From Truepera radiovictrix DSM 17093 (GTDB lineage Bacteria; Deinococcota; Deinococci; Deinococcales; Trueperaceae): a DNA stretch of 64,000 nt. The notes under the pieces are model-generated. The model saw only the letters and a list, made by a program, of their open reading frames with translations. It made no database searches and was not told the origin of the DNA. The DNA lies in the NCBI RefSeq assembly GCF_000092425.1, contig NC_014221.1, positions 2,299,001 through 2,363,000 of the forward strand, in the 5' to 3' direction. Positions within the stretch are counted from its first letter, which is position 1, and every line of letters starts with the position of its first letter. Position numbers and translations under genes: made by a program. Shown here in pieces: positions 1 through 64,000 of the stretch.

Positions 1-1
1 G

Positions 2-1495
2 ATCGCCGACTACGTGATGATGGGTTACGGTACCGGCGCCGTGATGGCGGTGCCCGCTCACGACGAGCGCGACTTCGCCTTCGCTCGAGCCTTCGGGCTG
101 CCCGTCAAACCGGTGATCGCCGCCTCAGAGGGCGCCGAGGTAGACGGTGAAGCGATGACCGAAGCCTATACGGGCGACGGCGTGATGGTCAACTCCGGCC
201 CCTTCGACGGGACCCCGACCGGCAAGGGCACGCCGGAGGGGATCCACAAGGTGATCGCCTGGTTGGAAGCGAAAGGCAAGGGCAAGGGCACTGTCACCTA
301 CCGCCTGCGCGACTGGCTCATCTCGCGCCAGCGCTACTGGGGCACCCCCATCCCGGTGCTCTACTGCGACCGGTGCGGCTTGGTCCCCGAGCGCGAGGAG
401 AACCTGCCCGTCTTGCTCCCCGAAGACGTCGCCTTTATGCCCACGGGCGAGTCGCCTTTAAAGCACCACGCGGGCTTTTTGAACGCGACCTGCCCGTCGT
501 GCGGCGGCCCCGCGCAGCGCGAAACCGACACCATGGACACCTTTGTCGACTCGTCGTGGTACTGGTTCCGCTACCTCTCCCCCGACCTGCAAGACGCCCC
601 CATCGACCGGCAGCGGGCGCGGCGCTGGACCCCCGTCGACCAGTACACCGGCGGTATCGAGCACGCGATCTTGCACCTCCTTTACGCCCGCTTTTTCACC
701 AAGGTGCTCCGCGACCTGGGTTTCGTCGACGTCGACGAACCCTTTAAACGGCTGCGCAACCAGGGGATGATCCTGGGCGAGGACAACGAAAAGATGTCCA
801 AGTCGCGCGGCAACGTGGTCAACCCCGACGACCTCGTCGCCGAGTACGGCGCCGACACGGTGCGCGCCTACCTGATGTTTATCGGGCCGTGGGAGGCGGG
901 CGGCCCCTGGAGCAGCACCGGTATCGAGGGCGTCGCGCGCTTTTTAAACCGCGTCTGGGCGCTGCTCACCGAGCCGGTCGAAGCTACCGGGGGCGACCCG
1001 GAGACCCGTAAAGCGCTGCGCCGCGCCGTGCACCACGCCATCAAGGAAGTCACCGAGGACTTAGAGGCCTTCGGCTTCAACACCGCCGTCGCCGAGCTGA
1101 TGACGTTGACCAACGCCATGAGTCGGGCCAAACCCGCCCTCGCTGGAACGGACGTCTGGGAGGAGGCGACCGAAGCCCTGTTGCTGCTCCTCGCCCCCAT
1201 CGCCCCGCACCTCGCCGACGAGCTGTGGGAGCGCTCCGGCCGCGCGGGTTCGGTGCACCAGCAAGTCTGGCCGACCCCCGACGAGGGCGCCCTGGTGCAG
1301 GACACGGTGACGATCGCGGTGCAGGTGAGCGGCAAGCGGCGCGGCGAGGTCACGGTGCCCAAAGGCGCCGACGACGCGGCCGTGCTGGCCGCCGCCAAAG
1401 CGGAGCCCAACGTGGCGCGGCACCTCGAGAACGCGCAGGTGGTGCGGGAGATCGTGGTGCCGGGGCGGCTCGTCAACATCGTCGTGCGCAAGTAG
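2..1495 (+). CDS. leuS: leucyl-tRNA synthetase, C-terminal part (5' truncated by the window)
   Basis: Class I aminoacyl-tRNA synthetase that charges tRNA-Leu with leucine in the cytoplasm. The frame is open from the left edge, so only about the last 498 residues are present. The fragment begins inside the CP1 editing domain, with the HDERD motif whose aspartate binds the amino group of misactivated amino acids. It continues through the [12 protein letters not shown] segment of the catalytic core, carries an intact KMSKS ATP-binding loop (bases 791-805), and ends with the helical anticodon-binding domain and the small C-terminal domain typical of bacterial LeuRS. A strong hairpin follows the stop codon. 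The N-terminal HIGH motif lies outside the window. Confidence 0.97.
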
Positions 1496-1520
1496 CCGGT
1501 CGTTACAGGGCGTCCAAACG

Positions 1521-1553
1521 GCGGAGCCGGAGGCTATGCACCTCCGGCTCCGC
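1521..1553 (+). terminator. perfect hairpin downstream of leuS
   Basis: Two 13-base arms (GCGGAGCCGGAGG and its exact complement) flank a 7-base loop 25 bases after the leuS stop. No T-run follows, so it may be a weak or factor-assisted terminator, or serve as 3' end protection. The sequence from here to the tRNA gene holds nothing else I can support. Confidence 0.55.
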
Positions 1554-1752
1554 GCCCGTCGCGAGCGGTGCTGCCACCATCACCCCGCTGCCGGCACGGG
1601 GCTATGGTGGCGGTATCCCCTTCTCTCCACCAACCCGCTCGAGCGTTGCGAGACGCACCGAGAACCGATCGCGCGGCTCATCAGCAGCGTATGCGGGGGT
1701 TAAACGGGCCGCCTCGGCTTGTGACGGCAAAGCGTGCAAGCTGTGGGGCGCG

Positions 1753-1778
1753 AAAAAGGCGCCCCGCTCGGGAGCGCC
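1753..1778 (-). terminator. rho-independent terminator of the tRNA-Ser gene
   Basis: On the minus strand an 8-pair stem (GGCGCTCC / GGGGCGCC, one G-U pair, loop CGAGC) is followed directly by five T. It begins five bases after the encoded CCA end of the tRNA. Confidence 0.85.
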
Positions 1779-1782
1779 GCTT

Positions 1783-1874
1783 TGGCGGAGAGAAGGGGAT
1801 TCGAACCCCTGATACGGGTTACCCCGTATACACGCTTTCCAGGCGTGCTCCTTCAACCACTCGGACACCTCTCC
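1783..1874 (-). tRNA. tRNA-Ser, anticodon GGA
   Basis: Minus-strand cloverleaf: acceptor stem GGAGAGG paired with TCTCTCC (last pair G-U), discriminator G and an encoded CCA. The anticodon arm is CACGC-CTGGAAA-GCGTG, so the anticodon is GGA, reading UCC and UCU. A long variable arm (built around ATACGGG / CCCGTAT) marks a class II tRNA, and the T arm is AGGGG-TTCGAAT-CCCCT. Without CCA the tRNA is 89 nt. The roughly 290 bases from here to the next gene hold no feature I can support beyond a weak -10-like TAGAAT near 2046. Confidence 0.96.
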
Positions 1875-2165
1875 AGGTAACGAGCTTGCGCCGTTTCGCC
1901 AACCAAACCGCGGGCCGTGCAAGCCTACGGCCTCAAAGTCTAGCAAGTTTCATCCAGCGAATCAATGGCGGAGGCTGCGGGTTTTCGCTCGCGGCGCTCG
2001 GCCCGCTGCCTAACAGGCGACATAACTCCCTAAAGCCGGCTGACTAGAATAGAGCCGGTGCTGCGATGCGGCAGCGCGCCGAGGCGCTTTCACTGCAACG
2101 CGACGGGGCCGCTACGGCCCATCTCGTCGCGACACCTATGACAACGCGCTTTTCAAGGAGGCGTC

Positions 2166-2810
2166 ATGCTTAGAGATCGGCTCTACAACCTCGAGACCCC
2201 GGAGGACGTGCAGCGGTTTCTCCAGGAAAACCCCAACAGCATCATTTTCAAAGCGGGCACCTGTCACAAAACGATGCAGGGCTTTGGCTTTTTGCAAGAG
2301 CAGCTTGAAACCAGAGACGACCTCCCCGTCGGGCTCATCCGCGTGGTGCAGGCGCGCCCCGCGAGCAACTTCGTCGCCGAGCAGACGGGCATCACCCACC
2401 AGTCGCCGCAGGTGATCCTCTACCGGGAGGGGGAAGCGGTCTTTGACGTCGACAACTGGGACATCACGCCCGAAACGCTGCAACAGGGGCTCGCGAAAGT
2501 GCCCTACACCGGTGCGGCGGCAAGGGGGGCGGACGCTGCGCGCAGCGACCTCTCGGTCTACTTGCACCTGCTCGAGCAGTACCTCTCGGGGATGATCGAC
2601 GACCGTCAGTTCGAGTTCGCCTACACCACGACCTTCCGCGACGACGCCTCCTTGCGGAGCCGCGAAGAGGTCGAAGTCTTGGGGAGCATCTTCGGCGACG
2701 TCGACCGCCACCTCGAGATGCACCTGATGATGGGGGGGCGCTCGAACAGCGACGAGGTCCGCAAGCGCGCGGAGGCCGCCTACGAGCGGCTGCGGGCCCT
2801 CGCGCAGTAG
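2166..2810 (+). CDS. bacilliredoxin-like (YtxJ/BrxC-type) monothiol protein with an extra C-terminal domain
   Basis: 214 residues. Residues 1 to about 110 look like a thioredoxin fold of the YtxJ/BrxC type: a beta-strand ending in FKAGTCHKT (single active-site Cys33), then RPASNFVAEQTGITHQSPQVILYREG with the cis-proline region, and a WDIT segment. In bacillithiol-using bacteria these proteins remove bacillithiol from oxidised protein thiols, and Deinococcus is known to make bacillithiol, so that role is likely but inferred. Residues about 130-214 are helical and not part of YtxJ; they resemble small immunity-type or helical-bundle domains, without a confident match. The start is fixed by a strong AAGGAGG seven bases upstream. 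Confidence 0.7.
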   Translation: MLRDRLYNLETPEDVQRFLQENPNSIIFKAGTCHKTMQGFGFLQEQLETRDDLPVGLIRVVQARPASNFVAEQTGITHQSPQVILYREGEAVFDVDNWDITPETLQQGLAKVPYTGAAARGADAARSDLSVYLHLLEQYLSGMIDDRQFEFAYTTTFRDDASLRSREEVEVLGSIFGDVDRHLEMHLMMGGRSNSDEVRKRAEAAYERLRALAQ

Positions 2811-3007
2811 ATCGCTCACGCGACGTCTCGCACGTCTCGCGAACGTACCGTCGTGCCAAGGGCGCACGGTCGCGCGTACACGCTCCCCTCAGCGAAAGCC
2901 GGGGCCGGACGAACGCCCGTCTCCGGCTCTTGCAAGAGGCCTCATGAAGCGTCCTAGCGCCGACGCTCCGTAACCTCTCGCCTAACCAGAGCTTGCAGGA
3001 CGAGTGC

Positions 3008-3013
3008 TAGAAT
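3008..3013 (+). promoter_or_regulatory. extended -10 box (TGCTAGAAT) upstream of the ligase-like gene
   Basis: TAGAAT preceded by TGC, six bases upstream of an ATG at 3020. No convincing -35 is seen at 17 bases. The spacing fits the leaderless promoters common in Deinococcota. Confidence 0.4.
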
Positions 3014-3019
3014 CCGTTC

Positions 3020-3073
3020 ATGTGTAGCCCGCTCGGCCTCCACGCCCGCCACACCACGGGGCGCGCCCCATGA
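3020..3073 (+). CDS. possible 17-codon leader ORF overlapping the ligase-like gene
   Basis: The ATG lies six bases after a -10 box. It opens 17 codons (MCSPLGLHARH...RAP) whose TGA overlaps the ATG of the next gene in an ATGA arrangement. The downstream gene has no good Shine-Dalgarno, so translation might enter through this mini-ORF. The peptide has no recognisable features and may have no function of its own. The evidence is positional only. Confidence 0.35.
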   Translation: MCSPLGLHARHTTGRAP

Positions 3074-4602
3074 CCTCTGAGCGCGCCCGTGGGGGCGCGC
3101 CCTCGCGCACCCCGTGGTGGCAGCTCGACCTCACCGATCTCGGCTTCGTCTACGGGGTGCTCTTGGCGCTGTCGCTCACGCTGATCAACCCGTGGGGCAC
3201 GCCTCGGGGGGGCATCTGGACCGACCCGAAGGTCTACACGCTTATCGCCCTCGCGCTCCTCACCTGGACGGTGCTCGGTGGTGTTGCCGTCACCCGTTGG
3301 CGGCGCCGACCGACAAGCCCCGTGAGCCTGCTGCGACGGGCGCCCCTCTCGCGGCTCTGGGTCGCCGCGGCCCTGTTGTGGCTCGCGTTTCTCGCTTCGG
3401 GGTTTGTCACGGTGCTCCTGAGCCCCGTCTCGTTTCAGAGCGCCCTGATGCCGCAAGTCGAGATGGGTGACGGCTGGGTCTATTGGGCCTGGACGGCCGC
3501 CTTTACCCTCGGCAACGCCCTTTTGCTCGCGCGCTTCCCGACGCTCTTTAAAGCGCAGCTCCTCGGGCTCCTCGCCGGGGGCGTCATCTCATCGCTGGCG
3601 GTTGCCGCACAGAGCTGGAACTGGCAGCTCGACTTTACCGCCACGATGGGTCGAACGCTCTCGCCGGTGTGGCTTGAAAGCCGCATCCACCAGGGGCAGA
3701 TGCCGATTGGCTTGACCTCAAACCGCGGGCACGTCGCCTTTATCCTCGCCGCGCTCGCGGTGCTAAGCGCTCTAAGCCACCTCCGCGGGTGGTTGCGCGC
3801 GCACGTCGCTTGGCCGCTCTACGCGCTTCTCCTCGTCGGGCTCTACCTCACCTCGTCGCGGGGGCCGCAGCTCGCCTTTGCCGTCGGCATGCTCTACTTG
3901 TTCGTTCGTTTCTGGCGCGAGCGCCCCGCACGCGCCAAGCTGCTCGCTCTAGGCGCCCCCCTCATCTTGGGGGTGCTCGCGCTGGGCGTTATCGGGCTCG
4001 GCCCATCGCGCAACCTGCCCTCGCTCCGGCTCGCGCTGACCAACCTCGACGCGTTTACCTCGGCGCGCGCCTACCTCTGGCCCTCGGCGGTCGCGGGGAT
4101 TCGTGAGCGGCCGCTTTTCGGGTGGGGCTTTAACGGCTACGGCCTCGCGTGGCCGCACGTCAACGACTTCGACGAGCGCTGGGCGATCCAGCTCGCCCGC
4201 GACGCCCGGGGCCAAGCCATCGGCGTCGTGAGCATCGGGCGCCACAACCACAACTTCTTCCAGTACGTCGGCACCGACGGTAACCTCTACCTCGGGCGGG
4301 TGCTCACCAACAAGGCGCACAACATCGTGCTCGATACGGCCGTCTCGGTGGGGCTCGTCGGGCTGCTGCTCTACGGCGCGCTCTTCGGGGTGTTCGTCTA
4401 CGCCGCGGCGCGGGGGCGGGGGTACGGGCTCGAGGCCATCGCGGTCGTCTACCTCGCTTTTGGGTTTACCTGGTTCGAGTCGGCGCAGTACAGCCACCTA
4501 GCGTGGTGGGCCCTGAGCGCGGGGCTCGCCTTCGCACTCCCCCGCGCGCGGGAGGTGGTGCAGCAACCAGTCAACGTCGTGCGGCGCGACCCCGCCGCGT
4601 AG
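3070..4602 (+). CDS. O-antigen ligase / Wzy-like polytopic membrane protein
   Basis: 510 residues with about ten to twelve hydrophobic segments. Proteins of the O-antigen ligase/polymerase superfamily join or polymerise lipid-linked glycans on the outer face of the membrane. Family signatures are visible: around residue 333 RAYLWPSAVAGIRERPLFGWGFN, and around residue 416 KAHNIVLDTAVSVGLVG, with a large extracytoplasmic loop between them containing GRHNHNFFQYV. The acceptor is unknown; it could be a [14 protein letters not shown], an S-layer glycan or a glycosylated protein. The GNAT gene starts six bases after the stop, so the two are probably co-transcribed. Confidence 0.75.
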   Translation: MTSERARGGAPSRTPWWQLDLTDLGFVYGVLLALSLTLINPWGTPRGGIWTDPKVYTLIALALLTWTVLGGVAVTRWRRRPTSPVSLLRRAPLSRLWVAAALLWLAFLASGFVTVLLSPVSFQSALMPQVEMGDGWVYWAWTAAFTLGNALLLARFPTLFKAQLLGLLAGGVISSLAVAAQSWNWQLDFTATMGRTLSPVWLESRIHQGQMPIGLTSNRGHVAFILAALAVLSALSHLRGWLRAHVAWPLYALLLVGLYLTSSRGPQLAFAVGMLYLFVRFWRERPARAKLLALGAPLILGVLALGVIGLGPSRNLPSLRLALTNLDAFTSARAYLWPSAVAGIRERPLFGWGFNGYGLAWPHVNDFDERWAIQLARDARGQAIGVVSIGRHNHNFFQYVGTDGNLYLGRVLTNKAHNIVLDTAVSVGLVGLLLYGALFGVFVYAAARGRGYGLEAIAVVYLAFGFTWFESAQYSHLAWWALSAGLAFALPRAREVVQQPVNVVRRDPAA

Positions 4603-4608
4603 ACGCAC

Positions 4609-5412
4609 ATGGGGCCGGTGCGTGAACTTACCGAGCTCGCCGACTTGCGCCGCTGCGAGCGGGTGCAGCGCACCGTGTGGGGTGGCGATGAGCTCGAGGT
4701 CACCGCCGCGTCGCAGCTTAAAGCGGCCGTTCACGCGGGCGCCCTCGTCGCGGGCGCGTTTGAGGGCGACGAGCTGCTCGGCTTCGTCTTTAGCTTCCCC
4801 TCCTACACCCGCTGCGGGGACGGGTGGCGCGTCGGGCAGCACTCGCACCTGCTCGCGGTGCGCCCCGAGGCACGCGGGCGCGGTATCGGACGGCAGCTCA
4901 AGTGGTTTCAGCGCGCGTGGTGCCTCGCGCGTGGCGTCACGCACGTCACCTGGACCTTCGACCCGCTGCAAGCGCGCAACGCGCGGCTCAACCTCGAGCA
5001 CCTGGGCGCCTACGCCACGCGCTACTACCCCGACTTTTACGGCCCCTTGGGCGGCCTCAACGGCACCGGACCGAGCGACCGGCTGCTCGCCGAGTGGCCG
5101 CTCACGGCACCCCACGTCGCCGCGCTCGCTGCGGGGGAGGCGCGCGCGGCGCCGCCCACAGCGGTCGCAACGGGGCTCGAGCTTGATCCCGAGGGGCGCC
5201 CCCTCGTCCACCGCGTCCCCGCCGACGCGCAAGCGGTGCGCCTGGAGGTCCCCGCGCGCGTCGACCTGCGCGGCGGCGACCCTTTAACGCTCACCTGGCG
5301 CCTCGCGCTGCGCGAGGTGATGCAACCCCTTTTGGCGCGCGGCTTGCGCGCGACGCGCTTTTTCCGCGGTGGGTATCTCCTCGAAGCAGCCGCCCACGCG
5401 CCCGACGCGTAG
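4609..5412 (+). CDS. GNAT superfamily acetyltransferase (COG3375-like)
   Basis: 267 residues. The N-terminal 150 residues form a GNAT fold. The acetyl-CoA loop is visible as HLLAVRPEARGRGIGRQLKWFQRAWC (the RGxGxG/A-type motif), followed by WTFDPLQARNARLNLEHLGA, which is characteristic of the COG3375 group of predicted acetyltransferases. The C-terminal 100 residues are less conserved and rich in Ala and Arg. The substrate is unknown. It starts six bases after the ligase-like gene without its own clear Shine-Dalgarno, which suggests translation coupled to that gene. Confidence 0.75.
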   Translation: MGPVRELTELADLRRCERVQRTVWGGDELEVTAASQLKAAVHAGALVAGAFEGDELLGFVFSFPSYTRCGDGWRVGQHSHLLAVRPEARGRGIGRQLKWFQRAWCLARGVTHVTWTFDPLQARNARLNLEHLGAYATRYYPDFYGPLGGLNGTGPSDRLLAEWPLTAPHVAALAAGEARAAPPTAVATGLELDPEGRPLVHRVPADAQAVRLEVPARVDLRGGDPLTLTWRLALREVMQPLLARGLRATRFFRGGYLLEAAAHAPDA

Positions 5413-5504
5413 CGGGTGGCGACGAGCCGCGCTCCCACCGGACACGTCAAGCGCGCGCGACCTCTTGTCAACGTAAGAGCGCCTCTAGCCAGATGATACC
5501 CGCG

Positions 5505-5526
5505 AAAAAACCCAGCCGAAGCTGGG
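5505..5526 (-). terminator. rho-independent terminator of the cold-shock gene
   Basis: On the minus strand a CCCAGC-TTCG-GCTGGG stem with a stable UUCG tetraloop is followed by six T. Confidence 0.92.
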
Positions 5527-5559
5527 TCCTGTAGAAGCTGGGTACGTTGTAAGCGACGT

Positions 5560-5814
5560 TTAAAAGCGCTGACGCGGCGAACGCTGAGGGCGCGGCGCGG
5601 CGGGCGCGGCGTTGATCACCTCGACGTTTTTGGCTTGCAACCCCTTTTGGCCCTGTTCGACTTCAAACTCGACTTCGTCGCCCTCGTTGAGGCTGCGGTA
5701 GCCGCTCGCGTTGATCGCGGAAAAGTGGCAGAACACATCGGCGCCCCCGCCATCTTGCTCGATGAACCCAAACCCTTTTTCGTTGCTAAACCACTTTACT
5801 CTGCCTGTTGCCAT
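5560..5814 (-). CDS. cold-shock domain protein (CspA family)
   Basis: 84 residues. Small OB-fold protein that binds single-stranded RNA and DNA and acts as an RNA chaperone. After MATGRVKWF come RNP1 (KGFGFI) and RNP2 (DVFCHF), then [24 protein letters not shown], all canonical. The C-terminal 15 residues are a basic Pro/Arg tail ([12 protein letters not shown]) beyond the usual 66-70 residue length. I chose the ATG at 5814, not the longer in-frame start at 5847, because MATGRVKWF matches the family and GAGGG sits 5-9 bases upstream. The gene stands alone with its own promoter and terminator. Confidence 0.95.
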
Positions 5815-5827
5815 GCCAACCCTCATC

Positions 5828-5846
5828 TGCGCGCCAAAAGCGCGCA
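5828..5846 (-). promoter_or_regulatory. hairpin in the cold-shock mRNA leader
   Basis: TGCGCGC and GCGCGCA flank a five-base loop, just upstream of the ribosome-binding site in a leader of about 95 nt. Cold-shock mRNAs often carry temperature-responsive leader structures; a role here is inference. Confidence 0.45.
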
Positions 5847-5916
5847 TGAACTTTGCTGCCGCAGCGCCTCTGGCGACCCTCGGGCTGCCCGAAGTTGTGT
5901 GCCGCGTGCAGCCCTA

Positions 5917-5945
5917 ACTATAGCCCTAAGCCCCCGAAAAAGCAA
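5917..5945 (-). promoter_or_regulatory. sigma-70 promoter of the cold-shock gene
   Basis: On the minus strand TTGCTT (-35), a 17-base spacer and TATAGT (-10). Transcription should start near 5910, leaving a leader of about 95 nt before the ATG at 5814. Confidence 0.75.
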
Positions 5946-6002
5946 TCTGGCGCGGCGCGCGTTGGACACAGCGAGCGCCACGGCACCGTGGTAGAAAGAG
6001 GC

Positions 6003-7187
6003 GTGTCACACTCCGCCACCCCCGTAGCCGACGCGCCGCATAGCCCCCCCAAACCCGAGCGCATCTACCTTTCGCCGCCGCACTTGGGGGGCGCCGAGCG
6101 CCGCTTCGTCGCCGAAGCCTTCGACAGCAACTGGGTCGCCCCCTTAGGCCCCAACGTCGACGGCTTCGAACGCGACCTCGAAGCCTACACGGGCGCCGCG
6201 CACGCCGCCGCGCTGAGTTCCGGCACCGCCGCGCTGCACCTCGCGCTGATCCTCCTGGGCGTCGGGCCGGGTGACGAGGTGCTCTGCTCGAGCTTTACCT
6301 TCTCCGCCTCGGCCAACCCGATCCTCTATCAGGGCGCCACCCCCGTCTTTATCGAGTCCGAAGCGGACACCTGGAACATGAGCCCGGAGCACCTCGAAAG
6401 GGCGCTCGCGGAGCGCGCGGCGCAGGGTCGGGCGCCCAAGGCCGTCATCTTGGTGCACCTCTACGGGATGCCCGCCAAGATGCGCGAGATCATGGCGCTC
6501 TGCGAACGCTACGGGGTGCCGGTCATCGAAGACGCCGCCGAAGCGCTCGGCTCCACCTACGAGGGCCGCGCGCTCGGCACCTTCGGGGCGATGGGGGTGC
6601 TGTCGTTTAACGGCAACAAGATCATCACCACCTCGGGGGGGGGCGCGCTGCTCTCGGACTCCGAAGCGTGGATCCGCGAGGCGCGCTTTCTCGCCACCCA
6701 AGCGCGCGACCCCGCCCCGCACTACCAGCACTCCAAAGTCGGCTACAACTACCGCCTCAGCAACGTCTGTGCCGGCATCGGACGCGGTCAGATGGAGGTG
6801 CTAGACGCGCGCGTCGCCGCGCGGCGGGCCAACTACGAGCGCTACCGCGCGTTTTTCGCCCCCTATCCCGGCGTCACCCTGCTGGAGGAACCCGCAGGGA
6901 TGGTGAGTAACCGCTGGCTCACCTGCGCCCTCTTCGACCCGGAGCGAACGGGCGGCGTCACCCGCGAGGACGTGCGGCTCGCTTTGGAGCGCCACAACAT
7001 CGAAGCCCGCCCCCTCTGGAAACCCTTGCACCTGCAACCGGTCTTTGAGCGCTACCTCTACTACGGCGACGGGCTCTCCGAGAGGCTCTTCGACCTCGGC
7101 CTCTGCTTGCCTTCGGGCAGCTCCCTAGACGACGCGGCGTTCGCGCGCATCACGGACGTGCTGCAAAAGACGCTGCCGACGCCCTAA
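6003..7187 (+). CDS. DegT/DnrJ/EryC1/StrS family PLP-dependent aminotransferase
   Basis: 394 residues from a GTG start with AAAGAGG upstream; the longer frame reaching back to 5853 is unlikely. Sugar aminotransferases of this family transfer an amino group from glutamate to a nucleotide-linked keto sugar. Visible family features are SSGTAALHLALILLGVGPGDEVL near the N-terminus, PVIEDAAEALGSTYEGRALGTFG in the middle, and SFNGNKIITTSGGG carrying the PLP lysine at about residue 206. The C-terminal part contains RPLWKPLHLQPVF, typical of pyridoxal-dependent sugar aminotransferases such as PglE/LegC/PseC relatives. It could feed an amino sugar to the ligase-like system 1.5 kb upstream, but no other nucleotide-sugar genes are near. 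The stop overlaps the convergent pilT gene by four bases. Confidence 0.88.
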   Translation: MSHSATPVADAPHSPPKPERIYLSPPHLGGAERRFVAEAFDSNWVAPLGPNVDGFERDLEAYTGAAHAAALSSGTAALHLALILLGVGPGDEVLCSSFTFSASANPILYQGATPVFIESEADTWNMSPEHLERALAERAAQGRAPKAVILVHLYGMPAKMREIMALCERYGVPVIEDAAEALGSTYEGRALGTFGAMGVLSFNGNKIITTSGGGALLSDSEAWIREARFLATQARDPAPHYQHSKVGYNYRLSNVCAGIGRGQMEVLDARVAARRANYERYRAFFAPYPGVTLLEEPAGMVSNRWLTCALFDPERTGGVTREDVRLALERHNIEARPLWKPLHLQPVFERYLYYGDGLSERLFDLGLCLPSGSSLDDAAFARITDVLQKTLPTP

Positions 7188-8290
7188 CCGAAGACCCCCT
7201 CGCGGCCCTCGCTCCGTTGCAGGTCGATCTGGGTCGCCGCTAGCTTGAACGCCTGCGCGCTGGTCGCCGCGTGCAGACCGGTGTCGAAAGCGATGGCGCC
7301 AGCGGCGTAGAGGTCGGCAAGCGCGTCGTCAAAGAGCTGCATGCCGTCTAACTTGGAATCCTTAAGCGCGTCGTAGAGCTCGCCGTAGCGGCTCTCGTCG
7401 CGCAACAGGTCTTTGATACGCAAGGTGCCTTTCATGACCTCCAAGGCGGCGACCCGCCCCCCGCCGACGCGTGGCAAAAGCCGCTGCGAAACGATGCCGA
7501 CGAGCGCGTCGGCGAACAGGATGCGCGCCGAGGCGCGTTCGTAGGGGGGGAAGAGCTCGAGCACGCGGTTAACGGTGCGCACGGTGTCGAGCGTGTGCAG
7601 GGTGCTCAGCACCAGGTGCCCGGTCTGCGCCGCGCTGATGGCGGCCGAAGCGGTCGCGTAGTCGCGGATTTCGCCGATCATGATGACCTCGGGGTCTTGG
7701 CGCATGGCGGCCACCAGGGCCTCGCTAAAGGAGAGGGCGTCGACGCCGATCTCGCGCTGGACGATCACCGAGCGTTTGGGGCGGTGCAGGTACTCGATGG
7801 GGTCCTCGACGGTGATGATCATCTTGTTGTGGACGCTGTTGATCTCGTCGATGATGCGCGTCAGCGTCGTCGATTTGCCCGAACCGGTCGGCCCGGTGAC
7901 CAAAATGAGGCCCTTTTCCTGATCGCGGAAGTAGCGCAGCAGCTCGGGGGCCAGGTTGACCACCTTGAGCTGCGACTCGTCGGAGTTGATCACGCGCAGC
8001 ACGGCGCTCACCGAACCGCGCTGGCGAAAGAGGTTGACGCGAAAGCGGGCGACGCCGGGGATGCTGTAGGCGAGGTCGACCTGATGGTGCTCTAAAAACC
8101 GCGCCTTCTGCCGCGCGTCGCACATGATGTCTACGAGCGTCGCGGTCACCGCCGGGGTCAGCTTGGTCTCCCCTACCGGGGTCAAGCGGCCGCTAAGGCG
8201 CACCATCGGCAACAGACCGGCGTGCAGGTGAATGTCCGAAGCGCCGCGCTGCACAAAAGACGTGAGCATGTCGTTAAAGGTCACGCCCAA
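7184..8290 (-). CDS. pilT: PilT-like type IV pilus retraction ATPase
   Basis: Hexameric secretion-type ATPase that powers pilus retraction, twitching and DNA uptake. All motifs are present: the ASDIHLHAGLPM-like N-terminus (GASDIHLHAGLLPMV), Walker A GPTGSGKST at residues 133-141, the Asp box around EDPIEY (162-167), a Walker B-like VIMIGE (202-207) and the His box HLVLSTLHT (225-233). Length is near the usual 345-370. The start is uncertain: TTG at 8290 gives the longest frame, GTG at 8284 (TFNDML) aligns better with the family, and ATG at 8269 is possible. None has a good Shine-Dalgarno, and the terminator of the upstream gene ends only five bases before the TTG. Confidence 0.9.
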   Translation of the reverse strand: MGVTFNDMLTSFVQRGASDIHLHAGLLPMVRLSGRLTPVGETKLTPAVTATLVDIMCDARQKARFLEHHQVDLAYSIPGVARFRVNLFRQRGSVSAVLRVINSDESQLKVVNLAPELLRYFRDQEKGLILVTGPTGSGKSTTLTRIIDEINSVHNKMIITVEDPIEYLHRPKRSVIVQREIGVDALSFSEALVAAMRQDPEVIMIGEIRDYATASAAISAAQTGHLVLSTLHTLDTVRTVNRVLELFPPYERASARILFADALVGIVSQRLLPRVGGGRVAALEVMKGTLRIKDLLRDESRYGELYDALKDSKLDGMQLFDDALADLYAAGAIAFDTGLHAATSAQAFKLAATQIDLQRSEGREGVFG

Positions 8291-8294
8291 GTGT

Positions 8295-8318
8295 AAAAAC
8301 GCCGCCTACTTAGCGGCG
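8295..8318 (-). terminator. rho-independent terminator between the lipoprotein gene and pilT
   Basis: On the minus strand CGCCGC and GCGGCG flank a seven-base loop, followed by TTTTT. It sits immediately before the pilT start, so pilT expression may depend on read-through. Confidence 0.7.
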
Positions 8319-8344
8319 CGTAAAAGGTCTCATCGCCCCCGGGT

Positions 8345-9499
8345 TCAGCCGCCGAAAGGACCCCTCAGCGGTTGCAACGGCGTCGTCTCGTCCGTTTGGC
8401 CGTAGGGGTAGCGGTCGTAGTTGGTCAGCTCGACGTAGCCGACGCCCGCCTTGGAGCCCGTCACCGCCACCGCCCCCTCCCAGTAGACGACGCCGGTCGA
8501 AGCGCGCGTATTCATCTCCTGCTCGGGGAAAACGGGCGTCACCGTCAGCTCTAGGCCGTGCGCGGGAACCGCGACGCGCCACCCCATCGGGTAGACCGCG
8601 CCCGTCTCCGGGCTCGTCCAGGTCGCGCCCGTCGGCGTTACCGAAAAGTCCTCCGCGCCGAGGCCCAGGGTCTCGCTGGAAGCCGTGACAAAGCTCCCCG
8701 CTCGAGCCGTGTACGCCCCGCTCGGTTCGCGGATGAGGTAGAGCATCAGCTCGGTGTCATCCGTAAACTGCACGCTAAACCAGTCCCACCCCGCGTAGCT
8801 CGACAGGTCGAAGTCGCCCCACTGGTGGTCGTGCCACGCCTCGCCGGTGACGCGAAGCGTCTCGCACCCTAGCCCCAAGGGGCCACAACCGCGCCCCAAG
8901 GTCCCCGTCGCCGCCATGCGCGTGTACGACACGTAGTAGCTCGTACCGCCGGGGCCCATGCTCTGGATGCCGGGCGGGTCGCCGTGCAGCGCAGCCGGTT
9001 TGGTGGGGGTGAGCGTGAGGTCGAGCGCAAACCCCCCCTCGGCGGCCCGGATGCGGTGGCTCACCCCGTCCGGGGCGCGCTCCGCACGCCAGTTGGCGAC
9101 GAAGACCTCGAGCTCGTCGCGAGAGGCGCCCGCACCGTAGCCCCAAAAGTCGGCCCGCTCGCCCATAACGAAGCGGCGGCCGGTCTTGTCGGTCACCGCG
9201 AAGTGCGCCACGTGGCCGCGCTCGAGCGTGTGGTAGAGCGGGTAGACGCCGAAGAGTTTGATCTCGGGAGGGACGAACGCCTTGAAAAAGGTGAGCTCGA
9301 AGCCGTACGGCTCCCCCGTTTCGGTCTCCAGGTGCCCCGTGTAGTACCACCACTCGATGGGGGCGTCGTGGGCCGCGTCGTCGCGGGGCAGCTCGACGGG
9401 GCGGACCGGATATGGCGCGTCGTAAACGCTCGGCGCACAGGCGCTTAGGGCGAACACCGCCAGCAGGGCGGGCAGCGAGGGGGCTGCGAGGGGGCGCAT
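8345..9499 (-). CDS. lipoprotein with CrtC/AttH (COG5621, lipocalin-like) domain
   Basis: 384 residues. A signal peptide with the lipobox LSAC (cleavage before Cys21) predicts a membrane-anchored lipoprotein facing outward. The mature part opens with IEWWYYTGHLETETGEPYGFELTFFK, the hallmark of the CrtC-like hydrolase/AttH family of two lipocalin-like barrels. DHQWGDFDLSSYAGWDWFSVQF further on is the second family signature. Carotenoid 1,2-hydratase belongs to this superfamily, but most secreted members (COG5621, predicted hydrolases) have no proven activity. It lies alone, followed by a terminator. The role is unknown beyond likely binding or hydration of a hydrophobic ligand. Confidence 0.82.
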   Translation of the reverse strand: MRPLAAPSLPALLAVFALSACAPSVYDAPYPVRPVELPRDDAAHDAPIEWWYYTGHLETETGEPYGFELTFFKAFVPPEIKLFGVYPLYHTLERGHVAHFAVTDKTGRRFVMGERADFWGYGAGASRDELEVFVANWRAERAPDGVSHRIRAAEGGFALDLTLTPTKPAALHGDPPGIQSMGPGGTSYYVSYTRMAATGTLGRGCGPLGLGCETLRVTGEAWHDHQWGDFDLSSYAGWDWFSVQFTDDTELMLYLIREPSGAYTARAGSFVTASSETLGLGAEDFSVTPTGATWTSPETGAVYPMGWRVAVPAHGLELTVTPVFPEQEMNTRASTGVVYWEGAVAVTGSKAGVGYVELTNYDRYPYGQTDETTPLQPLRGPFGG

Positions 9500-9593
9500 G
9501 CTTCAGCTTAGAGCTTCGCGCGCTAGGGGGTCGGGGCGTTAGCTCTCAGTTGTGGCGCCACGACCCGGGAGCGACCGCTGCGGTTCCCGTACG

Positions 9594-9626
9594 GGTTCGT
9601 GGCCCGTAGTGCGTGGCTCGTGGTCA
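9594..9626. repeat. intergenic repeat copy with GTGGCTCGTGGTC unit
   Basis: A short stretch of imperfect repeats (GGTTCGTGGCCCG, GTGCGTGGCTCGTGGTC). It shares the 13-mer GTGGCTCGTGGTC exactly with the intergenic palindrome near 56790. Confidence 0.5.
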
Positions 9627-9748
9627 AACCCCCCCCACGCGCGCTGCGCTAGACCCCCCCAGGCTCCCTCGAGCGGTCGCGGGCGCGCGTGCCCGCAGCG
9701 CCGACCCCTTCGCCAGGTTCGCTCTCATGGAGCGCGGTAAGATGACCT

Positions 9749-10585
9749 ATGGCAAGACCGTTTCGTCTTCTTATCCTCTCGCTCGCCGCTTGGCCCGCCG
9801 CCCTCGCCGCTGCGCCCGAGGTCAATCTCCCCGAGGGCTACACCCCGACCCCGCTGCTCTCCGAAGAGCCCGTGCGCGAATTTAGCGGCGCCGACGAGGT
9901 GCTAGCCCCCAACACCGACTACGGCGCGGTGATGGTCACCAGCCAAGGCACCCTGATCCTCGACCTCTACGAAGACCTCGCCCCGCGCACGGTCAACAAC
10001 TTCGTCTTTTTGGCGCGGCACCGCTTCTACGACGGGGTGGTCTTTCACCGCGTGCTGGAGGACTTTATGGCCCAGACGGGCGACCCCACCGGGACGGGGA
10101 CCGGTGGCCCCGGGTACACCTTTGACGACGAGTTCGCCGAAGGGTTGCAGCACGACCGCCCCGGCCTGTTGTCGATGGCCAACGCCGGGCCCGACACCAA
10201 CGGGTCGCAGTTTTTTATCACCTTTACCGAGACCCCCTGGCTCGACGGGGCGCACGCGATCTTCGGCGAGGTGACCGAAGGCTTCGAGGTTCTCGACGCG
10301 CTGCAGCGCATCGACCCGAGCCAACCGAGCGCCATCGTGGCGCCCGCGGCTTCGCTCGCTGAGCTCTCGCAGCAGGGCGTGACGCTCGCCGGCGACGCTG
10401 ACACGACCGTCGAAGCGTACCTCGCGGGGCAGCTAGGGGGCCTGCCGGCGCGCGGCGAGCGCTTCGAGGTCGACGGCTTTAGCGGCGTCGTCGGCCAGGG
10501 CGGCGGCGGCGAGACGCTCGTCGGCTTTTTCCCCGAACCCGACGTGATCGAGTCGCTTATCATCATCGAGCGTCCGCGGGAGTAG
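9749..10585 (+). CDS. secreted peptidyl-prolyl cis-trans isomerase (cyclophilin type)
   Basis: 278 residues. A cleavable signal peptide (about 21 residues, ending AALAA) sends it across the membrane, where it would catalyse proline isomerisation in exported proteins. The cyclophilin domain covers about residues 55-190, with [34 protein letters not shown] and NGSQFFITF, carrying the catalytic Arg in FHRV and the QFFITF substrate groove. About 90 further residues follow, rich in Gly and acidic residues and not part of the family. A -10-like TAAGAT lies five bases upstream of the ATG (possible leaderless start). The next gene is a paralogue without a signal peptide and shares 118 of 120 bases with it over 9980-10099. 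Confidence 0.92.
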
Positions 10586-10680
10586 CCCCGCGAGACCGCT
10601 GCGCGACGCGTTCGTGCAGCCCGCAGCGAGACAGGCTTTGCAAGGGCGTTGTAGCTCCGCCCAAGCCGACTGGAGGCACC

Positions 10681-11247
10681 ATGGAACAGTACACCGCGGA
10701 CGGTTACCGCGTCGCCGAACCCTTAAGTGAAGCGCGCACGACCTCGTTTCGGCGCGCCGACGAGGTGCTGGCGCCCGGCAAAGACTACCGCGCCGTCCTC
10801 GAGACCAGCAAAGGCCGCATCGTCGTCGACCTTTTCCAGGACGACGCCCCGCGCACGGTCAACAACTTCGTCTTTTTGGCGCGGCACCGCTTCTACGACG
10901 GGGTGGTCTTTCACCGCGTCTTGGAGGACTTTATGGCCCAGACGGGCGACCCCACCGGGACGGGGCGCGGCGGCCCCGGGTACACCTTCGGCGACGAAAC
11001 CGACAACGGCCGCCGCCACGACGGCAAGGGGGTGCTGTCGATGGCCAACGCTGGCCCCGACACCAACGGGTCGCAGTTTTTCATCACCTTTACCGCCACC
11101 CCTTGGCTCGACGGCAAACACACCGTTTTCGGCCGCGTCCTAGAGGGCGAGGCGGTGCTCGACGCGCTGCAGCGCGTCGACCCGAGCCGCGGCGCGCGCG
11201 TCCAGCCGGACACCCTCGAGCGCGTCTACATTTTAGAGAGCCTCTAA
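10681..11247 (+). CDS. cytoplasmic peptidyl-prolyl cis-trans isomerase (cyclophilin type)
   Basis: 188 residues, no signal peptide, so probably cytoplasmic. Carries the same cyclophilin core as the preceding gene: [32 protein letters not shown], then [31 protein letters not shown], and DALQRVDPS near the end. It ends soon after the domain and lacks the C-terminal extension of its neighbour. The start has GGAGG six bases upstream. The pair arose by tandem duplication. DNA identity in the core is far higher than in the flanks, which points to local gene conversion. Confidence 0.93.
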
Positions 11248-11262
11248 ACCGGCGGTGGGGGG

Positions 11263-11766
11263 ATGAGGTCTCGCGTGACCTTTTATGACCCAGGGCCGCT
11301 CGAGGACGGCGACCTCGAGCTCGTTTTAGAGCGCACCTACCGCGGCTCCCGTTCGCTCGGGCTCGCCCCCGCCTACGCGTTTTCGATGCGTCAGCGCGAG
11401 ACCGGGGTGCGCATGGGTGACATCGACCTGCGCCTTTCGAACGATCCCTATATCGTCCTCTACGCCGGGCACATCGGTTACGGCGTCGAACGCGCCTACC
11501 GCGGCCACCGCTACGCGGCCCGCGCCTGCCGTCTGCTGCTGCCGCTCGCCAAAGCGCACGGGTTGGACCCCTTGTGGATCACCTGTAACCCCGACAACCT
11601 CGCCTCGAGGCGCACCTGCGAGCTCGCGGGGGCGACGTTGGTCGAGATCGTCGAGGTGCCCCCCGGGACCGACCTCTACCGGCGCGGCGAGCGGGAAAAG
11701 TGCCGTTACCGCATCGACCTCGCCACCGTGCAGCGCGCCCCCGCTGCGGTAAGGAGCGCCCGCTGA
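11263..11766 (+). CDS. GNAT family N-acetyltransferase
   Basis: 167 residues. The acetyl-CoA-binding region reads GHIGYGVERAYRGHRYAARACRLLLPLAKAHGLDPLWITCNPDNLASRRTCELAGATLVEI, a typical GNAT core including the C-terminal N-x-x-S-x-R and E-x-x-G-A motifs. It resembles COG3981-type predicted acetyltransferases; the substrate is unknown. It begins 15 bases after the cyclophilin gene, suggesting co-transcription. Its TGA overlaps the proposed CTG start of the next gene (CTGA). Confidence 0.82.
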   Translation: MRSRVTFYDPGPLEDGDLELVLERTYRGSRSLGLAPAYAFSMRQRETGVRMGDIDLRLSNDPYIVLYAGHIGYGVERAYRGHRYAARACRLLLPLAKAHGLDPLWITCNPDNLASRRTCELAGATLVEIVEVPPGTDLYRRGEREKCRYRIDLATVQRAPAAVRSAR

Positions 11767-12563
11767 GCCCCTTTGAATTCGCCGTTCTCATCGTTATCTT
11801 CTTCGTCACTAGCGTGATCGGCGTCATGACGGGGGCCAACTCGCTGATCACCATCCCCGTGATGCTGCAGTTTGGCATCCATCCGGGGGTCGCGGTCGCG
11901 ACGAACATGCTGGCGCTCACCTTTATGAGCGTCGGTGGGGCGTTGCCGTTTGTCGGCAAAGGGGTCTTCGACCGGCGGCGCCTCCCGCTGTTCGTTCTGC
12001 TGACCCTCCTTTCGTCGGCGATCGGCGCGTACCTCGTCACGCTCATCCCCGCCGAGGCGATGAGCTTCCTTATCGCCTTTTTCATGCTGGGCGTGGCGAC
12101 CTTTGTGGTCCTCAACCGCCGCGCTGGGGTGACGCCGCGCCAGAAGGTAGGATTCGGCGCCGCGTTCGCCGGCTACCTCCTGACCTTTTTGCTGGGCGTC
12201 TACGGCGGCTTCTTTAGCGGCGGTTACGTCACCATGCTGACCACGACGTTCGTGGCCCTTTTCGGGATGACCTTTTTACAGGCGATCGCCACGACCAAGA
12301 TCATCAACTTTTTCTCGTCGCTCGTGGCTACCGGCGTCTACGTGTGGGCCGAGCTGATCGATTGGCCCCTGGGAGTCGCGCTGAGCGTCACCATGTTCGT
12401 CGGCGCCGCCATAGGCGGCAAGCTCGCCCTCAAGTTCGACAACAACGTCGTGCGGCAGGTTTTTTTGGTCGTCGTGGTCGCCCTGGCCGTTAAGACGCTC
12501 GTCTTCGACCTCGACTGGGACATGCTCGCGCGCCTCGTGCAGACCGCTCTGGGGACCGCTTAA
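11763..12563 (+). CDS. TSUP/TauE-SafE family membrane transporter, probably starting at CTG
   Basis: 266 residues with about eight membrane segments. The family (COG0730) exports or imports small sulfur-containing or organic anions. The first segment FAVLIVIFFVTSVIGVMTGANSLITIPVMLQFGIHPGVAVATNM matches the conserved N-terminal repeat; the second repeat starts at FLLGVYGGFFSGGYVTML. The frame has no ATG, GTG or TTG start that keeps the first helix intact: the next ATG lies inside that helix. AAGGAG at 11751-11756 sits six bases before CTG 11763, whose last two bases overlap the stop of the GNAT gene. I therefore annotate a CTG start; a frame beginning at ATG 11700 inside the previous gene is unlikely. 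Confidence 0.8.
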   Translation: MSPFEFAVLIVIFFVTSVIGVMTGANSLITIPVMLQFGIHPGVAVATNMLALTFMSVGGALPFVGKGVFDRRRLPLFVLLTLLSSAIGAYLVTLIPAEAMSFLIAFFMLGVATFVVLNRRAGVTPRQKVGFGAAFAGYLLTFLLGVYGGFFSGGYVTMLTTTFVALFGMTFLQAIATTKIINFFSSLVATGVYVWAELIDWPLGVALSVTMFVGAAIGGKLALKFDNNVVRQVFLVVVVALAVKTLVFDLDWDMLARLVQTALGTA

Positions 12564-12609
12564 GGGGCGCTCGGTGACGGCAGGGGCAGCGCACCTCTTG
12601 GACCTTCGG

Positions 12610-12630
12610 ATACCTTAATATTTAAGGTAT
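12610..12630. promoter_or_regulatory. palindromic operator upstream of the brnTA-like genes
   Basis: ATACCTTAA and TTAAGGTAT form a perfect 9-base inverted repeat with a TAT centre, 30 bases before the brnT start. The sequence is strikingly AT-rich for this genome. A further half-site-like TTAAGG lies at about 12640. BrnA antitoxins are known to repress their own promoter, so this is the likely binding site. Confidence 0.65.
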
Positions 12631-12659
12631 AGACGTTTATTAAGGCATTTGTCTACACT

Positions 12660-12941
12660 ATGACTTGGGCGCACGCGACCTTCGAGTGGGACGAGCACAA
12701 CCTCGAGCACATCGCTCGGCACGGGGTCTCAGACGACGAGGTCGAGGCGGCCAGCACCGACCCCTGCCGCGTCCCCTTCTCCGCGCATAGCGGTCACCTC
12801 GGACTCATCGGCAAGACGACGAGCGGTCGCGTGCTGGTGGTTATCCTCGCGCGGCGCGGCGGGGGCCGCTGGCGTCCGGTGACGGCCCGCGACGCGAGCC
12901 CGCGCGAAAAGCGCTCCTACCGGCGGCGGACGAAGCGGTAA
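12660..12941 (+). CDS. brnT: BrnT-like ribonuclease toxin
   Basis: 93 residues, the usual size of BrnT toxins, which fold like RelE and cut RNA. The N-terminus FEWDEHNLEHIARHGVSDDEVEAA matches the conserved FEWDExKxxxNxxKHGVxFxEA pattern of DUF497/BrnT. GLIGKTTSGRVLVVILARR and the C-terminal RPVTARDASPREKRSYR (R-x-I-S-A-R-x-A-x-x-x-E-x-x-x-Y in the family) are also in place, including the catalytic-type Arg and Glu residues. A CopG/BrnA-type antitoxin follows and an operator palindrome precedes it, as expected for a self-regulated type II module. Confidence 0.85.
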   Translation: MTWAHATFEWDEHNLEHIARHGVSDDEVEAASTDPCRVPFSAHSGHLGLIGKTTSGRVLVVILARRGGGRWRPVTARDASPREKRSYRRRTKR

Positions 12942-12974
12942 CCGATCAAAGCGGTAGCCGATCAAGCGGTAGCG
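12935..12974 (+). repeat. tandem 15-16 bp repeat spanning the brnT stop
   Basis: GCGGTAACCGATCAAA is followed directly by GCGGTAGCCGATCAA and a third partial copy, GCGGTAGCG. The first copy includes the brnT stop codon. The pattern looks like replication slippage and lengthens the gap between toxin and antitoxin. Confidence 0.7.
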
Positions 12975-13032
12975 AGCGCCCCTAGAAGGTTGCTGAGCGA
13001 GGCGCCCACGGTAGCGCCAGCAGGAGAGGACG

Positions 13033-13353
13033 ATGAGCCGCAAACGTAGCAAGATCCCCCTAACCGACCCCAAACAGGTCCCAGAGGTCATGACCGAGGA
13101 GGAGGCGCGCGCCTTTTGGGACAGCCACGAGGTCACGGAAGCCTACCTTGCAAAAGCCGCGGTGCGTGAACCGGAAGGGCCGCCCAAACGCACCCCGACA
13201 GCGAGCCAGAGCATCAACTTGAGGCTCGAGGTGAACACCTTAAAACGCCTCAAGGCGCTGGCCGCGCGCAAACAGATGGGCTACCAGACGCTCCTCAAGA
13301 CGTTTTTAACTGAGCGGCTCTACGAGGAGGAGAAGCGCGAGGGCGTGCTCTAG
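13033..13353 (+). CDS. brnA: BrnA/CopG-like antitoxin
   Basis: 106 residues. The N-terminal half is polar (TEEEARAFWDSHEVTEAYL, a common BrnA segment). The C-terminal half is a ribbon-helix-helix DNA-binding domain: SINLRLEVNTLKRLKALAARKQMGYQTLLKTFLTERLYEEE. It should neutralise the upstream toxin and bind the palindrome at 12610. It starts 91 bases after brnT, unusually far for this module, where genes normally overlap or nearly touch; AGGAG lies a few bases upstream of the ATG. The order toxin-then-antitoxin is normal for brnTA. Confidence 0.82.
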   Translation: MSRKRSKIPLTDPKQVPEVMTEEEARAFWDSHEVTEAYLAKAAVREPEGPPKRTPTASQSINLRLEVNTLKRLKALAARKQMGYQTLLKTFLTERLYEEEKREGVL

Positions 13354-13591
13354 CAGCCGGTTTCCACTGGCCGTCCTGGATGTACAAGTGGCCTCTGGTT
13401 TGGTCCGCAACCGCCACCCTGGACGGGTTGCGCGCACGCCTTCCGGAGATGCAAAGCGCCGTGGGCGCCCCCACGCCCTCACACGAGCCGTTGTGCAAAC
13501 CCCTTTTGAGTGTCGCTGCCAGCAACGCGTGCAGCGTCCTTGTAAACCACGTCAACCACACCCCGCGCCGACGGGGCCTCCAAGCGCGCCG

Positions 13592-13623
13592 TTACAGCGG
13601 GATGTTGTTACAGCGGGATGTTG
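13592..13623 (-). repeat. exact 16 bp tandem duplication at the end of the carboxylase gene
   Basis: The unit TTACAGCGGGATGTTG (plus strand) occurs twice back to back. One copy encodes the last codons and stop of the carboxyltransferase gene; the other lies just beyond the stop. The duplication leaves the protein unchanged. Confidence 0.9.
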
Positions 13624-15182
13624 CCGTGCTTTTTAAAGGGCCGCTTCTCCTCCTTGTGGGCGAGCATCCGCAGGTGCCGGATGAGGTGGCGGCGCGTGTC
13701 TTTGGGGTCGATCACGTCGTCGATGTAGCCGCGCCCAGCTGCCCAGTAGGGGTTGTCGAAGCGGGCCTTGTACTCGGCGATCTTGGCCGCGCGCGTCGCC
13801 TCCGGGTGCGGCGAACTCTGGATCTCACGGCGGTAGATGATGTTCGCCGCCCCCTCCGCCCCCATCACCGCGACCGCCGCCGTCGGCCACGCGAGCACGA
13901 TGTCAGCGCCCATGTCGCGCGAATTCATAGCCAAGTAGGCGCCGCCGTAGCTTTTGCGGACGATTAAAGTGATTTTGGGGACCGTCGCCTCGGCGTAGGC
14001 GTAGAGCATCTTCGCGCCGTGGCGGATGATACCCGCGTGCTCCTGGGCGACGCCGGGCAAAAACCCCGTGACGTCGACAAAGGTCACGACCGGCAGGTTG
14101 TAGCAGTCGCAGGTGCGGATAAAGCGGGCGGCCTTGTCCGAAGCGTCGATGTTGAGGGTACCGGCCATGTGGCGGGGGTTGTTCGCGACAATGCCGACCG
14201 CCTGACCGCCGAGGCGGGCGAAGCCGCAGAGGATGTTTTTGGCGAAGTCGGGTTGCACCTCCAAAAACTTGCGGTCGTCGACCACCGCGCGGATCACCTC
14301 GAGCATCGGGTAGGGGCGCCGCTGGTCGGGGTGCACGATCGACAAGAGCTCCGGCGTCTCGCGCGTCTCGGGGTCGTCGGTCCCCTTAAAGGGCGGTTTC
14401 TCCTTCGCCGACTGCGGTAAGTAGGAGAGCAGCTCGCGGATGGTAGCGATCACGCCCATGTCGTCGTCGGCCTCGAAGTGCGCCACCCCCGACTTGCGGC
14501 TGTGCACGTCGGCCCCGCCGAGCTCCTCGAAGCTCACGCTCTCTTTGGTGACCGAGCGGATCACCTCCGGCCCGGTGATAAACATGTAGGAGGTGCCCCG
14601 GCTCATCAGCACGAAGTCCGTCAGGGCGGGGCTGTAGACCGCGCCGCCGGCGCACGGCCCCAAGATGGCGCTGATCTGCGGCACCACCCCCGAGTAGACC
14701 GCGTTGCGGTAGAAGACCTCGCCGTAGCCGGACAGGGCGTCGACCCCCTCCTGGATGCGCGCCCCCGCCGAGTCGTTGAGGCCGACGATCGGCGCCCCCG
14801 TCTTTACCGCGAGGTCCATCACCTGAGCGATTTTTTGCGCGTGCATCTTGCCCAGCGAACCGCCCAAAACGGTAAAGTCCTGGCTAAAGACGAACACCGT
14901 GCGCCCCGACACCGTACCGTAGCCCGTCACCACCCCTTCGCCGGGGGCGGCGACGCCGGCCATCAGCTGCGCCCCCAAGTGTTCGGCGAAGACGCTGAGC
15001 TCGACGAAAGAGCCCGCGTCCAAAAGGGCGTGGATGCGCTCTCTGGCGGTCATCTTGCCCGCTTCGCGCTGCTTGTGCTGCCGCGCCTCACCGCCCCCCT
15101 TGTGGACCGCCTTGCGGCGCTCCTCCATCTCGGCGGTCAACTCGTTCATCCAGGCGAGCGTGTCGTCGACCCCTCTAGCCAT
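13608..15182 (-). CDS. acyl-CoA carboxylase, carboxyltransferase (beta) subunit, propionyl/methylmalonyl-CoA type
   Basis: 524 residues, the typical length of PccB/MmdA proteins, which transfer carboxyl from biotin to propionyl-CoA or related acyl-CoAs (or act in the reverse decarboxylase). The two crotonase-like halves are clear: GKMTARERIHALLDAGSF at the start, the acyl-CoA site GARIQEGVDALSGYGEVFYRN and GPCAGGAVYSPALTDFVLM, then the second half with GFARLGGQAVGIVANNP, FVDVTGFLPGVAQEHAGIIRHGAK and RKSYGGAYLAMNSRDMGAD. The end KKHGNIPL is the usual C-terminus. GAGGA precedes the ATG. No biotin carboxylase or mutase gene is beside it, so the partner must be encoded elsewhere. Confidence 0.93.
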   Translation of the reverse strand: MARGVDDTLAWMNELTAEMEERRKAVHKGGGEARQHKQREAGKMTARERIHALLDAGSFVELSVFAEHLGAQLMAGVAAPGEGVVTGYGTVSGRTVFVFSQDFTVLGGSLGKMHAQKIAQVMDLAVKTGAPIVGLNDSAGARIQEGVDALSGYGEVFYRNAVYSGVVPQISAILGPCAGGAVYSPALTDFVLMSRGTSYMFITGPEVIRSVTKESVSFEELGGADVHSRKSGVAHFEADDDMGVIATIRELLSYLPQSAKEKPPFKGTDDPETRETPELLSIVHPDQRRPYPMLEVIRAVVDDRKFLEVQPDFAKNILCGFARLGGQAVGIVANNPRHMAGTLNIDASDKAARFIRTCDCYNLPVVTFVDVTGFLPGVAQEHAGIIRHGAKMLYAYAEATVPKITLIVRKSYGGAYLAMNSRDMGADIVLAWPTAAVAVMGAEGAANIIYRREIQSSPHPEATRAAKIAEYKARFDNPYWAAGRGYIDDVIDPKDTRRHLIRHLRMLAHKEEKRPFKKHGNIPL

Positions 15183-15353
15183 GTCGTGTCCTCATGAGCC
15201 CAAGCATACCCAGAAAGGGTGGGGACTTTGACAGTGTTCTCAGCGTCAAGAGCACGCACACGTCGTCACGCAGCCCACCGCGTCATCAGCGCACCGGCGT
15301 GGCTGCCCGTCGCCCCCCACCGGACGTCTACCATCTGCGGCGGTCAGGGGGCG

Positions 15354-15830
15354 TTAGCGCGCCTCGTCGGCGCTGGGTAGGGGGTCCGGCGTCGCAGCGC
15401 TTTCGGCCCCCCCTCGAGCCCCGTCACCCTGGCCACCGTCACTCTGGGCGCGCGGCTGCGGGCGCGTGACCACGCGCAGCTCGTCGGGGTAGACAAACCC
15501 CTGCTGCCGAGCGAGCTGTTCGCGAAAGGTGGCGTCGTGGCGGTGCCTCAACACGGCCCGCAGCTCCTCGGCTTCTTGACGCAGCGCGCTGAGCTCCCCC
15601 TGCAGCCGACGGATTTCGCTCTCGGTGTAGAGGAAGCGGTTGACCTCGAGCCCCAGCATCAAAAGGGCGTGAAGGCCGCCGACAAGCGCGATCAGCGCGA
15701 AAAGCCGCGCGCCGAGCCCCGTCCCGAAAAGCCGCCCGAACGCGGAAGAGGTCTCGGAGGACACCGCTGGCACCTCCTCGGGTGCGCTCGCACGGCGGAC
15801 GCGCACTTCAGACTTCAAAGGGCGCTCCAA
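15354..15830 (-). CDS. FtsB/DivIC-like septum formation initiator
   Basis: 158 residues. A cytoplasmic N-terminus of about 40 residues, one membrane helix (RLFALIALVGGLHALLMLGLEV), then a coiled coil (TESEIRRLQGELSALRQEAEELRAVL) and the short motif FREQLARQQGFVYPDELRVV, close to the conserved tail of DivIC/FtsB. Such proteins bridge FtsL and FtsQ in the divisome. The last 45 residues are a disordered Gly/Pro/Glu tail. The gene is alone, 171 bases downstream of the carboxylase start. FtsB-like assignment rests on topology and the conserved motif; a general coiled-coil membrane protein is the alternative. Confidence 0.7.
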   Translation of the reverse strand: MERPLKSEVRVRRASAPEEVPAVSSETSSAFGRLFGTGLGARLFALIALVGGLHALLMLGLEVNRFLYTESEIRRLQGELSALRQEAEELRAVLRHRHDATFREQLARQQGFVYPDELRVVTRPQPRAQSDGGQGDGARGGAESAATPDPLPSADEAR

Positions 15831-15983
15831 AGGGTGGGGTCGGGACTCGGTCGAAGGTCGTCATGGTTGCTGTCGCCGCGTTCTTGAAGCCGAGTCTACC
15901 AGGTCGCGCGCGACCTGGTTCAAGGGCGAGGCGCCCCCGCCCCCCGCGCCACAAGCCGGCTGCAACGCCACTTTTATGATACA

Positions 15984-15996
15984 TTATGACTCATAA
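15984..15996. promoter_or_regulatory. palindrome TTATGA-C-TCATAA in the P450 promoter region
   Basis: Perfect six-base arms around a central C. A -10-like TATGAT lies at 15975-15980, so a bound protein would block transcription. No dedicated regulator gene is adjacent. AT-rich composition stands out from the surroundings. Confidence 0.45.
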
Positions 15997-16012
15997 ACCT
16001 GAGGAGGCCTCG

Positions 16013-17239
16013 ATGACCACACGCCCCCCGAACTGCCCTTACGCTCACAGCCACCGGCACCGCAAAAGTGGTCGCGGCGAGGATGGGGGGCGCGCCATCG
16101 AGCACCGCGGCGATACTTGGCACCTGCGCTCTTACGCGGCGGTCAAACAGGTCCTGCGCGACGGCGACCGGGTACGTCAAGGGATCGACGCCGCCCTCGG
16201 TGCCAAGGCCGCACTCCAGACTCGCCAGCGCAAACCCGTCATCTTCCAAGACGGCGCCCCCCACCGCGAGCAGCGCGCCGCCATCGCTCGCTTTTTTACC
16301 CCCAGCGCTGTCGCAGCGTATGGAGCGCTGATCGAAGCGGCCAGCGAACGGATCCTAGCGGGGCTGCGCCGAAGCGGCCGCGGCGACCTCAGCGCGATGA
16401 GCATGCAGCTCGCTGTGGAGGTCGCGGCCCAGGTCGTGGGGCTCACGAACGCCCGCAGACCCGGCACCGACCGCCGCATCGCCGCCTTGATGTCGCAAGC
16501 ACACCCCCGCACGCGGCTCGGCCGCCGCCTCGCCGCGCTACACAGCCAACTGAACGCGCTGCGCTTTTACCTCCTCGACGTACGGCCGGCTATCGCCGCG
16601 CGCCGCAAAAAGCCACGCGAGGACGTGATCAGCCACCTCCTCGCTCAAGGTTACCGAGACGTCGACATCCTCACCGAGTGCATGACGTACGCCTTTGCCG
16701 GTATGGTCACCACGCGTGAGTTTGTCGGCATGGCCGCTTGGCACCTGCTCGAGGACCAGGCGCTGCGGCGCGACTACCTCGCAGCGCAGGAGCCGGAGCG
16801 CCACCGCATCCTGCACGAGATCTTACGGCTCGAACCGGTCGCCTCGCACCTCTACCGCCGGACGGTCGCCGAGGTGAGGCTCAGGCACGGCGGCGAGACC
16901 TACACCGTTCCGGCGGGCGCGCTTTTGGTCCTCGACCTCCGCGCCGCCAACGCCGACCCCGAGGCGGTCGGCGCCGAGCCGCTCGCGCTGTGCCCGCAGC
17001 GCCCCCTCGCGCGCGGCGTCCACCCCTTTGCGCTGAGTTTCGGCGACGGCGCGCACCGCTGCCCAGGGGCCTACCTCGCGATCAAGGAGAGCGACCTCTT
17101 TTTGCAGCAGCTTTTACGCTTGCCCGTCATCCTGCAGCGCCCGCCGCGCCTGACCTGGAGTGACCAACTCGGCAGCTATGAGCTGCGCGACGTGACGCTC
17201 GAGCTTGCCAGCGCTGGCGGCTCGGGAGGCACCACCTGA
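16013..17239 (+). CDS. cytochrome P450
   Basis: 408 residues, soluble bacterial type without a membrane anchor. The I-helix oxygen-activation motif AGMVTT is at about 229-234, the K-helix ExxR is E269-R272 (EILR), and the haem loop FGDGAHRCPG places the thiolate ligand at about Cys350. Redox partners and substrate cannot be read from the sequence; Deinococcus has a P450 acting on carotenoids, which is one possibility. I prefer the ATG at 16013, which has GAGGAGG nine bases upstream, to the in-frame ATG at 15986, which lies inside the promoter palindrome. Next comes an OYE reductase 36 bases downstream, perhaps in the same transcript. Confidence 0.92.
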   Translation: MTTRPPNCPYAHSHRHRKSGRGEDGGRAIEHRGDTWHLRSYAAVKQVLRDGDRVRQGIDAALGAKAALQTRQRKPVIFQDGAPHREQRAAIARFFTPSAVAAYGALIEAASERILAGLRRSGRGDLSAMSMQLAVEVAAQVVGLTNARRPGTDRRIAALMSQAHPRTRLGRRLAALHSQLNALRFYLLDVRPAIAARRKKPREDVISHLLAQGYRDVDILTECMTYAFAGMVTTREFVGMAAWHLLEDQALRRDYLAAQEPERHRILHEILRLEPVASHLYRRTVAEVRLRHGGETYTVPAGALLVLDLRAANADPEAVGAEPLALCPQRPLARGVHPFALSFGDGAHRCPGAYLAIKESDLFLQQLLRLPVILQRPPRLTWSDQLGSYELRDVTLELASAGGSGGTT

Positions 17240-18337
<1,098 letters not shown>

Positions 18338-18380
18338 TGGCTCACTTGTCCTTACGTTACACCGCGGCGGGTCGTGCACC

Positions 18381-19259
18381 ATGGGCCTTCTAGGCGCCCA
18401 CGTCCCCACCGCAGGGGGATTAGCCAACGCCCCCACCAACGCCGCCGCCATCGGCTGCGAGGCGTTTCAGCTCTTCGTCAAAAATCCCAACCGTTGGGCG
18501 GCTGCGGCGCTCACAGAGGCCGACGTCGCGCGGTTTCGGGCGGCGCACCGCGAGCACGGGAGCCGAAGCGCCGTCGCTCACGCGTCGTACCTGGTCAACC
18601 TCGCGGCCACGAACCCCGAGACGCTCGCCAAATCGCGAGCTGCGCTCGCGGACGAACTGCGGCGCTGCGACGCGCTCGGCGTCCGTGGGCTCGTGTTGCA
18701 CCCCGGCGCGCACGGCGGGGCGGGTACCCAAAAGGGCCTTGACGCCGTCGCGCGCTCGCTCGACGCGGTGCTCGCCCAAACGCCGGGGGACGCGGCCGTG
18801 TGGCTCGAGAACACCGCCGGTCAGGGCACCGTCCTCGGCCGCACGCCGCAGGAGCTGGGCGCGATCCTCGCGCGCTGCGACCACCGCGCGCGCATAGGCG
18901 TCTGCCTCGACACCTGCCACGCGTTCGCCGCCGGTTACCCCATCCACGAGGTGGCGGGGCTCGCGGCGTGGCTCGAGGAGGTAGACGTGCAGGTCGGTTT
19001 GGAGCGGCTCGGCTGCTTTCACCTCAACGACGCGCAGTGCGCCCTCGGCTCTCGGCGCGACCGGCACGCCAACATCGGGGCGGGAAAGATGGGCACGGAG
19101 GTGTTCGTCAGGCTTTTGAGGGACGCGCGCTTTACAGCCACGCCGATGCTGCTCGAGACCCCGCGCGGTGAGGACAAACTAGGGCACGCCCGCGACCTCG
19201 CGCGCCTGCGCGCCCTCGTGAACCGGGACGCAGTGCCCATGGCGGAACTCACCCCGTGA
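18381..19259 (+). CDS. nfo: endonuclease IV (AP endonuclease)
   Basis: 292 residues. Zinc-dependent AP endonuclease of base-excision repair; it nicks DNA 5' to abasic sites. The TIM-barrel signatures are present: GAHVPTAGGLANAPTNAAAIGCEAFQLFVKNPNRW, HASYLVNLAATNPE, GLVLHPGAH, ENTAGQG, GVCLDTCHAFAAGY and FHLNDAQCALGSRRDRHANIGAG. These hold the His, Glu and Asp ligands of the three-metal site. The ATG at 18381 is chosen because GLLGAHV is the family N-terminus; the frame extends further upstream into the OYE gene. The Shine-Dalgarno is weak (GGCGGG). The stop overlaps the next gene by four bases. Confidence 0.95.
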   Translation: MGLLGAHVPTAGGLANAPTNAAAIGCEAFQLFVKNPNRWAAAALTEADVARFRAAHREHGSRSAVAHASYLVNLAATNPETLAKSRAALADELRRCDALGVRGLVLHPGAHGGAGTQKGLDAVARSLDAVLAQTPGDAAVWLENTAGQGTVLGRTPQELGAILARCDHRARIGVCLDTCHAFAAGYPIHEVAGLAAWLEEVDVQVGLERLGCFHLNDAQCALGSRRDRHANIGAGKMGTEVFVRLLRDARFTATPMLLETPRGEDKLGHARDLARLRALVNRDAVPMAELTP

Positions 19260-19690
19260 ACGCGCGCCGCACCGCGTCGCTAGGACCGTTCCTTCTAGCC
19301 CTCGCTCTCGGCGCCGCCGCGACGCGCTTGGCGGAGAACGCGGCTGCGTTCGTCGCCCTTATCGTCGTCTTCGCCGCAGCGCTCTGGTTGTTGCAACCGA
19401 AGCGGCGTGCGCTGCCTCGGCATACACCCAGGGTACAGGTGGGCGAGCGGCGCCTCACGAGGTTGGCCCCCGAAGGTCGGTCCAGCCCTCTCGTCACCGG
19501 TACGACCGTCGTCTGCAAACGGATCACCCCGGAGCGCCAGGAGTGGGTCTCGAGCCGCACCGGCCGCCTCTACGACGTGTCGTGCCACAACGGCCCACCC
19601 AACGCTCGCCCCGGCGACCGGGGTCGGGTCGCGGTCACCGCTACAGGTTGGCGGATCGTGCCCGACCCCGTGCCCCCCGACCTAGACTAG
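19256..19690 (+). CDS. small membrane protein with NfeD-like soluble domain
   Basis: 144 residues from a GTG that overlaps the nfo stop (GTGA), so it is translationally coupled. Two hydrophobic segments (FLLALALGAAATRL and AAAFVALIVVFAAALWLL) are followed by a basic linker and a beta-rich domain: GTTVVCKRITPERQEWVSSRTGRLYDVSCHNGPPNARPGDRGRVAVTATGWRIVP. The pattern (two helices then an OB-like domain ending in G-x-x-V-x-V) is like the NfeD family, but with low certainty. It could help localise or regulate a membrane process; the link with nfo may be only genomic. Confidence 0.55.
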   Translation: MNARRTASLGPFLLALALGAAATRLAENAAAFVALIVVFAAALWLLQPKRRALPRHTPRVQVGERRLTRLAPEGRSSPLVTGTTVVCKRITPERQEWVSSRTGRLYDVSCHNGPPNARPGDRGRVAVTATGWRIVPDPVPPDLD

Positions 19691-19696
19691 ACACTA

Positions 19697-19734
19697 CCCC
19701 TAGCGCGCCATCACCTTTGACGGCGCGCTAGGGG
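19697..19734. terminator. perfect 13-base-arm hairpin between convergent transcripts
   Basis: CCCCTAGCGCGCC and its exact complement flank a 12-base loop (ATCACCTTTGAC). It lies between the end of the plus-strand nfo group and the end of the small minus-strand ORF. No T-run on either side, so a bidirectional hairpin terminator is likely but not certain. Confidence 0.55.
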
Positions 19735-19774
19735 GATTAGGCTGAACTAGGCTGAGGGCACTACCAGCCGCGCT

Positions 19775-19885
19775 CTAGACCTCTTCCTCGTCGTCGTGGT
19801 CGGGAACGACAAAGGGGATCAGCGTCACGGCGCCAAAACCGACGACGGCGAGCGTGATCATAATCAGTGTAAAGAAGTTTTCCAT
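19775..19885 (-). CDS. 36-residue single-helix membrane protein
   Basis: The minus-strand ATG at 19885 has AAGGGG eight bases upstream. It encodes MENFFTLIMITLAVVGFG... followed by VTLIPFVVPDHDDEEEV and TAG. One membrane helix of about 22 residues ends in Pro-Phe-Val-Val-Pro, then an acidic tail (DHDDEEEV). The Shine-Dalgarno, the clean topology and the high third-position GC support a real gene. I do not recognise the family. Small subunits of respiratory oxidases and other membrane regulators look like this in outline. It is about 115 bases downstream of the mutarotase gene on the same strand. Confidence 0.6.
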   Translation of the reverse strand: MENFFTLIMITLAVVGFGAVTLIPFVVPDHDDEEEV

Positions 19886-19999
19886 AACAGCCCCTTACAG
19901 CGTAGTAGGTCGTTGTGTCGCGACGCGCAGCGGCGACGGAGCGCGTCCGCCAACGCCAGTATAACGCGTCGAACCGTCGGCTCCGGCGGCGAGAGGGTG

Positions 20000-20329
20000 C
20001 TAGTCGAGGTGAAACACCTCTTCGAGCTCGAGCATCATCTCGTCGGGGCGCGCCCCCTCGGGCAGCTCGAAAAAGGGCGCCATCTGCGCCTGCCACCGCG
20101 CGTTCACCTCGGTCGCCGCCATCTTCGCTCGTGCTGCCTCGAGCGATTCTGGCGTCTCGAAGTAACCGAACAGCAACCCATCGGCCCGCATAAAGAGGGT
20201 GTAGTTGTGCCAACCGGCTTCTCTTAGCGCCGCGCGCATCTCTGGCCAGACGTTTTGGTGTCGCGCCTTGTACTGCTCGAGGAGTTCAGACTTTACTTTC
20301 AGCACAAACCCTACGCGCTTGTTCGGCAT
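20000..20329 (-). CDS. L-rhamnose mutarotase-like protein (RhaM/RhaU family)
   Basis: 109 residues (family about 104). RhaM converts alpha- and beta-L-rhamnopyranose. Family features: RVGFVLKVKSELLEQYKARHQNVWPEMRAALREAGWHNYTLFMRADGLLFGYFETPE, including the catalytic-type His in RHQNVWPEM and the aromatic YTLF. TEVNARWQAQMAPFF closes the ferredoxin-like fold. I start at ATG 20329 (MPNKRVGF); a longer frame to 20374 runs into a terminator. No rhamnose catabolic genes are near, so the sugar could be another one handled by this DUF718-type fold. Confidence 0.85.
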   Translation of the reverse strand: MPNKRVGFVLKVKSELLEQYKARHQNVWPEMRAALREAGWHNYTLFMRADGLLFGYFETPESLEAARAKMAATEVNARWQAQMAPFFELPEGARPDEMMLELEEVFHLD

Positions 20330-20362
20330 GGGTGAGCATACCGCAACCCCCGCCACAGCGTA

Positions 20363-20393
20363 AAAACGCCCCACGGGTCCCCACCCGCGGGGC
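20363..20393 (-). terminator. hairpin terminator between the large lipoprotein gene and the mutarotase
   Basis: GCCCC-GC-GGGT and ACCC-GT-GGGGC form a long stem around GGGG, followed on the minus strand by GTTTTT. On the plus strand it is followed by TTTT, so it may work in both directions. Confidence 0.75.
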
Positions 20394-20542
20394 TTTTGCG
20401 GCGCAACCGGCCAAGGTCAACCGCAGGTGTAGTCTACGTGGTTTTGCGTCGTGAGCGCTGTGACGAGGGCACAGTGCGCCTCCTCACGCGTGCTGGGAGC
20501 GGCCAACGTACCTTTGGCAGCGAGGGTCCTAGCAAGTTTACA

Positions 20543-20560
20543 GGGCCGCCTCGGCGGCCC
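20543..20560. terminator. GGGCCGCC/GGCGGCCC hairpin after the large lipoprotein gene
   Basis: Perfect eight-base arms with a two-base loop, 22 bases beyond the stop of the minus-strand lipoprotein gene. No T-run on the minus strand; perhaps the first of two hairpins ending that transcript. Confidence 0.45.
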
Positions 20561-20582
20561 TTTGGCGTCTACAGGTGCGTTC

Positions 20583-23132
20583 TTACTGCGTAGCCAGCAT
20601 CAAGACCATGGCAGCCGGCAGTACGGTCTTGCGAGGCGCATTCATATGGTGTGCCTCTGTAAGGGCGTACGTCCTTATAGTAGCGTCTAGTAGCTTACCC
20701 GTACCGTCCCAAGGCCCGGTTACGTAGTAAGGCCAACCGGCGAACTGCGACCGCGTCCCCCGCGTCGTCGCTCGCGCCTGCAACCCGCCCCGGTCGCTAC
20801 TGCCACAGATCGTCGGGGCGTAGGAGTTGACGTCGTCGTCCATGACGAAGCTCGTAAAACCGTTCGAGACCTTGCTCATAAAACCGTGATCGGCGAAGAC
20901 GCTAAATTCTTCGAGCGCCAGGTCCTGGAACGCCTGCATGGTGTGGCGCAGGTAAACGAACATCTGGCACCCCATGTTGCTGTAGCGCCTCACGTCGCTG
21001 ATGCGGTGATCCCAGATGAACGCGGGGCCGGCGGGGCTGTCGACCTCGATCATGTGGTTGGCGACGTTGTTCGCCATGCGCCGCGCTTCGCTGAGGTACC
21101 TGCCATCGCCCGTCAGCTTGTTCATGTAGTAGTGGTAGCGGATCCACTGTGAGTAGGCGTGGGTGAGCTCTTTGGTGATAAAGGGAAAGCCCGTGGGCCG
21201 GTTTTTCCGCTGGCGCCACTTCGCCTCGAAATGGTTTTGCAGGTAGTCGGTCCAAAAGGCCGCTCGCTCGGCGTAACGGGGATCAGCGGCATTCTGCTGA
21301 AAGACGTAGGCAGCAGCCGCCACGAGCGAGTGCGTGAGGATCTCGTCCATCTCGTGGTAGTCGTCGCCGATGAAAGGGGCACCACTAGGTTCGGTAAGTG
21401 TTAAATAGCGCCAGTTCAGGTACCCATCGCCGTTATAGTCCCGCAGATCGGCGCGGGTCAGCTGCATGAGGCGGTCGATCTCGTCGAGGAGCTGAGGGTC
21501 GCGCGTGATGCGGAAGACGGTGATCAGAGTGGTGACGTGAGTATTCAGCGAGCGGCCAATTAAGAAGAGGTCGCCGCTCGAGGCCCACCTAGAGGGGTCA
21601 CTACCAGCTAATGCGGAGTGGGTGTGGTACTTGGGATGCTCAATGGCACTCATCAAGCGGTCGTACCAGAGTCGCACCTCCGCGGCGAGTTGGTTGCGGC
21701 TGAAGTTCGGGTTGGCGCGGAGCGTGGTGTAAGAACCGCGCGGGCGCTTGCTGCCGGGTGCTGGAGCCGGTTCGGGTTGCGGCGCTGGAGGGGTGGGTTC
21801 GGGCGTAGGTTGCGGCGCCGGCGGGGTCGGTGCAGGAGCTGGGGTGGGGTCGGGCGAAGGCGCTGGGGCTGGCGGCGGAGGCGTGGGCGCTGGCGCGGCA
21901 GCCATCTCGTAAGTGATCGTGAGCCTCGGCCCGTCAGTGGCGCTCACGTCTCGCGAAACCGCCGAGCGCTTCGTCCGACCATCGCCGGAGATCACGAACG
22001 CCATGGCGTTGCCACTTCGCCAATTGGGTCGGTTGACGATCTCCTGCACGATCGCCGAGAGGTCGGCTGTACGCACCGCCTGGCCGACCTCCCAAGGACG
22101 CGGACGCCACAGGGCCGCAGCCGTCGTCGTGGGTCTTTGGCTCAGGTTGCGGTTCGCCGTCGTAAACCTCGGGGTGTTGTCGGCGCTGATGCCACGGACC
22201 GTCAGGGTCAGGCTACCGCTGTCCGCCGCGGAAGCTTTGAAGTCGATGTGAGCACCCGTAATGCGCGCGCCGCGGGGTACGGTGACGTTGGTAAAGCGCA
22301 GACCGACGCTCTGCGCCACCCCGCCTTCGACAGAAAAGTCGAGCGAGCGGGTGCTCGCCCCCGTGCGGATGGTACCAGTCGCCGTCTCCTCGATGTCGTC
22401 CTCGGGGCTCGCGAGCGGCAGCCTCACCGAGCCACCTGTCTGGGGGGTGGGGGTAGCCGGTGACGTTACAGGAGCCGAAGCCTGCGCGGGTTCAAAACTC
22501 ACGACGAGCACAGGAACGTTCGCAGGGTTTCCGCCGAAGGCGATCGCTGCACGCTCCCCGCGCCCGTCGCCGGTTACGATCAGCGCGAGCGCGTTGCCGC
22601 TGCGCCAACCGCTGCGGCTGACGACCTCTTGAATGACGTCCTTGAGCTCGGAGCTGCGCCCCCAGCGGCCTTGGGTCCACGCCACCGGACGCCACGTCGC
22701 GACCGCCGCGGTCGTCGGCCGCGAGCTGATATTGTGGCGCGCGCTCGTGAATGTGGGCGCGTTGTCGGCGGCTTGGGCGCGCACCTGTAACGTCACGGGG
22801 CTCGAGTGCGCGAGCCCCGCACGCACCTCGAGGTGTGCCGAGGTGATCCTAGCGCCTCTTGGGATCGCGAGGTTTTGAAACCGCAACCCGACGATCTGCG
22901 GCACCCCTTGCTTGGCCGAAAAGTCGAGCAGGCCGCCATCGAGCTCCATCCGGCCACCCGTAACCTCTTCGGCATCGTCAGACGCAGCCACAATGGGGAT
23001 ACGTACGGTCGTCGGGGCTGAAAGGGGCTCGAAAGCAGGTAAGGCGTCGTCGATACCGCGGCTGCACGCGCTGAGTAGGAGCAACCCGAGCAGCGCCAAG
23101 AACAGAGGACTCCTGCGGACGGATGCGTTCAT
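20583..23132 (-). CDS. large secreted lipoprotein: two repeated beta modules plus helical toroid (lyase/hydrolase-like) domain
   Basis: 849 residues. A lipoprotein signal (LLLLSAC, about Cys23) anchors it outside the cell. Residues about 45-220 and 245-415 are two copies of one module, each with GLRFxNxxxPRGARIT.AH, ADNxPxFTxAxxNxSxRPTT, a WRP..W stretch, WRSGNA and GDGR. They resemble the DNRLRE-type beta-sandwich modules of secreted enzymes. A Pro/Ala linker (about 420-475) leads to a C-terminal domain of about 370 residues rich in paired helices, with WYDRLM, DLRDYNGDGYLNWRYLT, DDYHEMDEILTHS and YSQWIRYHYYMNKLTGD. This suggests an alpha/alpha toroid as in [14 protein letters not shown] lyases and related hydrolases. 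Function is inferred from architecture only. GGAGGAG fixes the ATG at 23132. A sulfotransferase gene is divergent. Confidence 0.75.
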   Translation of the reverse strand: MNASVRRSPLFLALLGLLLLSACSRGIDDALPAFEPLSAPTTVRIPIVAASDDAEEVTGGRMELDGGLLDFSAKQGVPQIVGLRFQNLAIPRGARITSAHLEVRAGLAHSSPVTLQVRAQAADNAPTFTSARHNISSRPTTAAVATWRPVAWTQGRWGRSSELKDVIQEVVSRSGWRSGNALALIVTGDGRGERAAIAFGGNPANVPVLVVSFEPAQASAPVTSPATPTPQTGGSVRLPLASPEDDIEETATGTIRTGASTRSLDFSVEGGVAQSVGLRFTNVTVPRGARITGAHIDFKASAADSGSLTLTVRGISADNTPRFTTANRNLSQRPTTTAAALWRPRPWEVGQAVRTADLSAIVQEIVNRPNWRSGNAMAFVISGDGRTKRSAVSRDVSATDGPRLTITYEMAAAPAPTPPPPAPAPSPDPTPAPAPTPPAPQPTPEPTPPAPQPEPAPAPGSKRPRGSYTTLRANPNFSRNQLAAEVRLWYDRLMSAIEHPKYHTHSALAGSDPSRWASSGDLFLIGRSLNTHVTTLITVFRITRDPQLLDEIDRLMQLTRADLRDYNGDGYLNWRYLTLTEPSGAPFIGDDYHEMDEILTHSLVAAAAYVFQQNAADPRYAERAAFWTDYLQNHFEAKWRQRKNRPTGFPFITKELTHAYSQWIRYHYYMNKLTGDGRYLSEARRMANNVANHMIEVDSPAGPAFIWDHRISDVRRYSNMGCQMFVYLRHTMQAFQDLALEEFSVFADHGFMSKVSNGFTSFVMDDDVNSYAPTICGSSDRGGLQARATTRGTRSQFAGWPYYVTGPWDGTGKLLDATIRTYALTEAHHMNAPRKTVLPAAMVLMLATQ

Positions 23133-23565
23133 CTTCTCCTCCACCCCGTGGATTTGGTGTCGCGTCGCAGCTAGAGCTCCGGAGCCTGGGGAAGCTCACG
23201 GATCCAAACCGGGTACACGGCGACCGGTTTGGTCCATCTGCTCGGCGTTGCAGCACATTTGAGGTGGAGCGCGGCAGCTCCCCTCGGCCGGTTGCGCTAC
23301 TGGCTCGACCCGCTCCCAAGCGCCCATATACAGGAAACGGGTGTCAAAGCCTCCGAGGGGCGGGGTAACCCCTCAACGGAGAGAAGCTTAGCCCGCGCCA
23401 GATGAAGGGAGTGTGAAAAGTTTTTAATTTTTGCGGATGTGCGAGACTTAACGTTAAACCTCGCGGAGCCCTCCTGCGCGTTTTGTCAACGGGTGGCTCC
23501 GAGACCGTCAACCACACCGCCACGTCACCGCAAGCTGAGCGCAAACGCTGCCGCTAACCTGAGCC
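23133..23565. other. 433 bp divergent intergenic region with structured leader and AT-rich core
   Basis: Lies between the minus-strand lipoprotein gene and the plus-strand sulfotransferase gene. On the lipoprotein side it has an inverted repeat CCAAACCGG (23204-23212) / CCGGTTTGG (23224-23232), GCTCCGGAGC near 23177, and nested arms around AGGGG/CCCCT near 23360. Near 23410-23460 the DNA turns AT-rich, with the palindrome TTAACGTTAA at 23449-23458, a likely promoter/operator zone. No known riboswitch consensus was recognised. Confidence 0.5.
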
Positions 23566-24585
23566 ATGGAAGGAAGCTTCGCCGCCACCTCGCACCCGCT
23601 TCCGGTGCAACGCGCCGCGCGCTCACGCTTTCGCGGAGCCCGCGCGAGCCACCGGCCTAGCGGGCAGCCCGACGTTTTTCTCCTCGCAACTCCCGGCAGC
23701 GGCTCGAGCTGGCTCACGAAGCTGATCGAGCGTCAGCCGGGGTTTCGGTGTGTCGACGACCCCTTCTGTCACGCCAACGCGTCTTTGCACACCGCTCTGG
23801 GTGCGACCACGACCGAGACGTTTGGTGGCGACACGACAGGGTCACTCGAGCGCTACTTCCGCAACCTCTGCCAGAGCACCATGCCACAGGGGGGACCTGC
23901 CCCCCGCCGCCCCTTTTTCCGCCGCACAACCCACCGCACGGTGCTCCGCATCGTTCGTCGCAGCGAGAGCGTCGTGAGCTGGTTGATGGTGCACGCGAAC
24001 GAACGCTTGGGGGGACGGAGCCTCCTGTTGGTGCGCCACCCCATCGCCGCGAGCCTTACGCAACGGCTCTCCCCACACCTTGAGATGCTCTTACAGCGTC
24101 AGCACCGCTACCTTAGCGAGGCGCAGCGGCGCGAAGGGGCACGTATCGTAGCGTGCGGGTCGGACCTCGAGCGCGGCGTGCTCGCTTGGTGTCTTTACAA
24201 CCTGCGCGCTCTGGGGTCCCGCTCCCCCCACTGGAACGTTCTCAGCTACGAGCAGCTCCTTTTAGAACCCGAACGCTCGGCGCTCTACCTCGCTGATTGC
24301 CTCGCCCTGCCCGATACGGCTCGGCTCCTAAAGCAGCTAGGGCGCAGTCGCAAACGCCCTGGCTCCGGCTTAGAGCGGCAGATCGACGGGTGGCGCGAGC
24401 GGGTACCCGCGACTCAAGAGCGGCAGCTCATGGGGCTCCTCGAGCTGTTTGCGCTCGGGGCGTATAGGACGGGTGACCCACTGCCCGCACCCGACCTCTG
24501 GCTCTCGGCGCCGCACGCTGCGCAACCGCTCCCTAGGCACAGACCTGGGGGTCTATCTACATGGACACTGTCCGTTTACGGCTAA
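23566..24585 (+). CDS. PAPS-dependent sulfotransferase family protein
   Basis: 339 residues. Sulfotransferases move sulfate from PAPS to hydroxyl or amino groups of glycans, lipids or small molecules. The 5'-phosphosulfate loop ATPGSGSSWLTKLI (residues 41-54) and the 3'-phosphate motif LLLVRHPIAASLTQRLS with Arg157 and Ser163 are both present; SYEQLLLEP later in the chain is another common segment. The N-terminal 35 residues are basic and low in structure. No signal peptide, so action is cytoplasmic, on a precursor. It is divergent from the secreted lipoprotein gene 433 bases away, hinting at sulfated glycan metabolism, but there is no direct proof. Codon use is somewhat less GC3-biased than in its neighbours. 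Confidence 0.82.
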   Translation: MEGSFAATSHPLPVQRAARSRFRGARASHRPSGQPDVFLLATPGSGSSWLTKLIERQPGFRCVDDPFCHANASLHTALGATTTETFGGDTTGSLERYFRNLCQSTMPQGGPAPRRPFFRRTTHRTVLRIVRRSESVVSWLMVHANERLGGRSLLLVRHPIAASLTQRLSPHLEMLLQRQHRYLSEAQRREGARIVACGSDLERGVLAWCLYNLRALGSRSPHWNVLSYEQLLLEPERSALYLADCLALPDTARLLKQLGRSRKRPGSGLERQIDGWRERVPATQERQLMGLLELFALGAYRTGDPLPAPDLWLSAPHAAQPLPRHRPGGLSTWTLSVYG

Positions 24586-24739
24586 GTCTCTACATCGGTA
24601 CTCTTTCGTCAAGCCGCAATATCTCTTGGGAGTCTTTAAACCCCTTAGTTCTCAGTTGACAAAGCTTGACCAAAAGCTACCTGGCCAATGATCGAGCTAT
24701 ACTGCTATCGATTAAAAGCAGTTACTTTCGGAACGGTCT

Positions 24740-25993
24740 TCAGTTGACCGTCTTCGTTCGCCGCGACTGGAAGTCCATCAGGACGTAGCGACCGATCGTG
24801 TGCGGCGTCGTGAAGTACGCTTTGCCCCGCGTCATCGCCGAGACGCGCTGCACGAACGCGATGAGTTCGGGGTCGCGCGCCAGCATAAAGGTGTTGATCT
24901 GAATCCCGGCGCGGCGGCAGTTGCCGACCTCGCGCAGGGTTTCGCCTAAGACCATCGGATCAAGCCCGTAAGCGTTTTTGTAAACCCGTCCGTTCGGCAG
25001 GGTGATCGCCGAGGGTTTGCCGTCGGTGATCATCACGATCTGCTTCATGTCCTTGTTCTGGCGCTTAAGCAGCTTTTGCGCCAAGCGCAGCCCCTCGGCG
25101 GTGTTCGTGTGATAAGGCCCTACCTGCGCCTGCGCCAGCCGCGCTAGGGGGATCTCCTCGGCGGAGTTGTGAAAGAGCGCGAACTGAATGGTGTCGCCGC
25201 GGTACTGCGTCTGAATCAGGTGCGCTAGGGCCAACGCGACCTGTTTAGCGGGGGTAAACCGGTCCTCGCCGTAGAGGATCATCGAGTGCGAGCAGTCTAG
25301 GAGCACCACTGTCGCCGCCGACGAGTAGTACTCGGCCTGCAGCACCTGCAAGTCGCCATACTCGAGCTCAAAGGTGCCGTCTTCCCTGAGGCCGTGCTTA
25401 GCGGCGTTTTGAAAGGTCGTGGCGACGTCTAGGTTGAGGGTGTCACCGAATTCGTAGGGTTTGGATTCGGCGGTCGTTTCGACGCCGGTCGTCTGAAACT
25501 TCGTCTCGTGGGCGCCGACCGAGGATTTGCCGGCGCCGCCCAAGACGTCGCGCAGGGTGCGGTAGCCGAGAAAGTCGATGGCTTTGTTTGTCAGCTCGAA
25601 CGTGACTTGGCCGGGGTCGCGGTCGGGCCCCTGCCCCCCGAGTCCCGGTTGGGTGGGGTCGCTCTGCTCGTCGCCACCGGTCGGTTTGAGGTAGCCTTCG
25701 CGCTCGAGCCGCTGCGCGAGCTCGCGCACCACCTCACCGAACTTCGAGTCCATCCAGTTTTCGGCGTTCATCGCCGCCTCGATCATCTCCTCGGAGACGA
25801 GCTCGTGGTTGATGAGCGCCTCGGCGATGGCGTCGTAGAGGTCTTGGAGCGTCTGCTGGTAGTTGGGGTCGGGGTCCCAGGGGTTACGCCGGAAACCCGA
25901 CTCCAAAAGCCGGTCCTGAATCATCTTCATCAGGTCCGCCATGTCGAGGTCGTCTAGGGTCGCCTCGTACTTGCTGTAGCGGGTCGTGGGCAT
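24740..25993 (-). CDS. von Willebrand factor A domain protein, partner of the upstream MoxR ATPase
   Basis: 417 residues, cytoplasmic. The first 150 residues are helical and acidic. The VWA domain fills about residues 225-410 with an intact MIDAS: DCSHS at 233-237 (DxSxS), a Thr in YHTNTAEGL and Asp in VMITDGKPS. It lies directly downstream of the AAA+ gene on the same strand, 93 bases apart. MoxR/VWA pairs are known to work as metal- or cofactor-insertion chaperones, as in ChlI-ChlD, CbbQ-CbbO and NorQ-NorD. The client here is unknown, as no metalloenzyme gene is adjacent. No good terminator follows; the roughly 150 bases beyond hold no gene. Confidence 0.88.
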
Positions 25994-26013
25994 GTGCCTC
26001 CTTTGGAGGACAG

Positions 26014-26086
26014 GGTTCAGTGGTCAGTAGCTAGAAGCCAGAGGGGAAACCCTGCCGACTTCTGACTGCCGACTTCTGGCTTCTGC
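26014..26086. repeat. intergenic palindrome between the MoxR and VWA genes
   Basis: AGAAGCCAGA (26033-26042) and TCTGGCTTCT (26075-26084) are exact inverted arms. Between and around them are iterated GACTTCTGACTGCC / GACTTCTGGCTTCTGCC units and CAGTGGTCAGTAG. Such simple, self-similar intergenic palindromes look like a dispersed repeat. Confidence 0.6.
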
Positions 26087-27517
26087 CTAATTCCACCGTC
26101 TCCTCGAGACCTGGGTCATGTCTGGTTCTGCGGCGCTGTAGCCGCGCTCCTCGCTCCGAGCGACCTGTTTGCGGGCGTAGAGCCCCTCGAGGACGAACTC
26201 GGCGGCGACCGCGACGTCTTGGGGCTGCCTGCTCTCAGCGAGCTGGCGCGCCGCGTCTAGAAGCCCCGGCACCCGCGCGAAGAGGTCGATAAGCTGCTCC
26301 GTGCGCAACGTGTCGGGCACCTTGAGGGCGTTGTCCTCGTCGAAGTAGGTGGTGATCGGCTCCGTTGCGACGCCGCTCGCGCGGCGCCCGAAAACCTGCG
26401 CGACCGCGCGCCGCACGATGTCGCGGGCGACCGCCTCGCCCCCTTTGAGCTCGCCCTCGTACTCGAGCTCCAACTTGCCGGTCACCGCCGACAACGCCCC
26501 GTAGAGGTCGGTCACACGCGCGATGGGCGCTTCGCCCAAGGTGTAGGCGCGGCGCTCGGCGTTGCTGAGGACGTTTTCCAAGAGGCTGATCGGCAGCCGC
26601 TGCGACACCCCCGAGTGCTTGTCGACGCGCGCGTCGTCGCGGGCGACGAAGGCCACCTCCTCGGCGATCTCGGCGACGAAAGCGGGCACGCGAACCGTTT
26701 GATCCCGGTCGGTCCACGCTTCTTGCGCGGTGATCGCCATCCCCTCCTCGACGGTTGCCGGGTAATGGGTGCGGATCTCCGAACCGATACGGTCTTTTAG
26801 GGGCGTGATGATCTTGCCGCGGGCGGTGTAGTCTTCGGGGTTGGCCGAAAACACCAACATGACGTCTAAAGGCAGGCGGATGGGGTAACCCTTAATCTGC
26901 ACGTCACCCTCTTGCATGATGTTAAAGAGCGCCACTTGCACCTTGCCCGCGAGGTCGGGAAGCTCGTTCATGGCGAAGATGCCGCGGTTGGCGCGCGGCA
27001 GGAGGCCGTAGTGGACGCTGCGCTCGTCGCCGAGCTGCGTGCCGAGCTTTGCCGCCTTGATCGGGTCGACGTCGCCGATGATGTCGGCGACCGTAACGTC
27101 GGGGGTCGCGAGCTTTTCGATGTAGCGCGCCTCGGCCGGAAGCCACGCCACGGCCGCGTCATCACCCTGTTCGGCGACGATGCGCCGCCCCTCGGCGCTA
27201 ATCGGCGCCAGGGGGTCGTCGTTGAGCTCACTGTCGCGCAGCACCGGGATCTCGGGATCGAGCAGGTCGGTGAGTTGGCGCAAGATGCGCGTCTTTGCCT
27301 GACCGCGCAGCCCCAGCAGGATAAAGTTGTGGCGGCTTAAGATCGCGTTGACCACCTGCGGCACGACGGTGCTCTCGTAGCCGACGATCCCCGGGAAGAT
27401 GGGGCGCTTTTCGCGCAGACGGCAGATGAGGTTGTCGCGCAGCTCCTGCTTGACGCTGCGCCCGGCTTTAGCGGCCCAGGGGGTACCGCGCAGTGCGCCT
27501 AAGGTCGTCTCTTTCAT
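26087..27517 (-). CDS. MoxR/ChlI-like AAA+ ATPase
   Basis: 476 residues. The nucleotide site reads [18 protein letters not shown] (Walker A-like GLRGQAKT, 69-76), followed by [70 protein letters not shown]. That stretch contains the Walker B (NEL in place of DEI/DEL), sensor 1 Asn and arginine-finger regions of the magnesium-chelatase/MoxR clade. The C-terminal 200 residues are helical. It should remodel or activate a client protein together with the VWA partner downstream. The Walker B Asp is Asn here, as in some relatives of this COG1239-like group, so hydrolysis would lean on the Glu. Confidence 0.9.
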
Positions 27518-27923
27518 AGGTCTCCCAACGTGAGCAAGGGTACAAAGGCCCTATCGAAAACGTTTTGGTCACCCACGACGTATCGTGCGAGAAGGGGGCA
27601 TCAGCCGCCCTGGCCGAGGTTTTTGGGGGAGCGGACGAGGCGAACGAGAGCACGCAGGAAAGAGCCAGCGCCGTCCGGAAGGGTCGTGACCCTGGCTAGC
27701 CGGCACCGGGTGTTGGGGCGCCGCTACGCGCCCGGACGTTCGTGTCGTTCACCCTAGAAATTTTAGCACCCCCAAACGAGCGGTTTATGTGTGAGGAAGA
27801 CCTTTTCGGGGGTGCTTGCGGGGGCTGCCCATGGCGTCGGCTGCAAAGGCGTAGAATCGTCCGCGTAGCGTCCCAACCGGGTCGCGTGCGGGCTTGGGTG
27901 CGGCGCTCCCCAAGGGGGTCAGG
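27518..27923. other. 406 bp divergent promoter region (MoxR gene and antiporter gene)
   Basis: No gene is supported. A palindrome AAAACGTTTT lies at 27557-27566, about 40 bases before the MoxR start. A minus-strand extended -10 (TGCTAAAAT, 27760-27768) and a plus-strand TAGAAT at 27852-27857 are the best promoter candidates; both lack a clear -35. Confidence 0.4.
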
Positions 27924-29879
27924 GTGGACTTGTCGGAGTGGCTCCTCGTCGTCTCGGGACTTCTCGCCTTGGCGGTGCTTCTCGGCGCGCTCGCCGAACG
28001 CGTTCGCCTGCCCGTCACCGCCGTGCTCACCGTCGTAGGGGTCGCCGCTTCGTGGCTGGGCGGCCAGTTCGGCGTCGCAAGCCCGCTCCAGGGGGAGGTG
28101 TTCGAAGAGGTCGTCGTCTTTCTCTTTCTGCCGGTGCTCGTTTTCGAGGCGGCGTACGGCCTCTCGACCCGCGCTTTCGTGCGCAACTTGGCACCGATCC
28201 TCGTGCTCGCGATTCCGGCTGTGCTCGTCGCCGCGCTTTTCGTCGGTTTCGCCCTCTTCTGGGTGCTCGGCGTGCCCCTAAGCGCCGCGCTCCTTTTTGG
28301 CGCGCTGATCTGTGCGACCGACCCGGTCGCGGTCGTCGCGATCTTTCGCGAGCTCGGCGTCCCGAGCCGTCTTCTCACCCTCGTCGAGGGCGAGAGCCTG
28401 CTCAACGACGGCGTCGCGATTGTGCTCTTTAGCATCCTGCTCGCGGCGGCGCTCGGCGATGAGGTGAGCGCGCTTGCAGGGGTCTGGGAGTTCGTGAGCG
28501 TCTTTTTGGGGGGCGCAGCGATCGGCACCGCCGTCGGTCTAGCGGCCGCCTTGGCGCTGCCGTGGCTCGAGCACCTCCCCGCCGCCGCCCTCTCGGTCGC
28601 GGTGGCTTACGGCGGCTTCGTCCTCGCCGACGCGGTGCTCGGCTTTTCCGGCGTGATGGCGACCGTCGCGGCGGGGCTCGTGCTGAGCGCGCTAGCGCCG
28701 AGCCGCGCCTCGGAGCGCGTCCGGGCGTCGTGGCGCGAGCTGTGGGAGGCGCTCGGCTACGTCGCCAACGCCCTCTTGTTCCTGCTGATCGGGCTGGCGA
28801 TCGACCCCCTGCTCTTCGGCGAACACCTCGGCGCCGTCACCCTGGCGGTCGCCGTGGTGCTCGCGGCGCGCGTCGCGGCGGTCGTGCCGCTCGTCTCAGT
28901 GGTTGAGCGCCTCGCGGGGGTGCCGCCGGTGGGCTTTCGCAACGAGGCGGTGCTTATCTGGGGGGGGCTGCGGGGCGGGGTCGCGCTCGCCCTCGCGCTG
29001 CCCGAAGAGCTGCCCCAACGCGAACTCTTCGTCGCCATGACGGGGGGCGTGGTGCTCGCCACCTTGCTTCTTAACGCAACCACCGTCCGGACCCTCGTGC
29101 ACCGCCTGGGGCTCGACCGACCGACCCGCGCCGACCGGTTTCTAGCGGACGGCGCGCGGCTCTCGGGGGTGCGGGCCGCGCAGCGGCAGCTAGAGGCTTT
29201 GGGGCTCGACGAACCGGCCGTCGTCGCGGCGCTTAGAGCGGCCGAGGAGGCGGTGCGCAGGGAGCTCGCGCGCATCGACCTGAGCGCCGACGAGGAGCTC
29301 GAGGTGCTGACGCGGCGCGGGCTCTTCGTCGAGCGCGACACCTATCAGCGGCTGAGCGACGCGGGGCTCTTGCCGCCGAGCGCGACGCGCGCGCTGCTCC
29401 ACGAAGTCGACGACCAGATCGAGGCGTTGGGGGTCGGGCGCGTCACGCTCGAAGGGCTCTACGAGCGCCCGCGCCCCCGCCTCGACCGGCTCTGGGAGCG
29501 CCTCAGCGGCCTGCTCCCCAGCCCTTTGGGCGATGACCCGACCGAGCTGGCCTACGCGGAGGCGGCCGCGCGGCGGCTCGCCGCGCGGCGCACGGTCGAG
29601 GCGCTCGAGCTTTTCGAGCGCCTGCCGAACGTCCGCGCCGAGACCCTCGAGCGGGCGCAGCGCACCTTCGTGCGCTGGGAGGAGGCGGCGGTGGCCGCTC
29701 TGGACGAACTCGACGGCCGCGCGGCGCACGACCTCATGGGGGTGCACCGGCGCCAAGCCGAGGCGCTCTGCCGCGTCGCCGCCGAGGACGCCCTGCGCGA
29801 GCTCGCCGACGTCGGGCTGCTCCCCGCCGCCCTCGCCGAGCGCACCGCCGAGGAGGTCGCCGCTCGAGCCGAAGCGTAG
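27924..29879 (+). CDS. CPA1-type Na+/H+ antiporter with long cytoplasmic tail
   Basis: 651 residues. The first 400 form about twelve membrane helices of the cation:proton antiporter-1 family. The ion-site signature is clear: ICATDPVAVVAIFRELGVPSRLLTLVEGESLLNDGVAIVLF, holding the essential Asp pair and the EGESLLND stretch. VGFRNEAVLIWGGLRGGVALALALP is the conserved late helix. The last 250 residues are cytoplasmic, helical and rich in Arg/Glu, probably regulatory. It exports Na+ (or K+) in exchange for H+, fitting an alkaliphilic or salt-tolerant host. GTG at 27924 has AAGGGGG upstream; a TTG start 30 bases earlier is less likely. Confidence 0.92.
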   Translation: MDLSEWLLVVSGLLALAVLLGALAERVRLPVTAVLTVVGVAASWLGGQFGVASPLQGEVFEEVVVFLFLPVLVFEAAYGLSTRAFVRNLAPILVLAIPAVLVAALFVGFALFWVLGVPLSAALLFGALICATDPVAVVAIFRELGVPSRLLTLVEGESLLNDGVAIVLFSILLAAALGDEVSALAGVWEFVSVFLGGAAIGTAVGLAAALALPWLEHLPAAALSVAVAYGGFVLADAVLGFSGVMATVAAGLVLSALAPSRASERVRASWRELWEALGYVANALLFLLIGLAIDPLLFGEHLGAVTLAVAVVLAARVAAVVPLVSVVERLAGVPPVGFRNEAVLIWGGLRGGVALALALPEELPQRELFVAMTGGVVLATLLLNATTVRTLVHRLGLDRPTRADRFLADGARLSGVRAAQRQLEALGLDEPAVVAALRAAEEAVRRELARIDLSADEELEVLTRRGLFVERDTYQRLSDAGLLPPSATRALLHEVDDQIEALGVGRVTLEGLYERPRPRLDRLWERLSGLLPSPLGDDPTELAYAEAAARRLAARRTVEALELFERLPNVRAETLERAQRTFVRWEEAAVAALDELDGRAAHDLMGVHRRQAEALCRVAAEDALRELADVGLLPAALAERTAEEVAARAEA

Positions 29880-29959
29880 CGGCGCGCCCCGCACGCGGCC
29901 GCGCGAAACCTGTAGGGGACGCCGCTCGTCCTGCCGCGCGCGACCCGGTAAGCTGGGCC

Positions 29960-31198
29960 ATGACCGCCGAACTCCTCAGCGTGGGCACCGAACTCCTTTT
30001 GGGTGAGATCATCGACACCAACAGCGCCTGGCTGGCTCAAGACCTCGCGCGGCGCGGGGTCGACGTGCTCTGGTCGCAGCGCGTCGGCGACAACTTGGGG
30101 CGCCTTATCCAGGCGCTGCAGCAGGCGCTCTCGCGCAGCGAGCTGGTGGTGATGTGCGGCGGCCTCGGCCCGACGAGCGACGACCTCACGCGCGAAGCCA
30201 TCGCCGCCGTGCTGGGCGAGACGCCGGTCGTCGACGCGGGGCTCGAGCGCGAGCTGCGCGCGCGCTTCGCCTCGTACCGCGCGGCGATGCCCGAGGCCAA
30301 CCTCAAGCAGGCGTGGCTGATCCCCTCGGCGCGAGCGCTCCCCAACCCCTTGGGCACCGCCCCGGGGTGGCTCGTCGAGACGCGGCTAGACGGGGTGCGC
30401 CGGCGCGTCGTCGCCCTCCCTGGCCCCCCCCGCGAGCTCACGCGGATGTGGCTCAGCGAAGCGGTGCCGCGCCTCGAGCTGCCCCCCGCGGCGCTCTACA
30501 CGAAAACGCTCAAAACCCACCTCATCGGCGAGTCGGCGGTCGCGGAGCGGCTCGGGAGCCTCACCGACGGCGCCAACCCGAGCGTCGCCACCTACGCCAA
30601 ACGCGACGGCGTGCACGTGCGCGTCGCCGCCAAAGCCGACACCCCGGAGGCCGCTAGAGCGATGGCCGCGAGTGTCGAACAGGAGGTGCGCGCGCGGCTC
30701 CGCGACAAGCTGTGGGGCGAGGACGACGACGAGCTCGCGGGGCTCGTGCTCGCCGCGCTCAGAGCGCGCGGCGAGACGCTCGCTACCATGGAGTCGCTGA
30801 CCGGTGGGCTCTTGGGGGATCTGCTCACGTCGGTCGCGGGCGCGTCGGCGGCGTACGCGGGGGGTCTCATCACCTACCAAACGGCGCAGAAGGTCGCTTT
30901 CGGCGTCCCTCGAAAGCTGTTAGACACCCACACCAGCGTCTCCGCCGAGGCAGCGGGGGCGATGGCCGCGGCTGCCGCCGAGCGCTTCGGCACCACTTAC
31001 GGCCTCGCCACGACGGGGGTCGCGGGGCCCGAGCGCGCGGACGGCAAACCGGTCGGCGAGGTGCACCTCGCCGTCTACTACCGCGGCGAACGCAGCACCC
31101 GGAGCCTGCAGCTACCCCCCCTCGAGCGCAACTGGGTCCGCGAGCGCGCGGCGTTCGGCGCGCTCTCCCTCCTCTGGACGGTGCTGCGCGGCGACTAG
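29960..31198 (+). CDS. cinA: CinA, competence/damage-inducible protein (NMN deamidase / ADP-ribose pyrophosphatase type)
   Basis: 412 residues. The N-terminal COG1058 domain reads AELLSVGTELLLGEIIDTNSAWLAQDLARRGVDV and GGLGPTSDDLTREAIAAVLG, like MoeA/MogA-fold proteins. The C-terminal NMN amidohydrolase domain reads TMESLTGGLLGDLLTSVAGASAAYAGGLITYQTAQKVAFGV and ATTGVAGPERADGKPVGEVHLA. CinA hydrolyses NMN and is linked to competence. In Deinococcus radiodurans cinA and recA share an operon (with ligT between), and here recA follows 216 bases later, so co-expression is likely. A -10-like TAAGCT lies five bases before the ATG, consistent with a leaderless message. Confidence 0.95.
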   Translation: MTAELLSVGTELLLGEIIDTNSAWLAQDLARRGVDVLWSQRVGDNLGRLIQALQQALSRSELVVMCGGLGPTSDDLTREAIAAVLGETPVVDAGLERELRARFASYRAAMPEANLKQAWLIPSARALPNPLGTAPGWLVETRLDGVRRRVVALPGPPRELTRMWLSEAVPRLELPPAALYTKTLKTHLIGESAVAERLGSLTDGANPSVATYAKRDGVHVRVAAKADTPEAARAMAASVEQEVRARLRDKLWGEDDDELAGLVLAALRARGETLATMESLTGGLLGDLLTSVAGASAAYAGGLITYQTAQKVAFGVPRKLLDTHTSVSAEAAGAMAAAAAERFGTTYGLATTGVAGPERADGKPVGEVHLAVYYRGERSTRSLQLPPLERNWVRERAAFGALSLLWTVLRGD

Positions 31199-31414
31199 AC
31201 CCGCGGCGCGTCCATGCGGCGCCTCAACACGCTCAGGAGGTTAAAACGCGGTAACGTGAAAGCGAGCTCGACCGCCCTACCACCCGAACCCCAGCTGGTT
31301 GGCGGCCGCTTGAGGAGCTGGCGCGACACCCGCCGCGGAGCGCTTAGGGGCGCCCGGTCGGCGCGTTGGGTCTCGCGACCTAGCCCCCTTACCGAAAGAC
31401 GCAAGGAGGTCCTG

Positions 31415-32497
31415 ATGAAGGACACCGACAATCCCTCCGCCCCCTCGGGGGCGCCACCACAGCTCGACCCCGCACGGCGGCGGAGCCTGGAGAGCACGCT
31501 GTCGCAGATCGAGAAGCAGTTCGGCAAGGGCGCCATCATGCGCCTCGGCGACGACCGCTCGCTACTCGACCAGGGCGTCATCCCCACCGGCTCGATGTCC
31601 GTCGACCTCGCCCTGGGCGTCGGCGGCGTCCCCAGAGGCCGCATCATCGAGATCTACGGCCCCGAGTCCGGCGGCAAAACCACCCTCTCCTTGCACGTCA
31701 TCGCCGAAGCCCAGCGCCTGGGCGGCGTCGCCGCTTTTGTCGACGCCGAGCACGCGCTCGACCCCACCTACGCCAAAGCCCTGGGCGTCGACACCGACGA
31801 ACTCCTCGTCTCCCAACCCGACACCGGCGAGCAAGCTTTGGAGATCACCGAGCTCCTGGTCCGCTCCGGCGCGGTCGACGTGGTGGTGGTCGACTCGGTC
31901 GCCGCTTTGGTCCCCAGAGCCGAGATCGAGGGCGAGATGGGCGACGCCCACGTCGGTCTGCAAGCCCGGCTCATGAGCCAAGCCCTGCGCAAGCTCACCG
32001 GCGCGCTCGCCAAAAGCCGCACCACCGCCATTTTCATCAACCAGATCCGCGAAAAGATCGGCGTCATGTACGGCAACCCCGAGACCACCCCGGGGGGGCG
32101 GGCGCTCAAGTTCTACGCCTCGGTCCGTTTGGAGGTCCGCCGCAAGGGCGACGTCAAGTCCGGCGCCGACAAGGTCGGCAACCAGGTGCGGGTCAAGGTG
32201 ACCAAGAACAAGGTGGCCCCGCCCTTTAAAGAAGCCGAGGTCGAGATCCTCTTCGGCAAAGGCATCGACAAGCTCGGCGACCTCATCACCATCGCCACCG
32301 ACTTAGACCTCATCCAAAAGTCCGGCTCCTTTTACAAGTACGACGGCGTTACCATCGGTCAGGGCAAGGAAAAAGCCGCTAGCTACCTCCTCGACAACCC
32401 CCACCTCATCGACGCTTTGCGCCAACGCGTCGTCGCCGCCGTCCGGGGGGGGGCGGAAGCCGGGGATGAGGTGGACGCCCTGCGTGGGGGCGCCTGA
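31415..32497 (+). CDS. recA: RecA recombinase
   Basis: 360 residues. Forms the ATP-dependent filament on single-stranded DNA for homologous recombination and promotes LexA-type cleavage. Walker [10 protein letters not shown] at 82-90, [46 protein letters not shown] (Walker B and L1) and [36 protein letters not shown] (L2) are all canonical. The start is ATG 31415 with a full AAGGAGGT four bases upstream; the open frame runs further back but is not conserved-looking. The TGA overlaps the next ATG (TGATG), so RNase Y is coupled. Confidence 0.98.
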
Positions 32498-34167
32498 TGG
32501 GGGGTTTTGGGGTCGTTCTCGCGCTGCTTTTGGGCCTCCTTATCGGGGGCGCGGTGGGGCTCTTGTGGCGCCGGCAGCGCGACGACGAGATCATCGCGCG
32601 CGCCGAAGCGGAGGCCGACAAGCGGCGGCGCAGCGCCCAGGAGGAGGCGCAGCGCCTCGTCGCGGCGGCGCAAGCGCGGAGCGACGAGCTGCTAGCGGGG
32701 GCGCGCGAACGCCTCGAGGAGGAGGCGCGGCGCGCCAAGGCCGCCCTCGACGAGGAGCTCCGGCGCACCCGGCAGGTGTTCGACTTCGAGCTCGCCCGTC
32801 TGCGCGAGGACGCCGAACGCGACCGCGAGAGCGCCCGCGAGCTGCGCGAGGAGCTCCGGCGCGACCGCGAGCGCCTCGACGCTACCGAGGAGCGGCTGAC
32901 GCGGCGCGGCGAACAGCAAGACGCGCGCGCGCTCAAGCTCGACGACCTCGAGGAGCGGCTCGACCGCCGCGAGGAGGCGCTCGAAGCGCGCGAGGAGGCG
33001 CTCGAGGCGCAGCGCAGTGAGGTCGAGCGGCGCCTCTACGAGGTCGCGCAGCTCACCCGCGAGAGCGCCACGGAGATGATCCTCGCCAAGCTCGACAGCG
33101 AGCTCGAGCGCGAAAAGGCCGTGCGCATCCGCGCGCAGCTCGAGCGCGCCGACAGCGAAGCCAAACGCAAGAGCACCAACATCTTGGCGCAGGCGGTGCA
33201 GCGGAGCGCCTCGGAGGTCTCGGCGGCGATTAGCGTCTCCGTGGTGCCGATCCCCAGCGACGCCATGAAAGGCCGCATCATCGGGCGCGAGGGGCGCAAC
33301 ATCCGCGCCTTCGAGTCGCTCACCGGGGTCGATCTGATCATCGACGACACCCCCGAGGCGGTGCTCCTCAGCTCGTTTAACCCCATCCGCCGCGAGGTCG
33401 CCAAGCTCGCCCTGACCGAACTCGTCACCGACGGGCGCATCCACCCCGCCCGCATCGAGGAGACGGTACAAAAGGCGCAGAGCGAGATGCAGAGCTATAT
33501 CCGCGAGCGCGGCGAAGAGGCCGCTTTAGAGGCCAACGTCGTGGGGCTCAAACCGGGGATGCTGCAGCTTCTGGGCCGCATGCACTTTCGCACGTCCTAC
33601 GGTCAGAACGTCCTCAAGCACTCCGTACAGGTCGCCCACCTCACCGGCATCATCGCCGCCGAGATCGGGCTCGACGAGGCGCTCGCGCGCCGCGCCGGGC
33701 TCTTGCACGACATCGGCAAGTCGATCGACCGCGAGATCGAGGGGACGCACACCGAGATCGGCGCCAACTTGGCGCGGCGCTTCGGCGAACCCGACGAGGT
33801 CGTCGACGCGATCGCCCATCACCACGAGCTCGAGCTCGCCGAAACCCTCTACCCGGTGATCGTCTCCGCCGCCGACGCGATCAGCGCGGCGCGGCCGGGG
33901 GCGCGCCGCGAAAGCCTAGAGAGCTACCTCAAACGGCTCGAGGGTTTAGAGACCATCGCCACCAGCTTTCCCGGCGTCGAGAAGTCCTACGCCATCCAGG
34001 CGGGCCGAGAGATCCGCATCATCGTCGAACCCGACAAGGTCGACGACGCCTCGGCGGTACTGCTAGCCCGCGACATCGCCAACCGCATCGAACAGGACAT
34101 GGAGTACCCCGGGCAGGTGCAGGTGACCGTGGTGCGCGAGTCGCGCGCGGTGCAGTACGCGAGGTGA
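32497..34167 (+). CDS. rny: RNase Y
   Basis: 556 residues. Membrane-anchored endoribonuclease that starts mRNA decay. Order of parts: one N-terminal membrane helix (VVLALLLGLLIGGAVGLLW), a long charged coiled coil to about residue 200, a KH domain (SVVPIPSDAMKGRIIGREGRNIRAFESLTGVDLIIDDTPEAVLLSSFNPIRREVAKLAL), and an HD domain (RTSYGQNVLKHSVQVAHLTGIIA ... RRAGLLHDIGKSID ... AIAHHHE) with the His-Asp metal ligands. The end AVQYAR is the family C-terminus. The start overlaps the recA stop, implying recA-rny translational coupling. Confidence 0.97.
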   Translation: MGGFGVVLALLLGLLIGGAVGLLWRRQRDDEIIARAEAEADKRRRSAQEEAQRLVAAAQARSDELLAGARERLEEEARRAKAALDEELRRTRQVFDFELARLREDAERDRESARELREELRRDRERLDATEERLTRRGEQQDARALKLDDLEERLDRREEALEAREEALEAQRSEVERRLYEVAQLTRESATEMILAKLDSELEREKAVRIRAQLERADSEAKRKSTNILAQAVQRSASEVSAAISVSVVPIPSDAMKGRIIGREGRNIRAFESLTGVDLIIDDTPEAVLLSSFNPIRREVAKLALTELVTDGRIHPARIEETVQKAQSEMQSYIRERGEEAALEANVVGLKPGMLQLLGRMHFRTSYGQNVLKHSVQVAHLTGIIAAEIGLDEALARRAGLLHDIGKSIDREIEGTHTEIGANLARRFGEPDEVVDAIAHHHELELAETLYPVIVSAADAISAARPGARRESLESYLKRLEGLETIATSFPGVEKSYAIQAGREIRIIVEPDKVDDASAVLLARDIANRIEQDMEYPGQVQVTVVRESRAVQYAR

Positions 34168-34173
34168 AGAGCA

Positions 34174-34250
34174 GCCATGAGCAGCGAGTAACGAGCCATG
34201 AGTAAAAGCTCGGCCCTTATGGCTCATCGCTCATGGCTCGTTGCTCATTG
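34174..34250. repeat. intergenic palindrome after rny (AACGAGCCATGAG / CTCATGGCTCGTT)
   Basis: Perfect 13-base arms at 34190-34202 and 34230-34242, extended imperfectly by AGCAGCGAG and its near complement. The unit GGCTCGT is shared with the intergenic repeats near 9615 and 56790. The arms are themselves built from iterated GAGCCATGAG-like words. Confidence 0.7.
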
Positions 34251-34277
34251 CTTCTTTCTCCAGCATTTGTGTATACT
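34248..34277 (+). promoter_or_regulatory. promoter upstream of prs
   Basis: TTGCTT, 18-base spacer, TATACT. It lies at the right edge of the intergenic palindrome and just before a hairpin with a T-run. It would start transcription near 34284. Confidence 0.6.
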
Positions 34278-34291
34278 CCCCTTTGGCATAC

Positions 34292-34313
34292 TCGCCCGAG
34301 GGGCGACTTTTTT
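34292..34313 (+). terminator. hairpin with T-run between the prs promoter and prs
   Basis: TCGCCC-GAG-GGGCGA followed by C and six T. It can end read-through from cinA-recA-rny. Because it lies downstream of the TTGCTT/TATACT promoter, it could also act as an attenuator for prs. Confidence 0.7.
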
Positions 34314-34416
34314 GTGGCGGCTTTAGCGGCCCGCGGTGTTTACCTGCCCCAAACACGGTTTTTGTGAGGTTGACCTTGTATCTTTCCCAAAAGGCGCTCC
34401 GGCGCACGGAGCTACG

Positions 34417-35358
34417 GTGATCGGCGACGAACTCCGCATCTTCTGCGGCGGGGCGACGCCCGAGCTCGCGGCGTCGGTCGCGCGGCACCTCGGCCGCGAG
34501 CTCTCGCAAGGGTGGGTCTCGAGCTTTCCCGACGGCGAGTCGCGGGTGCAGATCGACGAGTCGGTGCGCGGTGCGGACTGCTACATCGTGCAGTCGACCT
34601 GCTCCCCGGTCAACCACAACTTGATGGAGCTCTTGGTCTTTTGCGACGCGCTGCGGCGCGCCTCGGCGTGGCGCATCAACGCCGTGATCCCCTACTTCGG
34701 CTACGCGCGGCAGGACAAAAAGGTGCAGGCGCGCGAACCCATCACGGGCAAGTTGGTCGCCAACTTGCTCGAGACAGCGGGCGTCGACCGGGTGATCAGC
34801 GTCGACCTGCACGCGGGGCAGATCCAAGGGTTTTTCGACGTGCCGGTCGACCACCTCACCGCCCTGGGCATCCTGGGGTCGCACCTCGAGCAGCAAGACC
34901 TCGCCAACAGCGTGGTCGTCTCCCCCGACGTCGGCCGCGCGACCGAGGCGCGGCGGCTCGCCAACCACCTGGGGCTGCCCATCGCCATCCTCTACAAGCG
35001 CCGCAACAGCCCCACCGATACCAGCGTGACGCACGTTATCGGCGAGGTCGCGGGGATGCGCCCGATCATCGCCGACGACATGATCTCCACCGCGGGCACC
35101 ATCTCGCGGGCGGTCGAGGCGCTGCTCGAGCTCGGCGCTCTGCCCGACATCCGGGTCGTCGCCACCCACCCGGTGTTTACCCCGCCCGCCCTGGAGCGCC
35201 TCGCGCACCCCGCGATCAGCGAGGTGTTCGTCACCGACACCATCCCCTACCGCGGCGACGAACCCAAGATCAAGGTGTTGTCGGTCGCCGAGCTTTTGGC
35301 GAGCGCCATTCAGAACGTCCACGACAACAGCTCGGTCAGCTCCCTCTTTCCGAGTTAG
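34417..35358 (+). CDS. prs: ribose-phosphate pyrophosphokinase
   Basis: 313 residues (family about 315). Makes PRPP from ribose 5-phosphate and ATP for nucleotide, His, Trp and NAD synthesis. Visible: LRIFCGGATPELAASVARHLG, SFPDGESRVQI, PYFGYARQDKKVQAREPITGKLVANLLETAGVDRVISVDLHAGQIQGFFDVPVDHL (the ATP flexible loop and class I signature), VVSPDVGRATEARRLA and the PRPP loop ADDMISTAGTI. I start at GTG 34417, with GGAG six bases upstream, because the frame upstream (from 34336) is not conserved. The two preceding elements suggest regulated transcription. Confidence 0.95.
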   Translation: MIGDELRIFCGGATPELAASVARHLGRELSQGWVSSFPDGESRVQIDESVRGADCYIVQSTCSPVNHNLMELLVFCDALRRASAWRINAVIPYFGYARQDKKVQAREPITGKLVANLLETAGVDRVISVDLHAGQIQGFFDVPVDHLTALGILGSHLEQQDLANSVVVSPDVGRATEARRLANHLGLPIAILYKRRNSPTDTSVTHVIGEVAGMRPIIADDMISTAGTISRAVEALLELGALPDIRVVATHPVFTPPALERLAHPAISEVFVTDTIPYRGDEPKIKVLSVAELLASAIQNVHDNSSVSSLFPS

Positions 35359-35388
35359 TCCCTTTACCCACCACCCAAAGGAGGCACC

Positions 35389-36015
35389 ATGAACCTTACC
35401 GCCCAGAGACGTACCCCCGGCAAGACGAGCGACCTGCGCGCGCAGGGCCGTCTGCCCGGTGTGGTCTACAACAAAGAGCTCAACATCCCCGTCAGCGTCG
35501 AGCTGCGCGAGTTCGACAAAGCGTTTCGCAGCCAAGGGGTCGCGAGCCTCATTAACCTGCAGCTCGACGGCGAGAGCCACGACGTCTTGGTGAAAGCGGT
35601 GCAGATGGATAAGCGCCGCCGCGAACCCCTCCACGTCGACTTCTACGCCGTCACCGCGGGGCAACCCGTCGACGTCTTCGTCCCCATCAACTTCGTGGGG
35701 ACCGCGATCGGCGCTCGCGAAGGGGGGCAAGTGGACGCGCAGCGCCACCAGGTGCACATCCGCATCCTGCCGCGCCTTATCCCCAACCACATCGACGTCG
35801 ACGTGAGCGCCCTCGCGATCAACGACTCGCTGCACCTTAAGGACGTCCTGTCGGCGCTGCCGAGCGAGGCGGAGGTGCTCGACGACCTCGAGGAGACGCT
35901 GATCACCATCTTGCCGCCGCGCGCCGAAGAGCCCGAAGAGCCCGCCCAAGCGGCTGAACCCGAGGTCATCGGCGAGGACGGCGACAGCGACGACGGTGAC
36001 GACGCCGCCGCGTAA
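35389..36015 (+). CDS. rplY: 50S ribosomal protein L25 (Ctc/TL5 type)
   Basis: 208 residues, the long two-domain form (TL5/CTC) found in Deinococcota, which binds 5S rRNA. RTPGKTSDLRAQGRLPGVVYNKELNIPVSVELREFDKAF is the N-terminal beta-barrel; the C-terminal domain runs through HVDFYAVTAGQPVDVFVPINFVGTAIGAREGGQVDAQRHQVHIRILPRLIPNHIDVDVSAL. A disordered acidic tail follows (EEPEEPAQAAEP...GDSDDGDD). AAAGGAGG precedes the ATG. The 3' end overlaps pth by 20 bases. Confidence 0.96.
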   Translation: MNLTAQRRTPGKTSDLRAQGRLPGVVYNKELNIPVSVELREFDKAFRSQGVASLINLQLDGESHDVLVKAVQMDKRRREPLHVDFYAVTAGQPVDVFVPINFVGTAIGAREGGQVDAQRHQVHIRILPRLIPNHIDVDVSALAINDSLHLKDVLSALPSEAEVLDDLEETLITILPPRAEEPEEPAQAAEPEVIGEDGDSDDGDDAAA

Positions 36016-36598
36016 GCGCCCGCGGCTTATCGTCGGGCTCGGCAACCCCGGTCCGCAGTACGAGAACACCCGGCACAACGCCGGGTTTCTCGTTGTCGAC
36101 CTTTTAGCCGCGCGCCACGGCGTCGCCTGGCGCAAGGAGCGGCAAGCGGAGGTCGGGCGCTGGGGCGACGTCACGCTCCTGAAACCGCTGACCTTTATGA
36201 ACCTCTCGGGGGCCGCCGTGCAGGCGCAGATGACGAAGCTGAGGCTCTCCCCCGCCGAGCTGCTCGTCGTTCACGACGACCTCGACTTGCCGCTCGGGCG
36301 GCTGCGGCTGCGCGCGGGCGGGAGCGCCGGCGGGCAGCGCGGGGTGCAAGACACCATCTACCGGCTCGGCCCCGACTTTACCCGCCTCAAGGTCGGCATC
36401 TCTCGGCCACCCGCGGGTTGGAAGGTCGAGAACTGGGTGCTCAGCCGCTTTCGCGAGGAGGAGCGGGCGCTCGTCGAAGCGGTCGTCGCGCACGCCGCCG
36501 ACGCCGTCGAGGTGCTTTTGGAGGCGGGCCTAGAGGCGGCGATGGCGCGCTTTAACGGGCTCGACTTGCGGCCAGAGGCGGGTGCGCAAGCACACTAA
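35996..36598 (+). CDS. pth: peptidyl-tRNA hydrolase
   Basis: 200 residues. Releases tRNA from stalled peptidyl-tRNAs. The motifs LIVGLGNPGPQYENTRHNAGFLVVDLLA (with the catalytic His in RHNAG), TFMNLSGAAVQ, VVHDDLDLPLGRLRLRAGGSAGGQRGVQDTI and FTRLKVGISRPPAGWKVENWVLSRF are all present. The start is GTG 35996, inside the end of rplY; no closer start exists. The order rplY-pth is common, as both are translation genes. The stop overlaps the convergent arsC gene by four bases. Confidence 0.96.
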   Translation: MTTPPRKRPRLIVGLGNPGPQYENTRHNAGFLVVDLLAARHGVAWRKERQAEVGRWGDVTLLKPLTFMNLSGAAVQAQMTKLRLSPAELLVVHDDLDLPLGRLRLRAGGSAGGQRGVQDTIYRLGPDFTRLKVGISRPPAGWKVENWVLSRFREEERALVEAVVAHAADAVEVLLEAGLEAAMARFNGLDLRPEAGAQAH

Positions 36599-37038
36599 AC
36601 GGGTACGTCCGCGGTCTCCTGCAGCCACGCCTGGACGCGCGCCCGAATTTCGTCGCGCACCTCGCGAAACGTCTCTAACGTCGCCGCTTCGGGGCCCTCA
36701 AAGGCGGCGGGGTCCTCGAACGACCAGTGGCGGTACTTGACGGTGCCGGGGAAGACGCGCGGGCAGTTCGCCTCGGCCTCACCGCACACCGTGATGACGT
36801 AGTCGAGGCGCTCGCGGCCGAGAAACTCCCTGACGCTCTTTGAGCGCGCCCCCTCTAGGCTGATACCCAGCTCCGCCATCACGCGCACCGTGTAGGGGTT
36901 GACGCCTTTCGGCTGCAACCCGGCGCTGTGCGCTACGAAGCGCTCACCCGCGTGCTCGTTGACAAACGCTTCGGCCATCAAGCTGCGCGCCGAGTTGCCG
37001 GTACAGAGAAAAAGGACGTGGGTTTTGCGGCCGTTCAT
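36595..37038 (-). CDS. arsC: arsenate reductase, thioredoxin-coupled LMW-PTPase fold (second copy)
   Basis: 147 residues. LFLCTGNSARSLMAEAF is the P-loop (CX5R, Cys12 and Arg18). The relay cysteines, Cys85 and Cys92 (TVCGEAEANCPRVFPG), have the seven-residue spacing of thioredoxin-type ArsC. It reduces arsenate to arsenite. I start at ATG 37038, with GAGAGGAG upstream, not at the long frame reaching 37194. It is the last gene of a four-gene arsenic operon and overlaps the aquaporin gene by ATGA. Confidence 0.88.
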   Translation of the reverse strand: MNGRKTHVLFLCTGNSARSLMAEAFVNEHAGERFVAHSAGLQPKGVNPYTVRVMAELGISLEGARSKSVREFLGRERLDYVITVCGEAEANCPRVFPGTVKYRHWSFEDPAAFEGPEAATLETFREVRDEIRARVQAWLQETADVPV

Positions 37039-37739
37039 ACCTGCTCTCCTCTCTCGAGGGGGTGCCCCCTCGACGTCGCCCTGCCTACCTCCGCCAAGGG
37101 GTCCGTCCGGCGCGTCCACAGGTACTGCGCGCTCAGAGCCGCCGCGACGGCGCCCAAGCAGGGCCCCACCCAGTAGACCCAGTGCGCGCCCCACTCGCCG
37201 CTAACGAGCGCGGGGCCAAAGCTGCGCGCGGGGTTCATCGAAGCGCCCGTCAGGCTGCCCCCGGCGAGCGCCCCTGCGCCCACCGTCAGACCGATGTAGA
37301 GCCCGTCCATGGCGTGCTTGCGGATGACGATGCTGGCGATGACGAACACCAGAAAAAAGGTCAAAACGGCCTCGACGCCGACACCCGCCCACGGGCTCAA
37401 TCCGGGCGCGAGCCGCGTCGCGCCGTAAGCGACCCCCTCCAAGCGGTCGGCGCCGCCCCAGAGCGAAAGGGCGCTTACCGCGACGACCCCCGCCGCGAGC
37501 TGCGCGCTCCAGTAGAGCGGCACCTCGGCGAGGCGCGTGCGCCGCATCGCCCAAAAGGCGAGCGTCACGGCGGGGTTAAAGTGCGCCGCCGAGATCGGGC
37601 CCACGGCGGCGATCATCACGGCGACGGCACAGGCAAAAGCGAGCGCGACCGCGAGCGCCTCCAACCCCGCGGCGATCGCACCGACGCCGACGAAGACGAG
37701 GGCGAAGGTGCCGATAAACTCCGCCAACCACACCCGCAC
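37035..37739 (-). CDS. MIP family aquaglyceroporin, likely arsenite channel (AqpS-like)
   Basis: 234 residues, six membrane helices and two half-helices with the signature boxes HFNPAVT and SMNPARS. It starts with GTG (RVWLAEFIGTFALVFVGVGAI). Aquaglyceroporins of this type pass As(OH)3; in ars operons such as that of Sinorhizobium meliloti, AqpS replaces an arsenite pump, letting arsenite made inside leave down its gradient. The position between two arsC genes supports this role. It begins seven bases after the first arsC. General water or glycerol transport is the alternative. Confidence 0.88.
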   Translation of the reverse strand: MRVWLAEFIGTFALVFVGVGAIAAGLEALAVALAFACAVAVMIAAVGPISAAHFNPAVTLAFWAMRRTRLAEVPLYWSAQLAAGVVAVSALSLWGGADRLEGVAYGATRLAPGLSPWAGVGVEAVLTFFLVFVIASIVIRKHAMDGLYIGLTVGAGALAGGSLTGASMNPARSFGPALVSGEWGAHWVYWVGPCLGAVAAALSAQYLWTRRTDPLAEVGRATSRGHPLERGEQV

Positions 37740-37746
37740 GGCGTAC

Positions 37747-38229
37747 CTACCCCTCCCGAGCGGTGCGCGCTGGCGGGAGCAGCTCAGCTTCCGTGGGCAG
37801 GGCGCCGCGCGACAAGGCCGCTACGAGCGCGCGGCTCATCTCCCCAACAGCGTCGCGCACCGCGCGCCAGCGCGCTAGCGGCTCCCCGCTGGGGTCGGGG
37901 AAAGCGACGTGCAGCCGCCGCGTCCGCGCGGGGTACGCGGGGCACGCCTCGTTGGCGCTGTCGCACACGGTCAAGACCACGTCGAAATGCCACGGGTCGG
38001 GGAGCTCGAAAAGCGTCTTGGAGGTGTGCCCGGAGAGGTCGATCCCGACCTCGCGCATGACGGTAACCGCTTCGGGTTTGACGCGGGTCTTTTCGGTGCC
38101 CGCCGAGAGCACCTCGAGCGCCACGCCCGCCTCGCGCGCGTGGTGCCGCAGCCACCCCTCGGCCATCTGGCTACGCGCCGAGTTGTGGGTGCAGAGGACG
38201 AGCAGGCGTAGCGGCCGTTCAGGCGTCAC
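37747..38229 (-). CDS. arsC: arsenate reductase, thioredoxin-coupled LMW-PTPase fold (first copy)
   Basis: 160 residues. P-loop LVLCTHNSARSQMAEGWL (Cys13, Arg19) and relay pair Cys89 and Cys96 in TVCDSANEACPAYP. GTG at 38229 has GAGGT five bases upstream and overlaps the end of arsR by 11 bases; the longer frame to 38268 is not needed. Along with the second copy, both reductases have full catalytic triads, so both should be active. They are only moderately similar, so this is not a fresh duplication. Confidence 0.9.
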   Translation of the reverse strand: MTPERPLRLLVLCTHNSARSQMAEGWLRHHAREAGVALEVLSAGTEKTRVKPEAVTVMREVGIDLSGHTSKTLFELPDPWHFDVVLTVCDSANEACPAYPARTRRLHVAFPDPSGEPLARWRAVRDAVGEMSRALVAALSRGALPTEAELLPPARTAREG

Positions 38230-38557
38230 GGGTGACCTCGGTGCGTGCGGCCCTAGCCGCGCACGCAAAGCGCCCCAGCGCCCGCTCCAGCGCCTCGAAC
38301 GTTTCGGGCAGCAGCTCGTAGTAGACCCAGCGCCCCCGCTTGTCGGCCCGCACGAACCCCGCTTGGGTGAGGAGCTTCATGTGGTGGCTGACGGTCGGCT
38401 GCGAAAGCCCCAAAAACGCCTCGAGGTCGCAGCCGCACACCCCGTCGTCGCGCGAACAGCAGCTCTGGATGGGGTCGACCAGAAACGTCAGGATCGCCAA
38501 ACGCACGGGGTCGGCGAGCGCCTTGAGGGTGGTAGCGAGCTCGTTGGTGTCTTCCAC
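38219..38557 (-). CDS. arsR: ArsR family arsenite-responsive repressor
   Basis: 112 residues, winged helix-turn-helix. LATTLKALADPVRLAILTFL opens the domain; the recognition helix is GLSQPTVSHHMKLLTQAGFV, then RADKRGRWVYYEL. The metal site is just before it: SCCSRDDGVCGCDLEAF, with Cys41 and Cys43 in the CxC(D) position of classical ArsR and extra Cys33 and Cys34. The start is GTG 38557 with AGGGG just upstream; the frame upstream to 38734 is not conserved. It heads the operon and should repress it from the promoter at 38564-38593. Confidence 0.93.
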   Translation of the reverse strand: MEDTNELATTLKALADPVRLAILTFLVDPIQSCCSRDDGVCGCDLEAFLGLSQPTVSHHMKLLTQAGFVRADKRGRWVYYELLPETFEALERALGRFACAARAARTEVTRDA

Positions 38558-38563
38558 GCCCCT

Positions 38564-38593
38564 ACAGTAGAACGGTCTATCGACGCATGTCAA
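38564..38593 (-). promoter_or_regulatory. promoter of the arsenic operon
   Basis: Minus strand TTGACA, 18-base spacer, TACTGT. Direct ATAGATAGAT and GATAGA words surround the -35, and may be part of the ArsR operator. Only about ten bases separate the -10 from the GTG, so the message has a very short leader. Confidence 0.75.
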
Positions 38594-38814
38594 TCTATCT
38601 ATGTTTACGAACACGCGCTGTCCCCGCCACCGACACCTCCCCCGTCTGAGATCGGGGCGCCAGACCGCGCGGGGCCGCAGCCTTCTCCCCGGCACTGCCT
38701 GCGGGGCGACGCCGCCAAGCCAACAGGTTTTCACACGTGCTCACATCCTCGCACACGGCGCCTTTTTGCAGTACAGTGAGGCGTCACGCACGCGGCGCCA
38801 CGAGGAGGTTGGGT

Positions 38815-39660
38815 ATGGTCCGCTACGGAGCACACGCGTTCGTCTGGATCGGCGACTGGACCCCGGAGGCGGGGGACGCCACCATCCGCAAGGCGGCGGA
38901 GACGGGGTTCGACTTTCTCGAGATCCCCCTCCTGCGCCCCGAGACCTTCGACGCAAAGCGTCACCGGCGCACCCTCGAGGAGGTCGGCTTGGCGGCGGTC
39001 TGCTCGCTCGCCCTACCGCGCGCGGTGCACCTGCCGGAGAACCCGGAGGGCGCCAAGCGCTTCCTGCTGGCGGTGCTCGACAAGCTAGACGCCCTCGGCT
39101 GCACCTACCTCGCGGGTTGCATCGGCTACGCGCTCGGGGCGCTCACCGGCGCGCCGCCCACGCCGCAGGAGCGGGCGCAGGTCGTCGACACGCTGGGCGA
39201 GGTCGCCGAGGCGGCGCAGCGGCGCGGCATCACGCTCGCCCTGGAGGCGTGTAACCGCTACGAGACCCACCTCTACAACACCCTCGCGGACACGCGCGAG
39301 GCGGTGCTCGCTACGGGCGCCCCTAACCTCAAGCTGCACGCCGACACCTACCACATGAATATCGAAGAGGAGGGCTTTTACACCCCCCTCGTCGAGGCCG
39401 CCGACGTGCTCGACTACGTGCACATGAGCGAAAGCCACCGCGGGCTGGTCGGCAGCGGCACGGTGAACTGGCCGGAGGTGTTTCGCGGGCTTAAAGACGC
39501 GCGGTTTTCGGGCGCTCTGGTGCTCGAGTCGTTCGCCGCCATCAACCCCGACATCGCCGCCGCGACCTGCCTCTGGCGCCCCACCAACCACCCCTCGGAG
39601 GTGCTCGCCAGCCGCGGTCTGGCGTTTTTAAAGGCGGGGGCGGCGGAGGTGGGGCTTTAG
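38815..39660 (+). CDS. sugar phosphate isomerase/epimerase (AP-endonuclease 2 TIM barrel; ketose 3-epimerase-like)
   Basis: 281 residues. RYGAHAFVWIGDWTPEAGDATIRKAAETGFDFLEIPLL resembles the D-psicose/D-tagatose 3-epimerase group. The metal site is visible as ALEACNRYETHLYNT (Glu), LKLHADTYHMNIEEEG (Asp, His), HMSESHRGLVGSGTVNW (His, Arg) and LVLESFAA (Glu). Such enzymes interconvert ketoses at C3 with Mn2+ or Co2+. The start is ATG 38815 with GAGGAGG upstream. It stands alone, so the physiological sugar is unknown. Confidence 0.85.
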   Translation: MVRYGAHAFVWIGDWTPEAGDATIRKAAETGFDFLEIPLLRPETFDAKRHRRTLEEVGLAAVCSLALPRAVHLPENPEGAKRFLLAVLDKLDALGCTYLAGCIGYALGALTGAPPTPQERAQVVDTLGEVAEAAQRRGITLALEACNRYETHLYNTLADTREAVLATGAPNLKLHADTYHMNIEEEGFYTPLVEAADVLDYVHMSESHRGLVGSGTVNWPEVFRGLKDARFSGALVLESFAAINPDIAAATCLWRPTNHPSEVLASRGLAFLKAGAAEVGL

Positions 39661-39829
39661 CGTTTGCAGCGCCCTAGAGCGGCGTGGTGGGTACAACGCG
39701 GCACGGCGCGGCGCACGGGGATGGTACAAAGAGACCTACGCGTGGCCGGCGCGCCGATGACCGCACGGGTCACCTACCATCGCCACGGTGAGGCGGCGCC
39801 ACGGGTACTTGAGGCCCAGAGGGGCGTAG

Positions 39830-40918
39830 GAGGGCTATGGCGCGGGCGCAACCAAGAGCAACCTCCCCGCGAAGGCGGCGCGCATCCACCAAGCGCTCTC
39901 CAGAGCGCTCGAGGGGGCGGGTGAGGCCCGGCCCCTCGAGCTGCAGACGGCGCGCCTCGTGATCTTTTCCGACCAGCACCGCGGCGCGCGGGGCGGTGAC
40001 GACCAGTTCCGCAAAGCCGAGCGCGCGTACAACGCCGCGCTCGCTTGGTACTTCCGGCGCGGCTACACCCTCGTGGTCCTAGGCGACGCTGACGAGCTCT
40101 GGAAAAACGCGCCCGCCAGCGTCGTGGACGCTTACGGCTACACCCTGTCGCTCGAGGCCGCCTTTCACCGCGAGGGGCGACTTTTGCGGGTCATCGGCAA
40201 CCACGACGACGACTGGCTCCTCGGCGACACCGCCGCGCGGCACCTGCAACCCCTCTTCGGCCCCACGCCGCTCACGTTTCACCCCAGCCTGCTCTTTAGC
40301 GTCCGCGACGGGGGCCGCGAGCTCGGCCGGCTCTTTTTGGTGCACGGCCACCAGGGCTCGCCCATGAGCGACCGCTGGGCGCACCTGTCGCGCCTCGCCG
40401 TGCGCTACCTCTACCGGCCGTGGCTGCGCCTCACGGGCGTGTCCCTCGACACCCCCTCTAAAGATCCGCGGCTACGCTACGAGCACAACCTCATCATGCA
40501 CGCGTGGGCGGCCACGCAGCCGGGGCTCGTGCTCGTCTGCGGCCACACCCACCGCCCCGTCTTCGAGTCGCGCTCGCACCCCGGGCAGCTGCAGCAGCGC
40601 TTGGCGGCGCTCGAGGCCCGCCTAGCGACGCACCCAGGCGACCGCGCGCTGCAAGACGAGGTCGCCGCCGCCGCCGCCGACCTCGAGTGGGTGCGCTCGC
40701 AGGAGAACGAACGCCACGGCGCCGAGGGGGACGACGCGGGCCCCACCCCCTGCTACTTCAACGCCGGCTGCTGCTGCTTCGGCGACGGCGACATCACGGG
40801 GCTCGACATCGAAGGGGGCACCATCCGGCTCGTGCACTGGCCCGACAAGGAGGGGCGGCCGCGCCCGCTGGTGCTCGAGGAGGACAGCCTCCAAGAGGTC
40901 TTCGCGCGCGTTTCGTAG
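39830..40918 (+). CDS. metallophosphoesterase with disrupted or non-canonical 5' end
   Basis: The frame from GTG 39959 encodes 319 residues with calcineurin-like motifs: FSDQHRG, GDADELWKN, GNHDDDW, HGHQGSP and CGHTHRP, which hold the two-metal site. But the same frame is open back to 39830, and those 43 codons read like the family N-terminus (LPAKAARIHQALSRALEG...LELQTARLVIFSDQH), with almost all codons ending in G or C. There is no ATG, GTG or TTG in that stretch. A strong AGGAGG-GCT-ATG lies at 39828-39839 in another frame, which runs to a TGA overlapping GTG 39959. One inserted base would join the ATG to the conserved frame. Phosphodiester or phosphomonoester substrate unknown. Confidence 0.8.
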   Translation, partial: EGYGAGATKSNLPAKAARIHQALSRALEGAGEARPLELQTARLVIFSDQHRGARGGDDQFRKAERAYNAALAWYFRRGYTLVVLGDADELWKNAPASVVDAYGYTLSLEAAFHREGRLLRVIGNHDDDWLLGDTAARHLQPLFGPTPLTFHPSLLFSVRDGGRELGRLFLVHGHQGSPMSDRWAHLSRLAVRYLYRPWLRLTGVSLDTPSKDPRLRYEHNLIMHAWAATQPGLVLVCGHTHRPVFESRSHPGQLQQRLAALEARLATHPGDRALQDEVAAAAADLEWVRSQENERHGAEGDDAGPTPCYFNAGCCCFGDGDITGLDIEGGTIRLVHWPDKEGRPRPLVLEEDSLQEVFARVS

Positions 40919-40960
40919 CTGCTTGCGACGCGCGCTCGGCGCCTGCGCGCGTCGCGGGCG

Positions 40961-40992
40961 CTGCACCTGGACACTGCACCTAGACGCTGCAG
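40961..40992 (+). repeat. 13 bp tandem repeat after the metallophosphoesterase gene
   Basis: CTGCACCTGGACA, CTGCACCTAGACG, then a partial CTGCAG. Two near-identical 13-base copies and a stub. Confidence 0.65.
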
Positions 40993-41092
40993 CTTACCCC
41001 GACGGACATCTGTAACGGGGCATCCTGTTCTCCACGGAGCCCAGCGCCTACTATCGCCTCACGGGGGAGACACCACAGCGAAGGAGAAGGCT

Positions 41093-41608
41093 ATGAAACG
41101 TCTGTTTGCGCCCACCCTTCTAAGCGCGATGCTGTTTAGCCTCGTCGTCACCGCTAGCGCGACCACCGAAGGCACGGCCGAGGTCGAGGGCGCCGTGACG
41201 GGCGGCGAGATGGTCGGGGAGATGACCGACGTCACCGTCCAGGTCGCCGAGAGCGACACCCTGGGGGCCCACCTCGTCGACGGTGAGGGGATGACGCTCT
41301 ACCTCTTTTTAAACGACTCGGAGGGGGTGAGCACCTGCGAGGGCGAGTGCGCCGCCAACTGGCCGCCCCTGTTGACCGACGGCAACGTCGTCGCCGGTGA
41401 GGGGGTCGACCCCGAGCTGCTCGGCACCACCGAGCGTTCAGACGGCAGCCTGCAGGTCACCTACAACGGCTGGCCGCTCTACTTCTGGGTGCAAGACGTC
41501 GCGCCGGGCGACGCCACCGGCCAGGGGGTCAACGATGTCTGGTACGTCGTCTCCCCCGAAGGCGAGGCGATCACCGAGGAGCAGGGGGCCAGCGCAGAGG
41601 GGTACTGA
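41093..41608 (+). CDS. secreted COG4315-type repeat protein (Lipoprotein_15 / Y-x4-D family)
   Basis: 171 residues. Signal peptide to about residue 23 (LVVTASA). Two copies of the family repeat follow: GMTLYLFLNDSEGVSTCEGECAANWPPLL and the matching half GWPLYFWVQDVAPGDATGQGVNDVWYVVSPEG. The paired cysteines CEGEC and the WPP are typical. Proteins of this type are widespread in bacteria and their function is not settled; a link to redox or periplasmic stress is often assumed. GGAGAAGG precedes the ATG, and a strong terminator follows. Confidence 0.85.
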   Translation: MKRLFAPTLLSAMLFSLVVTASATTEGTAEVEGAVTGGEMVGEMTDVTVQVAESDTLGAHLVDGEGMTLYLFLNDSEGVSTCEGECAANWPPLLTDGNVVAGEGVDPELLGTTERSDGSLQVTYNGWPLYFWVQDVAPGDATGQGVNDVWYVVSPEGEAITEEQGASAEGY

Positions 41609-41636
41609 CGGGGTACTGACAGCGACAGGCACCCGC

Positions 41637-41665
41637 GGCACGGGGCGCGCCCCGTGCCCTTTTTT
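41637..41665 (+). terminator. rho-independent terminator of the COG4315 gene
   Basis: Eleven-base arms GGCACGGGGCG and CGCCCCGTGCC, directly adjoining, followed by C and six T. Confidence 0.9.
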
Positions 41666-41736
41666 GGCTCTCCCGGCGCCACGCCGCAAGGAGCTCGCCG
41701 AGAGAGCGCTTCGCCGCCCGACCCGTCGCGGGTGCG

Positions 41737-42615
41737 CTAGAAGAACTCGAGCATGCGCGCGTTCACCTGCGCCGCCGCCTCGTGCTGCACCCAGTGCGTG
41801 GCGTTCACAAAGACCAGCTCCCCCGCGTCGCAGAGCGCTAAGCTCGGCCTCGCCAGGCGGCGCGACAGGAAGCGGTCGCGCTCCCCCCAGAGGATGAGCG
41901 TCGGCACGCGCACCCGCAGCGGCCCCCGCAGCGCCGGCGGACGCCGCGCCGCCGCACGGTACCAGTTGAGCGCGGCCGTGAGCGCCCCCGGCTGCGACCA
42001 CGCCACCTCGTAAAAGGGCAGCGCGCCGCCAAAGGTGCCGGGGCGGGAGGAGCCCGTGAGCGCCCCCCGCAGCGCACGCCAGCGCCCGAACCGCAGCAGC
42101 GCCTCGGGGAGGTGGGGAAGTTGGACGAAAAACACGTACCAGCTCCGCAAAAGCTGCTCGGGGCTGCGGCGCAGGGCCCGCCGCATCACCTGGGGGTGCG
42201 GGACGTTGAGGATGACGAGCTTGCGGACGCGCTCGGGGTGCCGCGCCGCCACCCACCAAGCGACCGCCGCGCCCCAATCGTGGCCGACCAGGATCGCCTC
42301 CTCGCGGCCCGCCGCGCGGATCAGCCCCAAGACGTCCCCGGCGAGCCGCTCGAGCGCGTACGCCGCCACGCCCCGCGGCTTGTCGCTCAGGTTGTAACCC
42401 CGCTGGTCGGGCGCGAGCACCCGGTAGCCGGCGGCGGCGAGCGCCGGCAGCTGGTGGCGCCAACCGAACCAGAACTCGGGGAAGCCGTGGAGCAGCACCA
42501 CCAGGGGGCCCTCTTCGGGCCCCGCCGCCACGACATGTAACCGCACCTCCCCGACGTCTACGTAGAGGTCTTCGGCGTTAAGGCCCTCGGCGAAAAGCTC
42601 TGCAGAACCCGTCAT
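41737..42615 (-). CDS. alpha/beta hydrolase, epoxide hydrolase-like
   Basis: 292 residues. Motifs of the epoxide hydrolase branch: oxyanion [13 protein letters not shown], then [14 protein letters not shown], nucleophile elbow GHDWGA with Asp113 as nucleophile, lid [16 protein letters not shown], acid in [11 protein letters not shown] and the catalytic His in NATHWVQHE. The Asp nucleophile with the HGFPE and W-Y-FFQ-like lid favours epoxide hydrolysis over haloalkane dehalogenation. No signal peptide. It stands alone between a terminator and the next minus-strand gene 116 bases upstream. Confidence 0.87.
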
Positions 42616-42731
42616 GCCTCAGGGTGCACGGTTTAGGTGCGCAGCAAAGGGTGGGGGGTCACGGAACGTCCGAGCTCCCCGCTCGCCCAAGGTACCGAGG
42701 TTACCCCGAGGCTCGCGCATGACGCACCGGC

Positions 42732-43973
42732 CTAGTGCACTAGCGCCTGATAGGCGAGCCGGACAAAGTCCTTTTCGGGCTGCTCGAAGCCGACCATGTA
42801 CTGGGTCATAAAGAGCCCGACGAGCTCCTCTTGGGGGTCGACCCAGTAGTAGGTCTTGGCCGCGCCCGACCAGCCGAACTCGCCGACCGAACCCGGCAGC
42901 CCCGACGCCGCGACGTCTAGTAGCACCCTCGAGCCGAGCCCGAAACCGTACCCCAGCGCGTAGACCCCGCCGATCTCGTAGGGCAGCAGCGCCGCGGGGA
43001 GGTGGTTGAGGTGCATAAACGCCACCGTCTTGGGCGCGAGGAGGCGCACCCCGTCGAGCTCGCCGCGGTTTAGGAGCATCTGGGCGAAACGCAGGTAGTC
43101 CGTGATGGTGGAGAAGAGCCCGTGACCGCCGCGAGCGAAGTCGGGCGACGCCGAGGGGTAGGTCGCCTCGACCTCCTGGCGGCCGCTTTTCCCCGCCTGC
43201 CACGCCGCGAAGCTCTCGGAGAGCGTGTGGGTAGCGATGTCGGGGTTGCCGTACATGGCGGCGAGCCGATCGCGCTTGTCGTGAGGCACCCAGAAGCCGG
43301 TGTCGGTCATCCCTAAAGGACCGAACAGGCGCTCTTGCAAAAAGTGCTGCAGCGACGTCCCCGACAGGACCTCGATAAGCCGCGCGAGCACGTCGGTCGC
43401 GACGCTGTAGTGCCACCTCGAACCGGGGTGAAAGGCGAGCGGCAGCTCGGCCAAGGCGTCTACGACCTCCGCTAAGGAACGGCTCGCGTCGCCCATCGGC
43501 TGCGCCTCACGGTAGCGCGCCCCGGCGGGGGCGTCCTCGAGGAAGTCGTACGTCAACCCTGCGGTGTGCGTAAACAGGTCGCCCACGAGGATCGGGCGCG
43601 CCGCCTCGACCTCGCGGCCGTCCGGCTCGAGCACCCGCATCCGCTCAAAGGCCGGCAAAAAGGCCGCGAGCGGGTCGGTGAGCAAAAAGCGCCCCTCTTC
43701 AAAGAGGGTCATGAGCGCCGTGCAGACGACCGGTTTGGTCATCGAGTAGATCCGGTAGATCGTGTCCAGTGTGAGCGGAAGGTCCCGCTCGCGGTCTCGC
43801 CACCCCACCTGCTCGGCGTAAAACACCCTGCCGCGCCGCGACAGCAGGGTGCTGATGCCGGGGTAGCCGCGCCCGTCGACGTACGCCTGCATAACCGGAC
43901 GGATGCGTTTAAGCCGCTCGGTGCTAAAACCGACCGCTTCGGGGGTTACGTCAAGAAGCTGCACGCTCACCAC
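42732..43973 (-). CDS. serine hydrolase of the class C beta-lactamase / EstB family
   Basis: 413 residues. SxxK motif SMTK at 77-80 (catalytic Ser77), the tyrosine motif in HYSVATDVLARLIEVLSG, and PGSVGEFGWSGAAKTYYWVDPQEELVGLFMTQYM, which corresponds to the HxG/KTG region (here GWSG, as in EstB esterases). FTHTAGLTYDF is another family mark. No signal peptide, so it is likely a cytoplasmic esterase rather than a beta-lactamase. The promoter side carries five GTGACAnC iterons shared with the divergent TetR gene. Confidence 0.85.
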   Translation of the reverse strand: MVSVQLLDVTPEAVGFSTERLKRIRPVMQAYVDGRGYPGISTLLSRRGRVFYAEQVGWRDRERDLPLTLDTIYRIYSMTKPVVCTALMTLFEEGRFLLTDPLAAFLPAFERMRVLEPDGREVEAARPILVGDLFTHTAGLTYDFLEDAPAGARYREAQPMGDASRSLAEVVDALAELPLAFHPGSRWHYSVATDVLARLIEVLSGTSLQHFLQERLFGPLGMTDTGFWVPHDKRDRLAAMYGNPDIATHTLSESFAAWQAGKSGRQEVEATYPSASPDFARGGHGLFSTITDYLRFAQMLLNRGELDGVRLLAPKTVAFMHLNHLPAALLPYEIGGVYALGYGFGLGSRVLLDVAASGLPGSVGEFGWSGAAKTYYWVDPQEELVGLFMTQYMVGFEQPEKDFVRLAYQALVH

Positions 43974-44029
43974 ACGCCTCCTTGAGGGCGCGGCCTAGGC
44001 ACCTACCGCGTCGCCGTCGCAGCGCCGAC

Positions 44030-44073
44030 GTGACACCGACGTGACACCGTGACACCGTGACAGCAACGTGACG
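44030..44073. repeat. five GTGACACC-like iterons between divergent genes
   Basis: GTGACACC at 44030, 44041 and 44049, GTGACAGC at 44057, and GTGACG at 44068. The start-to-start spacing is 11, 8, 8, 11. They lie between the esterase gene (minus) and the TetR gene (plus) and may be a regulator binding array or a slippage product. Confidence 0.6.
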
Positions 44074-44206
44074 CCAAGGCGCCAGCTCGGACCGCGTAAG
44101 ACGACCTTAGCAGAACGGCGGCGGGTCGACTGCAAGAGAGGGCGACAGATAGCGAGCGACGGGTGTTGGCGCAGGCTGCAGCTCGAGCCGAAGGCGCACC
44201 CAACCC

Positions 44207-44235
44207 TTGAAACTATACCGTCCAGACGGTATAGT
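44207..44235 (+). promoter_or_regulatory. TetR-gene promoter with embedded palindromic operator
   Basis: TTGAAA, 17-base spacer, TATAGT. The inverted repeat ACTATACCGT (44212-44221) / ACGGTATAGT (44226-44235) with a four-base centre covers spacer and -10. The ATG is seven bases after the -10, so the message should be leaderless. Confidence 0.88.
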
Positions 44236-44241
44236 CAGGCC

Positions 44242-44784
44242 ATGATGGAGAGCTCTGCCGACACCCGCAGCGACCTTTTGAGGGCGGCCACCCGGCTCAT
44301 CCTGCGCGAGGGGGCGGCGCGCCTCACGCTCGCCGCCGTCGCCGCAGAGGCCGGGGTCAGCAAGGGGGGGCTGCTCTACCACTTCCCGACCAAAGACGCC
44401 CTTATCGAGGGGCTCATCGAGCACTACGCGCACACCTTCGCCGCGCAAGTCACCGCCTTGGCCGCGGGGGAGTCGGGGCCGCAGCCCCTGCTGCGCGCCT
44501 ACGTGCGGGCGACCTTCGCCGAGGAGGGCGCCTCGAGGGAGCTCGGGGCGGCCGTCTTGGGGGCGGCGCTCCTCAACCCGGGGCTCCTCCCGCGCTTTCG
44601 CGAGCAGCTGCAGGGGGCGGTCGCGCGGCTCGAGGCGGGGGCGGCCGACCCGGCGCGCGCCACCGCCGTGCGCCTCGCCGCCGACGGGCTCTGGTTTACC
44701 GAGCTGCTCGGGCTGACCGACCTCGCGCCGAGCGCGCGTGGGGCGCTCGAGCGTTGCTTGCTCGAGCTGTTGGAGGCGCGCTAG
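44242..44784 (+). CDS. TetR family transcriptional regulator
   Basis: 180 residues. N-terminal helix-turn-helix: TRSDLLRAATRLILREGAARLTLAAVAAEAGVSKGGLLYHFPTKDALIEGLIEHY, textbook TetR. The C-terminal ligand domain (about residues 60-180, pfam TetR_C-type) is Ala/Leu-rich. The promoter lies inside its palindromic operator, so it represses itself. The next gene, a small multidrug-export-type membrane protein, overlaps its stop (TAGTG) and is probably the regulated partner; the ligand would then be a small toxic molecule. Confidence 0.9.
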   Translation: MMESSADTRSDLLRAATRLILREGAARLTLAAVAAEAGVSKGGLLYHFPTKDALIEGLIEHYAHTFAAQVTALAAGESGPQPLLRAYVRATFAEEGASRELGAAVLGAALLNPGLLPRFREQLQGAVARLEAGAADPARATAVRLAADGLWFTELLGLTDLAPSARGALERCLLELLEAR

Positions 44785-45227
44785 TGGACCTCGCAGCTTA
44801 CCTCGGCAAAGCCGCCACGGCGTGGTTTTTGGGCTTTTTCCCCTTTTTCGAGATTTACGTCGCTGTGCCGAGCGCGCTCGCTTTGGGCCTCGACCCCGCC
44901 TCGGCGGTCTTGTGGCCCGTCCTCGGCAACTTCGCGCCGGTCCCGCTGATCCTTTTCGGTTACGAACAGCTGATGCGCGTCGGGGCGTTTCGGCGCCTTT
45001 TGGGCGGGCGCACCTCGGCCCGCTTTACGCACCTCGTGGAGCGCTACGGCGCCCCCTTCGTCCTCCTCATCACCCCCTGGATCGGGGTGTGGCTGGTCGC
45101 CGCCACCGCCCGCGCGCTCGGCATGGCGCGCCGGCCGCTGCTTTTCTACGCGCTCCTCAGCATCACGGTCTACGCCGTGGTGATCACCGCGGGCCTCAAC
45201 CTCGGCTTTGAGGCCCTCGGGGGCTAG
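44784..45227 (+). CDS. COG2426-type small multi-drug export protein
   Basis: 147 residues from a GTG whose G is the last base of the TetR stop. Four hydrophobic segments; FLGFFPFFEIYVAVPSALALGLDPASAVLWPVLGNFAPVPLILFGYEQLM and YGAPFVLLITPWIGVWLVAATARALGM match the COG2426 pattern (annotated as putative small multi-drug export proteins). Experimental function is thin. Co-transcribed with the TetR gene. The stop overlaps the convergent methyltransferase gene by four bases. Confidence 0.8.
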   Translation: MDLAAYLGKAATAWFLGFFPFFEIYVAVPSALALGLDPASAVLWPVLGNFAPVPLILFGYEQLMRVGAFRRLLGGRTSARFTHLVERYGAPFVLLITPWIGVWLVAATARALGMARRPLLFYALLSITVYAVVITAGLNLGFEALGG

Positions 45228-46498
45228 GCGCCGCGTTCAAAGGCGGCGAGCAGCTCCAGGTGGTGCGTCTGCGGGTAGAAGTCGAAGGGCTCCAGGCGCG
45301 TGAGGCGCCACCCGGCCGCGCAGAGCTGCGCCGCGTCGCGGGAGAAGGTCGCGACGTCGCACGAGACGTATAACAGGCGCGTCGCGGCCGAGGCACTCAG
45401 CGCCGCGCGCGTCCCCTTGGCGAGCCCCGCGCGCGGCGGGTTCACGCAGATGAGCTCGGCCTCCGGCAGCGCCCCTAAGCGGCGCGCGTCTCCTTGGCGG
45501 AACTCGAGGTTGGCGAGCCCCAAGCGCGCCGCGTCGCGCGCCCCCCGAACCACGCTGCTGCGGTCGAGCTCGAGCGCCACGACCCGCTCAAACGACGCCG
45601 CCAGGTGCATCCCGATGGCGCCGCCCCCCGCGTAGAGGTCGAGGGCGAAGCGCCCCTCCCCCGCCCAACGCGCGAGCTCGGCGTACAGGCGGCTCGCCGC
45701 CGCCGGGTTGGGTTGGGCGAAGCCGGTCGCCGAAACGCTGAGGTCAAAGGGGCCGTAGCGCTGCCGGATGACCCGGGCGCCGGCGAGGCGTTCGGTTCCG
45801 CTACGAAAGCGCCCGCGCGGGTCGAAGGGGGCGTAGGCGACGCCGACCACCCGCCCCCCCTCCGGGGCCTCGCCGAGCAGCTCGTGGGCGGCGCTCAGGT
45901 AGTTGCGCGCCGAAGCGCTCGCGATCAGGCATAGAAGCGTCTCGCCCGCGTCGTTGGTGCGAAAGGCCAGCTCGCGCACCCCCTTGGGTAAGCCCAGCGC
46001 CTGGACGCGCGACCACGCCCCGTTGAGCGCGGGGGTCGCCACCGGATCGCAGCCTAGAGGCACCACCTCGTGGCTCTCCGGGCGGCGGTAACCGAGCGCG
46101 GCGCCGTCGGTGAGCGGCCCACCGCGCGCGACCGCCGGTTGGACGGCGTGCCGGTAACCCCAGGGGGCGGGCGCGGCGACCACGGGGAGCACGCTGGGCA
46201 GCTCCGTTGGCTTGAGCGCGCGCGACAGCGCGTCTTTGACGACCTCGCGTTTAAGCTCGAGCTGGTGCGCGTAGGCGATGTGCGAGTAGTCGAGGCCCGG
46301 GTGCTCGCTCGGCTGGGTGCGGTGCGGGCTCGCGTCGACGACCTCCGTGACCACCCCCTGCAGCACCCCCGCGCGCTCTTTGAGCTCTACCTTGACCCGC
46401 TCGCCGGGGAGGCCGCCGCGCACGAGCGCCAGGCGTCCCCCCGACAGGCGCGCGAGCGCCACGCCGCCGTGGACCATCTTCTCGAGCCTCAAAAGCAT
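45224..46498 (-). CDS. RNA m5U methyltransferase (TrmA/RlmD family), cluster cysteines lost
   Basis: 424 residues. An N-terminal TRAM-like domain (LRLEKMVHGGVALARL...VRGGLPGERVKVEL), then the SAM-binding Rossmann domain with ALDLYAGGGAIGMHLA, the motif CVNPPRAGL and the catalytic loop LLYVSCDVATFSRD, whose Cys attacks uridine C6. The segment that in RlmD binds a 4Fe-4S cluster here reads SEHPGLDYSHIAYAHQLELKREVV, with three of the four cysteines replaced. Start ATG 46498; the open frame reaches further upstream but the family N-terminus fits here. rRNA or tRNA target uncertain. Confidence 0.88.
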   Translation of the reverse strand: MLLRLEKMVHGGVALARLSGGRLALVRGGLPGERVKVELKERAGVLQGVVTEVVDASPHRTQPSEHPGLDYSHIAYAHQLELKREVVKDALSRALKPTELPSVLPVVAAPAPWGYRHAVQPAVARGGPLTDGAALGYRRPESHEVVPLGCDPVATPALNGAWSRVQALGLPKGVRELAFRTNDAGETLLCLIASASARNYLSAAHELLGEAPEGGRVVGVAYAPFDPRGRFRSGTERLAGARVIRQRYGPFDLSVSATGFAQPNPAAASRLYAELARWAGEGRFALDLYAGGGAIGMHLAASFERVVALELDRSSVVRGARDAARLGLANLEFRQGDARRLGALPEAELICVNPPRAGLAKGTRAALSASAATRLLYVSCDVATFSRDAAQLCAAGWRLTRLEPFDFYPQTHHLELLAAFERGA

Positions 46499-46768
46499 AC
46501 CCGCGCAGCTTACCGCACCCGCTCCCCGCGGGGCGCGAAGCGCAACACACCCAGCGCTAGCCGCCCGCAAGGTCACCTCAAACCCCAGCGAAGGGAACAG
46601 CGCCCCGCGTGTGCCGTGCGATCGCTGCCGTCAAAGCGCTAAAGCGCTCACCACGTACACCGCGTACACCGGCGCAACCGACGCCCACACGCCCTGTGCG
46701 ACCACAGACCGGGCAGATAGATGAGAGGCGCTCAGAACAATCCACCAAACCGCACGGGGCGGGTTTGC

Positions 46769-46774
46769 TATACT
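46769..46774 (+). promoter_or_regulatory. extended -10 (TGCTATACT) upstream of a membrane protein gene
   Basis: TATACT with TGC in front, ten bases before the ATG. No -35 match; extended -10 promoters do not need one. The leader would be only a few bases. Confidence 0.65.
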
Positions 46775-46784
46775 GCACGGCGAT

Positions 46785-47402
46785 ATGAAACGTTCCCTTC
46801 AAGAAATCGTCGAACTCGTCGTCTTCGCGCTCGTCGCCCTGTTGGTGCTCACCGGCGTGCTCTGGTTTACGGGCTGGCTGGTCGGGCTGCTCGGCATGGT
46901 CTTTATCTGGGCCGCGGGGCTTCTCTGGTCGCTGCTCCGCTGGCTCGTACCGATCGCCATCATTATCGCGGCCGTGTACGCGCTCGTCCGGCTGCTCCAA
47001 CGGCAGAGCCAACGCGCCGCCGCGCCGTCGGTGACCAGCGCCAACCCGGACGCGGCCACGACCGGTGACGCCGCGCCGGCCCCCGCCGCCGCACCCGTAA
47101 CGACCATCGACGCCTCCGGCGAGCCGGTCGACCCGGCCGCTGACATCGCCGCGAGCACCCCCGCCGGCGACCCCGCAAGCAGCGCCGCGGCGGTCGACGC
47201 TTCGGGTGAACCGGTGCCCACGGTCGACGCCGAACCCGTCACGGAGGCGCCCGCGGACGTCGCCACCGGCAACGTCCCCGAGTCGGGGGAACCCGTCGCC
47301 ACGGTCGACGCCGAGCTCGTCGAGGACAAGCCTGCCGATGGGCAAGACGGCGAGGGCGAAGCCGCCAAAGACGAGACGCAGGAGAAGGAGAAAAAGGACT
47401 GA
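46785..47402 (+). CDS. membrane protein with two helices and a DASGEPV-repeat tail
   Basis: 205 residues. Two membrane helices (ELVVFALVALLVLTGVLWFTGWLVGLLGMVFIWAAGLLWSLL region and PIAIIIAAVYALVRLL) are followed by about 120 residues of disordered, acidic Ala/Pro/Asp sequence. In it the unit DASGEPV (and SGEPVATVDAE) recurs three times. I do not recognise the family. The -10 box close to the ATG and a strong terminator after the stop show a single-gene transcript. Repeats in the tail may vary in number between strains. Confidence 0.7.
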   Translation: MKRSLQEIVELVVFALVALLVLTGVLWFTGWLVGLLGMVFIWAAGLLWSLLRWLVPIAIIIAAVYALVRLLQRQSQRAAAPSVTSANPDAATTGDAAPAPAAAPVTTIDASGEPVDPAADIAASTPAGDPASSAAAVDASGEPVPTVDAEPVTEAPADVATGNVPESGEPVATVDAELVEDKPADGQDGEGEAAKDETQEKEKKD

Positions 47403-47429
47403 CGCCCTAGCGCGTTACGCTTACGCTCT

Positions 47430-47454
47430 CCCCCGGCCGTGGCCGGGGGTTTTT
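47430..47454 (+). terminator. rho-independent terminator after the repeat-tail membrane protein
   Basis: CCCCCGGCC-GT-GGCCGGGGG followed by TTTTT. Confidence 0.93.
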
Positions 47455-47630
47455 GCTTCCGTTGGGGCGCCTCGACACCACCCTATCGACCTCCGGCTTT
47501 CGCCGAGTGGCGCGCCTCAGCGCAACGCACCCTAGCGACACCGCGGCGCAGCACCCTAGGGAGCCGGTGCACCCGACTGCCGGCGTGCCGAACGGGTCGC
47601 TTTACCCTTGGCGCAGCACTCGCAAGAAGG

Positions 47631-48392
47631 TTAGTGCACCCCCTTCGTCGCGCCGCCGTCGACCACGAGCGTTTGTCCGGTGATGTAAGCAGCAGGCACC
47701 GACGCGAGAAAAAGGACGGCCGCGGCGATTTCGGCGGGGTCGGCGAAGCGCTTGGCGGGGATGCTCGCCTCGAGCCGCGCCCGCGCCGCCGCGTCCTCGA
47801 AGAGCTCGTTGAGGCGCTCTGTGGCGGTGTAACCAGGCGCTACGTTGTTGACCGTCACCCCGTCGGCAGCGACCTCGACCGACAGGGTTTTGGCAAACCC
47901 CGTGACCGCCGCCCGCAAGGCGTTCGATAGGGTGAGGTTTAAGATAGGCTCTTTGACCGAGACGCTCGTGATGTTGATGATGCGCCCCCAGCGCGCCGTG
48001 CGCATCGCGGGCAACACACCATCAGCGAGCCGCACCGCTGACATCAAGGTAAGCTCGTGCGCTTTAGCCCACGCCGCTTCGGAAAGCGCCGTCGGCGTGC
48101 CCGCGGGCGGCCCCCCCGCGTTGACCACCAAGATGTCGGGCGCCCCCAGCTCCTCCCGGACGCGCGTCAAGAGCCGCGCGATCTCATCCGGGCGGCTGAC
48201 GTCGGCGGGGATACCGACGGCGCGCCCGCCCAGCGCTCGAAGGGCACTGACAGCCGCCTCTAGGGTCGTCGCCGTGCGAGCGCTTAACGCGACCTCTACC
48301 CCTTCGGCCGCAAGACCCTTGGCGACCGCTAGACCGATACCCTGCGACGCGCCCGTAACGAGCGCCCGTTTGCCCTCGAGTCCCAAATGCAT
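47631..48392 (-). CDS. short-chain dehydrogenase/reductase lacking the YxxxK motif
   Basis: 253 residues. The Rossmann motif TGASQGIG, the NAG motif VVNAGGPPAG and the end ITGQTLVVDGG are all normal for classical SDRs. The catalytic Ser in NITSVSV is present, but 13 residues later, where Tyr should stand, is Ser, and the Lys four residues on is Arg (SNALRAAV). This SNALR arrangement occurs in a known subgroup of SDRs annotated as oxidoreductases of unclear activity. The gene is 16 bases after the IDI-2 gene on the same strand and is probably in one transcript with it. Confidence 0.88.
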   Translation of the reverse strand: MHLGLEGKRALVTGASQGIGLAVAKGLAAEGVEVALSARTATTLEAAVSALRALGGRAVGIPADVSRPDEIARLLTRVREELGAPDILVVNAGGPPAGTPTALSEAAWAKAHELTLMSAVRLADGVLPAMRTARWGRIINITSVSVKEPILNLTLSNALRAAVTGFAKTLSVEVAADGVTVNNVAPGYTATERLNELFEDAAARARLEASIPAKRFADPAEIAAAVLFLASVPAAYITGQTLVVDGGATKGVH

Positions 48393-48408
48393 AGGGCTAC
48401 TATAGCCC

Positions 48409-50997
<2,589 letters not shown>

Positions 50998-51276
50998 CAA
51001 TTAACAAGACAAAAACATCTTGTGAGCTGTAAGGAAACCATTATGAGTGAATAATGTGATTTTGCTAAATTATAGATGTGGACATAATGTGTTGTAATAG
51101 TATACACTGCTCCTCATAGTAATGGTGCATTCGCTCCAGATAATACCGCTGCTTGCAAAAGCTCTTTCTTCTAAACCTAACTCAGAGCAGCGTCTGCAGA
51201 ACGATGGCATATAGCATCTTCGAAGTGCCGCTCAATTTCGCACGGAAGCTTGATTCGAGAAGGGTAGCCGTTCATC
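50998..51276. other. AT-rich island, left part (no gene)
   Basis: The composition drops from very GC-rich to clearly AT-rich right after the protease stop. There are many TATA-like words, including AGTATACACT and ATAATGTG repeats (CATTATGAGTGAATAATGTG). No ORF longer than 26 codons. Probably foreign DNA or a relic. Confidence 0.6.
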
Positions 51277-51552
51277 ATGGATAAAAGCGCTGTCCGCGAC
51301 CAGCATTCTTGGAGCACCCTGAGTTATCTAAGTGGTGGCATTGCCTTACTCAGCACTTTGTTTTTAGATACAGATGTTTACCTGAGTACAAGTTCTGCAG
51401 TTCTCGCAATTATTTTCGGCGTTTGCGCGGTGAAACAGTTTAATTTATCAAGGGAGAAGAGGCAATGGGTGGCAATCTGCAGCATTGCTATTGGGAGTTT
51501 CGCAGTTTTAGCAAACATCATTAACTTAGTCGTCTATTACCTTGAGATTTAG
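51277..51552 (+). CDS. small membrane protein of low GC content, probably acquired
   Basis: 91 residues with three hydrophobic segments: STLSYLSGGIALLSTLFL, LSTSSAVLAIIFGVCAVKQF, and ICSIAIGSFAVLANIINLVVYYLEI. The arrangement recalls the DUF4190-like small membrane proteins, but I cannot name it. Codon use is unlike all neighbours, with many codons ending in A or T, so the gene came by transfer. AAGGG lies 13 bases upstream of the ATG, a little far. No transposase or integrase remains nearby. Confidence 0.6.
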   Translation: MDKSAVRDQHSWSTLSYLSGGIALLSTLFLDTDVYLSTSSAVLAIIFGVCAVKQFNLSREKRQWVAICSIAIGSFAVLANIINLVVYYLEI

Positions 51553-51637
51553 GGCGGGGAGACCAACGGTTAGGTTTCCGAAGTTGACCCTGTGTTCGTG
51601 TGCGCGGTACTGAAAAAGTAATCTCAAACTTAACCAC

Positions 51638-51656
51638 CACCGACTCGAAGTCGGTG
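51638..51656. other. hairpin CACCGACT-CGA-AGTCGGTG
   Basis: Perfect eight-base arms with a three-base loop, at the right edge of the AT-rich island. On the minus strand a T-rich stretch follows about 20 bases later, so it could end the minus-strand sulfurtransferase transcript weakly. Confidence 0.4.
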
Positions 51657-51737
51657 TGATTGAAGAGCGCCACCTCTAGACCGCCGCCCACCCTTGCGTG
51701 TGAGGTAGAGATAGGCGCGGCGGCGCAGAGCGCTCCC

Positions 51738-52601
51738 TCAAGCCTCCTCCCCCGTCGCCACCGGGTTCTCTTCAAAGCTGCTCCAGTCGCTCCACGACCC
51801 CACGTAGAGCTTTGCCCCCCGCAACCCCGCCTCCTCCAACGCGAGCGCGTTGTGCGCCGCCGACACCCCCGAACCGCAGTAGAGGATGGTCTCGTCGGCC
51901 GCTTCGACGTCAGCGAAGCGCGCGCGGAGCGCCTCGGCGGGTTTGAAGCGGCCGCCCTCCAAGTTGCCCATAAAGGGCCGGTTGCGCGCCCCGGGGATGT
52001 GCCCGGCGCGCTTATCCAAGGGTTCGACCTCGCCGCGGTAGCGCTCGGGGGCGCGCGCGTCGAGCAGCAAGACGCCGGGGCGCCGCAGCTTGCTGCGCAC
52101 CTCCTGCATGTCGGCGACCATCTCCGGGCGCACAGCCGGCGTGAAGGTCGCGGGGGGGTACGTGGGCACGTCTCGGGTCAGCTCGAGCCCCGCCGCCGTC
52201 CAGGCGTCCAGGCCGCCGTCTAAGACCTGCACCTGGTCGTGACCGACGTAGCGTAACAGCCACCAGAGGCGCGCCGCGAACATCCCGCCGCCCGCCGCGT
52301 CGTCGTAGGCCACCACGTGGGTGTCGTTGCCGATACCGCACGCACCGAGGGTCTGGGCGAAGCGCGCGGTGTCGGGGAGCGGGTGGCGGCCGCCGTGCTC
52401 ACGCACGGGTCCCGAGAGGTCGTCGTCCAGGCTCAGGTAGACCGCCCCCGGAAGGTGCCCCGCTTCGTAGCGGCGGCGACCCAGCAGGGGGTCGGTGAGC
52501 GAGAAACGTACGTCCACGAGGCGCACCTGGGCGTCCGTTTGGAGCAGCGCGCGCAGCTCGGCCGCTTGGACGAGGTGGCTGTAACGCGTTGAGGCGGACA
52601 T
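51738..52601 (-). CDS. thiosulfate/3-mercaptopyruvate sulfurtransferase (two rhodanese domains)
   Basis: 287 residues with two rhodanese-like halves. RLVDVRFSLTDP...RRRYEAGHLPGAVYLSLDDDLSG starts the inactive first half; the second half carries LLDARAPERYRGEVEPLDKRAGHIPGARNRPF and the active loop YCGSGVSA, whose Cys accepts the sulfane sulfur. CGSGV(T/S)A is closer to mercaptopyruvate type, but substrate choice is uncertain. It follows the MFS gene by 26 bases on the same strand and probably shares its transcript. Confidence 0.92.
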   Translation of the reverse strand: MSASTRYSHLVQAAELRALLQTDAQVRLVDVRFSLTDPLLGRRRYEAGHLPGAVYLSLDDDLSGPVREHGGRHPLPDTARFAQTLGACGIGNDTHVVAYDDAAGGGMFAARLWWLLRYVGHDQVQVLDGGLDAWTAAGLELTRDVPTYPPATFTPAVRPEMVADMQEVRSKLRRPGVLLLDARAPERYRGEVEPLDKRAGHIPGARNRPFMGNLEGGRFKPAEALRARFADVEAADETILYCGSGVSAAHNALALEEAGLRGAKLYVGSWSDWSSFEENPVATGEEA

Positions 52602-52627
52602 GGGTCCTCCTTCTTACAGTTGGGGCT

Positions 52628-53905
52628 TTAGGACTCGAGCTTGGCGACGGGCGTTTGGGGGGGCTTGGCGGGAGCGGCGGGCGGCACGCGGCGAAAGAGC
52701 CGCACGGTCAGCGCGAGACCGCAGGCGAGCAGGAGCGAGCCGAGCAAGAAGGGGGCGCCGGGGAGGTGAACGGGGGCGGCGGGGGAGGTAAAAAACCCGA
52801 ACAGCCCCGCCGTGAAAACAACCGGTGCGACGACGCTCGTCAGGCTCGTCAAGGACGCCAACGCCCCCTGCACCTTCCCCTGCCCCTCCGGCGGGACCGA
52901 GCCCGCGACGAGCCCCTGGATGGCCGGCCCCGCGACCCCGCCGAAAGCACCCACGACGATGGCCACGAGCATCATCCAACCCGCTGTCGCCAGGCCAAAG
53001 AGCAGGTAGCTCGCCGTGGAGATGCTGAGCCCGACTACGACCGTGCGGCGCTCACCTAGGCGCCGCACCGTTGGGCGGATTAAAAAACCCTGGACGAACA
53101 CCGCCATGAGCCCGACTAACCCGAGCGTCAGGCCGTTCGTGGCCTCCCCCCAACCGAAGCGGTAGCTCGTGTAGAGCACCCAGGTGCTCTCTAGCCCCCG
53201 CTGCGCGAGCGAGACGAACACGAAGGCGAGCGCGAGCCCCCCGACGAGCGGGTACGCCCCCAAGGCGCCGATGCTCCCGACGGGGTTCGCGCGGCGCCAG
53301 CGAAAGGGGCTGCGGCGGCCCAAGGGGAGCGACTCGGGGAGGATAAAAAGGCCGTAGAGCCCGTTGAGGGCTGAGAGCCCCGCCGCGACGAAAAACGGCA
53401 AACGCAGGTCGATAGCGCCCAGCACGCCGCCAAACGCGGGACCGAAGATAAACCCGAGGCCGAACGCCACCCCGACGAGGCCGAAGTTCTGCGCGCGCGT
53501 CTCCGGCGTCGAGACGTCGGCGATGTAGGCGTTGACGGTCGTCAGGCTCGAGCCCGCCACCCCCGCGATCAGCCGCCCGAACACGAGCCACGCGAGCGAA
53601 GGCGCAAAGGCCAGCAGCAAGTAGGAGACCGCAGAGCCAAAAATCGACGCCAACAGCACCGGGCGCCGCCCGTAGCGGTCGGAGAGCGCGCCTAGAAGGG
53701 GCGCGAAGAGAAACTGCATGAGCGCGTACGCCGCGGCGATCAACCCGTAAAAGCGCGCCACTAAAGCGCTGCTTTCACCCAGGAGGTCGCCGACCAGCCC
53801 CGGCAAGATGGGGATGATAAAGGCCAGCCCCAAGACGTCCAAAAACAGCGTGACGAGCACCCAGATCATGCTCGCGCGGCGCACTATCGCGTTTGACTCC
53901 GACAT
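52628..53905 (-). CDS. MFS transporter, TetA-like drug exporter
   Basis: 425 residues, twelve membrane helices. The loop 2-3 motif GALSDRYGRRPVLLASIFGSA and the GVAGSSLTTVNAYIADVSTPETRAQNFGLVGVAFGLGFIFGPAFGGVLG stretch are those of the tetracycline/H+ antiporter (DHA1) branch. Probably a proton-driven efflux pump; tetracycline itself is not assured. Start ATG 53905 (AGGGGAG nine bases upstream) is chosen over the frame reaching 54217, which is not conserved. Confidence 0.9.
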   Translation of the reverse strand: MSESNAIVRRASMIWVLVTLFLDVLGLAFIIPILPGLVGDLLGESSALVARFYGLIAAAYALMQFLFAPLLGALSDRYGRRPVLLASIFGSAVSYLLLAFAPSLAWLVFGRLIAGVAGSSLTTVNAYIADVSTPETRAQNFGLVGVAFGLGFIFGPAFGGVLGAIDLRLPFFVAAGLSALNGLYGLFILPESLPLGRRSPFRWRRANPVGSIGALGAYPLVGGLALAFVFVSLAQRGLESTWVLYTSYRFGWGEATNGLTLGLVGLMAVFVQGFLIRPTVRRLGERRTVVVGLSISTASYLLFGLATAGWMMLVAIVVGAFGGVAGPAIQGLVAGSVPPEGQGKVQGALASLTSLTSVVAPVVFTAGLFGFFTSPAAPVHLPGAPFLLGSLLLACGLALTVRLFRRVPPAAPAKPPQTPVAKLES

Positions 53906-54089
53906 CGTCTCCCCTCGAACCGGTGCGGGCACGCCGTTAAGCGTCTGCGCCCGGCCCCTTACTCTAATGCGCCGCTCTGAGACCTTCCGATATCCGGCGC
54001 ACGAACCCCGGTTGCGCGGCGTATGGTCGCGGTACGATGGGTAAAGAATGCCACGGGTCCCGGGCCAGGGGCCCGCTGAAAGGAGCCGC

Positions 54090-54920
54090 GTGAGCACACC
54101 CCTACAACCCCAGCGCAGGCGGCTCGACTCGAGCAAAAACCCCGAGGTGCGCGCGCTCGCCAAGCTTAAAGAGCGCCGCGCGCGGGCGCGCGAGGGGCGT
54201 TTTCTGGTCGAGGGCACCCGCGAGGTGACGCGCGCGCTCGAGGCCGGGCGGGCGCTCGAACGCCTCTACGTCTGCCCCGAAAGGCTCCGCGACGAGGGGC
54301 GGGCGCTCGTCGCGCGCTGCCAGGCCGAGGGCGCAGCGAGCGTCACCGAGCTCTCCCCCGCCGCGTTTCGGGTGCTCAGCCACCGCGAGGCGCCCGACGG
54401 CGTGATCGCGCTCGTCCGCACCGCGCTCACCACCTTACGTGACCTTCAGCTCGCCGCCGACGCGCTCGTGCTGGTCGTCGACGGGCTCGAGAAACCGGGT
54501 AACCTGGGCGCGCTTTTGCGCACCGCCGACGGGGTGGGCGCCGCGGCGGTCTTCGCGACCGGCGCGGGCACCGACTTTGAAAACCCCAACGTGATCCGCT
54601 CGAGCATGGGCAGCGTCTTTAGCCTCCCGACGCTGCGCGCCCCCGCGGCCGAGCTGCTGGCGTGGCTCCGCGCGCAGGGGTTTCGCCTGGTCGCCGCCAC
54701 CCCGCACGCCGACACGCTCTTCTGGGACGCCCCCTACACGGGCCGCACCGCCCTGCTGCTGGGCACCGAGCACGACGGGCTCTCCGCGCTGTGGCTCGAG
54801 GCCGCCGACGTCCGGGTCACCATCCCGATGGGCGGCCTTGCCGACTCGCTCAACGTCGCCACGGCCGGGGCGCTCTTGCTGTACGAGGCGCTCCGGCAGC
54901 GGCGGCGCCGGGCGCCGTAA
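54090..54920 (+). CDS. TrmH/SpoU family RNA 2'-O-methyltransferase
   Basis: 276 residues. An L30e-like N-terminal substrate domain, then a SPOUT knot domain with motif 1 LVVDGLEKPGNLGALLRTADGVGAAAVF, motif 2 LLLGTEHDGLS and motif 3 IPMGGLADSLNVATAGALLLYEALR. These bind SAM in the knot and form the dimer site. The RNA target (23S rRNA or tRNA) is unknown. GTG 54090 has AAAGGAG six bases upstream; the frame from ATG 54048 is less likely. Confidence 0.9.
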   Translation: MSTPLQPQRRRLDSSKNPEVRALAKLKERRARAREGRFLVEGTREVTRALEAGRALERLYVCPERLRDEGRALVARCQAEGAASVTELSPAAFRVLSHREAPDGVIALVRTALTTLRDLQLAADALVLVVDGLEKPGNLGALLRTADGVGAAAVFATGAGTDFENPNVIRSSMGSVFSLPTLRAPAAELLAWLRAQGFRLVAATPHADTLFWDAPYTGRTALLLGTEHDGLSALWLEAADVRVTIPMGGLADSLNVATAGALLLYEALRQRRRRAP

Positions 54921-54971
54921 TCCCCCGTGGCGCACGCTCGAGGCGGGGCGGCCTCCGTTAAGATAACCCCC

Positions 54972-55835
54972 ATGATTCGCCACGCCCTCGTCCAGTTCAA
55001 ACCGCACAAGTCGCAAGGGGAGCGCAACGCCGCGCGGCTCGCCGAGGTCATCGCGCAGCTAGCGGGCGAGGGCGTCGACGTGCTGACGCTCCCCGAAACG
55101 GCGCTGACGGGCTACTTTTTGCAGGCCGGGGTGCGCGAGCAGGCGCTCACTGCCGCCGAGATGCTGGCGCTCTTGCAGCGGGCCGTGCGCGCGGCGGGGC
55201 GCAGCGAACCGCTCGACATCTGCGTGGGTTTTTACGAACGCGACGGCGGCCACTTCTATAACAGCGCGCTCTACGCCGAGCTCAACACCCCGCAAGCGGG
55301 TATCCGGCACGTCCACCGTAAGCTCTTTTTGCCGACCTACGGCGTGTTCGACGAGGAGCGCTACGTCTCCCGTGGGTGGCGCCTAGACGCTTTTGACACC
55401 CGCTTCGGGCGGGCCGGGATGCTCATCTGCGAGGACGCCTGGCACACCTCGACGGCGGCGGTGCTGGCGCTTAAAGGGGCCGACGTGCTCTACATCCCGA
55501 CCGCGAGCCCCGTGCGCGACCTTACCGGCGCCGAACCCGCTAATGTGCAGCGCTGGGAGGACACCGCCAAGGGGATCGCGGGCGAGCACGGCGTGTACGT
55601 GGTGACGACCTGCTTGACCGGGTTCGAGGGGGGCAAAGGGTTCTCCGGCGGTTCGCACGTGATGGACCCCTACGGGGCTCTCATCGCGCGCGCGCCGCTC
55701 TTTCACGAGCACCTGCTTTTGACCGACCTCCACCTCGAGAGCATCCAGGCGGCGCGTTACGAAAACCCGCTTCTAGCCGATCTGCGCGCCAACTTGCCCG
55801 AGCTGGTGCGGGCTTTTCAGGAGGTGAGCCAATGA
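54972..55835 (+). CDS. nitrilase-superfamily amidase, probable glutaminase partner of NadE
   Basis: 287 residues. The carbon-nitrogen hydrolase triad is Glu42 (LPETALTGYF), Lys117 (HRKLFLPTYGVFDEERY) and Cys153 (MLICEDAWHTS). It overlaps nadE by ATGA. In most bacteria with glutamine-dependent NAD synthetase this amidase is the N-terminal domain of one protein; here it is a separate gene. YGVFDEERYVSRG closely follows the glutaminase domain pattern. It would release ammonia from glutamine and pass it to NadE. A -10-like TAAGAT lies seven bases before the ATG (leaderless). Confidence 0.88.
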   Translation: MIRHALVQFKPHKSQGERNAARLAEVIAQLAGEGVDVLTLPETALTGYFLQAGVREQALTAAEMLALLQRAVRAAGRSEPLDICVGFYERDGGHFYNSALYAELNTPQAGIRHVHRKLFLPTYGVFDEERYVSRGWRLDAFDTRFGRAGMLICEDAWHTSTAAVLALKGADVLYIPTASPVRDLTGAEPANVQRWEDTAKGIAGEHGVYVVTTCLTGFEGGKGFSGGSHVMDPYGALIARAPLFHEHLLLTDLHLESIQAARYENPLLADLRANLPELVRAFQEVSQ

Positions 55836-56722
55836 GCGAGCTTAAGGGCGCGCGCACGGCGCCCCGCGCCGCCCTACCCATGACGCGCGCCGAGGGGCGA
55901 CCGCGAAAGCCCTTGGCGCTCAACCTCGAGCTGACCACCGACTTTTTGGTGAGTTTTTTGCGCGACGAGGTCACGCGGCGCAAGGGCTTTGACCGCGTGG
56001 TGGTGCCCCTCTCGGGGGGCATCGACAGCGCCGTGACGGCCTACTTAGCGGCGCGCGCTTTCGGCCCCGAAAACGTCCACGCGCTGCGGCTCCCCTACCG
56101 CGCCTCGGACCCCGACTCGCTCGCGCACGCGCAGCTCGTCGTCGACGCGCTCGGGCTCCCCGCAGAGACGCTCGACATCACCGAGATGGTCGACGCGTAC
56201 GCGCGGCTCGTCCCCGACGTCACCCCGCACCGCTTGGGCAACGTCATGGCGCGCGTGCGGATGATCGTCGCCTTCGACAAGGCCGCCGAACTCGGCGCGG
56301 TGCACCTGGGCACCGGCAACAAGACCGAGCGGTTTTTCGGCTACTACACCTGGCACGACGTCGCCGACGCCGCGCCCGTGAGCCCCTTGGGCGACCTTTT
56401 CAAGACGCAGGTGCGCGCCCTCGCCGAGCACCTGGGCGTCCCCGAAGCGGTGCGGCGCAAACCCCCGTCGGCCGACCTGGTGGTCGGGCAGTCCGACGAA
56501 GCGGACCTCGGCATCTCGTACGAGCGCGCCGACACCATCCTCATCCACCACCTCTCGGGCTACGGCGACGCCTACATCGAGAGCCTCGGCTTCTCCGCTG
56601 CGGAGATCGCCCTCGTGCGGGGGCTTGTCGCCAAAACCCACTGGAAGCGCGCGCTGCCGATTCACGCGGTGGTCTCGAGCACCGCCATCGGCGAATTTTA
56701 CCTGCGCCCAGTGGACTACTAG
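55832..56722 (+). CDS. nadE: NAD synthetase
   Basis: 296 residues. Adenylates and amidates nicotinate adenine dinucleotide to NAD. P-loop SGGIDS at 61-66, GTGNKTERFFGYYTWHDVADAAPVSPLGDLFKTQVRALAEHLGVPEAV, and RKPPSADLVVGQSDEADLGISYE are typical NadE. About 25 residues at the N-terminus are extra. Coupled by ATGA to the upstream amidase, which likely supplies ammonia. The product links to CinA (NMN recycling) elsewhere in the window. Confidence 0.95.
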   Translation: MSELKGARTAPRAALPMTRAEGRPRKPLALNLELTTDFLVSFLRDEVTRRKGFDRVVVPLSGGIDSAVTAYLAARAFGPENVHALRLPYRASDPDSLAHAQLVVDALGLPAETLDITEMVDAYARLVPDVTPHRLGNVMARVRMIVAFDKAAELGAVHLGTGNKTERFFGYYTWHDVADAAPVSPLGDLFKTQVRALAEHLGVPEAVRRKPPSADLVVGQSDEADLGISYERADTILIHHLSGYGDAYIESLGFSAAEIALVRGLVAKTHWKRALPIHAVVSSTAIGEFYLRPVDY

Positions 56723-56780
56723 GTTCTGTTGGCCCCTCCTCGGCTTCCGCCTAGACCGCTTTGAGAGGGCGCGGCCTGTC

Positions 56781-56826
56781 GCTCGTGGCTCGTGGTCTAC
56801 GGGCCACGAGCCGCTAGCCGCTCGTG
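56781..56826. repeat. intergenic palindrome GGCTCGTGG / CCACGAGCC
   Basis: Perfect nine-base arms (56787-56795, 56804-56812) around an eight-base loop, flanked by more CGCTCGTG/AGCCGCT words. It shares GTGGCTCGTGGTC with the copy near 9615 and GGCTCGT with that near 34235. Confidence 0.7.
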
Positions 56827-56841
56827 AAACTGCGATGATGA

Positions 56842-57246
56842 AAGCTAGGCCCTAAGACCACCGAACCCGCAAACGAAACGCCCCCCCTGCACGCAGACGG
56901 CTTTATCGGCTTCTACCCCTGCCGCGACCTGGCGCGGACCAGGCGCTTTTACCGCGCGCTCGGGCTGACGCTCGCCCGCGATCAGGGGACGTGCCTCATC
57001 TTCCGCGTCGCCCCGGGGGGATACGTGGGCTTCTGCCAACACGACGCGGCCCTGCCGGAGCACCCCGGCCTCATTCTGACGCTCGTTCTAGACGACGTAG
57101 ACGGGACTTACGCGCGGCTTTGCGAGCGCGGCGTCCCCACCGAAGCGCCCCCTAGAGAGAACGCCCGCTTCGGCATCTACCACTTTTTCGCCCGCGACCC
57201 CGACGGTTACCGCTTGGAGGTGCAGCGCTTCCTCGAGCCCCTCTAG
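56842..57246 (+). CDS. VOC (glyoxalase/bleomycin resistance) family protein without canonical start
   Basis: From about 56887 the frame encodes a full VOC domain of some 120 residues: GFIGFYPCRDLARTRRFYRALGLTL, then RVAPGGYVGFCQHDAA, LVLDDVDGTYARLCERGVPTE and FGIYHFFARDPDGYRLEVQRF. That is one complete beta-alpha-beta-beta-beta pair with the metal-type His/Glu positions partly conserved. The frame opens after TGA-TGA at 56836-56841 and has no ATG, GTG or TTG before the domain; the first usable codon is CTG 56887 without a Shine-Dalgarno. ATGATG at 56835 is out of frame and ends after six codons. A GTG at 57025 would remove the first half. Either an unusual start or a 5' frameshift. Confidence 0.65.
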   Translation, partial: KLGPKTTEPANETPPLHADGFIGFYPCRDLARTRRFYRALGLTLARDQGTCLIFRVAPGGYVGFCQHDAALPEHPGLILTLVLDDVDGTYARLCERGVPTEAPPRENARFGIYHFFARDPDGYRLEVQRFLEPL

Positions 57247-57311
57247 ACGGCCCCGGCGCCTTTGGCCTACGATGCCGTATCGCTTTGTTCGGGGCGGGCC
57301 GAGGAGGCATG

Positions 57312-57725
57312 ATGCGCGGCTTTATGGCGGAGTTTCGGCAGTTCATCGCTCAGGGCAACGTCTTGGACCTCGCCGTCGCCGTGGTGCTCGGCGCGTCTTT
57401 CGGAGCGATCACCACCTCGCTCGTCGAAGACATCCTGATGCCGCCCATCGGTTACCTCGTGGGCGGTGTGGACTTTCGGGAGCTCGCGCTGCAGCTCGGC
57501 GACGGGGTCACCGTCCGCTACGGCGCCTTTCTCAACACGGTCGTCAACTTCGTCATCGTCGCGTTCGCGCTCTTTCTCGTCGTCCGGGCGGCGAGCGCGC
57601 TGCAAAAGCTCCGCCGCCAAGCGGAGGTCACGGCGGAGCTGACCGAGCTGGCGCTCTTGCAAGAGATCCGCGACCTCCTCGCCGCCCAGGCGTCCGGCGC
57701 GCCTAGGACGCCGCCCGAGCCGTAG
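57312..57725 (+). CDS. mscL: large-conductance mechanosensitive channel
   Basis: 137 residues. MRGFMAEFRQFIAQGNVLDLAVAVVLGASFGAITTSLVEDILMPPIGYLVGGVDF is the textbook MscL N-terminal amphipathic helix, TM1 and start of the periplasmic loop; TM2 is FLNTVVNFVIVAFALFLVVRA, followed by the C-terminal helix with an LLQEIRDLL segment. It opens under membrane tension at hypo-osmotic shock. GAGGAGG at 57301 best fits ATG 57312; ATG 57309 is also possible. Confidence 0.95.
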   Translation: MRGFMAEFRQFIAQGNVLDLAVAVVLGASFGAITTSLVEDILMPPIGYLVGGVDFRELALQLGDGVTVRYGAFLNTVVNFVIVAFALFLVVRAASALQKLRRQAEVTAELTELALLQEIRDLLAAQASGAPRTPPEP

Positions 57726-57742
57726 CGCGTGGCGGGAGGTAG

Positions 57743-57904
57743 ATGGCGAAGGCGCGGAAAAAGGCCGACTTGCCGACCAAGGTGTGCGCTGTCTGCGGCC
57801 TACCCTTTACCTGGCGCAGGAAGTGGGCGCGCGACTGGGAGCGCGTCCGGTACTGCTCGGAGCGCTGCCGGCGGGCGGCGAAGCGGCGGGGCGAGCGGGC
57901 GTGA
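57743..57904 (+). CDS. DUF2256-like small zinc-binding protein
   Basis: 53 residues, too short to be called by a long-ORF filter. It reads [28 protein letters not shown] then [13 protein letters not shown] and a basic tail. The CxxC and CxxxC pairs around F-x-W-R-x-K-W and V-x-Y-C-S match DUF2256 closely. A zinc ribbon and nucleic-acid or protein binding are likely but unproven. GGGAGG lies just upstream of the ATG, 17 bases after mscL, so the two are probably co-transcribed. Confidence 0.88.
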
Positions 57905-57914
57905 CGCCCCACCC

Positions 57915-58823
57915 TCAACCGTGCAGCAGCACCGGCACCTCGGCGCCGCGCAGCAGCGCTTCGGTCGTCGACCCCCGGAAAAACGCGCTCAGCCGCCCCT
58001 CGCCAAAAGCGCCGATCGCCAGCAGGTCGCCCTCTTGGAGGGTCTCCACAATCGCCGGTACGACCTCCCCCTCGAGCACGTGCTTGCTCAGCGTGAGCTC
58101 GCCTCGGCGGCTCGCGGCGTAGTGCACCGCCTCGAGGTGCGCCCCGGCGAGCGGGTCCTCCTCGCGGCCCTCCCCCCGCACGCTGACGGCGGCGAGCGGC
58201 AGCTCGAGGCGGGCGGCGAGCGCGACCGCGTAGGGGAGCACCTGCGCAGCGGGCTCCGAACCGTCGTAGGCGAAGACCACCCGGCGGGGTTCGCGAAAGC
58301 GCTCGGGGGTCACGAGCACCGCCCCCGGCGCGCGCCGCAGCACCCGCTCGGCGACCCCGCCGAGGCGCGCGGCGTCGCGCGTCCCCTCCCCCTGCCGCCC
58401 GAGCACCAAGAGCTCGCCCTCACCGACGCTTTCGAGCAGCGCGTCGGCCGCGAAACCCGCGCGCACCTCCGCAAAAACGTGCTCGGCGCCCTCACCTTCG
58501 GCGAGCTCTCGGGCGCGCCCCAAGAGCTCGCGGGCGCGCGTTTCGAGCGCCTCGTAGACCGACGTCCCCTGCGCCGGCTCGAACGCGCCCCCTAGCTCTA
58601 CGAGGGGCGCAGCGAGCGTGCTCGCGCCCAGGTCCCCCCCCACGCTCCCGAAGTCGCCCAGGGAAGCGCCCCCCAAAAGGCCCGTGTCGATCACGTGAAC
58701 GGCGTACAGGGGCAGCGCCAGCCGCCGGCTCAAGAGGGCCGCGTAGCGCGCCGCGGCCTCCGCGTAGGGTGAACCGTCGACGGCGAGGCGGACGGCGCTC
58801 AGGGTGGGGTCAGTGTGGATCAT
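57915..58823 (-). CDS. tandem universal stress protein (two UspA domains)
   Basis: 302 residues, two Usp folds. The first begins RLAVDGSPYAEAAARYAALLSRRLALPLYAVHVID and ends at LLVLGRQGEGTRDAARLGGVAERVLRRAPGAVLV; the second begins RRVVFAYDGSEPAAQVLPYAVALA and ends LLAIGAFGEGRLSAFFRGSTTEALLRGAEVPVLL. The G-x2-G-x9-G-S/T ATP loop is complete in the second half and partial in the first. Such proteins help survival under stress, often binding ATP. It is convergent with the DUF2256 gene, ten bases apart. Confidence 0.9.
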   Translation of the reverse strand: MIHTDPTLSAVRLAVDGSPYAEAAARYAALLSRRLALPLYAVHVIDTGLLGGASLGDFGSVGGDLGASTLAAPLVELGGAFEPAQGTSVYEALETRARELLGRARELAEGEGAEHVFAEVRAGFAADALLESVGEGELLVLGRQGEGTRDAARLGGVAERVLRRAPGAVLVTPERFREPRRVVFAYDGSEPAAQVLPYAVALAARLELPLAAVSVRGEGREEDPLAGAHLEAVHYAASRRGELTLSKHVLEGEVVPAIVETLQEGDLLAIGAFGEGRLSAFFRGSTTEALLRGAEVPVLLHG

Positions 58824-58953
58824 ACGGCCCAGTCTAGCCCGCAGCGCCTTACGGGGTGTACCGTCGACCTCTGCCCCCCGCGCGAAAGGGGCTACAGGCC
58901 GTTCTCGGCGAGACGGTGACCCACCGCCAAGCGTGAGCGCCTCGGCGCAGGGG

Positions 58954-60288
58954 CTAGCGCAGGATGACGAACTCGAGCTCCGCCGGCCCCGCCACGAACA
59001 CCGGCTCCTTGGCGACCGTACCGATCACCACCGGCCCCGAGAGGCGCGAGAGCCAGGCGCTAAAGCGGTCGAAGTCGGCGTCGGAGGGGCTCGGCCGCAC
59101 CTGCTCGAAGAGCCCCACGCGGCGCAGCCGGTTGAGGCTCTCGAGGCTTAGGCGCGCGAGTTCGGCGCGGAGCGCGTCGCGGCTAAGCGGCGCCTCCGGC
59201 GTCCCCAGGTGCAGCTGCCGGGTGGCCACGAGCTGCCCGCGCGCGAGCAGCTGCAGGTTCGGGTACGCCTCGACGTAGACGGCGATAGGGGCGGGTGCGA
59301 CGAAGTTGCCGCTCGCGACGAGCACCACCAGGTCGTCGCCCGGCGAAGCGGCGATCGCGCGGGTGAGGCCGTCAAGCTGATCGGCGCGCAGCTCGATGTC
59401 GCTGGCCCCGCGCCGGGTGACCTCCTGCCGCGCGCTCTCGACAAAACGGTTGAGCGCCCCCAGGATCTCGACCTCGTCGGTCTCCGAGATCACCCCGGCG
59501 TAGACGATCTCGCCGTTTCGGTAGGTGAGCTCGCCGCCGCTCGCCGCCTCTAGCTGCGCGACGGTGTCGCGCAAAAACTGCGCCCGCTGCTCCGACTCGA
59601 CCCGTAGCGCCTGCAGCTCGTTTTGCAGCGTCACGACCTGGTTTTGCAGGTTGTTCAAGGTGTCCTCGAACTCGCGGTTCTGGGCGCTCAAAAGCTCGTT
59701 CTGCTGGCTTAAACCCTCGTTCGAGAGCCTTAAGCCCGCGTTGTCTTGCTGCAAAAGCGCGTTCTGCTGCTCGAGCTGCTCTTGCTGCGCCGCGAGCTGC
59801 GCCGCGCGCGCCTGCAGCTCGGCGACCTCGGCGCGCAGCTCCGAGCTCTCCTGCCGGAGCCGGATGGCGTCGCGCAGGGCGGCGTCGCGCGCCTCGCGAG
59901 CGGTGTCGCGCTGCCGCTCGGCGGTGCTGATGACCTCCTGGGCGCGCTCGAGCTCCTCTTGTCCCGAGCGCAAGTCGGCCTCTAGGCGCGCGACCTCAGC
60001 GGCCAGCGCGCTCCGCTGCTCGCGCAGCTCGGCGAGTTCGCGCCCGATACTCTGCGCCCGCAGCAGCACGCTAGCGGCGTCCCGAAAGGCGAGGCTCAAA
60101 ACCCCCAGCGTGAGCAGCATGATCAGCACCCCAGCAGCGATACCGACCGCTTGGCCCGTGCGTTTGGGGCGCCAACCGAAGAGGCTCAAGCGCCGCCGCC
60201 CTACCGCCGCCCCCAGGAGGTCCCCCGCGTAGGCGATCACACCCGCCAACACGGTCAGCAGCAGCAGCAGGGTAAGGGTGTAAAGCAC
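58954..60288 (-). CDS. DUF3084 membrane-anchored coiled-coil protein
   Basis: 444 residues. Two N-terminal membrane helices (LYTLTLLLLLTVLAGVIAYAGDLLGAAVGRRRLSLFGWRPKRTGQAVGIAAGVLIMLLTLGVLSLAF region), then a coiled coil from about residue 75 to 250 rich in Gln/Leu/Glu. A C-terminal globular domain ends with VVIGTVAKEPVFVAGPAELEFVIL. The GDxxGxxxGRRRLSLFGWRPKRTGxxVG segment is diagnostic for DUF3084. Function unknown; found mainly in Deinococcota, cyanobacteria and related lineages. It follows the LptB gene by 20 bases and is probably in its operon, suggesting a role at the cell envelope. Confidence 0.88.
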   Translation of the reverse strand: MLYTLTLLLLLTVLAGVIAYAGDLLGAAVGRRRLSLFGWRPKRTGQAVGIAAGVLIMLLTLGVLSLAFRDAASVLLRAQSIGRELAELREQRSALAAEVARLEADLRSGQEELERAQEVISTAERQRDTAREARDAALRDAIRLRQESSELRAEVAELQARAAQLAAQQEQLEQQNALLQQDNAGLRLSNEGLSQQNELLSAQNREFEDTLNNLQNQVVTLQNELQALRVESEQRAQFLRDTVAQLEAASGGELTYRNGEIVYAGVISETDEVEILGALNRFVESARQEVTRRGASDIELRADQLDGLTRAIAASPGDDLVVLVASGNFVAPAPIAVYVEAYPNLQLLARGQLVATRQLHLGTPEAPLSRDALRAELARLSLESLNRLRRVGLFEQVRPSPSDADFDRFSAWLSRLSGPVVIGTVAKEPVFVAGPAELEFVILR

Positions 60289-60308
60289 GCGGGGAGGAGC
60301 GCGGGACG

Positions 60309-61103
60309 TTACAACTGAAAGTCGGCGCCGAGGTAGTGGGTGCGCACCGCCTCGTCGGCGGCGAACGCCTCGGGGGTCCCCTCGAAGATCACGCGGCCGT
60401 CATACATCAGGTAGACGCGGTCGGCGATCGAGAGCGTTTCACGGACGCTGTGGTCGGTTAAGAGCACGCCCAGACCGCGCCGAGAGCGGAGGTCGGCGAT
60501 AAGCAGCTGAATCTCGCGGATCGACTTGGGGTCGACGCCGGTAAAGGGCTCGTCTAAAAGGATAAAGGCTGGCTCTATGGTGAGGCTGCGGGCGATCTCC
60601 AAGCGGCGCCGCTCCCCGCCGGAGAGGGTGTCGGCGCGGTGGTCGGCGAGGTGCGTGAGGCCGAACTCGGCGAGCAGCTCGTCGGCGCGGCGCGCCTGCT
60701 CGGCCTTTGAAAGCCGCTGAAACTCGAGGATCGCCATCAGGTTGTCGCGCACCGAGAGCTTGCGAAACGCCGAGGGCTCCTGCGCGAGGTAACCTAGGCC
60801 GCGCCGCGCCCGCTTGTACATCGGCCAGCGGGTGATGTCGTCGCCGCCCAAGGTGATGCGCCCCGCGTTGGGACGCACAAACCCGACCATCATGTAAAAC
60901 GACGTGGTCTTGCCCGCGCCGTTAGGGCCCAAGAGCGCCACGATCTCGCCGCGCTGCAACCTAAAACTCACGCCGTTAACGACCGTCCGGCCCCCGTAGC
61001 GTTTGACCAGACCGCTCGCCTCGAGGCTGAGGCGGGCCTCTGCCGCCCTGTCGGGCCTAGCGGTGACGGAGACGGGTGCCGGGGCGTCGTGAAGCGCAGA
61101 CAT
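60309..61103 (-). CDS. lptB: LptB-like ABC transporter ATPase
   Basis: 264 residues. Walker [10 protein letters not shown] at 59-67, then [49 protein letters not shown], the signature [15 protein letters not shown], Walker [14 protein letters not shown] and [31 protein letters not shown]. The QEPSxFRKLSV and DHxVRETL stretches mark the LptB clade, which powers transport of [18 protein letters not shown] or similar lipids to an outer membrane. About 25 extra residues lie at the N-terminus. Its permease partners (LptF/G) are not in the window. The presence fits a diderm envelope. Confidence 0.93.
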
Positions 61104-61202
61104 AAGGGGATGCTATCACGCAGCGGGTGAGAAAGCCGGGCGCCTCGTTGCACGCCGCTCCCGTAGCGAGAGGGTCAGGAACCCACGGCGTGATATAACG
61201 GC

Positions 61203-61218
61203 CTCTTAACGCAGAGGA
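61203..61218 (+). promoter_or_regulatory. short inverted repeat in the alcohol dehydrogenase leader
   Basis: CCTCT-TAACGC-AGAGG, 13 bases before the ATG and ten after an extended -10-like TGATATAAC. Possible operator or leader hairpin. Confidence 0.35.
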
Positions 61219-61230
61219 CGGGAGGCGCTG

Positions 61231-62265
61231 ATGCAAGCCCTTATGAAGGTCGCCCCGGGCGTGGGCAACGTCGAGCTCAGGGAGATTCCCGAACCACAAC
61301 CCGGGCCGGGTGAGGTGCTGCTCGAGGTGAAAGCTGCCGGGATCTGCGGCACCGACCTGCACATCTACGATGACGAATTCCGCACCCAGCCGCCCGTGGT
61401 CATGGGCCACGAGGTCTCGGGGCGGGTCGTCGCCCTCGGCGCAGGGGTCTTCGGCGTGCGGGAGGGGGCGCGCGTGACGACCGAGACCTACGCCGCGACC
61501 TGCGGCAGCTGCCGGCTCTGCCGCAGCGGCCACCGCAACCTCTGTGCGGAGCGCCGCTCCATCGGCTCGGCGGTCCACGGCGGCTTCGCCAAGTACCTCG
61601 TGGTGCCCGCGACGAACCTGCACGAGCTGCCACCGGGGATCAGCGATGAAGCGGGCGCCCTCACCGAACCTTTGGCCTGCGTCGCCCACGCCGTACTGGG
61701 GGCCGCTACGGTGCGAGCAGGTGAGACGGCGGTGGTCGCCGGCCCCGGCGCCATCGGGCTCCTGACGCTCCAGGTCCTTAAAGCGTCGGGGGCAACGGTC
61801 ATCGTGCTCGGCACGGACGCGGACGAGGCGCGTCTCGAGCTCGCCCGGAGGCTCGGCGCCGAGCACACCCTCAGCGTGCAGCGAGAGGACGCGGAGGCGC
61901 TCGTACGAGAGGTGACGCTAGACGGCCTCGGCGCCGACGTGGTCTACGAGTGCTCCGGTGCGGGGGGCGCCGCCGCGGCCCTGCTTAGGCTCGTGAGGCG
62001 GCGGGGGCGTTACGTGCAGATCGGTCTCTTCGGGCGCCCCGTGGCCTGGGACCTCGACGAGGTGTGCTACCGCGAGCTGACCGTCACGGGGAGCAACGCC
62101 AGCACCCCGGAGGGGTGGCGGAGCGCTTTGGCACTCCTCCGCTCGGGTCAGGTGAGCACGCAAGTCCTTGTGAGCAACGTCTACCCGCTCTCGGCGTGGG
62201 CGGAGGCGTTTACGTGCTTTCGGGAGAAGCGGGGCGTCAAGGTGCTCCTCAAACCGGGCGCTTGA
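61231..62265 (+). CDS. zinc-dependent alcohol/polyol dehydrogenase (sorbitol dehydrogenase-like MDR)
   Basis: 344 residues. Catalytic zinc site CGTDLHIYD (Cys39) with GHE (His60, Glu61); structural zinc [15 protein letters not shown]; Rossmann fold [47 protein letters not shown] with Asp in the NAD position. Sorbitol/threonine dehydrogenase-like medium-chain family; [10 protein letters not shown] and the [10 protein letters not shown] stretch fit polyol or sugar oxidation. The sugar ABC transporter that follows, 180 bases later with its own promoter, points the same way. Confidence 0.9.
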
Positions 62266-62291
62266 GGGGCCCTGAGGGGGCTCGCGCTCCG

Positions 62292-62321
62292 TTGACAGGG
62301 CAAAATTGCGGGGGCTATACT
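62292..62321 (+). promoter_or_regulatory. strong sigma-70 promoter of the sugar ABC transporter
   Basis: TTGACA, 18-base spacer, TATACT, about 127 bases before the binding-protein ATG. Confidence 0.9.
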
Positions 62322-62378
62322 CGCCGAGCAGACGCGTCAAGGAGTGCCCGCCGGAAGGCATGCTATATGGGTCCTAAC

Positions 62379-62404
62379 CATGCGGGTTAAACATGCGGGT
62401 TAAA
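62379..62404 (+). repeat. exact 13 bp tandem duplication CATGCGGGTTAAA in the transporter leader
   Basis: Two perfect copies back to back between promoter and Shine-Dalgarno. They could be two half-sites for a regulator in the transcribed leader or a slippage product. Confidence 0.85.
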
Positions 62405-62405
62405 G

Positions 62406-62433
62406 AGGTGCGCCGCCTGACAGCGGCGCGCCT
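62406..62433 (+). promoter_or_regulatory. stable leader hairpin before the binding-protein gene
   Basis: AGGTGCGCCGC and GCGGCGCGCCT pair over 11 positions (one G-U) around a six-base loop. It ends a few bases before the GGAGGGG ribosome-binding site, so it may protect the 5' end or modulate translation. Confidence 0.6.
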
Positions 62434-62448
62434 CGGAGGGGACAGAAG

Positions 62449-63759
62449 ATGGCACGGACGGTCAAGCGTTACGCACTCGTGGGGGCGCTTTCGCTGGGGT
62501 CTTTGGCGAGCCTCGCGGGGGCGCAGGAGTTCGATTGGCGGCGCTTCGAGGGGACCAACATCCGCTTTTTGATGAACAACCACCCCTTTACGGACTTTAT
62601 CACCCCCCTGGTACCCGAGTTCGAGGAGTTGACGGGCATTAACGTCACGCTCGAGTCCTTTCCCGAAGACCAGTTCCGCCAGCGCCGTCTGCTCGAGGCC
62701 AGCAGCGGCGCGAGCAGCTTAGACGGCTACATGATCCAACCCGGCCAGGACGGCGCGCAGTACCTGGGCGCAGGTTGGGTGCGCTTCGTCGACGACTTCG
62801 TCGCCGATAGCACCCTCACGAACCCAGAGTTGGATATGGAGGACTTTTTCGAGGGCGCCATCTCTACCTTCGAGACCGAAGGGGGGCTCTACGGCCTGCC
62901 TTTGCAGATCGAGTCGAGCGTGCTCTTCTACCGCACCGACCTCTTCGAGGAGGCCGGGCTGGATGGTCCCCCCGAGACGATGGAGGAGCTTCGCGAGTAC
63001 GCCGAAGCGCTCAACGGCCCCGGTATGGCTGGGTTCGCCGCCCGCGGGCGCGGGGCGAACGCGACAAGCCAGATCGTCAACTTTCTCTACTCGTTCGGCG
63101 GTCAGTGGCTGAACGACGACGGCACCTCGGCCTTAGACAGCGAGGCGAGCCAAGAGGCCCTGGCCTTCTACGCCGACTTGCTGCGCAACTACGGCCCTCC
63201 GGGCGTGGTCAACATGTCGTGGCCCGAAGTCACCAGCATCTTCGCGCAAAACCAGGCCGCGATGATGTTCGACGCAAACGTGTTCCGTTCGATTATCGAG
63301 GACCCCGCGCAGACCCTGGACGTCGTGCGCGAGAACGTCGCCTACGCGCCCCTTCCCGAAGGTCCCGCCGGCCGCGTTCCGGCGGTGCTCGTGTGGGGCC
63401 TTAGCGTCAACCACGCCTCGCAAAACCCCGAAGCGTCGTGGTATTTCATCCAGTGGGCGCTTTCAAAAGAGAACCAGCTCGCCGCCCTGCTCGAGGGCGT
63501 GCCCGCCGCACGCCCCTCGGCGTGGGAGAACGAAGAGTTCCAGGCGACCGCACCCGAGAGCTGGATCGAGGCCTCGCAGCTACACTACTCGATCGGCCAC
63601 GGCGACTGGAACCCGCCCGTCGTACCGGTACCCGAAGTGCGCGACGCCTACGGTCAGGCGATCGTCGCCGCCCTGCAGGGGCAGGAAGTCGGCCCCGCCC
63701 TGGAGCAGGCCAACCGTGAGATCAACGCCATCCTCGAGCGCTCCAACAGCGCGCAGTAA
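62449..63759 (+). CDS. sugar ABC transporter substrate-binding protein
   Basis: 436 residues. Signal peptide to about residue 25 (SLASLAGAQ). The mature part, TNIRFLMNNHPFTDFITPLVPEFEELTGINVTLESFPEDQFRQRRLLEA, and FETEGGLYGLPLQIESSVLFYRTDLFEEAGLDGPPETMEEL are typical of the family 1 (MalE-like, COG1653) binding proteins. RVPAVLVWGLSVNHASQNPEASWYFIQWALSKENQ is the C-terminal signature. It binds a sugar, sugar alcohol or oligosaccharide outside the membrane and delivers it to the permease that follows. GGAGGGG lies upstream. A terminator after the stop should lower downstream expression, as is usual for such operons. Confidence 0.94.
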   Translation: MARTVKRYALVGALSLGSLASLAGAQEFDWRRFEGTNIRFLMNNHPFTDFITPLVPEFEELTGINVTLESFPEDQFRQRRLLEASSGASSLDGYMIQPGQDGAQYLGAGWVRFVDDFVADSTLTNPELDMEDFFEGAISTFETEGGLYGLPLQIESSVLFYRTDLFEEAGLDGPPETMEELREYAEALNGPGMAGFAARGRGANATSQIVNFLYSFGGQWLNDDGTSALDSEASQEALAFYADLLRNYGPPGVVNMSWPEVTSIFAQNQAAMMFDANVFRSIIEDPAQTLDVVRENVAYAPLPEGPAGRVPAVLVWGLSVNHASQNPEASWYFIQWALSKENQLAALLEGVPAARPSAWENEEFQATAPESWIEASQLHYSIGHGDWNPPVVPVPEVRDAYGQAIVAALQGQEVGPALEQANREINAILERSNSAQ

Positions 63760-63769
63760 ACGTTTTGAA

Positions 63770-63801
63770 CGGGTCCGGCGGGTTGCCGGACCCGCTTTTT
63801 T
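63770..63801 (+). terminator. attenuating terminator between binding protein and permease
   Basis: CGGGTCCGGC and GCCGGACCCG around a five-base loop, then C and six T. Probably partial read-through gives fewer permease transcripts. Confidence 0.9.
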
Positions 63802-63834
63802 GCCACTTTTTTACACTTTTTTAGAGGTCAACCG

Positions 63835-63861
63835 ATGAACGCTACCCGGAGCCGTCCTTGA
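63835..63861 (+). CDS. possible 8-codon ORF overlapping the permease start
   Basis: GAGGT lies seven bases before the ATG. The ORF reads MNATRSRP and its TGA overlaps the TTG proposed for the permease. It may couple translation or may be chance. Confidence 0.3.
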   Translation: MNATRSRP

Positions 63862-64000
63862 AGCGCGCCGCAGACTTTTTCGACCGGCACGCGCCGTGGC
63901 TTTTTCCGCTGCCCGCGCTGCTCGCTATCTTGGTCCTGATCGTCGGCCCCATTCTGGCCAACTTCGTCCTCGCAACTTATGACTTTTTCATCGGGTCGGC
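63858..64000 (+). CDS. sugar ABC transporter permease, N-terminal part (cut by the window)
   Basis: From TTG 63858 the frame reads KRAADFFDRHAPWLFPLPALLA then LVLIVGPILANFVLATYDFFIG, the first cytoplasmic stretch and membrane helix of a MalF-type permease. The frame runs to the right edge. No ATG or GTG is available after the in-frame TAG at 63822; CGGAG six bases before the TTG supports that start. It follows the sugar-binding protein gene in the usual order. Confidence 0.75.
   Translation, partial: MKRAADFFDRHAPWLFPLPALLAILVLIVGPILANFVLATYDFFIGS

Follow-up and report, generated by a model that had tools for sequence, protein, structure and literature searches.

Glycan hydrolases and lyases of the AlgL, PelA, and PslG type are coded in EPS loci and are among the described systems closest to the locus analyzed here. 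Like the relatives of the lipoprotein P0001, they present the arrangement of a secreted glycan enzyme coded inside an EPS synthesis cluster, but they bear no detectable sequence relation to P0001, which is lipid-anchored and whose domain family is multiplied outside such clusters in Truepera. A second comparison is offered by the disaggregatase of Methanosarcina, a secreted surface protein with DNRLRE-type modules, as in P0001; the occurrence of DNRLRE in disaggregatase has been noted, and CBM96, itself a DNRLRE-type module, binds alginate (PMC9971899). The preliminary description of this DNA had likened the layout of P0001 to that of secreted lyases and of the disaggregatase family. Membership of a known family of either kind was not found: no disaggregatase model was matched in the Pfam and NCBIfam scans, and no Pfam lyase model matches its toroid domain.

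Organization of the locus

The window, the whole stretch of 64,000 nucleotides of Truepera radiovictrix DSM 17093 DNA that was analyzed, contains two divergent genes, P0001 and P0002, with the following features (window positions).

20583..23132, minus strand: P0001, gene of an 849-residue lipoprotein (ORF with homologues)
23064..23132, minus strand: signal peptide and lipobox LLSAC, residues 1-23, Cys23 being the last (read from the sequence)
22479..23015, minus strand: beta module 1, residues 40-218, CBM96/DNRLRE-like (sub-cut-off NCBIfam DNRLRE match and fold model)
21897..22469, minus strand: beta module 2, residues 222-412 (45% identity with module 1)
21759..21896, minus strand: Pro/Ala-rich linker, residues 413-458 (read from the sequence)
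20586..21758, minus strand: C-terminal (alpha/alpha) toroid domain, residues 459-849 (AF2 model, Foldseek, family alignments)
21342..21440, minus strand: conserved loop and first part of inner helix 4, DxNxDGxxNW...GDDxHxMDE, residues 565-597 (family alignments)
23133..23565, no strand: divergent intergenic gap of 433 bp between the starts of P0001 and P0002
23566..24585, plus strand: P0002, 339-residue divergent PAPS-type sulfotransferase (weak Pfam match, hhalign, HMM)
23686..23715, plus strand: 5'-PSB-like motif ATPGSGSSWL, residues 41-50 (read and aligned to sulfotransferases)
24016..24054, plus strand: 3'-PB-like motif RSLLLVRHPIAAS, residues 151-163 (read and aligned to sulfotransferases)

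The P0001 ORF encodes 849 residues from the ATG at 23132, or 853 if the upstream GTG is used, and with its lipobox at Cys23 it agrees in position and size with the lipoprotein described earlier. Most relatives also possess a lipobox, the members of the family being mostly lipoproteins. Homologues of both P0001 and P0002 keep conserved motifs, and therefore neither is a chance ORF. The two beta modules had been proposed from the shared words GARIT, ADN-P-FT, RPTT, WRSGNA, and GDGR; each word is present a single time per module and the identity between the modules is 45%, which makes them real repeats. The Pro/Ala linker and the helical C-terminal domain with YNGDGYLNW and DDYHEMDEILTHS were all found as described. 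Regarding the 433 bp between the two genes, previously called a shared regulatory region, the size is correct, but no sigma-70 promoter-like site was found within it, so that it is best described as a divergent intergenic gap.

The N-terminal modules of P0001

NCBIfam analysis of module 1 reports a hit with the DNRLRE model (NF033679; E 2e-4, 21.4 bits, under the curated cut-off of 34), a model matched by four of the 12 aligned modules of the family, while Pfam CBM96 (PF24517) weakly matches one of the 12 (E 0.026). Neither P0001 module reaches a sequence score above the curated cut-off of either model. The AlphaFold model of the beta module (pLDDT 93) exhibits the CBM96 beta-sandwich fold. 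Its best fold match in the PDB is 8wab, a chondroitinase module that binds chondroitin sulfate (E 2e-7, TM 0.67), followed by the alginate-binding CBM 7vbo (E 1.7e-6, TM 0.56) and, in third place, by BMP9 prodomains, the same fold neighbourhood as that given for CBM96 (PMC9971899). The P0001 modules thus share their fold with CBM96/DNRLRE and with the 8wab CBM, and some modules of the family match the DNRLRE or CBM96 models, but the sequence identity is 14-16% and the scores stay under the curated cut-offs. Judging from the model, the N-terminal modules of P0001 are CBM96/CBM100-type beta sandwiches and putative polymer binders, CBM100 being what we take to be the name of the 8wab family.

The C-terminal toroid domain

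The AF2 model of the C-terminal domain (pLDDT 92.3, pTM 0.92) folds into an alpha/alpha toroid with 12 main helices. All 50 matches listed by Foldseek against the PDB are alpha/alpha-barrel carbohydrate enzymes, GH76 coming first, then GH105, GH127, and AGE/YihS, with modest query-normalised TM values (0.36-0.49). Toroid enzymes have their crater at the N-terminal ends of the inner helices. The fold prediction and structure search suggested in the preliminary description therefore returned a toroid with carbohydrate-enzyme neighbours, in agreement with the layout of binding modules plus toroid proposed there. No family match was returned by a Pfam scan of the toroid (25 members and their consensus), an NCBIfam scan of the whole P0001 protein reported nothing for it, searches of PDB sequences with phmmer and hmmsearch (protein, profile, and consensus) were empty or at chance level, and a viral fold library yielded nothing. 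The fold proposed earlier stands, and none of the libraries searched gives the family a name.

Two named families were considered and rejected. The GH76 endo-alpha-1,6-mannanases, the best fold match, possess a toroid of about the same length (Foldseek E 5e-4, prob 1.0), but the TM to the query is ~0.4 and neither the sequence profile nor the catalytic Asp-Asp pair is matched: hhalign gives 25% probability with a register shift of one hairpin that leaves the Asp pair unaligned, and Pfam GH76 hits a single toroid member at E 0.69. The GH105/GH88 unsaturated glucuronyl hydrolases have an alpha/alpha barrel like that of P0001 (TM 0.47-0.53 for the ulvan GH105 4ce7), but the profile-profile comparison gives 1% probability (a weak test, with three template sequences).

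Alignment of 17 diverse members, the phage copy described below included, reveals invariant R69, D111, H143, K180, H200, and Y269 (numbered within the domain; protein positions are 458 higher), which are kept down to 28% identity. D133 (D591 in the protein) is near-invariant and replaced by Glu in the phage copy; within the loop of residues 565-597, D569 is invariant and D591 near-invariant. Judging from the order of secondary structures, R69, D111/D133, H200, and Y269 would fall on consecutive inner helices, at their N-terminal ends or close by. We list R527, D569, H601, H658, and Y727, plus D591, as candidate crater residues. With regard to the Asn/His-Tyr-Arg catalytic set of alpha/alpha-toroid lyases, invariant R, H, H, and Y occur in the sequence, their arrangement in one crater being putative.

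Distribution and gene neighbourhoods

Of 111 Deinococcota genomes, the toroid is present in 11, which are without exception Trueperaceae, with six copies in T. radiovictrix and seven in a second Truepera genome (G037). Outside Deinococcota, a contig scan reported it in Desulfuromonas, in a near-identical contig binned as Desulfobulbaceae, and in a Gemmatimonadaceae MAG contig, and IMG/VR added one phage; plasmids and the INPHARED phages returned no match. In the tree, the Gemmatimonadaceae MAG copy, which is followed by GT2-Wzy-GT4 genes, groups inside the Trueperaceae sequences, and its contig may be mis-binned or transferred. This unnamed enzyme-like family, which numbers about 30 sequences, with 6-7 copies per Truepera genome, offers a specific candidate for a new family of CAZymes, for which a substrate class can already be named and tested.

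The nine Trueperaceae genomes other than Truepera provide 12 toroid loci, 11 of which lie among EPS genes (by inspection, a sample being confirmed by Pfam). These encode GT2 and GT4 glycosyltransferases, Wzy, an ABC flippase, Wzz, UDP-glucose dehydrogenase, epimerases, DegT aminotransferases, and NeuB/NeuA-like proteins (nonulosonate-type). As a check independent of inspection, GT1 (PF00534) was counted within 5 kb of the toroid, and was found at seven of the 12 loci against 0.33 expected (P ~6e-9, a value that is too small and overstates independence because the loci are related by ancestry; the contrast is still large). The preliminary description had postulated a connection to surface glycans, and these clusters support it. 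However, none of the 12 Truepera copies examined in the two genomes has a GT1 within 15 kb, and hence the EPS link of the toroid comes from the relatives only. The Truepera copies are scattered in the genome.

A toroid copy in a phage tail region

In a 53.8-kb IMG/VR contig, the toroid (31% identity) forms the C-terminus of a 1374-residue protein whose N-terminal part is DUF4874/DUF4832 and whose middle is DUF1565/beta-helix-like. Upstream, at 2.3 kb, is a baseplate wedge gene; downstream are genes for collagen-like tail fibres. As in phage tail depolymerases, the domain is thus C-terminal on a beta-helix-containing tail-region protein, but here the toroid is an added domain and its activity is putative. 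A setting shared with tail depolymerases provides independent support for a glycan-active toroid.

Proposed role of P0001 and alternatives

As its relatives reside in EPS clusters and on a phage tail protein, P0001 probably cuts or trims acidic surface glycans. With a confidence slightly better than even, we propose that it is an enzyme anchored at the surface and belonging to an undescribed toroid family, and that, acting as a hydrolase or a lyase, it cleaves or trims an extracellular polymer of the cell's own type that is acidic and probably bears uronate and/or sulfate; catalysis, substrate, and action on the cell's own EPS are all deduced from the fold and the relatives. The lipid anchor would keep P0001 on the cell, the two CBM96/CBM100-like modules would grip the polymer, and the toroid crater would perform the chemistry on it, the polymer presumably being an acidic extracellular glycan of the kind made by Trueperaceae themselves.

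Alternatively, the Truepera copies might be foraging enzymes, secreted to digest foreign acidic or sulfated glycans of algal, plant, or bacterial origin, while the EPS-cluster copies would represent another branch. Their scattered positions away from any GT1, the binding modules carried by most of them, and their grouping mostly in Truepera-only branches of the tree are consistent with this, as is the lone secreted copy of Desulfuromonas, which carries a Calx-beta domain and has no glycan cluster around it. However, no uptake or catabolic sugar operon lies immediately beside the window copy, and most non-Truepera relatives adjoin EPS synthesis genes rather than catabolic loci, making foraging unlikely. 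A non-catalytic toroid, which would keep EPS on the surface through binding, anchoring, or coupling to export, would also fit the lipid anchor, the binding modules, the EPS-cluster location, and the lack of a match to known catalytic motifs. We consider it distinctly unlikely, as the invariance of the polar residues, which extends to members of 28% identity and to the phage copy, goes beyond the usual upkeep of a fold, and depolymerisation would agree with the use of the domain in the tail region of a phage.

The sulfotransferase P0002 and the gene pair

P0002 had been described as a PAPS-type sulfotransferase with both nucleotide motifs, and this assignment is sustained. Pfam Sulfotransfer_1 (PF00685) gives a hit under its cut-off (E 0.11) and PF13469 none, but the two motifs occur in the proper order, hhalign against an alignment of Trueperaceae sulfotransferases returns 89% probability, and the HMM of that alignment reports E 6.6e-4. 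Only one relative turned up, in the second Truepera genome; it lies at a contig end, with the vWA and AAA genes known from the window as neighbours. Viral contigs contained none.

The idea that the two genes work on one glycan found no support in the suggested check of pair conservation, run on 39 Trueperaceae genomes. Only the T. radiovictrix genome has the pair, and no other toroid copy directly adjoins a sulfotransferase, in G037 or elsewhere. A dedicated two-gene system acting on one sulfated glycan could be argued from the divergent neighbourhood of the genes, from the chondroitin-sulfate-binding CBM as the best module fold match, and from another Trueperaceae genome (G011) in which one EPS cluster joins two toroid copies and three sulfotransferases, not as a pair. 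Against it, the pair is confined to one genome, nine other Trueperaceae have the toroid and lack P0002, and the G037 toroid copies have no sulfotransferase neighbour (its sulfotransferase gene is cut by the contig end). The pair not being conserved, the one-glycan idea is unsupported and such a system very unlikely; P0002 probably acts on its own in sulfating a surface glycan.

As to P0001 itself, a sugar-modifying activity on the polymer, of the epimerase or isomerase type known from AGE-fold or C5-epimerase toroids, recalls that YihS/AGE are among the highest query TM values (0.42-0.49) and that EPS clusters often include modifying enzymes, but is highly improbable for a lipoprotein with CBM-like modules, unlike the AGE enzymes, which are cytosolic and act on monomers.

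Probable glycan sulfation in Trueperaceae

The preliminary description had also raised sulfated surface glycans in this lineage. Because clusters combining sulfotransferases, APS kinase, glycosyltransferases, and Wzx occur, there is good genomic evidence for glycan sulfation in Trueperaceae, none of it specific to the P0001-P0002 pair. None of the papers searched joins sulfotransferase, EPS, and Deinococcota, and a paper on Deinococcus EPS mentions sulfation in a cited title only (PMC9549790). A broader reading, which we hold tentatively and somewhat short of even, is that Trueperaceae make sulfated EPS and that the toroid is a new CAZyme family for this acidic, partly sulfated polymer, coded with the synthesis machinery and acquired by a phage, in which it serves as the depolymerase domain of a tail protein. 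If true, Trueperaceae would be a bacterial group producing sulfated EPS. One may speculate that the alkali, salt, and radiation tolerance of T. radiovictrix could be linked to an EPS that is sulfated or rich in uronate.

Three clusters make sulfated EPS in Deinococcota directly testable. The sat-cysC-cysQ-GT-GT operon at 795-800 kb of the T. radiovictrix genome (G000; L132) includes an APS kinase, and the genome is therefore equipped for PAPS supply. In another Trueperaceae genome (G010), the APS kinase belongs to a cysD-cysNC-Wzx-sulfotransferase-Wzy-pyruvyl transferase-GT cluster (L125), while a further one (G018) matches neither the PF13469 sulfotransferase nor APS kinase. Besides P0002, about seven sulfotransferases are found in T. 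radiovictrix, about 11 in G037, and 0-4 in the other Trueperaceae examined. Lastly, the two Truepera genomes share a conserved cluster (L112; at 2964-2970 kb in T. radiovictrix) that comprises Wzx, three sulfotransferases, and GT4.

Sulfation gene clusters

A gene row kept in both Truepera genomes runs from a Wzx-like flippase through three sulfotransferases to a GT4; it lies at L112:9193-14829 in T. radiovictrix (G000) and L117:8059-13838 in the second genome (G037). PAPS supply genes of T. radiovictrix adjoin glycosyltransferases in the operon sat-cysC-cysQ-like-GT4-GT (L132:10128-15419; G000:C1 about 795-800 kb). In G010, a further genome compared, one cluster is a candidate locus for a sulfated and pyruvylated EPS:

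L125:1238-11487, cysD-cysNC-Wzx-sulfotransferase-Wzy-pyruvyl transferase-GT cluster

Toroid domains and N-terminal modules

Three toroid copies of T. radiovictrix (L025, L026 and L027) are very similar and lie at sites far apart; judging from the tree, they are recent duplicates. A divergent copy (L028:7284-8768) stands head-to-head with a putative type IV pilus operon, which reads as PilM-PilN-PilO-PilP-PilQ. The toroid also belongs to a phage protein on an IMG/VR contig:

L136:2055-6179, 1374-aa protein with DUF4874, DUF4832, a beta-helix-like region, an FN3-like stretch and the toroid domain

In the comparison genome G012, modules are numerous and the toroid is absent. Within T. radiovictrix, the lipoprotein-type N-terminal module occurs in other fusions (L029:6000-7787 and L030:7588-9237), its partners being a nucleoside-hydrolase-like domain and a possible beta-helix domain. 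Downstream of the lipoprotein gene itself, a small ORF (window 20000-20374, minus strand) encodes a putative L-rhamnose mutarotase, as its sequence reads.
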